This document shows positions 1-64,000 of a stretch of 64,000 nucleotides of DNA, piece after piece. How positions within the stretch are numbered: position 1 is the stretch's first letter; every line of letters begins with the position of its first letter. The DNA is from Rhabdophis nuchalis (lineage: Eukaryota; Chordata; Lepidosauria; Squamata; Natricidae). The stretch is taken from positions 374,269,419 through 374,333,418 of the forward strand of contig CM077643.1 in NCBI GenBank assembly GCA_039707465.1, given 5' to 3'. Below the pieces are notes generated by a model that saw only the letters and a list, made by a program, of their open reading frames with translations, was not told the DNA's origin and ran no database searches. Made by a program: the position numbers and the translations under genes.

Positions 1-2670
1 GCCTACATATTGAGAGGTTTTGGAGCTCTGACTGCCAGAAGTTATTGATTAATGGGACAGTTGTCACTACCTGCACTTTCTATGAACTATTTGCCTGAGT
101 TTTGCCTGCCGGTCTTGGAGACAAAAGCCTGAGTTGAGTGGACTACTAATTGCTCATGGAGAAGTCTTTTTCAGAAGTAGACTTTGGAGAAGCCATCACA
201 GAACCTACTTGAACGCTGTTTATGTGCAGAGATCATTGTCTTCTAAAGTCTCTCTGTGACTGTTTTGAAGCCTTTTTTGAGCCTCTGACTCTGCAGGTGT
301 GTACATAGGAGGCCTTTCCACTGGGACTGTTGCCACAGCAAAGTAGCTGTGTTGCAATTCAGCTCCTTGATGCTCTGAGCAACAGGTTCAGAAAAATGAA
401 CAGTTTTAACTTGTTCTTAACAACAATGCCACAATGCTTCTCTGTTGGTGGTCATTTCAGTCTTTGCATCAAATGGGAAATTTGACCAAATGGCTAAAAA
501 TGTCTCCTCCCATCTGCATTATTTGATATTAAACCCTTAAGTCCACAGTGGACTTATTAGCTATCTTAATTCAGTTCACCATCGGCATGAAATTCAGATC
601 GAATGTTTGTCCACTGGCTTTAAAAATCAACTTCATTGGGGGTGGGTGGGGGAAGAATCTTAATAATAAGACTATATCTTTCTTTCTCATACTTTCTAGA
701 GATAATCAGTAGAAAAACTTCTATTATTGTTGTTGTTTTGATTTAGGCTTTACCTAACTTCCAAATGGCATTAAAATTGCCAAATTTCCTAATAATTTTA
801 TTTACACTGAAACAAATACATTTATGGGACTTTCCCCACTCCTTTTATCCTAATGGAAAAATTAAGCATTAAATACAGATTATTATTTTGTTTACCATAT
901 GTCACAGGGTGAAAGAGCAGAAAGGTCCTTGAATGGACAAATGAGTAACATAATAGAGGAAATGGCAAATTTAGCTGAGATAACCAACTATCACCTGATG
1001 ATTAGGGATTGACCTTTTATTATAACAGGTGTTAAGCTCAGAAGCAAAAGTATAGCTAAACATGCTTGAGAATTGTATTTCAGTTGGAATTAACTTACCT
1101 GATTTACATTTCATAATAAAATTCTTTGAACTTTCCATAAATGCTTTAATTATTTACAACAGGATTACATAATTTAAAATCCTAGGACTGCAAGAAATCA
1201 ACAATGCTCGGGTATCCTAAAATATAGGATGTAAATCCTAAGCACCTGTCCAAAATGTATTACTAATCTGTGATTTTTATATGACAGAAGGGACACAAAT
1301 TAAGAAACATAGTGAATAATCATATTAATTATATTTTTTCCTACATGCAAATATTTTTTCTACAGTGAAAAACAATAAAAACAGAATATGTAATCAAAAA
1401 TGAATTCCAGAGGAAAACAACCATCAGTTAAACAATCAAAAAATTCCACAGGGGGTCTACCATCCATTCTGATCCAGGGACTGAGGACAGACCCAGATTT
1501 TAAAGATTAACTTAAAGAAGACTAGGGTGGGGGACCAGGTGAATCTCTGGGTGTAATACTGTCTTAGATAGTAAATGCAAGCTGTGTGCATAACATACTT
1601 TCCTCCAATCCTTCTCTTTTTTTCCTTCATAGAAATGGAACCCTATGAGATAGAATGGATTGAAACTAAGTGGCCCAGAATCAATCAAATACCCTCCACA
1701 CACAGCTGAATACTACCTTGAATCTAAGTCTCTTCAGTCTCAATGCAAAACTTTACTACGATACTCTTTAATTGAAATTTCATCTCTGTGTGAAACAAAT
1801 TTAATATAATTGTCCCATAAACTCCTATCTCATCCGCTTTGGGGAATGTAACCCCGCCATGTAATTAGGGTATCTAGTGTGGCCTTCAGGCTGACAAATG
1901 GTGTACTTCTTTTCTAACTTTTAATAAGTGCTCTGACGGTTGCTTTAACATCTGTTATCCTTCTCCTTTAACAATTATATAGTAACTTATAAGAGTCAGA
2001 AATGTTTTTCCAGAAGCATCTTAAAATGCTCCAGGATGGTATATTGACTTGTGCCATCGTAAAGGACTATGTCAGTAAAACATGATTGCCACAGTCATGT
2101 TTTAATAGTTTCTCTCTTGGTACATTCCCATCTTTGCCTTAAGACTGGATTTACTAATCTGAGTGTGTGAATATGTGAGACACCTATTATGTGTGAATTC
2201 CTTATCAGGGATATCCAGGAGTGTGATCAGAATTTATGGCTTTAGGAGGAATAGCCTGTTTCCCTTGTTAACACTGTCTAGCATTCTTTGTTCAATGTAG
2301 ACACATTTTTAGATTTTGCTGTGTTTAAGATTCTTACCTCATTATCTCACTTATTAAACTTACATGGTTGATATATAGCTGGAATTGCTCTTTCCTTCCT
2401 CTATATATATATCTGGACTTTTATACCTATGATGTAAAGAGGATAGTGCAAAGATAAACTGCCATTTCTTTTAGTAAAAGAAGTTGAATCATTTCTTTAT
2501 TTTATTTGTATTTACTTGAATTGCAGCATACCTTTTCCCTTGGAGTTCAAGCCTCTGTGCCACTTGCCCACATTTTATCTTCACACCAAGACTCTGAAAT
2601 AAGTTAAGTTGACAGATGATAGCTGACTTTGATAGTTGAATGGGGATTTGAACATGAGTTTTCCCAGTTT
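1..2670. other. AT-rich stretch, nothing recognised
   Basis: I see no gene, known repeat family or structured RNA here. The short ORFs are isolated, have no recognisable domain and look like chance ORFs in AT-rich DNA. A short AT run lies near 2402-2411. Confidence 0.6.
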
Positions 2671-2673
2671 TGT

Positions 2674-2790
2674 CCAGCAAGTAGGCTGGACACTTGTAGT
2701 TCTTACTGTTGTTCTGGCCAATAAATTAGTTCTTACAGGCGTCCTGCCTACTTTTGTAAGTAGGCAGGACACCTGTAGTCCTTATTATAA
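2674..2790. repeat. Hairpin-forming short repeat (MITE-like)
   Basis: Arms at 2734-2753 and 2758-2777 are inverted copies of each other with one mismatch and a 4-nt loop (ttgt). A direct, more diverged copy of the right arm plus its downstream sequence lies at about 2679-2719. The piece looks like a small palindromic mobile element or its remnant. No target duplication was identified. Confidence 0.55.
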
Positions 2791-3282
2791 TCTGGATAAC
2801 ATGAATTAATCTCCCTGTGCATGAGAGATGTGTGATGTGGTTTACATTTTAAGGCACAGCTTAGAGATGGCATGAAGGTACTGGATCAGTTAATAGTGTC
2901 TTCCAAATTCATATGGAGAGGGAATTTGCTTTGGAAGGGGAAAATCCATGGTGAAATTAATGTTTAATAGCTTTGAAACTGCATTTTGTGAAGGCTTGTT
3001 TTCTTGTCTGCCTGTTTTATATTTGAGCCTTGTTATGTGATAGGTGATCAATTGTATTTCGTTCTGATGAAGATAACAGCCAAAACTGCAGGGAATGTGG
3101 TTACATTTAACCCAGATTATAGCATGACAGATTGAAAGCGGCACAGGGCAGAGGCTATGTGTAATGTAAAATCTATTTAATCATACAGTTGATATGAAGA
3201 ACAAGAGTTTACAATCTTTTGCATAGAAAGCATGTGCTTTACTTAGTTTCAGCCTTTTCCTGTTAGCTAAATTGCCTGGCTG

Positions 3283-3500
3283 ATATAACTGTGTCCCTTT
3301 GGTCAGTCTAGACTCCTGGCAACTTCATAGACAAATCCATGCAGTTTCCTTGGCAGCACTTTTGCATGTGGTTTGTCATTGCCTTCTTCCTAAGGCTGAG
3401 TAACTGGCTCAAAGTCACCCAGCTGGCTTCCTGCCCAAAGCAGGACTAGAACTCACTGTGTCTGGGCTTCTAGTCCAATACTGTTAACCCCTACTCAAAC
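3283..3500 (-). mobile_element. tRNA-derived SINE, Bov-B-like 3' end
   Basis: Read on the minus strand, the sequence has the wording of a squamate tRNA-derived SINE: a tRNA-like head, a middle part carrying GCCAGCTGGGTGAC, and a 3' part resembling the Bov-B LINE terminus (AAACTGCATGG, then GCCAGGAGTC). SINEs of this kind are mobilised by Bov-B machinery. The copy is diverged and its ends are approximate. Confidence 0.6.
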
Positions 3501-3975
3501 AGGCACTCATGCCCATTAATTCCTGTATCTGGGCAAACAGACTGGGGTTAAGGGGCAATTGTTTGTTTCATGGTTACATTTTCAAACAAACCACAGAAAT
3601 AAATCATATTAACATGATGATCTGGTTCATGTGTTGTGCTTAATCAGGATTTGGTTCCTACCATATGCTGAATGACAACATAATCCAACTCCTAGGTGAA
3701 GTTTTGGAGTTTATGGGCATACTGAGAATTTTGAGAACACTTGAGAACTTTCACAAAATGGTTGCCGAGGGAGCAACTGATTTATAAAAAGGCTATACTC
3801 ACTATCCATTTACCAGAAAGCAAACTGATGGGACTAGTATTACCTCTAGCCTTCCTGCCTTCCAGATAATCTTCCTTGCTAGCCCAGTTTACCTCTTTTT
3901 CCCTTTTGGTCAGATGTTATACTGTGTACTATTGTTTTTTGAAGAAGTTTCTTTGATGTTTCTTTGTGCCTGGAG

Positions 3976-4178
3976 CAGTGGTGAAATTCAAAAGTGTTTA
4001 CTACTGGTTCTATGGGTGTGGCTTGGTGGGCATGGAAGGGGAAGGATACTGCAAAACTCCCACTCCCACCCCATTGCTGGAGCTAGCCAGAGATGGTATT
4101 TGCCAGTTCTCTGAACTACTCAAAATTTCCTCTACCGGTCCTCCAGAACCTGTCAGAACCTACTGAATTTCACCCCTG
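3976..4178. mobile_element. Non-autonomous hAT-like MITE
   Basis: The terminal inverted repeats are CAGTGGTGAAATTCA on the left and TGAATTTCACCCCTG on the right. The flanks are 8-bp duplications, gcctggag and acctggag, matching at 7 of 8 bases. No transposase is present. Two short ORFs across it are incidental. Confidence 0.8.
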
Positions 4179-4396
4179 ACCTGGAGGCATTCTTAATCAA
4201 GACACTCCAAAGCCCTTGCAGCTGATACTATATCAGCTTCTACTCACATTTCATTTCAAAAAATATTAACAGAAATTTAAAAATATCATCAGAATAGAGC
4301 AATGGGACACTGGTTCCCAGAAATGCAACACAATCTACCCCCAGTTCAGACTTTTGTTTCTTCTAGCACCTGTCGTTCTGTTTTGTCTTTCTAGAG

Positions 4397-4508
4397 CAGT
4401 GTTCTCAAACATGGCAACTTTAAGATCTATGGACTTCTATGGAGCTGGCTGGGCAGTTTGGGGAGCTGTGGTCCAACATCTTAAAGTTGCCCAGATTGAG
4501 AAATACTG
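4397..4508. mobile_element. Palindromic MITE (hAT-like, diverged)
   Basis: The left end CAGTGTTCTCAAAC and the right end ...GAGAAATACTG are inverted, and the inner arms carry GGCAACTTTAAGAT on the left and ATCTTAAAGTTGCC on the right. Relatives lie at 12441-12518 and 47848-47962. The flanking octamers match only 5 of 8, so the target duplication is degraded or misplaced. Confidence 0.65.
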
Positions 4509-4879
4509 GTTTAGATCATGAAGCTCAGTTTGCTTTAGATGCCAGGCCACTCCTTCCAACTCACATGCTCTGTCGCTGGCTACTGCCGTTCTTCCCCCTT
4601 TTTAAAGGCCAGCTGTAGTAAAAGAAGATATATTAAAACTTCTCAATGTATTTTTTTTGGAAAAAGGTATGGGTGAAAGAGAGAAAGAGAAGAGGATCAG
4701 ATCCATTTTCAATAATGTGGAGCTAAGTACCAAAGAAGAACATGCTTCATATAACTGTAACCAAGTTACTTATGGAATTATCTCTCCGCAATTATCTCTC
4801 TCCATCCAACCTGATCTGGCGGGAGGTATAGGCTCTGGGTACTATAGGCTATGGATTGTCATCTGACAGGTCCGAGAAG

Positions 4880-5160
4880 TGCCCAGAAAGAGCTCCAGGC
4901 TTTTCGAACATCATCTATTTGAGGTTAGATTAGTCTTGTTCCTTGCTGGATAAGATTAAAGATACTGAAAACTTGGTTTTGTGCCCAAGCCGGAGACCTT
5001 AAATGCTCAACAGAGCCCATCTCCTGACTGTATTGATAGTTGTTTTTGTTGCTTGTCTGCTAGGTGTTTTATTTTTTTATGCTATATATTTTATCTATTT
5101 TATTGTAAGCTGTCTAATGTATGAAAGGCTATATAAACTGAATGAATAAATGAATGTATG
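4880..5160 (+). mobile_element. Old LINE (L2/CR1-type) 3' end
   Basis: The end resembles a LINE 3' UTR: GTAAGCTGTCTAATG, then a GGCTATATAAA-like box and an (AATGAATA)n-type tail near 5140-5160. Upstream sequence (AGAGCTCCAGGCTTTTC) looks like decayed C-terminal LINE coding. Family assignment is tentative. Confidence 0.45.
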
Positions 5161-5528
5161 AAAAAAATGAATACAAACATTAACCCACCGTCCATTGCAT
5201 ATATAAATCCAACTCACTTATTAAAACCTGAAGTATCAGAATTAACAAGACTAGAATCTAGGAATGGGCAGAATTATTAATTATCATGTTTTCCCACATT
5301 TATTTATTCATCTGTTTGTTTATTTTTCCGAAGACCTTTATTCCCACTGTATGAAGAAATTGGCTAATTAATGATTATTTGAAATCAGTGATAATTTGCT
5401 GTAAGCCATCTGTTGATCAGCCAGCTAAAGAGAAAAGTAAGAATGGATAAGAGTTATATATAATTGAAATTTGCTTGGGCTAGCATGAAACTACCATTAT
5501 CTGCTGGGGAAACCTACATTCCAGAGCC
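5161..5528. other. No feature recognised
   Basis: AT-rich sequence between a LINE tail and a SINE. I see nothing to annotate. Confidence 0.5.
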
Positions 5529-5529
5529 G

Positions 5530-5753
5530 TAATAGCGTGGTGGTTAGAACGCAGAACTGCAGGCTACTTCTGCTGAACACTAGCTGCCAGCAGTTTGGCA
5601 GATCAAATCTCACCAGGTTCAAGGTTGACTCAGCCTTCCATCCTTCAGAGGTGGGTAAAATGAGGACCCAGATTGTTGGGGGGAAATATGCTGATTCTAA
5701 CTGTAAAGTACTGTAAAGCAGTATATAAGTCTAAGTGCTATTGCTATTCTCCA
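5530..5753 (+). mobile_element. tRNA-derived SINE (CTATTGCTATT-tailed family)
   Basis: The head (GTGGTGGTTAGAACGCAG) resembles the A-box region of a tRNA. The body carries GAGGTGGGTAAAATGAGG, and the end carries AGTATATAAGTCTAAGTGC followed by CTATTGCTATT. Further copies of the family lie at 31813-32040 and 37526-37658. It is diverged and has no ORF. Confidence 0.75.
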
Positions 5754-6219
5754 TGAGAATCTCCACTTCCATATATCACAGGGCAGAGCATCTGCAGATC
5801 ATGAATCTATTGCAACTCCTACTAAGGTGGCCACACATATCTGGGAATATAATTGGATCACCACACGTATCTCTTGCTTCACCAAAAGACAATTAAAAAA
5901 TGCAAAACAGATGCTCACCCCTGCATTAGATGGACCTTCAGTCTGTTAAAATTACACTCAGTTGGGTAATCGTTGTCTAAAACAGTCTTGCTTTTCAGTA
6001 AGTAGATCGTTCCAAAATCCTCAGGAATAGCCTTGCTGGCTGGTGAATTCTTGGAGCTAAAGTCTACACATCTAAAGGACACTTAGACTGGAGAAGACTA
6101 CTGTGAAATCTCTGCTGCAAAAACCTGTTGAGATAGTTTGAACCATTCTTCATGGTTTTCTATTGTGGCCATCAACTCAGTTGTGTTTCTTAGAAGTCAC
6201 ATAAATAGAACGTATACAT

Positions 6220-7010
6220 GATGATCTGTCTCCAGCCTGGCTTTTCAAATCTTCCAGTGGTCTACTCATTCCACAATAAATGAGATCATTCATGTTGCTG
6301 CTGCTCATCTTCTATTTCTCCTTCTCATCCACCTTTCTAATCATTATGGATTTCTCAAGGGAGCCGGGACTTTATGTATCCAAAATATGATCATTTGAGC
6401 CTGGTTATTTGTAACTCACATGAGACTCAGGATTGATTTGTTCTAGGACTTGCTAGTCTTTTTTCCTTGGCTATCCAGGGCAATCTCAGGCCTTCTCAAC
6501 ATAAAGCTCAAAAGCATCAATATTTTTTCTACCCTACTTTTTCAACTTTCACTTCCATTGTGTCACACAGAAAATTCATTTCCTGCATTATTTTGAACTT
6601 TATAGGTTTATACTCAACACAACCTTTAACTGTATTTTCTAAGACATTCATTGCTATCCTACCCAGTATAGGTCTACAATGTATTTCTTAACTGCTGCTT
6701 CCTATTATTGTTGACAGTTGACCCTAAAAGGCAGAAGATACCCACCACTTTGGCATTTTCGTTATCAGTGCTAAGGCTGGCTGCTGTACTTGTCATTACT
6801 TTTCTTCTTTATATAAAATCCTGGTCCATTTTTTTCAATGTGTTCCTTGACTTTGATCATTACAGGTTCCAAAGCATTTTCAGCTATCAAAGCAATATCA
6901 TCATCATAGTGCAAATTATTGATGTTTCTTCCTCACTGGCTTCAGCAGACTTTCCTCCCTTACTATAGGAAATCATCAACTGGCAGAAGACTTGCATGTG
7001 TTCTATTATA
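6220..7010 (-). pseudogene. Bov-B (RTE) LINE fragment, C-terminal RT region
   Basis: The plus strand reads as antisense Bov-B: the stretches around 6380-6480 (CCAAAATATGATC, GGATTGATTTGTTC) and 6900-6950 (CAAATTATTGATGTTTCTTCC) match the 3' half of the squamate Bov-B ORF as I know it. Many stops and indels make it a dead fragment. It ends just before the Rex/L3-type LINE at 7098. The left boundary is uncertain. Confidence 0.65.
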
Positions 7011-7097
7011 GGTTTGAGAAGAGATCACCAACAGTAGCCAAACCTCCTACACCTATCTCTAATCCTCTACCCCTCCCCAACCCCTCCCCCCCCCCCC

Positions 7098-8445
7098 ACT
7101 TCTGGTAATCTTAGAAAAAGACGTGCAAGGCCGGTTCCATAGACAAAAGATTGAAAAAGCACCAGGCCTAGATGGAGTAACCCTTTCTTGCTTGAAAATC
7201 GATGCTGATCAACTGGCTTCTATCTTCATGCACATCTTTAATAAATCACTGGAGGTACGCTGTGTCCCTTCTTGCTTCAAATGTTCTACTGTAATCCTGG
7301 TTCCCAAGAAACCCTCTATCAAATTGCTGAATAATTATAGACTGGTTGCACTGAGATTTGTAGTTATGAAGAACTTTGAGAGATTAGTGAAAGGCATCAT
7401 GGATCTGCTGTTAGATCTTTTGCAGTTTGCCTAATGAATTAATAAATTGACAGATCATGCTATCAATATGGCACTGCACTACATCTAGCAACATCTTGAA
7501 TTCTCAGGGACTTATGCATGAGTCCTTTTCATAGAGTTCAGCTCAGCATTCAATACTATCATTCCAGAAATTCTTCACTCCAAATTGATTCCACTAACTG
7601 TACTGTCCAAACTCATAAATGGTTATTAGCTTTTCGACAGGTAGGAAGCAACAGGTGACATCACATCAACACCCGTCGATTACCCCAGGCGCCCTCCAGG
7701 ACTGTATGTTAATAATAATAATACTAATTTTTAATTTATAACCTGCTCTCTCTCCCCGGAGGGACTTGAGGCGTTCTCTGTTCTCTGCATTGGTTTTCTC
7801 TATATACATCAAACACTGCATTTCTAATTTCTGTTAAAATACTGAGATTTGCAGATAATACAACAGTCATTGGTCTCATTCAAAATGGTGGCAAATCTGC
7901 ATATAGATGGGAGGTTGCACAATTGGCCTTATGGTGCAGCCAGGATAATCTGGAGCTGAACATGCTTAAAACTGTAGAGATGAGAGTGAATTTCAGGAAG
8001 AGCCTTCCGACTCTACCACCGGTTACTATATTTGACAACACAATATCAGCAGTAAAATCCTTCAAGTTTCTGAATTCTATAATTTGAAATAGACACCTAA
8101 CATTAGAACCATCCTTTTAAAAAAGCACAATAAAGAATGCTTTTCCTGCATCAACTTAGGAAGTTAAGACTGCCCCAAGAGCTGTTGATAACAGTTCGAC
8201 AGAGGAATTATTAAGTCTGTCATCTGTATTTTGATAACTGTCTGGTTTGGCACAACTAAACAGGACAGGTACAGACTCCAATGGATAGTTAGGTCTGCAG
8301 AAAAAAAATTGCAAAGAGCCTGCCTTCCATTGAAGATTTATACACTGCACAAACCAGAAAGAGGGCTGAGAAAATATCTACAGACTCCTTGCATCCTGGA
8401 CATAATTATTTCAAGTACTCCCCTCAGAATGGCACTATAGGGCAT
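7098..8445 (+). pseudogene. Rex/L3-type (CR1 clade) LINE reverse transcriptase, decayed
   Basis: Residues from 7123 onward read APGLDGVTLSCLK and KKPSIKLLNNYRLVAL, the start of a CR1-clade reverse transcriptase finger region. Further downstream the frame is broken, but motif A (SSAFNTIIPEIL-like, near 7540) and motif C (FADNT, near 7850; the second catalytic Asp is changed to Asn) can still be read. The C-terminal part (TVWFGTTKQDRYRLQ) is near 8240. An L2 tail is inserted at 7712-7777. Frameshifts and stops make it non-functional. The 3' UTR continues to the microsatellite at 8888. Confidence 0.75.
7712..7777 (-). mobile_element. Very short L2 3' end nested in the Rex/L3-type LINE
   Basis: An (AAT)n run followed by TTTATAACCTGCTCTCTCT and a CCCCGGAGGGACTTGAGG box is the antisense of the L2 3' terminus seen full-length elsewhere (for example at 12800-12845). 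Only about 65 bp was inserted, a severe 5' truncation. It splits the RT motif B region of the host LINE. Confidence 0.7.
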
Positions 8446-8462
8446 TGCATGCCAAACATCTA

Positions 8463-8651
8463 CAGCGAGGGTCCCTAAGCCCCAGTCCATGGACTGACAT
8501 TAGGCTGCAGCATGCCAGAAACCAGGCCATACAAACAAGTGAATCCCCATCCGTGGGATGCAGGCAGCACACAAACCATACCCCATCTGGTCCATGAAAA
8601 ACCTCTTTCCGTGGAACTAATTCCTGGTGCCCAAAAGATTGGGCATCGCTG
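8463..8651. mobile_element. MITE (hAT-like) inside the LINE 3' region
   Basis: The element starts CAGCGAGGGTCCC and ends GGGCATCGCTG, imperfect inverted termini. The internal text (CCATGGACTGACATTAGG) resembles the widespread 'caggggtcccc' hAT family also seen at 22764-23032. The flanks share only a 5-bp repeat (atcta), shorter than the 8 bp expected for hAT. Confidence 0.55.
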
Positions 8652-8894
8652 ATCTAGAGGGACATTTTTTTCACTTGTGCCATCACTTTGCTGTTGAACA
8701 CCTACCGGTAATCTTCACAGTATTGTTTCTAAGTATATTTACCTATATTGTATCTTTTCATCTTCTCTACTATTCACTGTTATTGGTATTATATTGTGAT
8801 TATTATTACTCTGGCTTTGCATGTACTTTGCAAGTACCTTCTGCACTGGAGACAAATTCCAATTGTGTGTCTATTCACGCTTGGCCAAATAGAG
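8652..8894 (+). mobile_element. 3' UTR of the Rex/L3-type LINE
   Basis: This AT-rich stretch ends CACTGGAGACAAATTCC, then TTGGCCAAATAGAGC, and runs straight into (ATTCT)n. The layout matches 3' ends of snake CR1/L3 LINEs that carry a built-in (AATAG)n microsatellite. It belongs to the RT remnant upstream and is interrupted only by the MITE at 8463-8651. Confidence 0.7.
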
Positions 8895-8996
8895 CTATTC
8901 TATTCTATTCTATTCTATTCTACTCTACTCTACTCTACTCTACTCTACTCTACTCTACTCTACTCTACTCTACTCTACTCTACTCTACTCTACTTT
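8888..8996 (+). repeat. (ATTCT)n then (TCTAC)n microsatellite
   Basis: A few ATTCT units directly follow the LINE 3' UTR. The tract then changes to about 15 units of TCTAC. The long ORFs across it are translations of the repeat and are not genes. Confidence 0.95.
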
Positions 8997-9189
8997 TAAA
9001 ACCATACTCATTATTTTTACCTTTTACTCCCTCAATATATAGTCAGATTATAAATAGAAGAGAAAAGAAGAGAGAATATAGCTTTGTCTCATTCATTAGT
9101 CAGGTTTGCCATGTTCTATCTGGACTATGGCTCCCTATCCATGTCCCCATTGATCACAAATGAGGACAATGAGGTATCCTGGGATTGCC

Positions 9190-11530
9190 ATTTTTCTAGG
9201 CACATTCCATAGCTTGACATGTCAACATAACTGAAAGCTCATAATGAGTTTTTCCTGGAATTCTTTGAGTTTTTAAATTAGCCACTGTGCATCACCAATA
9301 CTGTTTCTTGGTCTTTTCTAAAGTTAGATTGAATACCTCCTTTTCCATAAAGAGTTCATCTGTGTTGGATGATGTTAAGCATTATTTTGCTACTACCTGA
9401 AATTAAGGAAACCCTTAATGTGCAATATTTTGCACATTGTCTTAAATCTCTTTATTATTGCTATGTAGACTGACTTCTTCCAGCCTGTTAATAACTGTGT
9501 CATGCTGTAGATTTGCTGTCATAGTTGAGTTTGAAGCTTTTTGATTCTTGTATATATTTAGTATATATACTCCATAGGTTTCTGTCTATGGAGATTCTAT
9601 GGAGATACTCCATCAGTTTCTACAGCCTTCCAACTTGGAGTCTTGAGAACGGATCTAACTTTATGTTCTAGTACTAGAGAATCTTGTAAGTAGGGAACAT
9701 TTCCTAAGGTATCATTGAAGTTGATCTCTTTACTACATAGAATTTCAGTGTATTCTCTCCATCGTCATTTCCTTTTCTTTAAATCAGTTATTATCTGTAA
9801 ATTAGTGCCCTTTAGCATATCGGTTCAAGGTTCGAACCACCTGAATTTGGAATACTTTTGGAAGTTCTTTTCCATATCAGTTTCCATTTTCAGTGTTTTT
9901 ACAGATTACATTATAATAACAGCTCTCTGAAATCTTTTGTTAAGTTCCTTCTTGAGATCTTGGTCACAGTTTCTTTCAGCTTCCTGGCAATTTTCACTAT
10001 TTGTTCTGATATCCAGTTCTCTTTCTTCTATTTCTTGGCCTTTGCCAGTCTCTTTTCACATTCATTCTGAACAACTTCATTGATTTCATTTCAGAGTTCT
10101 TTTGATTTCTTATCTATGAGGTTCAGGATATAAAAAGAATCCTCAGTGTTCTCCCTGAAAAATGGTGGGTATACGTTCAAGATCATATTGTGGAAACTGG
10201 TTGATTTTGTTCTTCAAATTTAGCTTGATTTGGAATTTAAATGGAACTAGTTCATAAAGCTGTCCCACAGTCAGCCCCTGGCTGTTTAGCAAAGAAGTTA
10301 TAACTGAGATCTTTTATCTCTTTGTACCAATAATGTGATCCGTTTGATTTCTGTGTATTTCATCTTATGATTCCCATGTGATATACTGGCTGTTGGAAGG
10401 CTATGTTACCAATGAAGAAATCGTAGGGCTGTCAAAATCTGATAAGTTGTTCTCCTGCTTCAGTTCTGCTTCTTGGGTTTAGAAATAATCCAGTCAACTT
10501 TCCTGCTTACTATTTCCAACATTGGCATTCCAATCTCCAAACATAGTAGTGCATCTTGTTGCCTGTTCTGTTGATTTCTAATAGAATTTGACTTTAAAAC
10601 TTGTCAACCTCCTCTATGTCTACATTGAATGAAACAGGAACTTCAATAAATGTCATATTAAAGGGTTGTCTGCAAAGTTTAATTGATATTATTTTGTCAC
10701 GCACTGTGTTGCATTAAAGCTCTCTTTTCATTATAGCTTTCCTATCTATGTAAGCAATGCCATTTATTTTTTGTTTTTCACATCCTGAGTAGTAAACAGT
10801 ACAGTCTTTTGATGGAAAATGTCCATTGCATTTTACTGTTGTCAGTGTATGGTCAATTCATTTCACCTTTCATTGTGATGAACTTTGCAGTTTTTAGTCT
10901 TTTACATTTCATATCCCCAGTTTAATTCGGTCTTTACATCTTCAGATTCTCTTTTCCTGCATAGAGATACCAAACAATAGATGTCCTTAAGACCTTTAAT
11001 CTAGTTGTGTCATAAACACAAGAATCTGGCCAACTGGCCATTAAAGGAACCATGGTATGGCAGATAAGAAAGACATTCAAAGTGGGCCGGACTTAAATCT
11101 CTTGCAGGTGCGCAGGGACTCATGACTTATGACATGTTTGACCTCTCCCTCAGGCTCAGCGTAGCCATCTCCTACTATTAGCACTCTGAAAGATCTTTAG
11201 CTCCTCCTCAACACCATGAATGTTATCATCCAACACTATGTCACCAATCTTGTCTGTCCATATGCTTTCCTTGGTGAAATACTGGAATGTTTCCCCATTG
11301 CCTTCTCCCACACAACTTAAACACGATCTTTGTCCCATGATCAACTTCAGCATCTTCCTGGGCAATGTATATGCCTTCCTGCTTTAACTGGGCAGTTTGG
11401 ATAACCTGCACAACTTGAATGAACCTCTTGGGAATACATACTCTTGGCGTACAGTCCTGGTATTCTTTGCTCATCTCTCCCAGGAACACACCATCATCAC
11501 TTCAATGAGGCAGCATAGCATGACCTGAGG
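9190..11530 (-). pseudogene. Bov-B (RTE) LINE, endonuclease to RT, decayed
   Basis: On the minus strand, from 11530 leftwards, the text follows the Bov-B ORF through the endonuclease domain, the linker and the start of the RT domain. Readable landmarks include the linker near 9900-10100 (translating as KRLAKAKK and WISEQIVKIARKLKE with interruptions) and the region near 10400-10700. The parallel stretch at 51060-52620 shares the same landmarks in the same order. Stops and frameshifts throughout leave no long ORF. Confidence 0.65.
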
Positions 11531-11539
11531 GATTATAGT

Positions 11540-12435
11540 TGTCTCATAGATACGTATTAATAGCCTGGCTATTTTTTTATGGTCTCACTGGATGTGCATG
11601 TGTTCCTCTAGGAGAAAGCACACATGCTTAATCACATCAATTAAAGGAAATGTGCAAAGCCTGGTTGGTATTAATCATGAATAGAATTGACGTGTGGGTG
11701 TGAGAGAGAGAATATGGCTAAACATGTTACCTGAAAAGAATCTGTTTGGTTATTTTACGGTTCAATATATTTCACCCATCCACCCACCCAATTGATTAAT
11801 TCAGTAACTTTTAAATATAGTTAATTATATACTCTCTCCCTCTCTTCTCCAATACAGTACCCTATAAATATATTGGGGTGGTACAGGAGTGGACCATGCC
11901 CCTCATTTAAAATCACATTAAAATCTACTTTGATTAACAAAAAATTGCAACACACGAGGGTTCAACATTTTGGATTTCTGAGTGTGTGGGTGTATGTGTA
12001 TGACTGTTTATGCGCCTGACACCCACTGCTGAGAACAGAAAGCAATCAGATTTGCCCTCTCTAGCACCTCCATCAAGTTAGCTAGCAGTGTTAGAAACAC
12101 CACCAGCCCACAAAACGGCAGCCATACCCAGCTACGGATGTCTTTAGGCTCTGGTTGGATGCTATCCCAGTTCTTTCCAAGCCGAGGAAACACTCAACAG
12201 ATTGTTTATAAACACAAAGCTTTTGACAAAATGCACACACAGTCTGACGCAAACGAAGAGGTGGGAGTTGTTCCAAGAATAAAGTATAAAGTAACTTTGA
12301 AAAATAGAGTGAGATCCAACTCAAATCAGTTGATATGTCAGTTCCAGATAAATGTCTAAAGAGCCACAGGATCCAACCAGCAGCCATTGCCTTGAATTGT
12401 CAAATCCAGAATGCCTTGGTAAAGATCATGGGTTT
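11540..12435. other. No feature recognised
   Basis: Mixed AT-rich sequence. Short overlapping ORFs on both strands near 12000-12390 have no recognisable domain and no supporting signals. A run of C near 11778-11789 (CACCCATCCACCCACCC) is low complexity. Confidence 0.5.
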
Positions 12436-12440
12436 AGATT

Positions 12441-12518
12441 ACAGAGGTTCCCAAACTTGGCAACTTTAAGACTTGTGGACTTCAACTCCCAGAAATCTCC
12501 AGGACCTGCTCAATGTTC
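12441..12518 (+). mobile_element. Half of a palindromic MITE
   Basis: The text GTTCCCAAACTTGGCAACT followed by TTAAGACTTGTGGACTTC matches the left arm of the MITE at 47848-47962. The inverted right arm is missing or unrecognisable here. Confidence 0.6.
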
Positions 12519-12776
12519 TCAGATAGATTATCGAATTTGTAAAAATGGTAAATATAACAAAATTCCACTGAAGTCAGAAACCGGGGGGGGGGGGATATTA
12601 GTGAGTAGTCCTTTGGCAAATGGAGAAGCAGCTGTTTAAAAGATCACAACTCCATAGTAGCTTTTAAGTAGGAAAAAAAAATAGATTTAAATGAACGGAT
12701 GCCATTTTAAGTACATTGCAACTAAGCCAGAAATAAAGTAATTCAGTCCTCAAATGCAGCTGATGTTGTGCAGTCG

Positions 12777-13372
12777 AATCGAATCGAATCGAATCGAATT
12801 TTATTTATAACCCGCTCTCTCTCCCCGAAGGGACTCGAGGCGGGGCACAGGGAATTAAAAACAGTTAAAAAAGGAATACAAAATTTAAAACAATAAACGT
12901 ACATAAATACTAACTAAAAGGCATATTAAACAGAAAACCCTGCGCTAAAATTCCCAAATATTTACTAAAAATCCCTAAACAATCAGAAGAGACTATCCTA
13001 GGCCGGCCAAGCGAAAAAGATGTGTTTTTAATTTCAGACGGAAGGAGCGGAGGTCCGTGGTAGTTCTAATATCGGGGGGAAGGTCGTTCCAGAGGGCTGG
13101 GCCCGCCACAGAGAAGGCCCTTCCCCTGGCCGTCGCCCGCTGACAAAGTCTAGTGGACGGCACCCGAAGAAGTCCCTCTCTGTGGGAGCGAATCGGCCGT
13201 GAGGATGTATGGGGCAGGATCCGATCCCGCAGGTAGCTAGGTCCCGAGCCATGGAGCGCTTTGAAGATGATAACTAACACCTTGAAGCGCACCCGGAAGA
13301 TGACAGGCAGCCAGTGCAGCTCGCGCAAGAGCGGTGTTACGTGGGTGGATCTAGAAGCACCCATAATCTATA
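12777..13372 (-). pseudogene. L2 LINE 3' fragment with (ATTCG)n tail
   Basis: The minus-strand ORF at 12993-13364 encodes the C-terminal L2 segment: THVTPLLRELHWLPVIFRVR, ILPHTSSRPIRSHREGL and GRAFSVAGPALWNDLPPDI, ending LFRLAGLG. It is followed by the 3' UTR with the CCCCGAAGGGACTCGAGG box and a short (ATTCG)n tail. The 5' part is missing (truncated at about 13372), as is usual for LINE insertion. The ORF is unbroken across this fragment, so the copy is fairly young. Confidence 0.85.
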
Positions 13373-13379
13373 GTCATAG

Positions 13380-14330
13380 AAACTAGAGGCTCTTTCTGAA
13401 ATGATGCAGACCTGTGGTTATGCTATGTGCACATAGATGCATGACGAAAGAATTACAATTAAAATAAGTAAAGAAAAGACATATTTCCTGGAAAAACATA
13501 TTCTGCAGTTTTACAAAATTATGAATGGTTTGGACAAAGTAAACTAAAGGAGATGGCCATTGTATTACTCAGAAATATCTGGCTGGCCATTGCTGCAAAC
13601 CAAATATGGAATAAAAAGTACCACAACATGGCTAACGAAGCAATGCTAGATTTGCTTCTTTCTTTCTACTGATTTTTCATTTATACCCTATTGGGCCTTT
13701 TGTGAAGAATATTAGTATGCATACTTTTGAGCTGTTGGGAAAGATAGCACTTTGTTTGCAGTTTGCTGATTGAAGATGGTTAACAGATAATGATGTCCAA
13801 TGATTCACGTGCTTTGAATCATTTGGTTTGATAAGTATGAATATGCTTTTTTTGCATCACTGAAGCATAAGCAAAGAGACTTAGCATATCTTCATTAGAA
13901 TCTATGTAGAATAATAAAGAACTCAAACATATATTTGCAATTTTTTCTTCTTCTAGAAATACAATTTTAGACTTCTGAGAATGGAACATGAATAATTGTG
14001 ATATGGCTTCAATTTGAATCCTTATTAAATATCTTAAGGACATTGATTGTAACCCAAGGAATATAAAATCTATTTTCATATTTAAATCTTTTCCTTATAG
14101 TATACCTTGTCATCAACAAAAGGTTTCCTAACTTGGTAATAGACTGTCCTTTGGGAACACCATTAATTGGATATGTGAATTAATTGTGGACTAAATTTCA
14201 TTAAGCTGCCATTATCATTGCATTTATATTCTTTCTGTCCTAAATCCTTAGTGGAAACATCTGTTCATCTGCTTGAAGAAACTTTATTTTTCAAGAAGTG
14301 TTTTCAGTGTTAAAAAAAACTTGAATTCTA
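13380..14330. other. No feature recognised
   Basis: AT-rich sequence with no repeat family or coding signal that I can identify. The 86-aa minus-strand ORF at 13819-14079 has no recognisable domain. Confidence 0.5.
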
Positions 14331-14349
14331 CTATTAGACATCCAGGCAG

Positions 14350-14462
14350 CATGATATATATTTATACATATACACATACACATGCATACATATACTTATA
14401 TACATATACAATACACAGACACACACAGACACACTCACACGATAGATAGATAGATATATGTT
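14350..14462. repeat. Mixed dinucleotide and tetranucleotide tract
   Basis: Imperfect (TA)n and (CATA)n, then (ACAC)-rich sequence with AGAC interruptions, then (GATA)n. It borders the hammerhead repeat array. Confidence 0.8.
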
Positions 14463-14463
14463 A

Positions 14464-14570
14464 GATTTTTAAGGGCTCTGTCTGGATGATCTCTAGGTTG
14501 AGTCGAAGGGCAGAGAAGGATGACAATTTGTCTCCTCCCTTAAACGGGCCTCAAAACAGGAGCTGTGAAA
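14464..14570 (+). mobile_element. Relic of the hammerhead-repeat downstream module
   Basis: This reads as a diverged plus-strand copy of the module found antisense at 14605-14740: GGATGATCTCTAGGTTGAG, then GTCGAAGGGCAGAGAAGG, then CTCCTCCCTT. The flank TTAGATTTTTAAGGGC recurs at about 19077-19092, next to the second hammerhead lineage. No hammerhead core is left in this piece. Confidence 0.55.
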
Positions 14571-14604
14571 ATATTATCTCATATATATATATATAAAATA
14601 TTTA

Positions 14605-14740
14605 TTCCACAACACCCTGTTAGGGCCCCAATTAAGGGAGGAGACATACTGTTTCCTCTTCTGCCTTTCGGCTCATCACCAGAGACCATCTAGACAGAAA
14701 GCCATGAGTTCCGTTGTGTAATTTTTTTTTATATGCATGT
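14605..14740 (-). mobile_element. Downstream module, unit 1
   Basis: In sense orientation this holds GTTCCGTTGTG antisense, GTCTAGATGGTCTCTGG, TGATGAGCCGAAAGGCAG, and a segment ending GGGGCCCTAACAGGGTG. GCC-GAAA-GGC can form a small tetraloop hairpin. It is conserved in all three units and on the plus strand at 18930-19060. Its function is unknown. Confidence 0.65.
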
Positions 14741-14770
14741 TACGTTTTTGAGCTGATCAATAAATAGGTC

Positions 14771-14829
14771 AGGGAGACTAGTATAGATCTATTTTGAACT
14801 TTTTAGCTCTCATCAGCTAGCCATACCCT
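14771..14829 (-). ncRNA. Hammerhead motif, copy 1 (core mutated)
   Basis: The minus strand reads AGGG-UAU-GGCUAG, CUGAUGA, a stem II with AAAA loop, then AAAA where GAAA is required, the short stem III around GAUC, and CUAGUC-U-CCCU. Stem I and stem III are complete. The essential G12 is A (CpG to CpA decay) and stem II has one changed base, so it is probably inactive. Confidence 0.8.
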
Positions 14830-14833
14830 TATT

Positions 14834-14897
14834 GGGATTCAAACCAGGGCTGTATTGCAGGCCAGGCGAGAGCCTTAGCCATTAAGCCAGCCAGGTT
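14834..14897 (-). promoter_or_regulatory. tRNA-like head with Pol III A and B boxes, unit 1
   Basis: The A box TGGCTTAATGG is at 14879-14889 (minus strand). The B box GGTTTGAATCC is at 14835-14845, one base from consensus and explicable by CpG decay. The 33-nt gap between them is tRNA-like. The head lies directly upstream of hammerhead copy 1 and is likely the internal Pol III promoter of the element. Confidence 0.7.
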
Positions 14898-14961
14898 CTG
14901 TTCCTGCTCAGCTGAGACAGGAGGATAAGTATATATAATTGTTCCACAACACAACTCAGTA

Positions 14962-15020
14962 AGGGTATGGCTAGCTGATGAGAGCTAAAAAGGTCAAAAT
15001 AAATCTATACTAGTCTCCAT
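14962..15020 (+). ncRNA. Hammerhead motif, plus-strand copy (core mutated)
   Basis: It reads AGGG-UAU-GGCUAG, CUGAUGA, a stem II with AAAA loop, then CAAAA in place of CGAAA, a stem III region with one change, and CUAGUC. It lies in opposite orientation to the three units around it and is followed by GATATATCAGC-like linker and (AC)n. The changed G12 predicts no cleavage. Confidence 0.7.
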
Positions 15021-15049
15021 GACTTATTTATATATCAGCTCAAAAACGT

Positions 15050-15050
15050 A

Positions 15051-15082
<32 letters not shown>
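15050..15082 (+). repeat. (AC)n then (AT)n
   Basis: A simple repeat at the end of the inverted hammerhead piece. It follows the linker end AAAAACGTAAC, the same position where short AC or AT runs sit in the other copies. Confidence 0.9.
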
Positions 15083-15247
15083 GCACAACACCCTGTTAGG
15101 GCCCCAATTAAGGGAGGAAGCATACTGCTTTCCTCTTCTGCCTTTCGGCTCATCACCAGAGACCATCTAGACAGAAAGCCATGAGTTCCGTTGTGTGATT
15201 TTTTAAAATATGTGTGTTAGTTTTATGAGCTGATCAATAAATAAATC

Positions 15248-15306
15248 AGTGAGACCAGTATAGATCTATTTTGAGCTTTTTAGCTCTCATCAGCTAGCCA
15301 TACCCT
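15248..15306 (-). ncRNA. Hammerhead motif, copy 2 (core mutated)
   Basis: Sense strand: AGGG-UAU-GGCUAG, intact CUGAUGA, intact stem II (GAGCU-AAAA-AGCUC), AAAA in place of GAAA, stem III around GAUC, predicted cleavage base A17 at 15259, and CUGGUC closing stem I with wobble pairs. Only G12 of the core is changed. Confidence 0.85.
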
Positions 15307-15310
15307 TACT

Positions 15311-15375
15311 GGGATTCGAACTGGGGCTGTATGGCATGTCAGGCAAGAGCCTTAGCCATTAAGCCAGCCTGGTTC
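15311..15375 (-). promoter_or_regulatory. tRNA-like head with Pol III A and B boxes, unit 2
   Basis: The A box TGGCTTAATGG at 15356-15366 is a full match to TRGCNNARYGG. The B box AGTTCGAATCC at 15312-15322 differs from GGTTCGAATCC at one base. The spacing is 33 nt. It is the best-preserved head in the window and leads straight into hammerhead copy 2. Confidence 0.75.
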
Positions 15376-15585
15376 TCTTATTGCATCAGCTGAGATAGCA
15401 GGATAAGTATATATAATTGTTCCACAACACCCTGTTAGGGCCCAAATTAAGGGAGGAAGCATACTGCTTTCCTCTTCTGCCATTTGGCTCATCACCAGAG
15501 ACCATCTAGACAGAAAGCCATGAGTTCCGTTGTGTGATTTTTTAAATATGTGTGTTAGTTTTATGAGCTGATCAATAAATAAGTC

Positions 15586-15644
15586 ACGGAGACTAGTATA
15601 GATCTATTTCGAGCTTTTTAGCTCTCATCAGCTAGCCATACCCT
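15586..15644 (-). ncRNA. Hammerhead ribozyme, copy 3 (core intact)
   Basis: The sense strand runs in the order stem I 5' side (AGGG, internal loop UAU, GGCUAG), CUGAUGA, stem II GAGCU-AAAA-AGCUC, GAA, A-UA-GAUC-UA-U (3-bp stem III with GAUC tetraloop), cleavage base A17 at 15597, and stem I 3' side CUAGUC-U-CCGU. All invariant core bases of the family (CUGANGA, GAAA, UH) are present. Type I hammerheads with very short stem III usually work best as dimers, which a tandem array would supply. Activity is inferred, not shown. Confidence 0.88.
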
Positions 15645-15801
15645 ATATCCATTCCTTCTGCCACTACTTGAAAGCAGCATAATTTTGATAGGTTAGGAGG
15701 AGTTCAACAGCACATTCATTTGTATTAATGGTTTGTGTTACTTCATCAGCTTTTGGAGTAGAGAAATAAGATTTTGCTGTCCAGATATTGTTAGTCTGTA
15801 A

Positions 15802-16123
15802 CAGGGGTGTCAAACTCAAAGCCCACAGGCCAGATGCTGACCATAGGGTGCTTACATCTGGCCAATGGCCACCCTGGAAACAGTGAAAGACTGTTCCATG
15901 GTGCCATTTTCAGCGACCCTCCTGAGCTCCATTTTGGGCAGTGACAGCCTCCTGCAGCCCTCTGCCAGCAAAAACGGAGCTCACACACCCTTTCTGCTGG
16001 CAGAGGGCTGCAGGAGGCCATCTGAAAAAAAATGGATGTTGAGCTGGCCACGCCCCCCCCCTCCCCCCCCCATTAAACACCACCTTGATGTGGCCATCAA
16101 TGAAATCAGGTTTGACACCCCTG
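15802..16123. mobile_element. Non-autonomous hAT element
   Basis: The termini are CAGGGGTGTCAAACTC on the left and GTTTGACACCCCTG on the right. The flanking octamers gtctgtaa and gtctacaa match at 6 of 8. The interior is GC-rich with a poly-C run near 16050-16070. The overlapping 86- and 89-aa ORFs on opposite strands are incidental. The copy at 53620-53752 has the same ends. Confidence 0.85.
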
Positions 16124-16129
16124 GTCTAC

Positions 16130-16740
16130 AATAACTTTCATGATCCATTACCATTTTGGATTTGCTTGAGGATGGTCCAAGAACATTTGAAGAACTGTGG
16201 GTTATTCAACTCTAATTTTAATTGAGCAAATAAGTGCATATTTTGATGCAGAGGCTAATGCTAAGGTCATATCGGTGATCTGAATACAATACACTTGTTT
16301 ATTTCTTTAAAAGATATTAACCTTATGTCTTCAAAATAGTTCAACAAAATTGTTATAATCATAACATAGAGGCATATTTTAAATTCCATACATCTCATTA
16401 GCTCTTTTAGGATTTCTGATTTATTTTAGTCCCTAGTTTTTCCACAAAGTACGATAATATAAATAAAGGCAACACACATTAAAAAAAAACTTTCATGTTT
16501 TTAATTTAAACATTTAATTTAAATTAAGGCATTGGTAGGAGCCCTGAGAGCAGATGGATTTGACTGCACTGTGGCAACTGCCCTCTTGACTCTTCTGACC
16601 ATACCCTGTGGACATCTCTATACTCTATCCTGGATAAAAACTTTATTAGATGATTCATGTCCTACATTTTCAGACAAGCACAAAATGGACAACAATTCCA
16701 ATGAAATATTCTTAATTTAATTTAATCTAATGGCGTAATT
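16130..16740. other. No feature recognised
   Basis: AT-rich sequence between a hAT element and a LINE fragment. I see nothing to annotate. Confidence 0.5.
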
Positions 16741-16744
16741 TAAT

Positions 16745-17180
16745 GTCAGGTGTTGCATCTTTTCTATGATGCCCTACGGAGTTGGCCTCTGACAGAAAAC
16801 CACTTGAAGAGACTAGAAGCATTTGAAATGTGGATTTACAGATGGCTGCTACATAAAAGCTGGGTTGACCAAATCAGAAATGAGGAGGTGATAAGCTGCC
16901 TGGGAAAGCTAGGGAGATCATCAAAACCATTAAAACGCTAAAGTTAGAATATTTCAGACATGCGATGCAACAGCCGGAAAAATACGCCATACTTCACTTA
17001 ATCCTCCAGGGAACGATTGAAGGCAAATGAGGTCCAGGCAGAAGAAGAACATCATGGCTTCAAAATCTAAAGGGCTGGTTTGGACAAAGCTCAGCAGCAC
17101 TTTTTCATGTGCCTATCGATAAAAATAGGATTTCCAACATGATTGCCAACATCCGATGATGGATATGGTACAAGAAGAAG
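16745..17180 (+). pseudogene. Non-LTR retrotransposon RT C-terminus (RTE-like), decayed
   Basis: Residues from 16750 read LTENHLKRLEAFEMWIYRWL and SWVDQIRNEEVISCLGK, the typical post-RT C-terminal segment of RTE-type endonuclease-reverse transcriptases. It continues in broken frames (GRRRTSWL-like near 17030, MIANIR near 17140) and ends in an (AAG)n tail at about 17163-17175. The text differs from the Bov-B copies in this window, so it is a second RTE-like family. The clade assignment is tentative. Confidence 0.65.
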
Positions 17181-17425
17181 AAGAATTTTTAATTTCTACA
17201 TAAAATAAAATGCAAAGACCATAAAGTAGACATGGGTAATCTTTTGCCTGGACTGATACTATATACATGCTAGGCCAATGTGAGGTTATTGTTGTTCAAC
17301 TTCAGTCCTATTATTATAGGGTTACAGTTTCTTTCCACCCTAGCTACTACAGCTGAAAATAATGTAACCTAACACATCTGGAAGGTGATATATTCTAAAG
17401 ACTAATTTGTATCTATCATTAGCAG

Positions 17426-17875
17426 AGGTTTTATTTTATTTATTTATTTTATTTTTATTTATTTAAATTTATATCCCGCCCTTCTCCACAAAGGACCCAG
17501 GGCGGCGCACAGGAAATTTAAAAACATACAAAATACAATAAATATAATTTAAAAAACTATTAAATAAACCTATCCTGCGCTAAAACCAAATTTTAAAAAC
17601 CCAATTTAAAACTACCTAAAAGTCCCCATGGGAGGTTAGGCTAGGCCGGCTTGTTGGAACAAATATGTCTTAAGACATTGGCGGAAGAGGCGGAGGTCGG
17701 TGATAGTACGTAATTCAGGGGGTAGGTCATTCCAAAGGGCTGGGCCCGCCACAGAGAAGGCTCTTCCCCTGGGTGTCGCCAGTCGGCATTGTCCGGCCGA
17801 CGGCACCCTGAGAAGGCCTTCTCTGTGGGAGCGTATCGGTCGAAGGGATGTTTTTAGCAGAACATCTGGAGAACT
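17426..17875 (-). pseudogene. L2 LINE 3' fragment
   Basis: The minus strand carries the L2 C-terminal coding text (FSVAGPALWNDLPPEL-like near 17700-17760) and the 3' UTR, with an (ATTTT)n-like tail at 17426-17465 on the plus strand. It is truncated at the 5' end near 17870. The GGCGGCGCACAGGAAATT box near 17500 is shared with the other L2 copies. Confidence 0.8.
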
Positions 17876-17879
17876 CAGA

Positions 17880-18240
17880 GATTAAAGCTGCCTGGATTTT
17901 AATGTTCCACCACTAAACAATCATCCTTTTCTTTCAACGTACTTTAAAGATACCAAGCCCACAAATATCAAAATAGGGAGAAAATAGCAGATTCATGCCA
18001 GAATATCACATATTTTCTGCAAAATTTGCAAATACTGATCATGCTCCTTGGGGCTTCCAAAGTTTGTCCCCTTTTTGTAAATCAAATTTGATATGATTGG
18101 TTTTTATTAATTTTTTTCTTCATATTATGATCACTTTTTTCCTATCAATTATATTTTTCCCTAAGCGGTTTGATAATTGGTGCCCTACCTTTCTGCCAAC
18201 AGTTGCTCATGGTTGATAATAACAGTAATGTAAATCCTAT
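17880..18240. other. No feature recognised
   Basis: AT-rich sequence with no recognisable repeat or coding signal. Confidence 0.5.
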
Positions 18241-18245
18241 AATTT

Positions 18246-18598
18246 TGGACGTGGTGACTCAATGGATAAGACGCTGAGCTTGTGGTTCAAATAGGTCAGC
18301 AGTTTGGCGGTTCAAATCCCTAGCGCTCCATAACGGAGTGAGCTTCCCTTACTTGTACCAGCTTTGGCCAACATAGCAGTTTGAAAGCACATAAAAATGC
18401 AAGTAGAACAATAGGAACAACCTTTGGTGGGAAGGCAACAGCATTCCATGCACCTTCGGTATTTAGTCATGCCAGCCACATGACCACAGAGATGTCTTCG
18501 GACAGTGCTGGCTCTTCGGCTTTGAAACGGAGATAAGCACCACACATTAGAGTCAGTAATGTCTAGTACATATGTGTGAGGGGAACCTTTACCTTAAA
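18246..18598 (+). mobile_element. Full-length tRNA-derived SINE (Sauria type)
   Basis: The head CTCAATGGATAAGACGCTG is an A-box region and GGTTCAAATCCCTAG is a B box. The body includes GGTGGGAAGGCAACAGC, and the 3' end runs GAGTCAGTAATGTCTAG to GGGGAACCTTTACCTT, a Bov-B-like terminus. Relatives lie at 44420-44775 and 49748-49835. Confidence 0.85.
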
Positions 18599-18753
18599 TG
18601 CTATAAATAAATAAAATTACACTTAAATAAAAGACTATATGTGTGTGCGTTACGTTTTTGAGCTGATTAATAAATATGTGGAAATGTGGAAACAATTATA
18701 TATATGTATGTATGTATGTATGTTACGTTTTTGAGCTGATCAATAAATAAGTC

Positions 18754-18812
18754 AGGGAGACTAGGATAGATCTATTTCGAGCTTTTTAGCTCTCATCTGC
18801 TAGCCATACCCT
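18754..18812 (-). ncRNA. Hammerhead motif, left palindrome arm (core mutated)
   Basis: Stems I, II and III and CGAAA are intact, with AUC as the cleavage triplet. The core reads CAGAUGA instead of CUGAUGA, so U4 is changed. It is probably inactive. Confidence 0.8.
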
Positions 18813-18832
18813 TACTGGGATTCAAACTGGTA

Positions 18833-18891
18833 AGGGTATGGCTAGCTGTTGACAGCTAAAAAGCTCGAAATAGATCTATCCTAGTCTCCCT
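18833..18891 (+). ncRNA. Hammerhead motif, right palindrome arm (core mutated)
   Basis: The core reads CUGUUGA (A6 changed) and the first base of stem II is C instead of G. GAAA, stem III around GAUC, the AUC triplet and stem I (GGCUAG with CUAGUC, AGGG with CCCU) are intact. It is probably inactive. Confidence 0.8.
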
Positions 18892-18924
18892 GACTTATTT
18901 ATTGATCAGCTCAAAAACGTAACA

Positions 18925-19070
18925 CACATATAAAAAAATTACACAATGGAATTCATGGCTTTCTGTCTAGATGGTCTCTGGTGATGAGCCAAAAGGCAGA
19001 AAAGGAAAAGCAGTGTGCTTCCTCCCTTATTTGGGGCCCTAACAGGGTGTTGTGGAAACAAATATATATA
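18925..19070 (+). mobile_element. Downstream module, plus-strand copy
   Basis: This follows the right-arm hammerhead in sense orientation and has the same order as the minus-strand units: GTCTAGATGGTCTCTGG, TGATGAGCCAAAAGGCAG (one base changed in the loop), TTCCTCCCTTA and GGGGCCCTAACAGGGTG. It confirms the element structure in the other orientation. Confidence 0.75.
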
Positions 19071-19100
19071 TTGTGTTAGATTTTTTAAGGGCTGAAAATA

Positions 19101-19160
19101 AAGAGACCAGGATGGATCCATTTCAGGCTTATTAGCCTTCTTCAGCTGGCCATACTCCTT
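19101..19160 (-). ncRNA. Hammerhead ribozyme, second lineage (core intact)
   Basis: The sense strand has AAGGAG, internal loop UAU, GGCCAG, then CUGAAGA (N7 is A, allowed), a 5-bp stem II AGGCU-AAUA-AGCCU, GAAA, stem III U-G closed by GAUC and C-A, cleavage triplet AUC, and CUGGUC. Compared with the first lineage, stem I has C-G for U-A, stem II is rebuilt, and stem III has G-C for A-U. A truncated plus-strand copy ends in the AT run at 19213. Confidence 0.85.
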
Positions 19161-19208
19161 CTACTGGGATTTGATCCCAGTAGAAGGAGTGTGGCCAGCT
19201 GAAGAAGG

Positions 19209-19213
<5 letters not shown>
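19131..19213. repeat. 40-bp inverted repeat with 3-nt loop
   Basis: Arms 19131-19170 and 19174-19213 pair with one mismatch. They cover the stem I 5' side, core and stem II of the second hammerhead lineage, with a T-arm-like GGGATCAAATCCC at the centre. Confidence 0.95.

Positions 19214-19241
<28 letters not shown>
19212..19241. repeat. (AT)n
   Basis: Dinucleotide run directly abutting the truncated second-lineage hammerhead. Confidence 0.95.
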
Positions 19242-19244
<3 letters not shown>

Positions 19245-19245
<1 letters not shown>

Positions 19246-20545
19246 GGCAGTTAAACATCAGTTCAAAAAATGATGTAAAACCATAATCAGCAAATTGGCT
19301 TGTGTCTGGAAAAAGACCAGCAGCCAATGTAACTGCATAAAATAGAAATCCTGATATTTAACTTCAGTCAGTAATCTGATTTCCGTATTTCGGAACTGAT
19401 GAAACTTCTAAATGTCCTTGAAAGGCCATCACATATAATATAAATGAGATGTAACTCACGGTGTTTCTACTCTGGTGTTTCTAGGAACAGACACAATTTG
19501 TGCATGAACTCTGCTTTATATACGAATCCTTCTTTAACAAGATCTCTTAGCCACAGAGCATCTCTTGCTGTTCACAGAACATAATGTATGTGTTGTTCAC
19601 TTTTAATGTCATAAAACGTTTCATAATTCTAATGGAAAAAATGGACAGGGATAATATTGTTTATCTTGTTGAATATATCCTCCATGATATGAGGGGGAAA
19701 AATCTCATGCCACATGAAAGTCATAATTTTATTCCATGACCTCCTGTTCCGTTATAAAGATCAGAATATTTTTTACAAGTTATGAAGGTGCATTCATTTC
19801 TATATTGCAGCATGTTTTAGAAATTGCACTATATCATGTAGTAGTTCAAATAATATAAAGTAATTTGGGAGATTTGCCAAGTGGGTGTGAATATGAAGGA
19901 ACTTATCCTCCTTATAAAAATTGCAATTCTATTTGACTATTGTTGAACAGGCTTTTAATTAGATACATTTCATGTGATTTATTTCTTATAGTAAATTAAC
20001 AGTCATGCAAAGAGAAAAAATTAAATATTTTTTCTGCCTAGCATGTTACGTTTCTACTTGCAGAAACAGAAATTATTTTCTTTGTGGTAAAAACATCCAC
20101 ATATTTGTTCATATTTGCCTAGTCCTCTTCCCAATCCTGTAGACAAGAGGAAGAACACTTTCTTGCTTAGTTCTATTCATTTTTTTTCAAGTGACCTGAA
20201 GCTATGTTACATATCTTGGTTGAAACTGCCCCAGAATGATCTGTAATGAGTTAAGCTGCCCCACTGAATAAGTGGAGATATTAATAAAAATTATTAGAAA
20301 TAAATTGAATGAGGTGGGAAGCTTTAGGTCTGCAGAGACAATCACAGTTGAAGCAAATCAGCTCATTTAAATTAATGTGGAGAATCACTGTAACAGTGCC
20401 TGATTGTTTCATTAGAACTGAAAATGCATTTGCAAGCTTGTAGTTGAGTCTCAAAATGAATAAGACAGAGGGGTATTTTTATTGCTCTGATCTGGGATAA
20501 GGGGGCAACGCACAGATTCCAACTCTTTCTGAAGTGCCTATTTGT
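19245..20545. other. No feature recognised
   Basis: AT-rich sequence without repeat families or coding signals that I can identify. Confidence 0.5.
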
Positions 20546-20546
20546 A

Positions 20547-20691
<145 letters not shown>

Positions 20692-20699
20692 GCAAGTGA

Positions 20700-22075
20700 T
20701 CTCCTCACATCCTATCAACTGCTAACACTGCGTTATACTAGGCCATAATGTGTTGGTGCACATTATACACACATTTGTGCAACTTTGCTTTATGCTTAGC
20801 ATGTTGTGTTACTTTAGTCTGTATATGTTCACTTTTTAATAAACTTTCTTGCCTGAACTGAAAAATCTAAATAATTTTTGTTCTTTCAGTTAAAGATGTA
20901 ATCAAATAAAAAAAAACTTCAAGAATATATCAGATTGTTCTGATTATTAACAACTCAAAATAAACTACTAAGGAAAGACAGTTCTATGAAAGAAGAATTT
21001 GCTTTTTCAAAAGGTATCTTTGAAATCTCTCACAAGAATCTGAATAAATAGTTATTTAACAGGGCCAGAAAAATACCTACACCTTGGACAGCACCAACAA
21101 AATAGCTGTGCAGAATGAAAGTTTGCAATGTTGCAAGTGTGTGGGATCAAAATCCCCAAAACTTTCTCACAAACCCAATAATACAGGGCCTCTAAAATTG
21201 GAGTCTGCCAGAAATAGCCAGCCATAAGCCATTCATACCAAATGACATAGTTTTCTCATCCTTTGCCCAAAGATTCCTCGGAAGGATGAATTAAATATTA
21301 GGCTCTTTGTATCTTGGTTTTCTCTCACTGATTGTCTACCTTAGTTTCCTCTCACTGATATCCCATTCTTGTCTATTGCAGACTGATTTTCCCTCAGCTT
21401 CTCTTTATCTCTTCAGGATTACCTAAAGTTAAGCATAGATGTTTTGTGTTGAGTAAAAAGTCATTTTTAGGGCAGACATTTTGTCTTTTGGTTCTAATAC
21501 CTAGAAATAAGGCTGAAGGTGAAAAGGATGGAACACCTTAAGAACAGTAAATGCCCAGAAAGTCAGCCTCCTCTTCAAGCATTATATGAAGATAACTTTT
21601 TAAAAGCTTTATTGCAGTGAAATCTTTCCTTTTCTTTCTTCTCCCCATTCTCTGGTCCCTTCACTAGGGTTTTTTCCCCAGGAACTACAGGCACTTCTAA
21701 TACAGAAAAATTATATTGCAGGAGATGGTGCATCTTATTATCTTACAACTACATCTAAGGGTTACCAGATTCCCCAGATGTTTCTGATCCTGAAAGCATT
21801 AATGCATCCTCTTCCTATTAACTGAATCCCTCCAGTTTCCTAGCTACTCAAGACACGATCATTTGGTCCTAGACACAAAGATGCCATAATTTGGCTGTCA
21901 GAAGCAGAGTTCTCCAGGTTCCTTCTGCATAGGAAGAAACAAGGCACAGTTATGACAAATTGAGAAGTGGACAGCAACTCACTATTTGGATCTATCTTTC
22001 AGGATAGAGAATTATTACTTATTTTCTATGTATAAGGATGGGTTGGTGAGACAGCCTTGGTGACTCTGGCTACCT
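20700..22075. other. No feature recognised
   Basis: AT-rich, probably unique sequence. I see no coding or repeat signal. Confidence 0.5.
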
Positions 22076-22080
22076 TTCCT

Positions 22081-22140
22081 ACACACACACAGACAGACAC
22101 ATAGAGAGAGGGAGAGAGGGAGAGAGAGACATACAGTACA
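22081..22140. repeat. (AC)n/(AG)n compound tract
   Basis: Short ACAC, AGAC and AGAG runs in succession. Confidence 0.85.
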
Positions 22141-22144
22141 TAGA

Positions 22145-22635
22145 GAGTTATTTTGGGATTTGCTCACTGTTTTTAATCCATGTGTCTATAATGTTGAACT
22201 GACATTGAAAGTAGACAATGAATGAAGCAAAGTTGAATAGTTGGGCTAAGGAACAGGTAAGCATTTTAACTGGTGTCAGATGCTCCAGAAAGAAGGGAGT
22301 GCTACTATTAATTGTTTCACTGCTATAACATAAGTAGTAATCTAAAAACCAGCCAAATGAGATCAGAGGATTCATATCTACACGAACTATACCTGATTTA
22401 ATGACTTTCAGGTGTGTTAGACTTCAATTCTCATTATTTAGTCTTCAGGCACACTAACTAAGGATTCTGAAAGATGATGCCGTTTGTATTTGGACACTTT
22501 CAGATTCAACCATTTAAATTGTTTTATTCAAAGGATTTAAATATGCCAGATTATGGATTGATCCATATTTCGTTCAAGAATGGATGGAGGCCACGATACT
22601 GAAACTTAATTCAGGCAAGTTAACCTGTATTGTCA
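22145..22635. other. No feature recognised
   Basis: Probably unique sequence. The 75-aa minus-strand ORF at 22148-22375 has no recognisable domain. Confidence 0.45.
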
Positions 22636-22639
22636 GGTT

Positions 22640-22732
22640 CTTAATAGTTTTTAATTTCACCTGTACACCGCCCCGAGTCCCTTCGGGGAGAGGGGGCGGT
22701 CTAGAAATCCAATAAAATGAAATAAATAACAC
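22640..22732 (+). mobile_element. L2 LINE 3' terminus only
   Basis: The text ACCGCCCCGAGTCCCTTCGG, the following GAGAGGGGGCGGT box and a short AAATAAA tail are the last ~90 bp of L2, a severe 5' truncation. Confidence 0.8.
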
Positions 22733-22763
22733 ACCTTGATTATCCAGGTGAAGTACTATAAAC

Positions 22764-23032
22764 CAGGAGTCCCCAACCTTTTTTGCGCCAGGGACCGGTT
22801 TCATTTTAAAGAAAATTCTGCGGACCAGCTGGCGTAGAGGAGCGGGGAGAGGGGAGGGGGAACAGGCGGTGCAATGGCACGAACAGCCGCGCCTGCGCTC
22901 TCCCGCATCTGGCACACGCTCTGCCCAGGGGGCTGCCCCCTCCTCCCTCCTCCTCCTCTCCGGCTCTGCGGCCCGGTTCCTATCAAGCCATGGACCGGCA
23001 CCGGTCCACGGCCCGGGGGTTGGGGACCCCTG
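22764..23032. mobile_element. Non-autonomous hAT element, perfect 8-bp TSD
   Basis: It starts CAGGAGTCCCCAACC and ends GGTTGGGGACCCCTG, flanked on both sides by ctataaac (22756-22763 and 23033-23040). The interior is GC-rich. The 113-aa and 66-aa minus-strand ORFs across it are incidental. Confidence 0.92.
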
Positions 23033-23044
23033 CTATAAACTGTA

Positions 23045-23615
23045 GTTCCCTGGAATAACTTTAATCTGACTGTTGGGTTCCTTAACTCATCCCTTTCTCT
23101 GAATGCTTAGGTATCTCTAGTTGCTAAGAGTGTCTTTTATCGGTTTTAGCAGATATTACACTTTCACCTTTTCCAGCAGAGAACAAATTTAGCACCAGCT
23201 TTTGGGCTTCAGTTGTTATAACATACTTTGTATGGAGCTGGTTTTGAAGAAATGCTGGGAACTTCAGCAAGATCTAAAATGAAGCAAGCACATTTTTATG
23301 TGACAAACCTCGCAGCATGTAACTTCCATTCTAACAGAAACTCCCAATAGATTTCCATTTTGGAGCAAGTGTGAAGTTTTAAAAGTTCAGTGGCTTAGGA
23401 CCAGGTTACCTTAGACATAGCTTACTTGGAAATTAAAGTCAATCTCAGCAGCCATATTTTTGCAGACACCTCAGAAAGTTCAGTGAAGGTCTTCCCTGTG
23501 ATGTTGTCAAGAGACTAAAATGGCCTTCTATTTTAAACTGATCAGCTTCCGTTTGGCAAGTGTTTCACCAAATTCTTACAATAGTTCAACATGTAGTTTT
23601 TCATATGTAGTATTG
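23045..23615. other. No feature recognised
   Basis: Probably unique AT-rich sequence. Confidence 0.5.
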
Positions 23616-23619
23616 TTGC

Positions 23620-23695
23620 TTTATTAGCTGCTCAGAGTTATCTTGTAGGGTAGATGAGCAGGATAAAAATATAATATAATAAAATATTATTCATT
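23620..23695 (+). mobile_element. Short LINE-like 3' end
   Basis: GCTGCTCAGAGTTATCTTG followed by a GGATAAAAATATAAT tail resembles the insertion at 57543-57604. Both look like truncated 3' ends of one retroposon family. Confidence 0.45.
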
Positions 23696-24086
23696 TTAGC
23701 ATGTAACATCATTTGTTTCTACTACTATCATTATATTTAATTTTGCTTTGCCATAAGTGTTGGTCATATTTAGTTACAGCTTTAAAATATAGCAATATTT
23801 CACTGAACATTTTAAAAATTATGTGGGGCACAGGTTAAGGTTTTTCTCACATTCTTTTTTTCCCCTTCCCTCAAATGGTTAATGGCCTTTTTTTGGTAGA
23901 ATGTGATAATATCTGTTTTTTGTTTGGGCTGAAGTACTCTGTCTGCTTTTGCCAATTAAATGATGTTGTTTGTTTGTTTCCATAGCTTATTGCTGATATA
24001 TTTCTGAACCTTCATTTTTGTGGAGATCTCATTAAAAGCCACCAGTCCACAAAATGTGGAATTTAGGGGTTTTTTAAAATTGGAAT

Positions 24087-24645
24087 TACTAGCTGGATAC
24101 CCATGCTTCACTACAAAACTATGTAATCGGGCTTGATAAATTGACACTTAAAGCAGGGTAGGGCTCAAGGGGAGGCAGCTGGACTTTCCTCCCCTTTGGT
24201 GAGGTACCAATGTTTAGTACTGTAAGAAGCCCAGACTGCTCCTGAGTGAAGGAGTGGAACATCTGCCAGTTTAAACTGAGGTAACAGAATGTGAGACAAC
24301 TGGCAGTTGGAACAGAGTTCTTTTCAGGTGGGGAGGGGGAGTAGAATGTCTAAAATTTCAGCCCACAGGCCAGATAAGTCATATGTTGGCAATGCCTACG
24401 CCCAGTTTAATGAAGGGATAGCATCAGAACATGTTACTATAGTATAAGGCAACTGGCAGTTATAAGAAATACTGATGATGTGATGGTCATTTTGAAAAAT
24501 CCTTTCTTAGCGAGCACCCAGATGCCAAGAGGAACAGACGTGCCCAATTTCAGGTTTGTAGGCTTTGCAGTTCTGGAGATTTCATGAGTGAGTTGTATTT
24601 GGCTTCATACAACTCACTCAAATACATACATACATACGCTTTCAA
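24087..24645. mobile_element. Unclassified interspersed repeat beginning ACTAGC
   Basis: The start ACTAGCTGGATACCCATGC parallels the start of the repeat at 38364. The later text AATTTCAGGTTTGTAGGC, then GGAGATTTCATGAG, parallels the region at 39028-39075 there. No ORF is present. It ends near an (ATAC)n run at 24626-24640. The family is unknown to me. Confidence 0.5.
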
Positions 24646-24919
24646 AATGTTGGGGGAGGGAAATCTGTGTTTATTGTATATAATTATTTGTTAGTCATTA
24701 CTTATAATAGTTACAGTACAGTTTAGTCCATGTTACTAAGTTTTTAGTATGCCACTGTAATTGCAACAAGAACTAGAAGATTCAGTCTTCCATTAATATT
24801 TATCTAAGAAACAACATGATTCAGGTAGCATGTTTGCATTATTGTTATTATTCATATGATCATCCAAAATATCTTGGGATGGAACTGCTCAAGTATTCTT
24901 CTGGAGGAATTCCCACCCC

Positions 24920-25110
24920 TGCTGGAAGCAGGCTGGCAGTCAATGCAGTTCACAGAGAAAAGGTGTTATGTATGCTATCCTTGGGGTTGACATAACTGTC
25001 CATGCTCACTCAGACCAGTTAGAACTTCCGGATGCTCTTCAAGGGTGACCTCAAGTAGAGCGTATTACACTAATCCACTCTGGAACTGATTCAGAGCATG
25101 ATTGGTTGGT
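24920..25110 (-). pseudogene. Very old L2 LINE fragment
   Basis: Diverged antisense L2 text can be aligned by eye to 27860-28050: GCTGGCAGTCAATGCAG, then CTTCCGGATGCTCTTCAAG, then TTACACTAATCCACTCTGG. It corresponds to the end of the RT domain. There is no open frame. Confidence 0.55.
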
Positions 25111-25114
25111 TTCT

Positions 25115-25980
25115 GGGCACACAGAGAAAAGAGTAGAACCATTATAGAACTATTACTTCAGGGGAGGAAGAGTAAAATGTGAGAAAGAGACTCAGAATAA
25201 CTCTGCCTTAATTATGCCAGGTATAAGTTGATCTGGAGAATTGCTTTGGCAGCCTCACAAAATTCTGTCACATTATGTTACTCTACTAGCAATCAAGATT
25301 GTTCCAGAAATCCAAATAGTCCTTGTTTTGTGAGGTTCCCAATTTTCAAGGATGTGACACACAACAACCCCCTCCCCTTATCATATTGCTATAAAAAGAT
25401 AAGAAAAACTGTGCAGATTAGATAAAAGGTCAATCTAGTGACTAGATTGTAGTCAAATAAAATGCTTTGGGAAGCCCAGAAGCTAGGCCTAAAGGCAATA
25501 GATCTCTACAGCTATTGCTCCCCATCAGGTGGTATTCAGCTGCAAGCTAGTACTCATTGCTAGTATTATCCTCTATTAGTTTAGTCCTGTTTTGAACAGC
25601 AAATGACTGGGCACCTAGAATTGTGGGTATATTGAGATTGGAGAGCTGTCATTAAAGGCCTTTGGGTGTTGTACTTGGGGATTCTTGGAACAAAGGAATT
25701 AGGAATAACCCCATTAACCTAATCAATAAAAGCAAGAGGGACATGTGGAAGAGGAGGATGTACAAGTCTATTTTTACAAATCAGACTTGCTTAGGCCGGC
25801 AAACTATTGTGTCAATTATATTGGAGGTACAGCAATGGCGAGGTAACAAAAAGAGAGTTTAATTGCTGAGGAAAATGTAAGTTACATAAAATCAAGGATA
25901 AACAGTTCTCCAAGGAAGCAGTTCTAAATCTTATGAGATGGTTCTGGATTACCCCTCTCTTGCCCCATTCCCCACAACTT
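25115..25980. other. No feature recognised
   Basis: Probably unique sequence up to the L2 tail at 25985. Short ORFs at 25228 and 25662 have no recognisable domain. Confidence 0.5.
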
Positions 25981-26126
25981 GTGTTTGGATTTAGGATTTA
26001 GGATTTATTTAAATTATATACCGCTCCCTTTCCCAAAAAGGGACTCGGGGCGGTGCACAGGAAATTAAAAAATCATATAAAAACAAGACAATATACAAAA
26101 TATAAAATCAAATTAAATTATAATTA

Positions 26127-27393
26127 TATCAGCCTGACCTCAATACCAGGAAAGATTCTGGAAAAGATAATTAAACAACAAATAAGTGAACACCTAGAAG
26201 CAAACAAAGTAATAGCCAAAAGCCAATATGGGTTTGTCAAAAACAGATCATGCCAGACGAATCTAATTGCATTCTTTGACAAAGTAACAAAATCAGTGGA
26301 CCAGAGGAATGCTGTTGATATAATTTACCTGGACTTCAGTAAGGCATTTGATAAAGTAGACCATAACCTACTATTAGATAAAGTAGAAAATTGTGGGTTA
26401 GACAGCAGCACCACCAAATGGATTCGCAACTGGCTGACCAACCGCACTCAACGTGTAGTCCTCAATGGAACTGCATCTACATGGAAGGAAGTATGCAGTG
26501 GAGTCCCCCAAGGCTCTGTTTTAGGCCCAGTACTCTTTAACATCTTCATCAACGATTTGGATGAGGGGATAAATGGGGAACTCATCAAATTCGCAGACGA
26601 CACCAAGCTGGCAGGAATAGCCAACACTCCAGAAGATAGGCTTAAGATACAGAAGGATCTAGACAAACTTGAACATTGGGCACTGTCTAATAAAATGAAA
26701 TTCAATTGTGAAAAAAGTAAGGTCCTACATATAGGCAAGAAAAACCAAATGCACAAGTACAGTATAGGTGGTACCTTGCTCAATAGTAGCAACTGTGAGA
26801 GGGATCTCGGAATCCTAGTGGACAACCATTTAAATATGAGCCAGCAGTGTGCAGCAGCTGCCAAAAAAGCCAACACAGTTCTAGGCTGCATCAACAGAGG
26901 GATAGAATCTAGATCGCGTGAAGTGTTAATGCCACTGTATAGTGCCTTGGTAAGGCCACACTTGGAATACTGCATACAGTTTTGGTCGCCACGATGTAGA
27001 AAAGACGTGGAGACTCTGGAAAGAGTGCAAAGAAGAGCAACCAAGATGATTAGAGGACTGGAGACTAAGACATATGAAGAACGGCTGCAGGAGCTGGGTA
27101 TGTCTAGTTTGATGAAGAGAAGGACCAGGGGAGACATGATAGCAGTGTTCCGATATCTCAGAGGGTGCCACAAAGAAGAGGGAGTCAAACTTTTCTCCAA
27201 GGCACCTGGGGGCAGGACAAGGAGCAATGGGTGGAAACTAACCAAGGAGAGAAGCAACTTAGAACTAAGGAGAAATTTCCTAACAGTAAGAACAATTAAC
27301 CTCTGGAACAGCTTGCCTCCAGCAATTGTGAATGCCCCAACCCTGGAAGTCTTTAAAAAGATGTTAGACAGCCATTTGTCTGAAATGGTATAA
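26127..27393 (+). CDS. CR1 LINE reverse transcriptase (5'-truncated, frame open)
   Basis: The open frame encodes a CR1-type RT without its endonuclease. Motifs in order are ISLTSIPGKILEKII (RT 0-1), SQYGFVKNRSCQTN, YLDFSKAFDKVDH (motif A with catalytic Asp), SGVPQGSVLGPVLF (motif B), KFADDTKLAG (motif C, the FADD usual for CR1), NCEKSKVLHIG (D), RDLGILV (E), and the C-terminal YEERLQELGMSSLMKRRTRG. It acts in target-primed reverse transcription in LINE RNPs. The ORF can be traced upstream to an ATG at 26053, but residues before ISLT come from the surrounding L2 3' UTR, so that ATG is not a CR1 start. No stops or frameshifts occur in the CR1 part. It is 5'-truncated and therefore not autonomous. 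Confidence 0.92.
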
Positions 27394-27470
27394 CGTTCCT
27401 GCCCATGCAGGGGGTTGGACTAGAAGACCTACAAGGTCCCTTCCAACTCTGCTATTGTATTGTATTGTAT
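26127..27470 (+). mobile_element. Young CR1 LINE insertion
   Basis: This holds the RT frame above, a short 3' UTR (GGTTGGACTAGAAGACC, then CCTTCCAACTCTGC) and the tail (TATTG)n at 27453-27470. The copy at 60731-61771 is nearly identical (about eight amino-acid differences over 278 residues), and a third begins at 63714. No clear target duplication was found. Confidence 0.92.
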
Positions 27471-27559
27471 AACCCTGTGCTAAAAATTTACAATAAATTA
27501 AGACTATTCCCCTTAAAAACCAATTAAAATAATTTGATATAGGGCTAAAGGCTAGGTAG

Positions 27560-30106
27560 TTAGGCCAGGCCGGCCTGTTGGAAAAAGTAGGTCTTGAGTT
27601 TCAGATGGAAAGAACGGAGGTCCGTGGTCATTCTAAGTTCGGGGGGTAGGTCGTTCCAGAGGGTTGGGCCCACCACAGAGAAGGCCCTTCCCCTGGGCAT
27701 CGTCGGCAGGCATTGCCTAGTGGACAGCACCCGGAGAGGTCCCTCTCTGTGGGAGCGAATTGGCCGCAGGGATGTGTGGGGTAGGATGCGATCCCGTAGA
27801 TAACTAGGTCCCATGCCATGGAGCGCTTTAAAGATGATAATCAGCACCTTGAAGCGCACCCGAAAGGCCACAGGCAGCCAGTGCAGCTCACGCAAGAGCG
27901 GTGTTACATGGGAGCACCTAGGGGCTCCCATAATTGCTCACGCGGCTGCATTCTGGACTAACTGCAGTCTTCGGGTGCACCTCAAGGGGAGCCCCATGTA
28001 GAGACCATTGCAGTAGTCCAGACGGGATGTCACGAGCGCATGAGTGACTGTGCGAAGGGCGTTCCGGTCCAATAAGGGCCGCAACTGATGAACCAGGTGA
28101 ACCTGGTAGAACGCCCCCCTGGCCACGGTCGTCAAATGGTCTTCTAACGACAGCCTGGTATCCAGGAGGACGCCTAAGTTGCAAGCCCTATCCACGGGGG
28201 CTAGGTGTTTGCCCCCTATGGCCAGTGATGGCATCAACTGGTTGTACCGGGATGCTGGAAACCACAGCCACTCGGTCTTGGACAGGTTGAGTCTGAGTCT
28301 GTTCCTTCCCATCCAGATCCGCACGGCTTCCAGACACCGGGACATCACTTCAACGGCATCGTTGGGGTGGTTTGGGGTAGATATGTACAGCTGAGTATCA
28401 TCAGCGTACAGATGGTACTCTACCTCAAAATCATGGATGATCTCACCCAGCGGCTTCATATATGTGTTGAACAGGAGAGGCGAGAGGACCGACCCCTGAG
28501 GCACCCCACAAGTGAGTGGTCTCGAGGTCGACCTCTGCCCTCCTGCCAACACAAATTGCGATCGACCGGAGAGGTAGGAGGAGAACCACCGTAAAACGGT
28601 GCCCCTCACCCCCAACCCCTCCAGTCGATGCAATAGGATACCATGGTCGATGGTATCAAAAGCCACTGAGAGGTCTAATAGGACCAGGATGGAGGAACAA
28701 CCCCCATCTCTGGCCCTCCAGAGATCATCTACCAACGCGACCAATGCCGTCTCGGTGCTGTGACCGGGCTGGAAGCCGGACTGGCGCGGGTCCAGATAAT
28801 CAATTTCCTCCAGGTGACGGGGAAACTGTTGTGCCACCACACTCTCTACAACCTTCGCCAAAAAGTGAAGGTTGGAGACTGGACGGTAATTTACCAACAA
28901 TGCTGGGTCCAGGGAAGGCTTCTTGAGGAGGGGCCTCACCACCGCCTCTTTCAAGACGGTCGGCAAGAACCCCTCACTCAAAGAAGCATTCACAACTTCC
29001 TGGAGCCAGCCTCGTGTAACCTCCCAGGATGCCAGTACAAGCCAGGAGGAACACGGGTCCAATAAACATGTGGTGGCTCGCAGTCGCCCACGTAACCTGT
29101 CCATATCGTCGGAAGTAACAGAGTCAAACTCCTCCCACAAAGATGTCTCAAGACATGCGTCTGATAATCCCTCCAGACCACAGTCGGTGGAGGCCAGTTC
29201 GCTCCGGATCTGAGCGATTTTCTCCTGCAGATATTCTCCAAATTCCTCTGCTCTACCCTGCAGAGGGACTTCCCGCTGCCTCTGTTGAAGAAGGGAGCGG
29301 GTCACCCTGAACAGGGCGGCAGGGCGGTTATCTGCGGATGCGATAAGAGTGGCACAATAATGACGTTTGGCCACCCTTATCGCCACAAGGTAAGTCCTCA
29401 ACTGGGCTCTTGCCTGTGTTCGGTCAGATTCGGACCGAGTGGACCTCCATCTGCTCTCTAGGCGTCTCTTGCGGCGTTTCATCACCCTCAGCTCCTCGGT
29501 GAACCAAGGAGCCTGGGTGGCTCGTCGCCGCACGAGAGGCCGCAAGGGCGGGACCCAATCCAAGGCCCCAGCGGCCGCAACACTCCATGCGGCCACAAGG
29601 TCCTCCGTCGGGGCGCGGGTCAGGGCCGCAGGTAATGGCCCAAGCTCCGTCTGGAACCTATCGGGATCCATCAGGAGCCTGGGGTGGAACCACTTAGGAA
29701 TATCTGATTCTGCCTCCCCGCGGTGGGGTATGGCGGTTGGAAAGTCGAGCCGGAGAAGTGAGTGATCTGACCATGACAGGGGTATGATGGCTAACTCCCC
29801 TACTCCCAGATCACTCATCCACTGGCCAGAGACAAAAATTAAATCCAGCATGTGTCCTCTCTCATGTATGGGGCCCTGAATTACCTGGGTCAGGTCCATG
29901 GCCGTCATGGAGGCCATGAACTCCCGGGCAACCTGGGTTGATTCGCCTACCGATGGCAAGTTAAAGTCCCCCAAGACTACAAGTCTGGGGGTCTCAACCG
30001 CCACCTCGGCAACCAGCTCGAGGAGCTCGGGCAGGGCTGCTGATACGTAGTGGGGAGCCAGGTACACAATCAGCAAGCCCAACTGCCTCCCTAGGCCCCA
30101 TTTCAC
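27560..30106 (-). pseudogene. L2 LINE ORF2, endonuclease C-terminus plus reverse transcriptase
   Basis: From 30106 leftwards: endonuclease motifs LVVLGDFNLPS and SWSDHSLLRL, then RT with LLVNYRPVSNLHFLAKVVES, SGFQPGHSTETALVALV, LVLLDLSVAFDTIDH (motif A), CGVPQGSVLSPLLF (motif B), LYADDTQLYIS (motif C), NLSKTEWLWF and CNLGVLLD. The frame stops at TGA 27938-27940, just after LQLVQNAAA. The stop is in frame with the C-terminal segment that continues from 27937 to 27560 (TPLLRELHWLPVAFRVRFKV, then LWNDLPPELR). A CGA-to-TGA CpG change explains it. The upstream endonuclease start is in another frame (see 30103-30369). Confidence 0.9.
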
Positions 30107-30369
30107 GTAGAGGGGCCGGTGATCTGTGACACAGTGGTCTCTCTCGGCTCAAGACTTTCCCTAACAATAACCGCCACCTCCCCACCCTTGTCTAGGGCCC
30201 GCGGTTGATGAAATGCACGGTAACCTGGTGGGCACATTTCCACGAGAGGTAACCCCCCCTCGTGGCCCAACCAGGTCTCTGTAATCCCCACCAGGTCCGG
30301 CTCCCCCTCTGACACAAGGTCATTAATGGGGGCTTTGTTGACCACAGATCTGGCATTACATAACATCAA
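30103..30369 (-). pseudogene. L2 LINE ORF2, endonuclease N-terminus (frameshifted)
   Basis: The 88-residue frame MLCNARSVVNKAPINDLV and PDLVGITETWLG is the start of an apurinic-type (APE) LINE endonuclease; the Glu of TETWL is the usual metal-binding residue. A single frameshift between about 30105 and 30160 separates it from the rest of the ORF. Coding may extend further upstream into 30370-30500. Confidence 0.85.
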
Positions 30370-30689
30370 CCTAGGGCCCCGGCTCTGTGAACCCTGACCA
30401 CCTAGCTCTTGGGGGGAGCTCAGGGGGTTGGGTCACGCAACCGCCTGTAACCAGCGGCTGCGCTCCCCAACCCGATGGTAAGTTGCCTGTCTCCTATCGC
30501 CCTACCCCTCCCTACGACCGTACTGATTGCAGAACCCTCTACTAGGTCGACCCGAGTTTCCCCCCCCCCTTATCGGACCCGTCCATTGCTCTATTTGTTC
30601 CGTCAACCGGTTTGGTATACTGATCACTGAATCCTTGTTCTGGCATGTATAAGTTTCAGCCAAGTTACAACTTCTGTTACACTGCTGTT

Positions 30690-31240
30690 CCGTGAGCTCC
30701 ACTAGCTGCTGATTTGCTTCTGGGTGCACTCAAGGGTGTTAGTTATTATCTATAAAGCCCTGTATGGCATGGGTCCAGGTTATCCGAGAAACCATCTCCT
30801 TCCAATGTGCCTGGATCACCCCACCCCCAACCAGCAGAAGAGGCATGCTCATCAGTCTAGGAATTTTGGCTGGCGGGGTCCTAGAGAAGAGCCTTCTCTG
30901 ACATGACTCGAACTTCCTTTGGAACATTTTACCTCCTAGGGTGAAATCTGCTTCCATTCTCCTGACCTTTGATGAAAACCTGGCTCTGCCAGTTGGCTTG
31001 GGGCCCCAGTGGCAGAGAACCACATTGGAAATGGTGGATGGACTAATAGCAGATCCCAACTCACCCCCTGTAAACCTTGTTCCTTCCCTCCCCATCTTTC
31101 TACCTTTAACTATAATTTTTGTTATATACAGTATATTTGTATTGTTTGTTGCTTTTAACTTTGTAAGCCACCTAGAGTCAAATTGTGGTGAAATGGGTGA
31201 CAAATAAAATGATGATGATGGTGGTGGTGGTGATGGTGAT
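30690..31240 (+). pseudogene. Older L2-like LINE 3' end
   Basis: The plus strand reads VLVIIYKALYGMGPGYPRNH, then FGWRGPREEPSLT, a decayed version of the L2 C-terminal segment. Next come a 3' UTR with TTTGTAAGCCACCTAGAG and a (GAT)n/(GGT)n tail at 31211-31238. It differs clearly from the younger L2 copies and may be a separate subfamily. It lies just beyond the 5' end of the large L2. Confidence 0.65.
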
Positions 31241-31244
31241 GCAA

Positions 31245-31735
31245 CTTCTATGCATGTGTATTGTGTGTTCTCTAGCATTTTTGCTAGAGAAGTGAAATTT
31301 GTCATTACAGAAACCTATAATGGGTTGCTTGTAAAAACATTTTGGCCATTTTTCTTCCTTTTCTTTCTCTTTTCTCATGTGAAGCCTATCTAATCTCACT
31401 TTATATACCTTTTCCTTAATCCTAAAGAAATGATACATCAATGTTCTAAAAATGTGGATATATTAATTGTTTTTAACATTCATGAAAAAAGTGATTCCTT
31501 ATAACCAGTATAAATAATATTGACATACAGTCATAATATTGTCAGCAATTACCTAACAACTGTAAATATTCAAAATGCTTCACATATTCCAGTATGTTCC
31601 AATACCATCCAGATGTATGCATTTTAATGAGGGGAATGAAAATTTAACACATCTAAGCAGGATATAAATTATTTGATCTGTTGGCAGTTTCATATGTAGA
31701 ATATTTGCATCTTGAAATATGTCAATTTTTGAACA
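31245..31735. other. No feature recognised
   Basis: AT-rich, probably unique sequence. Confidence 0.5.
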
Positions 31736-31737
31736 TT

Positions 31738-32510
31738 TCATAGAATCATAGAACTGGAAGGGACATCAGAAGTCTTCTGGTCCAACCTCTGATCCAAGGC
31801 AGAAGTCCTAGTATCACAGTGGTGGCGCAGTGGTTAGAATGCAGAGGTGCAGGCTACTTCTGCTGAATACTGGCTGCCAGCAGTTTGGCAATTGTGTCCC
31901 ACTGGCTCAAAGTTGACTCAGCCTTGCATCCTTTCGAGGTGGGTAAAATGAGGCCCCAGATTGTTGGGGGCAATATGCTGATCGCTTATAGAGAGCTGTA
32001 AAGCACTGTGAAGTGGTAGATAAGTCTAAGTACTATTGCTAAGTGCTGTTTCAGGCAAATAGTTGTCCAATCTTTGCTTGAAAACCTTCAGTAATGAAAT
32101 ACCCACAATTCCAGGAGGCAAGCACAATTCCAGTGACAGCACTGTCAGGAAATTCCTCCTTATTTCCAGAGTGGATCTCCTTCTGATGAGTTTCCACCTA
32201 TTGCTTCTTGTCTTACTCTCAGGTGCTATGCAGAATAAATTGATGCCTTCGTCCCTGTGGTAGTCCCTCAAGTTTTGAAAGACTAATATGTCTCCCCTCA
32301 ATCCCATCTTCATTAATTTAAATATGGCTAGTTCCATTCTTCATTGGATTTAAACTCCAGATCGTTTATCATCTTTGTTGGTCTTCTCGGAACTCTTTCT
32401 AGGATCCTTTTTTTGTATTGTGGTGATCAGAACTGGGTGCAGTATTCCAAACGCCTAGTTTTCATTCAAGATTTCCTAACTAGCCAGTATATCAGGAGAG
32501 ACTATAGTAG
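31738..32510 (-). pseudogene. Old CR1 LINE 3' region, interrupted by a SINE
   Basis: The antisense 3' end (ATAGAATCATAGAACTGG, then CATCAGAAGTCTTCTGG) is followed, after the SINE at 31813-32040, by antisense RT C-terminal text. The minus-strand ORF at 32026-32337 still reads LRGDILVFQNLRDYHRDEG and SNRWKLIRRRSTLEIRRNFL. The frame is broken elsewhere. It belongs to a CR1 subfamily with the ATTCTATGATTCTA-type end, not the (TATTG)n end. Confidence 0.8.
31813..32040 (+). mobile_element. tRNA-derived SINE nested in CR1
   Basis: The head GTGGCGCAGTGGTTAGAATG, the body GAGGTGGGTAAAATGAGG and the end TAAGTCTAAGTACTATTGC mark the same family as 5530-5753. It was inserted in the old CR1 and is therefore younger than it. 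Confidence 0.8.
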
Positions 32511-32514
32511 TCAC

Positions 32515-33012
32515 AACCCTGTGTCAAGATTTGGGATAATGTCATGGTTCCAAGCAACATCCTTAAAGAAAGAAGACTCCGAGGCTTGAAGTTCCCCAAA
32601 GTTCCATTCTATTAGAGATGCCATATTGCCACAGCTGGAAAAACCCGAATCTGAAAGTTTCTAGGTTTTCCCCACCCAAACAAAAGCCCAAGTCCCTGCC
32701 CAGCACCCACATGTCCATCACATGGTGCAAATCAGGCACCATCCAAAACTGGAGATGCCTCCCAGTCATCTCATCACAGCGGCCGGGCAAGGTGGCCTTG
32801 ACTTTCTGAGAAAGAATATTATTTTGACTACATATCTCCCACACTCTATATAATTCCCCCTCCCATTTTCCCACAGCATTAAATGTGACAGGCCTGAAGG
32901 CCCAATGCAAAAGATGGCTTCCAGGCCTGACAGAGAAAAGAATAAAATCTGCTTCATAAGACACCAGTGTAATGAAAGAATAAAAAAGATGGATCTGAGC
33001 TGTCGTGGGATG
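32515..33012. other. No family recognised; moderate GC
   Basis: The composition is richer in C and G than the flanks, and the text GACAGGCCTGAAGGCCC, then CAGGCCTGACAGAG contains a short repeated word. It could be a solo LTR or other repeat I do not recognise. The 156-aa minus-strand ORF at 32563-33033 has no recognisable domain and runs into the neighbouring MITE. Confidence 0.35.
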
Positions 33013-33020
33013 GTGTAGGG

Positions 33021-33234
33021 CAGGGGTAGTCAACCTTTCTATACCTACCTCCCACTTTTGTATCTCTGTTAGTAGTAAAATTTTCTAACCACCCACTGGT
33101 TCCACAGTAATGGTAGGGAAGTCAATTAAATTAAAAAAAGGAAAGTGCTTCAGTATCGGGCAAAACCCCTACCGCCCACCATGAACGCTGGAATGCCCAC
33201 TAGTGGGTGGTAGGGACCAGGTTGACTACCACTG
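33021..33234. mobile_element. Non-autonomous hAT element
   Basis: The ends are CAGGGGTAGTCAACC and GGTTGACTACCACTG. The flanks gtgtaggg (33013-33020) and gtttaggg (33235-33242) match at 7 of 8. The inner part carries CCGCCCACC-type text at both sides in inverted form. Confidence 0.88.
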
Positions 33235-33242
33235 GTTTAGGG

Positions 33243-33870
33243 TCAGTTTTCTTTCTCACATGAAACTATTTGCATTGGAGCTTAACTCGGGCCATCTCAT
33301 CTTATCAGATGGGAACATGGCAGAAACATCACTAGCTTCTCCATTTTTTTACATAAACACACATTTCCGTATGTGCGTGTGTGTTTTTAAGAGAAATCCT
33401 AGGTAAAAGTATTTTTCCTGTTTTGTCTTTCTTAAAGGTCTATTCAGCTCAGATTATAATGGGGGGAAGGTGGTAGAAAAAGGAGCATAGAAAGAAGTTT
33501 AGAGATGATTGGCAGGTCCATGCAATTAGACCTGCTGCAGTACTGTGAAGATTGGTAGTAGGGCTCCCCCCCACCCCAGCTATCCAGTCACATACAAAAA
33601 AGGGAGAATAGCAAATCTGGAGGAAACAAAATCAAGACAGCACCATTCAGCAGTGAATCAGAACAGAGCCCGTAGAGGTAGGATAGGGATCAGTAAGAGG
33701 GTCAGTAAATTTCATGCTGGCATGGTTTTTGCTGACTCAGATCTGGGAGGATAGCATTTAAACTCACCTGTAGGGAAAATCCCTGGTGGTATATCTTTTG
33801 AACTAGGCTCTTGTTGACAGATTTAGCGTTCTTGGGACCAACAAAGTGGATCCTGCAAGCCTAAAGTCCA
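33243..33870. other. No feature recognised
   Basis: Probably unique sequence up to the L2 fragment. The 69-aa ORF at 33545 has no recognisable domain. Confidence 0.45.
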
Positions 33871-33872
33871 GC

Positions 33873-34280
33873 CCTTCGTCCGATCCGCTCCCACAGAGAG
33901 GGCCTTCTCAGGGTGCTGTCGGCCAGGCAATGCCGACTGGTGACACCTAGGGGAAGGGCCTTCTCTGTGGCGGACCCCGCCCTTTGGAACGACCTACCCC
34001 CTGAACTTCGCACCATCTCGGACCTCCGCCTCTTCCGCCAGTGTCTAAAGACACATCTCTTTCACCAAGCCGGCCTAGCGTAACCTTCCGCTGGGACTAT
34101 TTTAGACAGTTTTAATTTGGGGATTTTAATTGAATTTTAGCATAGGATGGGAATTTAATATGTCTTTTAAATTTTGTATTTTGTCATTTTGTATGTTTTT
34201 TAAATTCCTGTACGCCGCCCTGGGTCCTCTCCGGAGAAGGGCGGGGTATAAATTTAATTAAAATAAAATAAAAAATAAAG
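33873..34280 (+). pseudogene. L2 LINE 3' fragment
   Basis: The coding text GRAFSVADPALWNDLPPELR-like (33955-34010) and LFHQAGLA-like end (near 34070) is followed by the 3' UTR with CTGTACGCCGCCCTGGGTCC and an (AATAAA)n-type tail. It is 5'-truncated at the position where the text CCTTCGTCCGATCCG begins. Confidence 0.82.
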
Positions 34281-34284
34281 CCAC

Positions 34285-37200
34285 CAGCTATTTAGGTTGC
34301 CAAACTCTTGCGTTGGTTGACTTCAGGGGATTTATTTAATAAACATATTATCTTGTGCTGGAAGGAGTAATCAAATTCTCTCATTTTCAACCATTGCTTG
34401 AAGTCATCTATTGTTTAAAATACCTGAGTGCCGGGAAACTAACAACCTGCGAATTGGAATCAGGAAAAGTTGGTTGAGAACAGGAATTGTCATATTTCTG
34501 TGTTTCCTCATAGCAATTGCATTACCTGTTTCTCCTTTACGAACAGAATAATATCATGGAGAGAGCTAATCTAGACTCCGGAAGAGAGGATCAGTCATCT
34601 ACTGATCAAAATATGGGAAGTGGGGGTGGATGCCAGAGAAACAATTATTTATGAACTATCTTCGTATACTTTAAACTGCACAGAAGTACTAGGCAAAATG
34701 TTTTCACCTGCGGAAATATTTCAAGTTAGCATGGACATTTGGGAAGATTAGAGTAGTAGAACTGGAAGTATTTTAGGCAATCATCTGACTCATTTCTATG
34801 TCTAGATACGGTTTCTAAAGAAATGCTGTCTGGTGGGGTTGGCTAGCATATTTGAAAGGAACCAGGCTGGGAAAAACTGATTTAAACATTTAATTCTAGA
34901 AGGTGGTGGGTTAATTGCAGGTACAGAAATGTTATTGTTAAAAGTTAAAAGTTCTTTGCCCTCTTGACTCTGCAATAAACTACTCAGACTCTTCAAGTTT
35001 TACTTATAACAAGGGTTATATATAGGTTCAGCTTGGACACAATAATTCCAAAATCCTGGAATTCTACCTCATTTAATAATAGAGGCAGCATCGGTTTTAT
35101 GGTCTTCCTGTGCATTTTTATTTCTTGCTTCCTTCCTTCCTCCCCTTCACTCTGCATTATCCGATGTATAGAATTCCATTTTTTCCCGAGTGATAGTAGT
35201 AGAATTACTACATTCTCCTTGAGAATAAAAAGCAATACCAATTAGCACAGAATAACTCTGTATGTTAAACCCTGATAATTGTTGGAACAGAATGAATCCA
35301 TCATGACTTGATGGAGTGTAGAGTTGCCAGTTTCTCTTTTTCCTCTCCAATTTTTCTGAGCATCTAATAAATCGTTCATCAGCAGAGACTTGTAAAAATG
35401 AACAGTGATTGCCTTTTATCAGTCTGTAATGTGCTTTCATCATCCAAAAGAAATGTGTGATTCTGATATTAAGTCGGTCTCTGGAGAATTCTTGAAAGAT
35501 TGTTAGAGTTTCTGTATTTAGTGTTTCTCCTATTAAAAGATATGAACCCCTTTGTTGAAGGAAGAAGACACATGGGTAGCATCCTCAGAATGACATCAGT
35601 TATAGTGAGCAGAATTATTTTATTTTAACTTATTTCTCTTTGGAATTTTCAATGTGGTCATTACTGCCCAAAAATATGTTTGTGAAAGTTTGAAGTAGGC
35701 TTTTAAACAGAAGAAACATTTTGATTTATTGTAATGCCACAAAATCAGGTATGAATAATTTGTAAATATAGGAGTCAATAACATAGCTATCTTCAAGTAA
35801 TCAAAGATCCCTTGTAAGTGATAGGACACATTTATTTATTTTTGAACAAGACTATTTGTTCTTCTTGCATGGGAGATTAATAGGTTCCGTCCATCCGTCC
35901 ATCCACCCCCAGCTTGCCTGTCTATCTTACAGCTTTGGGATTTTGTGGTGGATTCCTAAACTAGTATTCGAGCTTTTCAAAGTCAGCTAAAGTCAGCTAA
36001 GTGTTGTATCACATCAACAGATCTTGTGAGTTTTTCTCATGAGTATATTCATTTAGTAATTTGCTTCTTTTCTACCGCGTTTTGCCCCACAATCCCTGAT
36101 AAATTGAGAAGGCAGTGGTGAAGCAGAATGTCCTATGAAAATTGGATTTACTTCCAGGAAATAGAATTATGGCATAAATATATTTTTAAAGATAAAGCAC
36201 CTTCAGCTTCTTTTTCTTCTTTTTTAAACTGGAGAAGAAAACCAGCTTTATTTCTTCTGTAAGTGAAGGTACTCAGCCACCTGGAGTATACTCTTGAAAT
36301 TGGAGACACAATACTGCAAGGTAACAATGCTGCATCCTGAGATAGCATCATTACAAATACTAGGATAAGTTACACTGTGGACAGAAAGTACATCCAATAA
36401 ATGAATAAAGCATGAGAAGGGATATTTTTAAAGGTAGCTGTCGTACCCCGAATAATATCAAGTTGTGACATTAAATTATTCCCTTTAGGCATTTTGTCCC
36501 AAATTTCAAAAGGGAGTGCTGTCAGGCTGTTGAAAGCACTTTAAAAGGTGGCAAAGCTGTTTTATCTTGTTAAGAAAATGGAAAAAAAATGATAATTCTA
36601 TCTTTAAGTCAGCCCAAATTCCCAAAGAAATGGAATTCCCTACCCTCCTTTTCACACACTCACACACAATCACGCATATGCAGCCCTTGCAAAACTAGCA
36701 GACAGATTTTAGTCTAGTTTGAATTCTACCAAATCTTTTAAAATTCTTTTTTGCAAACAGAGATGTTTTTGTTAGAACATTAACGATGTTTTGAATGAAT
36801 TTGAATTTCACAGAATGAAATTTTTATTCAAGTTATAACAGGAAAAACAAGGAAAAAGAAACAAGCACTTATTTTCAATTTTTTTGGTCAGGGAGGGGAA
36901 TGTGTTAAGTTTGTGCATGACTCATAGAGATCTGTTTTAACAAACTAGTGCTGCGACTTTGGACATTTAAATGCAGATTTCTTCAATTCATATCTAACAA
37001 TTGTTTTTCACTGACTGGAAGATAACTACAATTTATGTTAATCTCAAGCACATATCAGAAATAGGTGAACCTGATAGTTTAAAATCACAGGCAGATATTA
37101 AACTAGTTCTGTATTTGATATCAGCCATGTCCCTCTATGATTTTGAACTGTACTGTTACATGATTAAATAATATTTGGCACTTGGTCAAAGGCTCAGTAA

Positions 37201-37520
37201 CTTGCTCAGTTTGAGTGTGACATACTACTTTTATAAAGGTGTAGAATGTTCTACCTGGCTTAGAAGAACCTCAAGGCAGTCATCCATCTGCTGACAATTC
37301 CCTTCTAATAATGAACTTGGGCCAGATACATCAGACATATTTCTCCATCTCTCTACAGAACAGAATAAGTGGAACCTGAAGTTAAATGATGCTACATCCG
37401 TACAAGAACATTTTCCTAGACGAGAATGGTGCTTTGTTTTGTTGTTACTGTTTTTCATGCTTGAAGTCACAAAATAATCAAGTCCTTATATTTGCTAACT
37501 TGTACTAATTCATGCTAGCG
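34285..37520. other. Long stretch with no recognised feature
   Basis: AT-rich, probably unique sequence. The small ORFs lack domains. A short CCATC run lies near 35889-35908. A polypyrimidine/polypurine pair of stretches at 36210-36240 is low complexity. Confidence 0.5.
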
Positions 37521-37525
37521 TCAGA

Positions 37526-37658
37526 GCATTCCATCCTTCCGAGGTGGGTAAAATGAGGACCCAGATTGTTAGGGGCAATATGCTGACTCTATAAACTGCT
37601 TAGAGAGAGCCGTAAAACACTATGAAGCAATATATAAGGCTAAGTGCTATTGCTATTC
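37526..37658 (+). mobile_element. 3' half of a tRNA-derived SINE
   Basis: It carries TTCCGAGGTGGGTAAAATG, GACCCAGATTGTTAGGGGC and AAGTGCTATTGCTATT, the same family as 5530-5753, without its head. Confidence 0.75.
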
Positions 37659-37659
37659 G

Positions 37660-38360
37660 AACATGTCACAAATAGTATAAATATATTGTCTAAAAGGGTA
37701 ACCAAAAATCTTAAAAGACAAAGATGCATATGATGGGATTACTTTGTTCAACTTTGAGAATGTATGCAAGACATTCTTATGAAAACTCAGTGGGACGGCA
37801 GGAGATAGTTGAGTCCACAGAAAAACTCTGGAGCAACCTGTTAGAGATATTTACTTTCAGAATGATGTAGTGGAGCAGATAATAAGTCGTTTGGGTAGTC
37901 TGTGTCAGTGCCTTGTAGCGGAACTATAACTCGCTGCCAGCGTACCATCTTTACTTGCAGAAAGTCCAATTCCTGCTGTTTCCAAGTTAAACAGGGATTT
38001 CTCATGTGGTGGGGATATATGAGGGACCTGAATTGGAGCCCTGCTGCCAGCCAGAGTAAATGATTCTGGGCTAGACCAACAAAACAGATGGCTTAAGTAT
38101 AAGGCCATTTCCCATCTGGCTAAATGGATACAGATTAAGCAGCGAAATGGAAACTTCAGGAAATCAAGGCAGTTTCAGCTTCCAGGGAACATTCTGTTCA
38201 ACCTGTTGAAGCAGCCATTCTTTGGCAGCAGCAAACATTTTGAAGGATGTCTTTAAGATAAATTGTTGAGCTGGAATTCATCAGCAAACATTTGGACTCC
38301 CTAGAACTAGTAGTGCCCAATGAACAATAAGCACTCATTCTTTGTGTTAGGTTCTATTAG
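37660..38360. other. No feature recognised
   Basis: Probably unique sequence. Confidence 0.5.
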
Positions 38361-38363
38361 ACT

Positions 38364-39113
38364 ACTAGCCAATCCCGGCCACGCGTTGTTGTGGCCCAGT
38401 CTGGTTAAATGGCCAACCAATCTGTGTGTACATCTACACACACAAACACGTACACACAACCACCATATAACCCCCAACCTACCTACCTACTGTATTTCTT
38501 CCTCTTTCCCTCTACCTACCTACCTACCTACTGTATTTCTTCCTCTGTCTCTCTATCCCTCTACCTACCTACCTACCTACCTACCTACCTACCTACCTAC
38601 CTACCTACCTATTGTATTTCTTCCTCTTTCCCTCTACCTACCTACCTACCTACCTACCTACCTACCTACCTACTGTATGTCTCCCTGTCTATCTATCCCT
38701 CTACCTACCTACCTACCTACTGTATTTCTCCCCCTCTCTCACTCCTGCATCTTGTTTTGAGCCTAGTAGGCCTGCCTGGGCCACATGGGAGTGTGCCATG
38801 TGTCAGGGAATGTTGGATGCTTATTCGGTTGCTGAGGAAATGACCATTGGATATGTGAGGGGTATGTGCGTGATGCATCATAAGAAGCAGCCGGGTGGGA
38901 GGAGCTACAGGGAGGTGAAAACCTGAGATGTGCGTACCTTTTACGTTTGTGCTGCTTGCACATGACACACATGTGCCAGCCACACAAAATGTATGTATGA
39001 TTGTTACTCGCTTTCTTAGCAAAATTTGTGTGAAAATTTGGTGGTGATCGGTGCAGTACTTTCTGAGATTAGCGATTTTGCACAAATTTATTTTTAAATT
39101 TTTATTTATATAG
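38364..39113. mobile_element. Unclassified interspersed repeat beginning ACTAGC, with internal CTAC tract
   Basis: It starts ACTAGCCAATCCCGGCC and contains GAAAATTTGGTGGTGATCGG, then CAGTACTTTCTGAGATTAGC; it ends TTATTTATATAGAT. Relative at 24087-24645. There is no ORF of its own. The long ORFs at 38320-38926 are translations of the CTAC microsatellite. Confidence 0.55.
38477..38725 (+). repeat. (CTAC)n microsatellite in a higher-order pattern
   Basis: Blocks of CTAC (about 2 to 11 units) are separated by a recurring spacer of the form TGTATTTCTTCCTCTTTCCC or a variant of it. The pattern repeats about five times. The Pro/Thr/Tyr-rich ORFs of 104-146 aa are artefacts. Confidence 0.95.
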
Positions 39114-39114
39114 A

Positions 39115-39188
39115 TGACTCCTATCTTTGTATGAACATGCATGTGTACACACACCCACACCCACACACTTCCAGACATGTGCACACAC
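39115..39188. repeat. (CACACC)-rich low-complexity stretch
   Basis: ACACACACCCACACCC-type sequence between the ACTAGC repeat and an L1 tail. Confidence 0.7.
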
Positions 39189-39640
39189 ATATTTATTAAG
39201 ATTCATTTTAAAATAAAAATACAGAAAAAAAACCAAAAGTGAGAAAACTGAGAAAAAGAAAGAGAAAAGTGCAGAGAGAGAGAGGTGGTGGCTTCTGGCT
39301 TTTTTCAGTGCAGTAAAATACAAAAAGATAAAGAAAAAAATCCTCTAACCTCAGTCTTTTGCTTTACATTTTACAGCAGTTCATGCCATTTCTACAATAG
39401 CAAAATTATTCTAATAATCAAAACCTAAAATCAACATTTCAGGGTTTTTTTCCTGCTTTGAGCAAGAAGTCCAGAAGTGGTTTCCAAGCAGAAACAAAAC
39501 TAAATATTTTTTTTCTTTTTAAGTAAAACAGTTTTGCCATCTCTGCTAACTCTATCACCTTTATCATCCACTCTTCCATTGTGGGAATTAATGTGTCCTT
39601 TCTTCTATGACCGTATAAGATTCTCATGCTAGATTATGAC
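39189..39640 (-). pseudogene. L1 LINE ORF2 C-terminus and 3' UTR
   Basis: The minus-strand frame at 39439-39627 reads IPTMEEWMIKVIELAEMAKL, then SAWKPLLDFLLK, typical of the extreme C-terminus of L1 ORF2. The 3' UTR, A-rich in sense orientation, lies leftwards to about 39189. It is severely 5'-truncated. Confidence 0.75.
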
Positions 39641-39663
39641 TCCTATCACTCATAACCATGATA

Positions 39664-39690
39664 TCGGTTGGTTGGTTGGTTGGTTGGTTC
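39664..39690 (+). repeat. (GGTT)n
   Basis: About six tetranucleotide units. Confidence 0.95.
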
Positions 39691-39694
39691 AGTT

Positions 39695-42600
39695 CATAGT
39701 GTTCACCTTGTTGTCCCCACTTTATATCCTCACTAGTGACATGAGTGTGGGCTTTCTGATTCAAGTATATTTGTGTGAATTGAAAAAGAGGAACTGGGTC
39801 GAGATTATTTCTGCTTCCAAACCGACTATCTCAATACTTCCCGGAAGATCACTCATAGAGAATGCTCATGATATCACCCTTGATGCTGATGTTCTTCCCC
39901 AACTGGTTTTAGAGATATTACAATATAAACTTATAAACACTCATAGCCATGATGGCCATAATTGCTGTGAATCCTTCTTAACTCAAAGATTTCCCAGCTA
40001 ATAACGATCATTACCTCTCATGGTAATGAATCCCACAATTGGACAGCTGTCATTTTAACTAATTAAGTACTTTTTATTCTGCCCAATAGGCATATCTTTT
40101 TAACATGGCTAAGTAAGTATGTACTTGCCAGGCCAAGAAAGCAGATTTGGCATCCAGAGGCAGCAACCAGGACTCCACTCAAGAGTTTTCCAGAACTATA
40201 ATTAGCACTCAGTCATTACAACTAGAGGCCGCCCTTCCTAATTCCCCAAAATAACCCTACTATATCATTGCTTCAGAGTATCATGGGAAATTAAAACAGT
40301 GCTCCCTTAAAAATCTGAGTCCTGTTATTAGAAATGTTCATAATGCTCTCAGATCTGGTTGGTCAGCATAGACTAAACTGCAGCAATTGCCTGGTATCAC
40401 TGCTATGAAATAAGGAGGGCATCCATACCAGAGTATCCTTTCCCATGGATCTTGCCTAAACTGGATCAGACCATGGTATTCTTTTGCTTTTGTACTCAGG
40501 TTTTGCAAATTTGGCTTTTCTGTCTATATCCAGTTTCAGGAAACTTTTATCAAGCCTATGACATGTTGCATCCGACAGTTATCAGGATTCTTGCACTCCA
40601 GATACGATAGTTCTATCAAAGACCACTCTAGATGCAAATCTTGACCAGTAGTGTAAACAATGCTGAGCATCATGGACCAGTAATATGACTCAGTGTCCTC
40701 AATGCTGATGGTCATAGCATTCTCCTGCCTTAAATTAAGTCCCAAGCTGGCCATTCAATATTTTCTTTGAAGAAGGAGACTAGAAGAGGATTTTTTGTTC
40801 TCGGGAAAGCAAATAAAAAAATTAAGGTCATTGTGGCCAACATTTTTAGAGGAAATGTTCATGCTGACATAAGCATGTTCTCTCTTAGTGGGGTCAGTTT
40901 CTGAAATTGAGCACAATGTTAAAATTATTGTTATTGTTGTCTGAAGCAACCAGAGAGATCTGGCTGTTAAATGGCATAGAAATAAAACTCTGCTTCTTTT
41001 CAAGTGAAAAGAACCAAAGTAAATTTATTTATATTTAATGATGCTGCATTGTACATTCTTTGTTCTTCTGATCCTGAAGTAAAAGTATGAGTATTGCATG
41101 CAAAGGATATATATTTTACCACACAGCAAAACTTTCTATTTCTAATTGCAGCTGAACCCAAACTTCCGTTATACAAAGGAGGATCTTATTATTATTTGTT
41201 TTTATTTTGTATTTTAAATGTAGGCTTCCAAAGCTAAACTTACCTACAATTCTGGAACAGATAGGCAAACCACAGGAGAATAGTTCTTAATGGATACTGT
41301 ACTTAATAAAATTTATTGTAAAGTGAAGATTCATTTACAGTGGCCCCACTGAATTGTATTTTATGAGACTTACTGCCAAAGAATTTATTGAACATGTCCA
41401 AAGGCTGAATTCCAAGGACTGGCATGCTTTCTTCTCACTTCTGGGCAATGTGTGACTTGATATTAATTCCTGCTCAGTCTGAAATCCATAGGAGAAAATG
41501 AAAGATTATAGGAATTAGGAATGAATCCTATATTTTTCATCTGAACCCCCCTCCCCATTTCCCATATCCTCCAAATCCATAACCATGAAGGGAACAAGTC
41601 TTCATAATAAGGAAGATGAGCAGAATAATAAATAAATACACATAAAGCATATGGTGATTTTGAAAATAGTTTTGAATGCATGCTCTATGCATGCCTGGTT
41701 CCTACAACTTTGATCCCAAAGTACTTTGTGAATTGTTTTTAAGATTGCTGTATTCTTTTATCAGTTCTCATCCAATTCAATCCAAGATAGTTTGTTATCC
41801 AAATTTCTTTCCAAAGACAATTTTGATGAAATTATATTATATTTTTGCACTTATTTTGTTATCAGAGCCCAGGCAGTGCATGTGAATATCCTGTTTGTTT
41901 GCTTTGCACCATGACCTGTTCAAAACAAAATATCAAGAAAATATATCAAGGAGGAATTATTCCCATGAAGCTCTATCATACTGGGAATATGGGAACCATG
42001 ACGTTTCAGGGTATTGAAAAGATGCATACAGAAAACAAGTACCATCTCCAATCATATGGAAGTTCAGAAAACATCAGAAGAAAGAATGGGGATACCTTTC
42101 AGAGACATGAGTTTCAGCTAAGCATTTCAAGAAATCTACATTTATGTCAATGGAACAGATGCTGAGATGTCCTTTTTCTACTACTTAAACTACTGGTCTA
42201 ACTACTTAAACCAAGGTTGATAGTTATCGCTCAGAGATATTATAGCTCAGTCCTACAATGACTACAGAGTTAATTTAGTATTTTTTCCTGGATTCTTATA
42301 ATAGAGAAAGAAGAGGCTGAGTATGGAAGTCATGGCATCTGTGAGAATTTTGTTGTCAAATTTTATGTTAACAGAGGCAAAATATTCTGTTTGATCAGAA
42401 TACGTGATGTTTTCTGTATACACAGTTGTGTAAATAAGGCAATCCTGCATTCCTGATAAGGATACCCTCCAAGCTATCCCTGTTTAAGACCTTGTGTTTT
42501 TTTTTAAACAAACAATTCACTAAATTAGTTTTTAAAAAATCTTAAGAAAACATATTCAAGTGTTTGATCAGTACAAATCTATATCAATCATGTATAACCT

Positions 42601-42750
42601 AAAAGTGGTTTTAAATGACAAGGTTATTCATCTTTAGATACCTGGTTACCTAAAAACTAGTAATTGAACTTTGAACTGTAAATCCTATGTTGAACAGAGC
42701 TTTGGAAGAAATCAGTGGCTCTCGTTCATTCATTCAATTTCCAGATTAGC
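39695..42750. other. Long stretch with no recognised feature
   Basis: AT-rich, probably unique sequence. The 121-aa ORF at 39636-40001 and the 106-aa ORF at 41845-42165 have no recognisable domain, and I do not consider them genes. Confidence 0.5.
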
Positions 42751-42754
42751 AGGC

Positions 42755-42809
<55 letters not shown>

Positions 42810-42811
42810 TC
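42755..42811 (+). repeat. (CTTT)n microsatellite
   Basis: About 14 uninterrupted units. The Phe/Leu/Ser ORF across it is an artefact. Confidence 0.97.
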
Positions 42812-42814
42812 CAC

Positions 42815-43195
42815 ATCAATGATTTAAAAGGTCTAGGTCCACAGGCTGTCCTTTTATTAGAGTGGATGATCTCCAGCAACCTTCCTACTTCTACAACAGA
42901 AGAATTGAAAAGAAGAGGATTATTTCTTTTCTACTTTCCCCAACTTTCAGCCTTATCCTGATTACTTGGGTATCATCATTGTGGTTCTTATTCTTTGAAA
43001 GGTCTAACGAATACATTCATGCAGGTGCATGTTATATGTATTTATTCATATGGTACACACTCAGTTGATTCTATTTTTGCTCTGATCGTGATTCTTCTTG
43101 GTAGCATTTGAAAATGCATTATTTACTGTTTTGTTGTTTATTACATGTAATGCCTTATGTGCTCTTTTAACGTTCTTAAGGTAACAACAGTTCTT
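42815..43195. other. No feature recognised
   Basis: Probably unique sequence between the microsatellite and an L2 fragment. Confidence 0.5.
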
Positions 43196-43196
43196 A

Positions 43197-43840
43197 ACTC
43201 ATTTCATTGACTACTGCAATGCTTTCTACATGGGGCTTCCCTTGAGGTGCACCCGGAGGCTCCAGTTAGTGCAGAACGCGGCCGCGCGGGGGATCTTGGG
43301 AGCACCAAGACACTCCCATATAACACCTCTCCTGCGCGAGCTGCACTGGCTGCCTGTGGCCTTCCGGGTGCGCTTCAAGGTTTTGGTGACCATCTTATCC
43401 CGGTTATTTGCAGAACCGCCTCCTGCCACATACCTCCATCCGACCTGTCTGCTCCCACAGGGAGGGCCTCCTCAGGGTGCAGTCCGCTGGACAATGCCGG
43501 CTGGCGACTCCCAGGGGAAGGGCCTTCTCTGTGGCGGGTCCAGCCCTCTGGAATGACCTGCCCCCCGACCTTGGTACTATCACGGACCTTCGCCTCTTCT
43601 GTCGAGCATTAAAGACCTACTTTTTTCATGCGGCCGGCCTGGCATAGTTCGTTTTACCACCGTTTTAATAGGGTTTTTTAATATTTTAGCACGGGTTAAA
43701 TTTATTTAATTTAATTTTAAATTTATCTAATTGATTGTATTTATATATATTTTATCTTTTTATTATTCCTGTGCACCACCCTGAGTCCCAAACGGGAGAG
43801 AGGGCAGTATACAAATTAAATTAAATTAAATTAAATTAAT
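43197..43840 (+). pseudogene. L2 LINE 3' fragment with (AAATT)n tail
   Basis: The coding text begins within LDYCNAFYMGLPLRCTRRLQ and continues LQLVQNAAARGILGAPRHS, TPLLRELHWLPVAFRVRFKV and AFSVAGPALWNDLPPDLG. A frameshift lies between about 43390 and 43470. The 3' UTR ends with (AAATT)n at 43815-43840. The element is 5'-truncated within the RT C-terminal region. Confidence 0.87.
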
Positions 43841-43844
43841 TCTA

Positions 43845-44415
43845 ACAATATCTTTGTGAGGCAGGTGAGTTTAAAAGACAAGCCAAAAGCCATTCTTTCT
43901 GCATTGTAACAGTATAGATGCACAAGTCACATTTTCTCCCATTCTAACCATTGTCACTCACACCATTGGTTGAATCTGTCTGTCTGTTAGCAAATACAAC
44001 ATACTTCTTAGCACCTGAATAGTCAAGCAATCGTGGAATAGCAGAAGAAATAAGGTGCAAAATTAAATTCAAGTGGGGCTTACGCCAGCAGATTGATCTC
44101 TGCTTAAAATGAGCAGCTTTTCTCCATAGGAGATGATTACATTTCAAGTTTTGGCGTGTTGCAACTTCAATAGCCCATACTTCCTTTAACAATTTTGGGG
44201 AAATACAGTCCAAACGTCTTATTTTTATTTCAGCTTTAGCCTTTGTTACCTGCCTTGTACCAGGAAGAATTATACCCTAGGAAACCATAATGCTTCAAAT
44301 GTCAATGGGATGTTGTCATCCCCCCTGGCCCTTGAAGATAGAAGTGTTAAAACTTAATATATCTGAATGCATGGAATATTTCATTCAGTTCTGATATCCT
44401 CATTTAAGCCTCAAT
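43845..44415. other. No feature recognised
   Basis: Probably unique sequence. The 89-aa minus-strand ORF at 43944-44213 has no recognisable domain. Confidence 0.45.
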
Positions 44416-44419
44416 ACTA

Positions 44420-44775
44420 GTCAGTGAGTGGTGGCTAAGATGCTGAGCTTGTCAATCAGAAAGGTCAGCAGCTCGGTGGTTCAAATCCCTAGTGCCGCGT
44501 AACGGAGTGAAATCCCGTTACTTGTCCCAGCTTCTGACAACCTAGCAGTTCAAAAGTATGTAAAAATGCAAGTAGAAAAATAGTAACCACCCTTTAGTGG
44601 GAAGGTAACAGCATTCTGTGCTCCTTCGGCCTTTAGTCATGCCAGCCACATGACCATGGAGACGTCTTCAAGCAGCACTGGCTCTTTTTCTTTGAAACGG
44701 GGATGAGTGCTGCCCCCTAGAGTCAGAAACAACTAGCACATATATGCAATGGGAACTCTTACCTTTACCTTAATA
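44420..44775 (+). mobile_element. Full-length tRNA-derived SINE (Sauria type)
   Basis: It has GTGGCTAAGATGCTGAGC (A-box region), GGTGGTTCAAATCCCTAG (B box), ATGCCAGCCACATGACCATG and the 3' end AGAGTCAGAAACAACTAGC, then CTTACCTTTACCTT. It is the same family as 18246-18598. Confidence 0.85.
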
Positions 44776-44779
44776 GTCA

Positions 44780-46080
44780 AACCAGACTGCTCAAATACAA
44801 ATAACACTTATTTTTGTTGATTGTGATCCCTTTTTAAATAGCCTTTAGCTATTTGAACTACTTTAGCTTTAAAGTAAAATTATTTTCACAGTCCTCTAGG
44901 GAATTATTACCTGCTTTGTAATTTTCTATAATAAAATGTAAAAAAATCCATTTGTTGGCAATGTGGTAGATAAACTGGATCATTTATGCGTTAATCTATA
45001 TTTATGGGCCCTTTCATTCCTCCTAGCTGTAATTACACACGTTTCTGTATGAGGATTCATCTAAGAGTCACTAAATATACTTATTTTTGGTGTGTGTGTG
45101 TGTGTGCGTGCGCGCATTTCATTCTCCCCATCACATTATAAACCTTACTTTCAAAGTGAGGTGGCCAAGTTGCTTGAAAGATGCTCCCTGTGGAATAACT
45201 TCACTGTTTTCAATAAGTTGTTCTGCATGTTAAGAATAATAATGCAAGTTAATTAGACTTCAGAGGGTATAACCCTGGCTCAGAATAGGCAAATGAAAGG
45301 GAGGAAAAGGTCAACTGAATTCCACCCTTCCCTGGATGATCAGAGGTCCAAATTGTTCTCTTTTGAATAATGTTTATTGGTTTGATTGAAAGGAAGAAAA
45401 TAGATTGAGCTGGATTTTCTGCAGATTTTTACTCTCTCATTCTTGTTGTGCCAGGTCTCTTCCCTGGCTTTCATAGGTTGTGTTTATATTGCCAATTTTC
45501 TAAGTTAAAAATTGTTTTGAGGGACAATACAAAAAGAAGGCAACAAGACTGTCAATGTTATGAGGAAAGGTTGAAGTTACTGTGGAAAATGCTAACACCC
45601 TTCACAACAGTAACAGAGTTAAAAGAGCTAAATCTAGTAAGTGTTAAGATACAAGAGATAGATTTTGGTTCAAACTTATAGGACACTTCTGAACAGTAAC
45701 AACAATTTAGGGATAGCTAGTTGGTGTCTTCCAAGTTCTTCTTAACCATATTTATATCAGCTCACTAAGCAGGGCTTAATAGGGATTGGGGGCATTTTAG
45801 TCCAAAACATTCAGAGGGTTGCAGCTTACCCTTAGATGGTGAACTCTTTCTTGCTAGAGCTGTTTGAGCGAAATCTGAGGGTATATTCCTAACTCTGAAA
45901 TTCTCACATTGAGTTAAGGAGGTATCTAGATGACCAGCTGGTAAACCTTCCTGTTTTCAGTCAGGCCGAACAATATGTAGTGGCCTGATGAACACATCAT
46001 GCTGAGCCATAAATATCATTTACTAATCTTAATGGCTGGATTCACATATAAATCCATAACAATATTATGACTTAGCACAA
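44780..46080. other. No feature recognised apart from a short (GT)n
   Basis: Probably unique sequence. A (GT)n/(GC) run lies at 45090-45115. The 77-aa ORF at 45448-45681 has no recognisable domain. Confidence 0.5.
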
Positions 46081-46083
46081 TGT

Positions 46084-46101
46084 GATGAAGATGAAGATGA
46101 A

Positions 46102-46176
<75 letters not shown>
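46084..46176 (+). repeat. (GAT)n microsatellite
   Basis: A few GATGAA units are followed by about 25 GAT units. The poly-His ORF on the minus strand is an artefact. Confidence 0.97.
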
Positions 46177-46205
46177 ATTCAATCGTGTCCATTCTTGGCA
46201 ATTCT

Positions 46206-47110
46206 TTTTTTTAAGTAGTATTTATTGAATTTTCCAACATTTAAAAGACAAAACACAAGACACAAATTTACACTTATGACAGCTTTTCCATGTCTGTATC
46301 AATATCTTTCATAACAATCCTATTAACAAAAATTCTATCTTCATTTCACTATCCTAAATTATATCCTTATTTAGATTATAATAGCATAAATTCAATATCA
46401 TCTATTTCCTATACCTTTTACATTCTATATATTATACTTTAATGTTTTATAACCTAAGTTTTACGTTTACGCTCAAGCCAGGAATACCATCTATTCCAGA
46501 TTTGATAGTACTCGGTTTCTTCCCTCTCCTTCATTTCCATAGACAGTCTATCCATTTCTGCACATTCATAAATTTTTCTTCTTATGGTCAGGTCTGGAGG
46601 AGTATCTGTTTGTTTCCAATTCTGTGCTAACACGATTCTACTTGCAGTTAGAATATGTATGTATTGTAGTTTCCCCCCCATTTTCCCATCAAAAATACCT
46701 AGGATAAATAGTTCTGGCTACAATTCTAGCCTCTGTTCAGTGATCTCTTCCAGCCACTTACTTATCTTACACCAATATTTTCTGACCTTAGGGTAGATTC
46801 CACCACATGTGGTAGAATGTTCCCTGCTTATGCCCACATCTCCAGCAATCTCCGGCGATCGATCCGAGAACATCTTAGCCAATCTGACTGGTATTTTCTG
46901 ATATTCTTTCAGTTGTTTTATGTTCTGGCTGGTGTTGGCTTTGATAGTATCTAGTGCTGTGGTTTTAGGTAGCCTTTTACCATTGACCTTTCCTTCCATA
47001 ACATTGTGGAAACCTCTGACTATTATATGTTGATTCCAAATATCAGTTAATAACTTTAGCTTGATGGATGCCTCTGTTAATAGATAAGCGTTGTGTGAAA
47101 ACTGACCCTA
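46206..47110 (-). pseudogene. L1 LINE ORF2 C-terminus and 3' UTR
   Basis: The minus strand reads KVRKYWCKISKWLEEITEQR (46718-46999 frame) and, downstream in another frame, ILTASRIVLAQNWKQ and PPDLTIRRKIYECAEMDRLS. This is the order expected in L1 ORF2 after the Cys-rich region. A frameshift separates the two parts, and the Cys motif is scrambled. The 3' UTR extends to a poly-T run at 46207-46214. Confidence 0.8.
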
Positions 47111-47114
47111 TACT

Positions 47115-47840
47115 GTTCATCTTTTATCTGATGCTGATCATTTCATTTGTCCTGGAAGAGTGACTAGAATTTTCCAGGAAATAACTGTCATTGATTGGAC
47201 TCGTGTCAGACTCATCCTGTGTTAACTTCCTCAGTTTTAACTGGTATTTTAAATGCAATTCTTCAATTCCAATCTTGATTTTAAAATGCTCAGTGGTACA
47301 AAATGGCTTAGTCAAAATGTCAGAGGCAAGAATAGCTAATAGAGGGACATTCATCAAGTTAAGAATCCAGTCATTTGTTTCTATAAGGCCCAACTAGATA
47401 GCTCTAAGGCGATAGTAGAATATAAGGCCACATTAAATATGAAAGCAGTTAGCCCTTGTTTCTGCTTGTATTTCCCAGCAAGTGATAGTGAAAGGCAAAC
47501 TATCTCCAACACTGACATAGTATAGGAATTATGACTAGTAGCCATTGGTAGTTTTATTCCTTACTATGGGATTTATCCCTTTGCCAGTAAGAAGCCAGTG
47601 CACAAAAGCAAAGCTTCAGGCTTTGCCTAAATTTCTCCTTGACCTGCTAGGTTAGTTTCCTCCCACCCTGTTTTCTTTGATGAAGAATTAATAGAGGGAA
47701 CCTGAAGCTTTTCTTTTTGTGTTCTGAGGTGATGTTGCACTGGTTTGTCAACAAGATAAGGAAAATGTAAAGAGCATCGCTTCTGGAATTCCTTTCAGCC
47801 ACTTTACCCCAAGGATTCATAGTCATTGGCTTGATTTTCT
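47115..47840. other. No feature recognised
   Basis: Probably unique sequence. The paired ORFs at 47124-47397 are mirror frames without domains. Confidence 0.5.
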
Positions 47841-47847
47841 TCTATGT

Positions 47848-47962
47848 CAGAGGTCCACAAACTTGGCAACTTTAAGACTTGTGGACTTCAACTCCTAGAA
47901 TTGTCCTGCCAGCTATGCTTGAAGTCCACAAGTCTTAAAGTTATCAAGTTTGGGAACCCCTG
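47848..47962. mobile_element. Palindromic hAT-like MITE
   Basis: The left arm CAGAGGTCCACAAACTTGG, AACTTTAAGACTTGTGGAC is mirrored by GTCCACAAGTCTTAAAGTT and AGTTTGGGAACCCCTG. The flanks ttctatgt and tcctatgt match at 7 of 8. Confidence 0.88.
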
Positions 47963-47990
47963 TCCTATGTAATGATTTATTGAGTTGCAT

Positions 47991-48316
47991 CAGTGAGATT
48001 CTACTGGTTCGGACTGATTCAGGTGAATAGCTCCGACAGTCAGCTGGGAGCGAACTGGTTCACTCTGACAATCAAGTGGGCCCACCTGTCCACCCCTGCG
48101 CTGTACTGATCTATATCTTCTCAGCTGAGTTGCATGGCTAAGCAGATTGCCATGCCTTGGCTGTTTTCCTCCCCAGCAGTAATGCGGAAAGTAAGTTTTC
48201 TCAAAACTGCACAGGTGTGCAGCACTCCTCAGGTGCATGCACAAGCAAAGTGCGTGTGCACACGCAAAGTGTCTGATCACCGAACCGGTGGTTAAACCAG
48301 TAGGATCCCACCACTG
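47991..48316. mobile_element. hAT-like MITE, perfect 8-bp TSD
   Basis: It starts CAGTGAGATTCTACTGGTT and ends AACCAGTAGGATCCCACCACTG. Both sides carry agttgcat (47983-47990 and 48317-48324). It contains purine-pyrimidine alternations (TGCGTGTGCACACGC) that could adopt Z-DNA. The element at 60652-62437 is a relative. Confidence 0.93.
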
Positions 48317-48324
48317 AGTTGCAT

Positions 48325-49375
48325 GTATGTTTTATTGGTGGAGGGTCAGCTGCATAAACTCAGCTCACAGAATCAGGAGGGACCACTGGCTGACTGTCTC
48401 TCCCATAAGGATGCATTAAGGGACATTTTTTCTGGAATGTTTTTCTTCATAGCCCTAGGCAATAGTCGTCCCATTTGGGAACTCAACGTTTTCTTTGTTG
48501 GCTTCATCTGCAACATCAAATTAGTCTCATTCAGTTTTGCTTTTGGAGAGTAACCTGGCTGATGGACAGATTTGGTATCATCTTTGCAAAACTCTGTTGG
48601 ATGGAATCAATAAGAAGCATTCCAAATTTTGCCTTTAGAATGAATGATACAAATTCTGATTCAAGTAACGACAATTGCTTAAATTGTTAATTTAATACGG
48701 TCACATATTGTTATACAAGCAAATTTCATTTTCATAATTAACCAGTCATTTGTCATTCATTCTGTTTTTAAATTATAAGACAACTATAAATAGATGATGA
48801 TAAGCCAATAAATAAAAGATAGTTCACTCCCTCTCTCATTCTTAATATGGACACAACAGACAGAAACTATAATAAACGGCAACCTGGCTTTCCTTTTTGG
48901 GAAGTTTTGGGACTTGCCAAATCTATTTTGGCACATATTACAGTGTAATGTATCTAGCTAAATCAAAGGCAGGTGTATGTCTAAGAAAACCTGTCCATAC
49001 TGTATAGTATTGTCATCAGAAAAGCAGTGTTTTTAATGGATTAAAAATGATTTTGAAGGATGTTTCTTTTCTCCTCTTTCCTTCTTCCTGATAGTTACAG
49101 CCCGTTAGGTGATTTTACTGAATTTGGGCGACAGGGTAAGGGATTCCATTTTCCGTGTTTATTATTTCATGCATTTCTTCTTCTAAATATAGGCAGCATA
49201 CCATACTGGGAACTTCTCCAGGGCAGCATTTTTCTTTTCTTTAAGAAGGAGCAGTTAATGCTGTGAAGCTCAGCATCCTCCAAGAGCAAATGCTTCTTAC
49301 CAAAATAATTCCATAGAAGTCCTATGTTGCCATCCATCACTCCTTTTTTCCTTTTTTTCCTTTTGGAACAAATTG
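48325..49375. other. No feature recognised
   Basis: Probably unique sequence. Confidence 0.5.
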
Positions 49376-49382
49376 TCCAAAT

Positions 49383-49572
49383 CAGACGTGGGTTCCTCCT
49401 GGTTTGGACTGGTTCAGCCAAATAGGTAATAATGCCATTTTGTTTTTTGCTTCTGCACATGCGCAGAAGCAATTTTTTAATTTCTGTGCATGTGTGCATG
49501 CGCAAAGCGTGCACGTGCCTGAAGCACATCCCTGACCGAACCAGCAATAAAAGAATCCGGAACCCACCCGAT
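49383..49572. mobile_element. hAT-like MITE, perfect 8-bp TSD
   Basis: The start CAGACGTGGGTTCCTCCTGG and the end GAATCCGGAACCCACCCGAT are inverted with changes. Both flanks are gtccaaat (49375-49382 and 49573-49580). The interior includes an inverted TTGCTTCTGCACATGCGCAG / AAGCAA stretch. Confidence 0.85.
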
Positions 49573-49747
49573 GTCCAAATCCTTCCAAAATGGTTTAAAG
49601 GTTCTACTAGAACCAGAAAGATATAAGCATGGTAGCAGAAGATTCAAGGAGTTGAAGTCCACGCATGTTAAAGTTGGCTGAAGTTGAAAAATTACCAATA
49701 TGGATAGTTTATTTCTGTTTGGGAAGTGCAGTTCTGGCTTATTAATG

Positions 49748-49835
49748 TGATGTGGTGGCTCAGTGGCTAAGACACTGAGCTTGTTAATTAGAAAGGTCGA
49801 CAGTTTGGCAGTTCGAATCCCTAATGTAAGTTTTC
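49748..49835 (+). mobile_element. Head of a tRNA-derived SINE (Sauria type)
   Basis: GTGGTGGCTCAGTGGCTAAG and GGCAGTTCGAATCCCTAAT are the A- and B-box region of the family at 18246-18598. The body and tail are absent. Confidence 0.8.
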
Positions 49836-49839
49836 CCCT

Positions 49840-50860
49840 TTTTTCTGCTAAAAGTCCATAAGGCATGTCCAGTCACTAATAAATGTAGTTGTTGCTCTTT
49901 CTCTAATCAAACTAGTTAATTTTGCCATCCGTGAGAGTCATATCATATTTACCAACTTCTGCTATGGATATTTCCAGATCCTTGTTTAAAATTAAAACTC
50001 AGCCTCTATGGCTGTTAAGACAGCAGTGTTTTGGATTCAGCCTGGAAAAGGGGCTTCAGAAGACAGGAGTGTGAAGGTTACACCTCTCTATGACTCATTA
50101 AAGTAGCTTCAAACATTTTCAGGTTGGATACATGGCTGTGTGTTTTCCAAAGTGTTCCTTCCAAATCAAATTAGAATAGTCTTAATAACTATATTTTTAT
50201 CACTCCTATCTCTAAACCTAATCGAGGACAGGATATTATATTATATATTATTGTATCCAGAAATCTGTTCAATTGCTGTAGAATAACTAGATATATTCAG
50301 ATGTAAATGGGCAAATGGGTCTTATTTCCATTTCATTTCCCTTTTGGTTGTGGTCAACCACAAGATTCTTCTGTACTCTTTAATATTAATTTGCATTTGC
50401 ATATTTGGCTTTTGCATGGAATACCTTACCATCAAATCTACTTAGAGATTCATAGCTAATATTAAAGTATAGTATTAACATAAGATTATTATTTTCCTGA
50501 ATATAATTAAATAGTTTTAATGTAGGTTTAATAATTCTGAATATAATTTTCTGAATTTAATTTTAATTAAATCCACTGAAATTGCAATAAAATAATAGTA
50601 TGCAGCTTACATAAGTAATATTTTGGCCATACTGTGGCCCCCTGTCCTATCTATACTGTAGGATATCTCCAGTTTTAACATGCCAGTGGAGTCTTTTAAG
50701 GTTGATACCTCAAGGTATCAAGTTCAAGGTTGATACCTCCTTCTGAGTTTATTTATTTATTTGATTTGTCAATCGTTTACAAAATAATAGGCATAAGAAT
50801 AAATATGAGTAGGAATGGAGCGAGGTCAATAGTAGACAGTTTAAGGTTAAAATTACGGGG
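49840..50860. other. No feature recognised
   Basis: Very AT-rich, probably unique sequence. A 12-bp direct repeat (GTTGATACCTC) occurs near 50700 and 50730. Confidence 0.5.
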
Positions 50861-50868
50861 ATTTGAAG

Positions 50869-51036
50869 CAGTGGTGGGTTTCTATCGGTTCGGCCCAGTT
50901 CAACTGAACCAGTAATGGTATGGCAGCCTGGGTTTCGGGAACTGGCAGCAACTCAGGCCTGCCACACCCCCAAACCAGTTCACCAGTCACCACCATCGCC
51001 ATCTTGTGCAGTAGAGCCGGCCAGAACACAGCCCTG
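50869..51036. mobile_element. hAT-like MITE deletion derivative, perfect 8-bp TSD
   Basis: The start CAGTGGTGGGTTTCTATCGG belongs to the family at 47991. The right end is GAACACAGCCCTG, poorly inverted. Both flanks are atttgaag (50861-50868 and 51037-51044), so the outer ends are right and the interior is rearranged. Confidence 0.82.
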
Positions 51037-51059
51037 ATTTGAAGATGTAACAAAGTTCA

Positions 51060-52620
51060 GAGAACGTTGGAGAAAATTTCTTTGTTTTTTCATGGTTGTT
51101 TTCATGCTTTTGATATTGCTCTTGTCTCTTCTAACCACTCTGAATTTTTTTTTTGTAAACTTCCTCCCTGATATCTCTGTCTTTCTGAGCTTTGGCTTCT
51201 CTTCTCTTGGCAATTTCCCTCATCTGTTTTGACATCCAGAGTTTCTTTTTCTTCTTGAATTTTGGCAATGTTTTTTCATATCCATCCTGAACAACCTCTT
51301 TAGGTTCATGTCACAGTTCCTCTAGTTAGCTGTCAAGGCAGGTCAGGAGTTCAAAGAGATTTCTCCTTGAAAATGAGAGACTATGTGATCAAAATTGTAT
51401 CATGGACACCGGTTGCCTTCTGCTTTTTAGTTAACTTGGAACTTGCATATGAGCAGTTCATTATCTGTTCCATAGTCATCCCCAGGCCATTTCTTTATTT
51501 GTTATTACCAAGCTCTTCTTCCTTCTTTTAGCAATAATTTAGACAATTAGATTTCTGTGCATTTCATTTGGTGATGTGTGTATATATATAGGTTTTGTGA
51601 TTGTTTGAAGACTGTGTTAGCAATGAGGGAATAATTGGATTCACAGAAATTGATAAGCCGTTCTCCTGCTTTATTTCAGTTTCGTAAGTAGTAAAGTTCA
51701 AATGCATTTTCCTTTTTAATACTAACATGGCATTGTGGTATCCAACAACATACAGCATATCTTGCTTGTTTGATCAGTCAATTTCAGATTGAGCTTGATT
51801 TAGGGGAAAAAACTCTTTAATTTATAGTATCCTTCTTCTGCATCAATGGTTGAAACATAAACTTGGATAATTATAATATTAAAGGTTGTCCACAAAATTC
51901 AATTGATATTATTCATTGACTATACTATAGCCAAGTACTATTGGTACTGCTATATCCTTCCTAACTATGAAAGCAACACTATTACTTCTTTGATTTTCAT
52001 GTCCAGGATGCTAAATAGGGTGGTCTTCTGAGAGAAAGTGTCCAGTTCCAATCTATCTCAATTTGCTGTTGCCTAAGATATCAAAGTGTAGTCAGTTCAT
52101 CTCATCATTCACAGTATTGGCCTTCTCCCATGTTCATGCCTTTCATATTCCATGTTCCTACTGTAATTCAGTCTTAGAAGCTTGTTATTTTTCTGCATCA
52201 CAACACCAGCATGTAGCTATCCTAAAGGGTTTAATCTATTCACATTATAAACACTATTAGTACTCTGAAAGATACTCATGTCTTCCTCATTAGTATGTTA
52301 ATTACTATGCAAACTGTGAGGCCCATCAGCCAGCACCATGTTATCAATCATTTTATATTTTCTACCCATGTCATTTCCTTGGTAAAATACTGGTGTGGTT
52401 TTCCAATGCTTTCTCCCATGCAAGGTGAAATTATGTCTTTGCTGTTGTCACTGAAGGGATCTAGAAACGTCTTATATTGCTGCTGCTCAATATATGTCTT
52501 TTTGTTTTAGCTATGCAGCTTGGATGACAATCATGTCTTTGATGATCTTGCCAGGAATATATCCCTTTCTCTTACATTCCCCGCATTCTTCATTCATCCC
52601 TCTCAGGAACATCATACATA
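51060..52620 (-). pseudogene. Bov-B (RTE) LINE fragment, endonuclease and linker, decayed
   Basis: The landmarks have the same order as at 9900-11500, for example the linker near 51180-51320, the region around 51600-51700 (antisense of the endonuclease end) and the 5' part near 52370-52610. It is more decayed than the first copy and has no long frame. The 3' half of the ORF is missing. Confidence 0.62.
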
Positions 52621-52624
52621 CGCA

Positions 52625-53610
52625 CACATGCTCAGATCATGATGAGGAGCAATGGCGTGATTTGGGGAGGTTCCTCTTTAACTGTGTTTTAAATTTTTGT
52701 TGTATTTATTTTGTACAATGACAATAAAGACTATATCAATAGTGAAGTTACAGATTACAATTTTGAGGCAAATGCTCTTAGTGCCAATGCCCTTTTCAGG
52801 GACAACAGCAATATTTCTTATAATCTTTCCCTTTTGTTTATGGGTCCAACAACTAACTTTACAGGTGCCAATACTGTAGCTGCCACAGGTGATTGCAGGA
52901 CCATTGTGGCACTTCATTTTGGAAATTACCTTAATATTACTTCATGAATTTGGCCCATAACACTACAGACCTATGGGTAATCAATTTTATGGACTGGAGA
53001 GACAATCCCATATCAAGTTCTTCATCAAGCCTCCCTTTTGCTTAGATGCAGGCCCCAATCCATTCTTTACTTCAAGAAGCACCTCTCAGTGATTATAACT
53101 AGTTTCATTCTACAAATGGTACCAGGTTTTATATATTTCTGAATTCCAAAGATTCAGAATCTTTGCCATTAAAGATGACCATTCTACCATTTTCTTTTTA
53201 TTAAATATGTGACAGCTATAGTGGCAACTTCAAGTTGAGAATAGGCTATAAATATTTTAATTAAGTAAGGAAAATAAATAAATAAGAAGGATCATAATAT
53301 ACACTCAGGTAAACATCTGGCTTATTATTACTCTCACAAGAGAATACCTTGATTATTATTTATCCTTAACTTAATCAGTGCTAAATTCACTGGGTCTTTT
53401 CATCCAAACACATACACCAAAATCCACCTCCTTTGCTCCCAGAGCTCCAATTCATTAGCCTCTGTCTGATGCAGGTGACTTTATTCCAATGGGCAGATTC
53501 AGCACCTTGTACCATTTTGATCGGTCAGGCCATAGTATTCATCTGATTGGACATTTGGCTTCAGTGATATTTATCTCTTCTTTGAGAACATGTTCCTCCT
53601 AAGCATTATT
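52625..53610. other. No feature recognised
   Basis: Probably unique. The text TTTTGTACAATGACAATAAAG near 52709-52730 resembles a LINE 3' end with a polyadenylation signal but is too short to assign. Mirror ORFs at 52678-52947 have no recognisable domain. Confidence 0.45.
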
Positions 53611-53619
53611 TCCTTAGAC

Positions 53620-53752
53620 CAGGGGTATCTAACTCACAACCCACAGGCCAGATGCATCACGTGCTGATCTTGCCCCCGCCTGGTTTAGCGAAGGGGGGAG
53701 GGGGGGAAGTCCCGATAGATCATGTGATGCCACTGTGAGTTTGACACTCCTG
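53620..53752. mobile_element. Short non-autonomous hAT element, perfect 8-bp TSD
   Basis: The ends CAGGGGTATCTAACTC and GAGTTTGACACTCCTG are of the family at 15802-16123, internally deleted to 133 bp. Both flanks are ccttagac (53612-53619 and 53753-53760). Confidence 0.93.
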
Positions 53753-53984
53753 CCTTAGACTATCCAATTTTAAATACATTTAGATATTATCATTGTGGAT
53801 GTTATTGTTTGTTTTCATCATACTGTTCTTTGTTCTATGTTAATTACCTAAAGACTCTGGGTGATATAGAAATGCATTCAATAAATATTTACCACATTGA
53901 AAACTGCCTAAAATACAGTTCAATAAATTTGAAAATATCAGTGAAAGTAGAAAGCCTTATGCAAATCCAAAGTAGGCTTCCAAT

Positions 53985-54157
53985 CATGACTTATCACTAA
54001 CATGACCCTGAAATCACCCAAGCCTCCTCTAAAGGGAACAAATAGTTGGAGTGAGTCACGGATGGTGGCAGCTGAGTCCTTGAATCTCCAGCACAGCCTC
54101 CCGTGATTTATATTGTCCTCTTCTCCCACTGCACATCTAAGCATGATTTATCACTAA
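53985..54157. mobile_element. Possible retroposed insert between 16-bp direct repeats
   Basis: catgacttatcactaa at 53985-54000 and catgatttatcactaa at 54142-54157 match at 15 of 16. They enclose 141 bp of higher GC content that matches no family I know. The repeat length fits LINE-type target-site duplication. There is no poly-A tail. Confidence 0.4.
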
Positions 54158-54159
54158 GC

Positions 54160-56080
54160 TCCTCAAAATGAACAAACTACTTGGGGCAACAGAGACAAGG
54201 GAGATGTCTGTTTTGGATGTTAAGGCTCTACTGATCATGGAAATTGCAACAACATGGAAATTGCAATCAGTTTAATTCTACAGGTTGTGAATCATTTTGA
54301 GCCTGTTACTTACAGGAATGCAGAAAGCTACCTTATATCAGGTCAGAGTAATTATAGTTACTCCAACATTGTCTTTGATGTTGTCTTGGGCAAATGATAG
54401 TCCATTGCTTTCTATGCATTCTCCCTTTAATCTGAAGTGGATTTTATGTGTTCTTCCCAAAGGATATGTTCCACCCCAAATATGTCACTGTATTGTCATA
54501 GAGCATATAAAATTGCCTTCCACTGAATTTGCATGTTACCTGTTCAGAATGGCAGGAACTTTCTGGTGTCTTGATAGCAACAGTTTCTGGAATCACATTC
54601 AGAGTTTTCCCCAGCTCCTGAACTCTTGTCATTTTCCACAGTTAACTTTAGCCAATGGTTTAGAAATGTTCTTCTAGTTGAATAGGCACTGATCTGGTGT
54701 CCAGCTATTCTGTAAGAGAATTATGAGGGATAGGGAATAAATATTAGGCTCCTTATATGAGACAAACTCTTCAAATCAATTTTGAGATGACTTTGAAAAA
54801 CTGATATCAGATTAGAAAACAGTTCTTATTTATCCCAAGCTCAGTCCTAAATTCAGATGCTACTATGGCCTCAGTTCTCATGAGGTTTCCCAATATACTT
54901 GATGTTGTGTTTCTGACAGTGGGCACTAAAATGACTTAAAAGTCATCTGTGTGAGGTCTCCTTTGCCAAAAACTAGAATCTGCGGAATTAAATGCTTGGG
55001 AGTCTGAACAATATAATTTCCAGATGACCCTTTAAGGCTAGGTGTCCAGAAACTATGTACTCATGATCTCCTTGCCCAAATGATAGAGCAGCATGTACTA
55101 TCCACACCACCTGAGATAACAAAAGGTTGGTTAATAGTACAGCAGTTGATAAATAGTATAGAAGCTGTGGTGCCATTTCAACTGTGCTTGGCATTATTGA
55201 TCATGATATAAATGGTATGTATGCATGTATCAGCCCTCAGTGAAAAGGAGTCATATCTGTCTGGCTATCTCTAGCACTGCATGTGGCAGCTTCATAGAGC
55301 CACCACATGTCTTTTTTCTCTTGCATGTTGTGGAAAACCCCTTGTGCTCCAGAAAACCAGCTGAGCAGCTAAAGGTATAAGAGGGTTCCCCTCCTTCTGC
55401 TTTCAGTTGTGGTGACTTAAGAGCGCATTGCAGCTGACACAGATTTGTAGCTGTTTCCATGGTTACCAAACAGGAAAGTTGTATATGAAGCTTGGTCATT
55501 GTTAAGTTTCTACTTTCAGAAGAGCTTGCTGGATTCTTTGATGACTCTCTGGAGAAAAAGGGCAGGAGTATTCAATCGCAGCTTTCTACTACCTTTTTCA
55601 TTTTTAAGTCCTTATCTGGAATCTGTCATTGATCCAGGGGTAACAGTTCTAGAAGGACAAGTATCTGATAGTGCTTACAGATAGAAAAAAAATGCTCCAA
55701 CCTACCAAAAGCAGCACCATGGGAGACAGAATATGAGTGCAGGTCAAAATAGGCAAATGTAGGGCAACTCAGCTTGGCCAACTTGCTGAGGGACAACTTA
55801 ACATGGGGAAGAGTTACACTAATATTGAAAAAATGGTGGAATAGAATCATTAAAAAAGAATGCAAAAGGAGGAACAAACTAAAATATGAATGATAAAACA
55901 ATAAAATATTTTTAAATTATTTTAAATACTTAACTTGAATTGTTAAATTGTCTTGCAGCAAGTTGTCATGACCATACCAAGCTGGCCTGCAGTGAGTTGG
56001 CTATGGCAAGTTGGCCGTGGTGAGTTGTCTCATTCTGGACCAGATTGTCTACATCCCAGGGTTTTGAAGGTGCTCATAAA
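54160..56080. other. No feature recognised
   Basis: Probably unique sequence. The 126-aa ORF at 54297-54677 and the 91-aa minus-strand ORF at 55626-55901 have no recognisable domain. Confidence 0.5.
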
Positions 56081-56252
56081 TGAATAAAAATGTTCAGAGC
56101 TCCTGGAGCATGGTGGAACTGTCACAGGAAAAGAGCTGATGTGTTTCCAATCTACAAAAAAATGGGCAGAAAGTAAATCCAGGAAACCTCAGATCAATCA
56201 GCTTGATATCAATCATCAAGAAAAAAATGGAAAAAAATAATCAAGCAGCAGG

Positions 56253-56777
56253 TTTGATTATTTAATTTCAATTTCAATTTTATTCAATTTATATACCGCT
56301 CCTATCTCCATCCGATTGGACTCAGGGCGGTGCACAGGAGATTAAAAATAACACAAACAAACAACAATAAATACAATAACAATCGTTAAAAAGTGATTAA
56401 ATTAAGTGACCTGTGCTAAAATATTTGCACTAATAAAATTTTAAAATCCATTATCTAATCTGCTAAAATTATGTCAAGTCTGGGCTCTAAGCTAGACCGG
56501 CTTGATGGAAAAAGTACGTCTTGAGTGATCGACGGAAGAGGCGAAGGTCCGTGATGGTACGAAGTTCAGGGGGTAGGTCGTTCCAGAGGGCTGGACCTGC
56601 CACAGAGAAGGCCCTTCCCCTGGGTGCTGCCAGCCGGTATTGACCGGCAGACAGCACCCTGAGGAGGCCCTCCCTGTGGGAGCGGATCGGTCGAAGGGAG
56701 GTATGTGATAGGAGACGGTCCCGCAAGTAACTAGGCCCCATGCCATAGAGTGATTTAACGATGGTGACCAACACCAT
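56253..56777 (-). pseudogene. L2 LINE 3' fragment nested in CR1
   Basis: The minus-strand frame at 56487-56777 reads VLVTIVKSLYGMGPSYLRDR, RPIRSHREGLLRVLSAGQYR and AFSVAGPALWNDLPPELRT, ending FFHQAGLA. Its 3' UTR ends in a short (AATTG)n-like tail at 56265-56290. The CR1 reading is continuous across the insertion, which shows the order of events. Confidence 0.87.
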
Positions 56778-57542
56778 CTAGAAATAACAGAATGATTACC
56801 AGAAGTCAGCATGGGTTTGTTAAAAAAACAGATCATGCCAGACAAACCTGATTTCCTTCTTTGATAAAATCACTAAATTAGTGGATCAGGGAAACACTAT
56901 AGGTATAGTATACTTAGACCTCAGTAAGGCAATTGACAAAATAGACCACAGCCTACTTGGTAAGATAAAACAATGTGTGAAAGACAATACAACCACCAGA
57001 TGGATTTGTAGTTGGCTGATCAACCACACTCAGCATGTAGTCCTCAATGGGACTTTATCTACTTGGAGGGAATGCAGTGGGGTACCTCAAGGTTCTGCTT
57101 TTGGGACCAATGTTTTTCAATGTCTTCATAAATGATCGAGGTGAGGGGATAGAATGGAACTCATCAAATTTGTATTTGATGCCAACTTGGGGGGAATTGC
57201 TAACACTTTGGATAACAGACTCAAGATTCAGAAGTTTCTCGCCAGACTTGAGTATTGGGCCCCACCTAAAAAGATGTAGTTGATTGCTGAAAAAAGTAAG
57301 GTCCTGCATTTAAGCAGGAAAAATCAAATCCACAGGTATAGAATAGCAGTACCTCACTTAACATTAGAAACTGTGAAAGGGATCTGGGTGTCCTAGTGGA
57401 CCACTACTTAAATATGAGCCAGCGGTGTGTGGCAACTGCCAAAAATCCTAGGATGCATCAACAAAGTAATGGCATCAAGATCATGAGAAGTAATAGTACC
57501 ATTTTATACTTCAGTACTGAGTCACATTTAGAACACTTGGAA

Positions 57543-57604
57543 TTCGGCTGCTCAGAGTTGCCTGAATCATAAAATAGGCAGCAAATAAATTTTATAAATA
57601 AATA
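57543..57604 (+). mobile_element. Short LINE 3' end nested in CR1
   Basis: About 62 bp (CGGCTGCTCAGAGTTGCCTG, then ATAAATTTTATAAATAAAT) splits the CR1 phrase ACTTGGAATAC TGTGG. It resembles the piece at 23620-23695. Confidence 0.55.
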
Positions 57605-58049
57605 TAATACTGTGGCCAATTCTGGTCGCCATGATACAAAAAAGCTGCTGAGAAGAGCAACTAAGATGATAAGGGCTCTGCAGGAGAAATTGTACAAGGT
57701 TGAAGGAACTAGGTATGTCTAACCTAATGAAGAGAATAATTTGGAGTGACAAGATAGCTTTCTTCCAGCCAAAGAGAGATGGGATTTGACTTATTCTCCA
57801 AAGCTTCTCAGTATAGAACAAGAAATGGTTGGAAGCTTGTTAAAGTGAGATCTCATCTGGAACTAAGGAGAACTTCCTGACAATGAGAGCAATTAACCAA
57901 TTGAACAGCTTGCCTCCTAGAGTTCTGAGTGCACCATTACTGGAAGTTTCCAAAAAGGATTGGACAACCATTGCTCTTGCCATGAGAAGGGATAGGACTA
58001 GAATACCTTTAAGGTCACTTCCATCCCTATGGTTCTATGAAAAACCCAA

Positions 58050-58500
58050 CCATTTGATCAGCTTATGGTTCAGTGGATTGTATGAATCCATCTAATGGGT
58101 TAGTTAATCCAACGAATAAGCTAAGTATGTTGTGGAAATGCAGCTATTGAATGCCATGTCTCTTTTGGCATTTAAGCATCACTTATTACATGACAAGTAA
58201 GACTGCACCCCTCTATTGGAGGTGTCTAAGTTTTAAAGCTTCTATCATCGTGGTTTTTTTTAAAAATCCTTTGCTTAATGCTCTGCAATTCTCTCACTTC
58301 ATGTGTTAGAAAGGCTCTGACTTTAAATGAAATATTAAAATGAAAAGAAAGGGAATCTTTCCTGAGCTGTGGCTTCTCACCTCTAGTGTTACAACTATGA
58401 ATAAAATTCTGTTTGCAGGATTACCTCTTTAAGATACTGATTAGATAGAGGTGTGTCTCATTAGGGCAACTTTGGGAGTACTGCCAAGAAATCTACATCA
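58050..58500. other. No feature recognised
   Basis: Probably unique sequence between a CR1 and an L2 fragment. Confidence 0.5.
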
Positions 58501-58507
58501 GAAATAC

Positions 58508-59101
58508 CCGCCGCGCGGGTGATTATGGGTGCCTCAAGGCAATCCCACATAACACCTCTCCTGCGCGAGCTGCACTGGCTACCTGTGGCCTTTCGGGTGT
58601 GCTTCAAGGTGCTGACGACCATCTTTAAATTGCTCCATGGTTCGGGGCCTAGCTACATACGAGATCGCTTCCTGCCCCATACATCCCTTCGACCGATCCG
58701 CTCCAATAGAGAGGGCCTTCTCCGGGTACCGTCGACCAGGCAATGCCGGTTGGCGACGCTTAGGGGAAGGGCCTTCTCTGTGGCGGGCCCAGCCCTCTGG
58801 AACAACCTACCCCCCGAACTACACACCACCTCGGACCTCCGCCTCTTCCGCCAACGTCTCAAGACTTATTTATTCCAACAAGCCGGCCTAGCATAACCTC
58901 CATTTTCTGACTTTTAAATGTGGATAAATTTTAAATTCTTAGGGCTTTATAATGGGTTTTAGCACGGGATAATTTAATAGTTTTTTAATGATATATTTTT
59001 TGTATTTTGTATGGTTTTTAATATTGCCTGTGCGCCGCCCTGGGTCCTTGCAAGGAGAAGGGTGGGGTATAAATTTAATAAAATAAATAAAAATAAAATA
59101 A
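58508..59101 (+). pseudogene. L2 LINE 3' fragment, open frame
   Basis: The frame 58519-58896 reads ASRQSHITPLLRELHWLPVA, DRFLPHTSLRPIRSNREGLL and AFSVAGPALWNNLPPELHTT, ending YLFQQAGLA, with no stop before its natural end. It is followed by the 3' UTR (GTGCGCCGCCCTGGGTCC) and an (AATAAA)-type tail. It is 5'-truncated. Confidence 0.87.
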
Positions 59102-59104
59102 ATA

Positions 59105-59905
59105 TTAAAAAGGAAAAGAAAACCCCCAAGAGCATAGAGGGATATTCATAGGGAGTATCAAGCTGGATAACACAAGGACTGTTGTTTTTTCTTTACCTTT
59201 CTCTTTCTTTTTTGCAGTATATTGAACATCGTGGAATCCAAATACACTATCAACATCCCAAAGAGAAGTTTCAGTAGACTTGGGTGGTGTTCTCAAACAG
59301 TGCAATGAAAACTGGAGGGTGGGGGATGATGATGGAGAAGAGAAATGAAATCAAACTTCATGAAGGAAACAATGGTTAGCTAAATAACAAGACCAATTTT
59401 TAGGAGTCTATATGACAGCATTTTGTTGCAGAATCCTTTGGTCTGTACTACTGTAGTAGCAATTATTTTTGCATTAACAGATAATACCCATGATTAGATT
59501 TCTGTAATCATAAACTAACAGACATGAGGTCCTTTGCACAATTCCCTTCACTGTGAAATAAAGATGACACTGGCAGCATTTTTTTTCAATATGGATGATA
59601 CGGAGAGGGTTGCAATTCAGCTGTCCAACGAGGGAAGCTCTATTGCTTTGCCACATTCTGGAATATGTCATTAGTCTGAGAAAACACCCAGTAGCTGAAC
59701 AGGGCAGGGCACAGGATAGTAATGATGACATAATACAATATCCAGATGTGTCTTAGGGCCATTTGGAATATGCTTAGAAAATTGAATTATTTTCATGGAA
59801 TGTGACTCTCTTTAATGTCAACTATCTCCAAACACAAGGGCATAATTAACAATAAAATATTATTTAGCTTTGTCTAGGGAGATTTTTGGGCAACCAGATC
59901 ATGGT
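59105..59905. other. No feature recognised
   Basis: Probably unique sequence. The small minus-strand ORFs have no recognisable domain. Confidence 0.5.
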
Positions 59906-59908
59906 TGT

Positions 59909-60078
59909 CCAAAGGTGCTTTTTCAAGAGACAACTGGAATTTCTTGTTTTTCTTTGAAGATGTTTCGCTTCTTATCCAAGAATCTTCTCAGCTGAAGAAG
60001 ATTCTTGGATGAGAAGTGAAACGTCTTCAAAGAAAAACAAGAAAGTCTAGTTGCCTCTTTGAAAAAGCACCTTTGGGA
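59909..60078. repeat. Near-perfect ~170-bp palindrome
   Basis: The left arm begins CCAAAGGTGCTTTTTCAAG and the right arm ends TTGAAAAAGCACCTTTGG. The centre is near 59992 (CTCAGCTGAAG). Mismatches are few and scattered. The inner right arm carries GGATGAGAAGTGAAACGTC, a motif of a repeat common in fish and reptile genomes whose class I cannot state. Confidence 0.9.
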
Positions 60079-60082
60079 CATT

Positions 60083-60645
60083 ATTTAGCCTTATTATGTT
60101 AAATGTAGAACTGAGTGACTAAATGTGTCAGCTGATGCTGGATCTGGGTTAGCATTTGCCAACTTTCCAGTCCCTGATGATTTATTTCTGCGTTTTTCCC
60201 CTCTCATCTGACATGGATTTTCTTCTTTCTCCCCTACAGATTTACATAGTGTAAGCTTTCATTCTTAGAGATGAACTGAGTATTCACAGTGAACTTCAAA
60301 TTCAATTAATTTCACAAAGCCTCGTGGGTATACACAGTGGAATGCCAAATTCTTCTTTCACTGTTCAAACAGGATGTATTTAATGGCTGCATAGTATTAA
60401 ACTAGGCTATTGGCTTTGATGAGTTAAGGAAAGGATAAATGAGAATTTTGGATTAATTGGTTCATAAATTCAGCTGCTGAATTGTTGCACTCTTGTAAAG
60501 GAAATCTGATTTTTTCGATGGTTTCTGTGATTGATGGGTCAGTCTCCCTGTTAAAAGTGTTCTTGTGTTCTATGCATAGAAACTGGATATATGCTGGGAA
60601 ATCCTCCTAGTGGTTCTTTATTTTTTCATTGCATTTATATCCAAT
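60083..60645. other. No feature recognised
   Basis: Probably unique sequence. Confidence 0.5.
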
Positions 60646-60730
60646 CTTTTTCAGGGGTGGAACTTCTACAGGTTCGGACCGGTTCAGGTGAACCAATAGC
60701 TCCAACTATCTGGTTCATAGCACTATTAGA

Positions 60731-61771
60731 TACAATACAATAGCAGAGTTGGAAGGGATCTTGTAGGTCTTCTAGTCCAACCCCCTGCGTGGGCAGGAAC
60801 CTTATACCATTTCAGACAAATGGCTATCTAACATCTTTTTTAAAACTTCCAGGGTTGGGGCATTCACAACTTCTGGAGGCAAGCTGTTCCAGAGGTTAAT
60901 TGTTCTAACTGTCAGGCAATTTCTCCTTAGTTCTAAGTTGCTTCTCTCCTTGATTAGTTTCCATCCATTGCTTCTTGTCCTGCCCCCAGGTGCCTTTGAG
61001 AATAGTTTGACTCCCTCTTCTTTGTGGCACCCTCTGAGATATCGGAACACTGCTATCATGTCTCCCCTGGTCCTTCTCTTCATCAAACTAGACATACCCA
61101 GCTCCTGCAACCGTTCTTCATATGTTTTAGTCTCCAGTTCCCTAATCATCTTGGTTACTCTTCTCTGCACTCTTTCCAGAGTCTCCACGTCTTTTCTACA
61201 TCGTGGCGACCAAAACTGTATGCAGTATTCCAAGTGTGGCCTTACCAAGGCACTATACAGTGGCATTAACACTTCACGTGATCTAGATTCTATCCCTCTG
61301 TTTATGCAGCCTAGAACTGTGTTGGCTTTTTTGGCAGCTGCTGCACACTGCTGGCTCATATTTAAATGGTTCTCCACTAGGATTCCTAGATCCCTCTCAC
61401 AGTTGCTACTATTGAGCAAGGTACCACCTATACTGTACTTGTGCATTTGGTTTTTCTTGCCTATATGTAGGACCTTACTTTTTTCACAATTGAATTTCAT
61501 TTTATTAGACAGTGCCCAATGTTCAAGTTTGTCTAGATCCTTCTGTATCTTAAGCCTATCTTCTGGAGTGTTGGCTATTCCTGCCAGCTTGGTGTCGTCT
61601 GCGAATTTGATGAGTTCCCCATTTATCCCCTCATCCAAATCGTTGATGAAGATGTTAAAGAGTACTGGGCCTAAAACAGAGCCTTGGGGGACTCCACTGC
61701 ATACTTCCCTCCATGTAGATGCAGTTCCATTGAGGACTACACGTTGAGTGCGGTTGGTCAGCCAGTTGCGA
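60731..61771 (-). mobile_element. Young CR1 LINE insertion, 5'-truncated
   Basis: The minus-strand frame extends from the 5' truncation near 61771 to 60802. The reading NDLDEGINGELIKFADDTKL, NCEKSKVLHIG and SLPPEVVNAPTLEVLKKMLD is nearly identical to the copy at 26127-27470. The tail (TATTG)n in sense orientation lies at 60731-60742 on the plus strand. It contains RT motif C onward intact plus motif B upstream. The 269-aa plus-strand ORF across it is an antisense shadow. Confidence 0.92.
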
Positions 61772-61794
61772 ACTGGCTATATATCCCCCTATAG

Positions 61795-62215
61795 CAGTGA
61801 TGGCGAACCTTTTTAGCCTCTGGTGCCAAAAGCACACACGCTCGCACTGTTGTGCGCGCTCATGTGCCCACACCCATAATTTAATGCCTCCCATACTGTG
61901 TCCCCTGAACATGCACGCGTGACACCCCCTGCTTCCCCGCAAATGTGCACACGGCTTTTTTGGAGCCTGGGAAGGGCAAAAAAAGGCACAACACACAAAC
62001 TGGAAGTTCAGGAATGGACTTCTGGGTTGCCCATTGAGCCATTTTACTCCCTCTGGAGGCTTCAGGAGGGCAAAAACTGGCCTAAAATCAAGGCCAAAAA
62101 TTACCTGGCCAGCACGCTCATGTGCGCTGGAGCTGACAGGGCAACGCCTCGCGTGCCCTCAGAAATGGCTTCACGTGCCACCTGTGGCACCCATGCCATA
62201 GGTTTGCCATCACTG
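61795..62215. mobile_element. Non-autonomous hAT element, perfect 8-bp TSD
   Basis: It starts CAGTGATGGCGAACCTTTT and ends AGGTTTGCCATCACTG. Both flanks are ccctatag (61787-61794 and 62216-62223). The interior is GC-rich. The ORFs of 172 aa (61898-62416) and 113 aa across it are incidental. Confidence 0.93.
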
Positions 62216-62218
62216 CCC

Positions 62219-62264
62219 TATAGTGCAGGGGAGTCAGGTTCACTCCTGACTCCCCTGCACTATA
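62219..62264. repeat. Perfect 20-bp inverted repeat
   Basis: Arms 62219-62238 and 62245-62264 pair without mismatch around a 6-nt loop. The left arm overlaps the target duplication of the adjacent hAT element. Confidence 0.95.
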
Positions 62265-62439
62265 CTCACCTGTATTTCCTTTTCCAAATCCCAGCTGATC
62301 GGCGCAGCAGAATAGATTGCTGCACCTCAGCTGTTTTTCTCACCAGCAGTAATGCGGAAGGGGAGTTTTCCGTATACCGCACACGCAAAGTGCACACTCA
62401 GCAAACCAGTTGTTAAACCAGTAGGATCCCACCCCTGAT

Positions 62440-62885
62440 CTTTTCCCTTGGAGTTCAAAGTTATATTCGTGCTTCTCCAATCCCATTTAATCTTCAGAAG
62501 ACTATGAGCTCAGACTGATTTTATGATGTCCCAAAATCCAAGTACTATGTCCCAATTCTACTACTATGATTAAAAAAAATATTCACCTCTCTCTTTTTTC
62601 CCAGATGGCAAGAGATTCAATTCTAGAAATAGGATTACTAGGGTGAAGCTAAATCCCAAATAAGCAACACTAATATTTCTTTATTCTGTTTATCATGAGA
62701 TGAGGGAAATGGAAACCAGGAGATTTTGATTTTGATTACATTTGTAATGGATTCTTTAATTAGCTACTTATTTCATTTGAATTCCTTTAAACTGCCATGA
62801 TTTGACAGGATGCAAATTTCCCTTTTGACTTTTCCTGCACCAGTCCCATTGCCACCACTAAGAAGTCCTGTCCTTGTGACTGTTT
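62440..62885. other. No feature recognised
   Basis: Probably unique sequence. Confidence 0.5.
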
Positions 62886-62888
62886 TTC

Positions 62889-63346
62889 TAGCTATCTGTG
62901 AGATCGCATCCTACTGCATACATCCCTCCGACCGATTCGCTCCCACAGAGAGGGACTTCTCCGGGTGCCGTCCACTAGGCAATGCCAGCGGGCGACACCC
63001 AGGGGAAGGGCCTTCTCTGTGGCAGGCCCAGCTCTATGGAACGACCTACCCCCCAACCTCAGGACAACCACGGACCTCCGCGCCTTCCGACAAAAGCTCA
63101 AGACTTATCTATTCCAACTAGCCGGCCTGGCCTAACCTACCTTCCAGCCTCTCAGTCTGAACATTTAAATTGTTTTAATTGGGTTTTTAAGGGGTTTAGT
63201 TTTTAGTATTTTGGGTTTTTAGCGCAGGGATAAATTGTTTAATCTGATTTTATATATATTTATGATGTATTTATGTTTGTATGTTTTTAATTCCCCTGTG
63301 CACCGCTCCGAGTCCCTTCGGGGAGAGGGAGCGGTCTACAAATTAA

Positions 63347-63409
<63 letters not shown>
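62889..63409 (+). pseudogene. L2 LINE 3' fragment with (ATT)n tail
   Basis: The coding text (ILPHTSL-like region near 62905, GRAFSVAGPALWNDLPPNL-like near 63010, LFQLAGLA-like end near 63120) is followed by the 3' UTR with CACCGCTCCGAGTCCCTTCG and a long (ATT)n tail at 63346-63409. One in-frame change and a frame slip are seen in the coding part. Confidence 0.85.
63346..63409 (+). repeat. (ATT)n microsatellite at an L2 tail
   Basis: About 21 units directly follow the L2 3' box. The poly-Leu ORF through it is an artefact. Confidence 0.97.
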
Positions 63410-63410
<1 letters not shown>

Positions 63411-63412
63411 TC

Positions 63413-63698
63413 TCCCAAAGAAATTGTCCATCCAATTCCTCCACATTAACAGGACAGGACAGGACAGACAAGGAATTTATCTGTGGTGAATAAGCCCTCA
63501 ATCAAGCAACAAAGTGATAAGTCACAGATCATAAATCATAGTTACAATCATTAATCATAAAATACAAATAACAAATCATAAGAAACCAATAGGAGAAGAT
63601 AGTAGGAAAGATGAGAAGGATGAGAAGGATAATAATACTACATGGGTAAATATTTTTAGGTGTAAGAGTGCTGTAGCAATTATATGTTCAACAGGAGG
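63413..63698. other. No feature recognised
   Basis: Probably unique sequence with a short GGACA run near 63452-63468. Confidence 0.5.
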
Positions 63699-63713
63699 GA
63701 CACACACACACAC

Positions 63714-64000
63714 AATACAATACAATACAATACAATACAATACAATAGCAGAATTGGAAGGGACCTTGTAGGTCTTCTAGTCCAACCCCCTGCATGGGCA
63801 GGAACCTTATATCATTTCAGACAAATGGCTATCTAACATCTTCTTAAAGACTTCCAGTGTTGGGGCATTCACAACTTCTGGAGGCAAGCTGTTCCAGAGG
63901 TTAATTGTTTTAACTGTCAGGAAATTCCTCCTTAGTTCTGAGTTGCTTCTCTCCTTGATTAGTTTCCACCCATTGCTTCTTGTCCTGCCCCCAGGTGCCT
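63714..64000 (-). mobile_element. Young CR1 LINE 3' end, cut by the window edge
   Basis: A (CA)n run and (TACAA)n at 63700-63748 are followed by AGCAGAATTGGAAGGGACC and antisense C-terminal coding identical in layout to 60731-61100. The element continues beyond the window. Confidence 0.92.

Follow-up and report, generated by a model that had tools for sequence, protein, structure and literature searches.

The DNA analysed here, called the window, is a stretch of 64,000 nucleotides from Rhabdophis nuchalis, and its minus strand between 14600 and 15650 carries copies of a repeat unit of about 338 bp, in which a tRNA-like head, a type I hammerhead ribozyme (HHR), a linker and a conserved domain follow one another in this order. 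Three copies lie on this strand: a partial one at 15423-15644 (96% identity to the middle copy), a complete one at 15084-15430, which was the search query itself, and another complete one at 14608-14952 (91% to the query). Insertion I (15084-15644) is a single head-to-tail run of about 1.65 units (query positions q125-347, then q1-347), which is 5'-truncated at 15644 and has its reverse-transcription (RT) start side, site A, at about 15084. The HHR starts of the first two copies stand 338 nt apart, in agreement with the original prediction that the next copy follows head to tail at this distance, and the step from the second to the third copy is 477 nt. The extra 139 nt or so arise because a simple repeat (15058-15083), which separates insertions I and II, and an inverted plus-strand copy (14957-15057) intervene. 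The third minus-strand unit is part of this separate inverted+forward insertion (insertion II) and not of the first run: it forms the forward arm, whose outer end is site A adjoining (TA)n, and the inverted arm ends outward at site B (15057).

Within the complete unit of insertion I, all on the minus strand, the head with its A and B boxes occupies approximately 15300-15374, the site A sequence GAACAATTATATATAC lies inside the run at 15407-15422, and site B, the second RT-start site, is found at 15211-15220. The conserved domain, which extends from site B to site A, covers 15084-15198, and its ACAAC/GUUGU closing stem is assigned by homology to other copies (in the window, the copy at 14594-14754).

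An intact HHR core exists in only one of the three minus-strand copies. The HHR at 15582-15645 contains CUGAUGA and GAAA with the stem III palindrome UAGAUCUA and has one non-pair, in outer stem I; its predicted cut lies between 15597 and 15596, following the hammerhead rule. The layout is that of type I, with a stem III of A-U, U-A and A-U under a palindromic GAUC cap. In the HHRs at 15244-15307 and 14767-14830 AAAA replaces GAAA, the latter having core and stem II changes, and both are predicted to be inactive, as is the decayed HHR of the inverted copy (14961-15024, plus strand). Thus the proposal of three minus-strand units with the same hammerhead layout stands as to the three copies, but two of their HHRs are predicted inactive and the third unit belongs to another insertion.

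Rfam hammerhead models, to which the original prediction had looked for recognition, gave no match above the gathering score in the window. The commonest match was HH9 (RF02275, the amniote intronic HHR), at 15574-15645 (27.6 bits, E 0.011), 15239-15307 (22.5 bits, E 0.45) and 18742-18814 (29.2 bits, E 0.0033, in a copy with an altered core), all below the gathering score of 52, and the third unit had no Rfam HHR match at E<=1. Over 15 of the 39 loci described below, HH9 reached 32.4 bits (gathering 52) and Hammerhead_1 33.4 bits (gathering 34). These scores stay below gathering, and the HHR call rests on the core, on covariation and on the predicted double-hammerhead fold.

Other copies were found nearby. 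A second cluster consists of an inverted arm at 18715-18830 (minus strand), whose outer end is site B, and a forward arm at 18830-19054 (plus strand), whose outer end is site A, both with an altered HHR core. A sister family, called family 2, is represented by a fragment of the domain part at 14476-14572 (plus strand) and by a copy at 19068-19174 (minus strand) with an intact variant hammerhead (CUGAAGA, AGGC/GCCU, UGGAUCCA), which stands head-to-head with a short plus-strand arm reaching, by eye, about 19212.

The unit consensus, derived from 41 copies, is 339 nt long (GC 43.7%; divergence median 2.6%, lowest 1.2%) and confirms the proposed layout of a non-autonomous HHR element with a tRNA-like head and a unit of about 338 nt. 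It runs from site A (GAACAATTAT..) through the tRNA-like head, the HHR and site B (CTAACACACA) into a domain of about 115 nt that leads back to site A. A unit of this length leaves no room for an RT and GIY-YIG coding region, and the coding Penelope-like element (PLE) described below is a separate family. In L044 (566-967) family-2 units also stand head-to-tail at 338 nt, although their likeness to family 1 across the HHR and domain is about 72%, which indicates that the unit length was conserved while the sequence diverged.

The head of the consensus has an A box, TGGCTGAATGG, and a B box, GTTCGAATC, 35 nt apart, and a comparable pair appeared in 3 of 5000 dinucleotide shuffles of the consensus. 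Rfam tRNA matched the heads in 5 of 15 loci, best in L035 (29.2 bits, gathering 29, E 0.044), where the match (1575-1648) exceeds the element run (1485-1641) by about 7 nt; E was 2.3-4.9 in the other four, and there was a sixth match, which falls in L036 but not within the unit. ARAGORN with default settings found 0 tRNA genes on the head in the window. A tRNA origin of the head is likely, judged from its sequence, and the element would be transcribed by Pol III. Two candidate signals were discarded: a lax ARAGORN call in the consensus is worthless, as 407 of 500 shuffles were also called, and the missing TTTT (Pol III terminator) was dropped, as TTTT is lacking from 59% of shuffles too and is present in 10 of the 41 units.

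Genome-wide, the 43-nt intact HHR of family 1 has 1,495 exact matches and that of family 2 has 2,441, with 0 for the reversed control in each case, and the stems of the two families differ through compensatory pairs. The core pattern was passed by 51 of the 87 copies spanning the HHR region in the first loci set. For an alignment of 52 copies (2 of 54 distinct rows were dropped as chance) the row pattern demanded CTGANGA and [GA]AAA and left the stems free, so that conservation of the core is by construction. In this alignment 94.8% of cells pair, and two-sided change occurs in 7 of 18 pairs. Cells with two-sided change numbered 21 against 3.7+-1.7 when shuffled, a result inflated because the copies are related, and 2-9 when slid, a control which flatters the structure because that was drawn from folds of the same sequences. 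These changes go back to few origins, family 2 together with an intermediate form supplying much of them, and the number of further pair types is unremarkable (59 of 500 shuffles were equally high).

For one copy per family, the unconstrained two-strand minimum was the double hammerhead (-46.4 and -43.4 kcal/mol, computed without a shuffled control), although a palindromic stem III favours dimers in any case. Single-strand folds of six copies had z from -2.1 to +0.3, i.e. they are not unusually stable, and the catalytic single-strand fold lay above the minimum by 0.6 (family 2), 3.1 (family 1) and 5.5 kcal/mol (window copy). The HHR is probably a real, maintained ribozyme as far as sequence and folding indicate, and the RNA would be expected to cleave itself. 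A second hammerhead-like string in the domain, GGTGATGAGCCGAAAGGCAGAAG, was put down to chance because family 2 does not keep it. The HHR pattern had 0 matches in a viral-contig and a genome-contig set, which are uninformative for reptiles.

To describe the insertions, we classified the ends of runs in two samples, in both of which matches had to reach 80% identity and runs had to end inside the locus. Sample 1 comprises 124 runs from the 39 best full-length loci, which biases it to long runs, and from window positions 13501-20500. Sample 2 comprises 25 of 30 loci (5 overlapping ones were dropped), chosen by an exact intact HHR among the first matches listed on contig C1. The position intervals for A and B were fixed after viewing sample 1, the B interval was widened by 2 nt in sample 2, and both were slightly widened for the table of pairs. 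It turned out that the RT-start side lies at one of two internal sites in most runs (104 of 124 in sample 1, 59 at A and 45 at B; 53 of 75 in sample 2, 18 at A and 35 at B). Opposite-side ends fell there in 17 of 124 runs (A 13, B 4), close to the uniform expectation of 16, and in 4 of 75 (A 3, B 1). Thus the single 3' end with a simple tail that characterises a SINE was not found; two internal start sites are used instead, and on this point the label SINE fails for the squamate element.

Besides, the runs are frequently joined into inverted+forward pairs. We counted 66 such pairs, of which 24 had an unclassified end, and among the 42 with both ends classified 35 were A+B, 4 were B+B and 3 were A+A (binomial p 8e-6). 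A simple repeat lay within 40 nt of outward-facing ends at A in 26 of 49 cases and at B in 29 of 41 (together 55 of 90), compared with 8 of 15 other RT-start ends and 48 of 3000 random windows; the 5' ends, with 10 of 38, are also above this background. Various kinds of simple repeat adjoin one and the same start site, which argues for simple repeats that existed as targets before insertion, and expansion after insertion is a possible alternative source. For 17 B-to-A domains, picked by hand from the two families, RNAalifold predicted an ACAAC/GUUGU stem closing the domain, with A-U changed to G-C in 4 sequences. This stem might bring A and B, about 130 nt apart, side by side, like the PLE sites; we keep it as a hypothesis because covariation contributes an unfavourable 0.13 kcal/mol. 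The 5'-side ends cluster at consensus positions of about 87, about 112 and about 180-199 (30 of 124 in the last stretch; loci L009-L047 and L048-L077), for which structure stops, or palindrome or microhomology at inner joints, are candidate causes.

The spacing of about 338 bp recurs in both families elsewhere in the same genome (some places are entered twice in the list, L041/L096 and L058/L091), so the tandem arrangement in the original prediction is borne out, but only for a minority of copies. A run exceeded one unit in 3 of 25 anchor runs of the HHR-only sample; in the sample picked for full length the longest run was above 369 nt in 36 of 40. Head-to-tail copies at 338 bp would also be expected of satellite DNA spread by unequal exchange, with the hammerhead as a relic. 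We give this reading hardly any credence, considering the thousands of dispersed sites, the short runs and the fixed positions of the ends, which frequently lie in simple repeats.

The original prediction held nothing on the two internal start sites, the A+B inverted pairs, the simple-repeat flanks, a matching PLE or the inverted copy at 14957-15057, and the first four of these point to the enzyme. The sequence that fills a gap in L041 codes for part of an RT, including YVDD. A first look located such PLE RT sequences at 2,533 genome places; the 150 of these that were scored all have 90% identity or more, and their open frames reach 893 aa. A 145-aa piece gave no Pfam family and longer frames gave RVT_1; for instance, one 893-aa frame matches RVT_1 with E 5e-17 and contains GVYKIPC..CPATYIGQT, a GIY-YIG motif by eye (Pfam E 0.54). 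A 51-nt string of PLE HHR plus tail has 1,709 exact genome matches, and it appears to belong to the same PLE as the RT frames, since the string starts such a frame and the L118 frame opens with a similar peptide.

The PLE copies also end at two sites. Among 26 copies read by eye, which come from the first 18 regions, the tail ends near site 1 (CCAAAGACCTACATA) in 11 and near site 2 (CTCAGAAAACA) in 14, and one copy stops about 10 nt short of site 2. From the presumed HHR cut it is 57 nt to site 1 and 85 nt to site 2, so that the two sites are about 28 nt apart, compared with about 130 nt for A and B of the retrozyme, and beyond AC/AT-rich letters no common start-site sequence was seen between the two elements. 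By arithmetic from numbers given in PMC11167929, the Anolis element PAc starts 85-92 nt past its own cut. Among the 100 PLE matches listed, neighbours within 6 kb were divergent in 22 cases and convergent in 5. We read 21 of the 22 divergent pairs, and 20 of these have one of each site (17 by rule and 3 by eye, one of the latter including the end short of site 2), so the one-of-each pattern of the retrozyme is observed in the PLE too. An optional 31-bp tail on one of two inverted pLTRs, mentioned for PLEs in PMC3846280, fits this pattern and foreshadows part of the rule.

Retrozyme and PLE copies are also neighbours. Among the matches listed (no more than the first 100 for each pattern), a PLE is found within 2 kb of 13 of the 69 family-2 clusters, where 0.28 were expected and 4000 shuffles never gave more than 4; for family 1 the count is 3 of 53 (0.2 expected; shuffle maximum 4), which is weak. 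At L118:2892-3340 and L097:1-660 the ends of PLE copies are bordered by retrozyme copies, and in L097 a (GATA)n tract separates the site-2 end of the PLE from the site-A end of the retrozyme. The common possession of HHRs and of the insertion anatomy might suggest that the unit is a deletion derivative of the PLE itself instead of an independent tRNA-headed element, which we regard as very unlikely: with blastn of both units against L118, L097, L081 and part of L043, matches appeared only beside the PLE (in L118 and L097).

We judge it likely that the element is a squamate retrozyme-SINE, tRNA-headed and non-autonomous, which is mobilised in trans by a hammerhead-bearing PLE. Its RNA would contain a type I hammerhead; with a stem III that is short and palindromic, two units are predicted to combine preferably into a double hammerhead. 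We infer that the PLE reverse transcriptase/endonuclease copies this RNA in trans. Insertion would take place at a simple repeat, where each of the two nicked DNA strands would prime cDNA at an internal RNA site, A for one strand and B for the other, and the meeting of the two cDNAs would give an inverted+forward insertion. The RNA may circularise, and cDNA synthesis that continued beyond a single unit, along a circular or multimeric template, would give tandems of about 338 bp. An ordinary tRNA-SINE mobilised by a LINE, which merely carried the hammerhead along and whose tandems were chance dimers, would account for the tRNA-like head, and squamate SINEs are at times tandem according to PMC10702118. 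This explanation is unlikely, because it is at odds with two internal start sites in place of a single 3' end, with the A+B inverted pairs, with tandem joins in constant register and with the match to PLE anatomy.

The nature of the template is a separate question. Few 5' ends fall at the predicted cleavage site (4 of 124 in sample 1 and 1 of 75 in sample 2); a linear self-cleaved template is not supported by this, and we rejected such ends as proof of cleaved templates. Rare variants were common to neighbouring units in 20 of 173 comparisons against 2.7 expected (about 10 variants, counted from both sides), and to inverted arms in 12 of 120 against 2.3 expected; pairs from different loci gave 294 of 21,061. 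With the same element and the same PLE enzyme, the template could instead be an uncleaved multimeric read-through RNA, no circle being formed and the hammerhead serving another step such as 5'-end release. The copies read across the cleavage site with no pile-up of ends there, and the HHR is dispensable for Anolis PLE insertion in vitro (PMC11167929). The sharing of rare variants between neighbours is, on the other side, as expected from one circle copied twice, and metazoan retrozymes form circles (PMC7229834); tandem sources are equally compatible with both points. We consider the uncleaved template a real, if somewhat doubtful, possibility.

Returning to the retrozyme-SINE copied by the PLE enzyme, its features agree with three known systems in different respects. 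It has the type I hammerhead within the unit and the tandem copies, in a unit range of about 170-400 nt, of metazoan non-LTR retrozymes, and the two internal RT-start sites, one per strand, and the inverted or partial copies of PLE-type insertions. SINE-like SMalpha elements with a hammerhead were reportedly described in schistosomes by Ferbeyre in 1998. In the sections of PMC4918200 (tRNA) and PMC8490949 (SMalpha) on these elements, tRNA sequence and a type I HHR are likewise combined in a SINE-like repeat, and PLE-type A+B pairs are not described; the host is another one, and the likeness is one of plan. The axolotl Rtz_331/Rtz_353 and newt satellite repeats (Cervera & de la Pena 2020, PMC7229834) are alike in the type I HHR, the very short helix III and the palindromic tetraloop. 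The metazoan retrozymes of that study also have a unit of about 330-350 nt, GC below 45%, tandem copies and HHR-bearing PLEs in the same genome, and they differ in host, tRNA-like head and start-site anatomy. About 126,000 motifs are given there for axolotl, whereas exact matches only were counted here.

The Anolis Poseidon element PAc (Frangieh 2024, PMC11167929) likewise has two adjacent internal start sites with both strands extended by the PLE protein, an HHR upstream of the sites, and tandem and partial copies. Unlike PAc, the squamate unit (339 nt) is too short for an RT, is tRNA-headed and has sites about 130 nt apart. In vitro, PAc showed no strand difference in start site, in contrast to the one-site-per-strand pattern observed here. 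Amniote intronic HHRs lie in introns of particular genes (PMC6155905), whereas the HHR of the squamate element is repetitive and mobile. From these sources, the closest kin would be the axolotl and newt retrozymes if the size of the unit, the type of HHR and stem III are considered, SMalpha by the plan of tRNA plus HHR, and PLEs by insertion. A description of such an element in squamates was not found in the open-licence literature.

The retrozyme insertions bear a PLE-like mark, in a genome that contains both partners in large numbers. If the proposed mobilisation is true, PLEs gain SINEs of their own, and the one-site-per-strand rule becomes a testable property of PLE integration, and a purified lizard PLE system (PMC11167929) is available in which the prediction can be put to the test. 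A broader proposal, which we put forward tentatively and at somewhat less than even confidence, is a vertebrate SINE class defined by PLE mobilisation, whose members would parasitise a PLE and not a LINE and would be transcribed by Pol III, self-circularising and, in each two-sided insertion, started at a different one of the two RNA sites on each strand, with the B-A stem domain as the handle for the PLE protein.

Two further places in the window deserve mention. At 31822-31846 lies what we take to be a Sauria/Squam1-like SINE head, with 2 mismatches to the consensus, which points to a squamate. Rfam miRNA matches at 19130-19214 and 59912-60073 (the latter below threshold) were rejected, as they fall on palindromic insertions. 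The insertion at 59912-60073 carries another PLE-type minimal hammerhead, and both of its arms end outward near AAAAGCACC (by eye).
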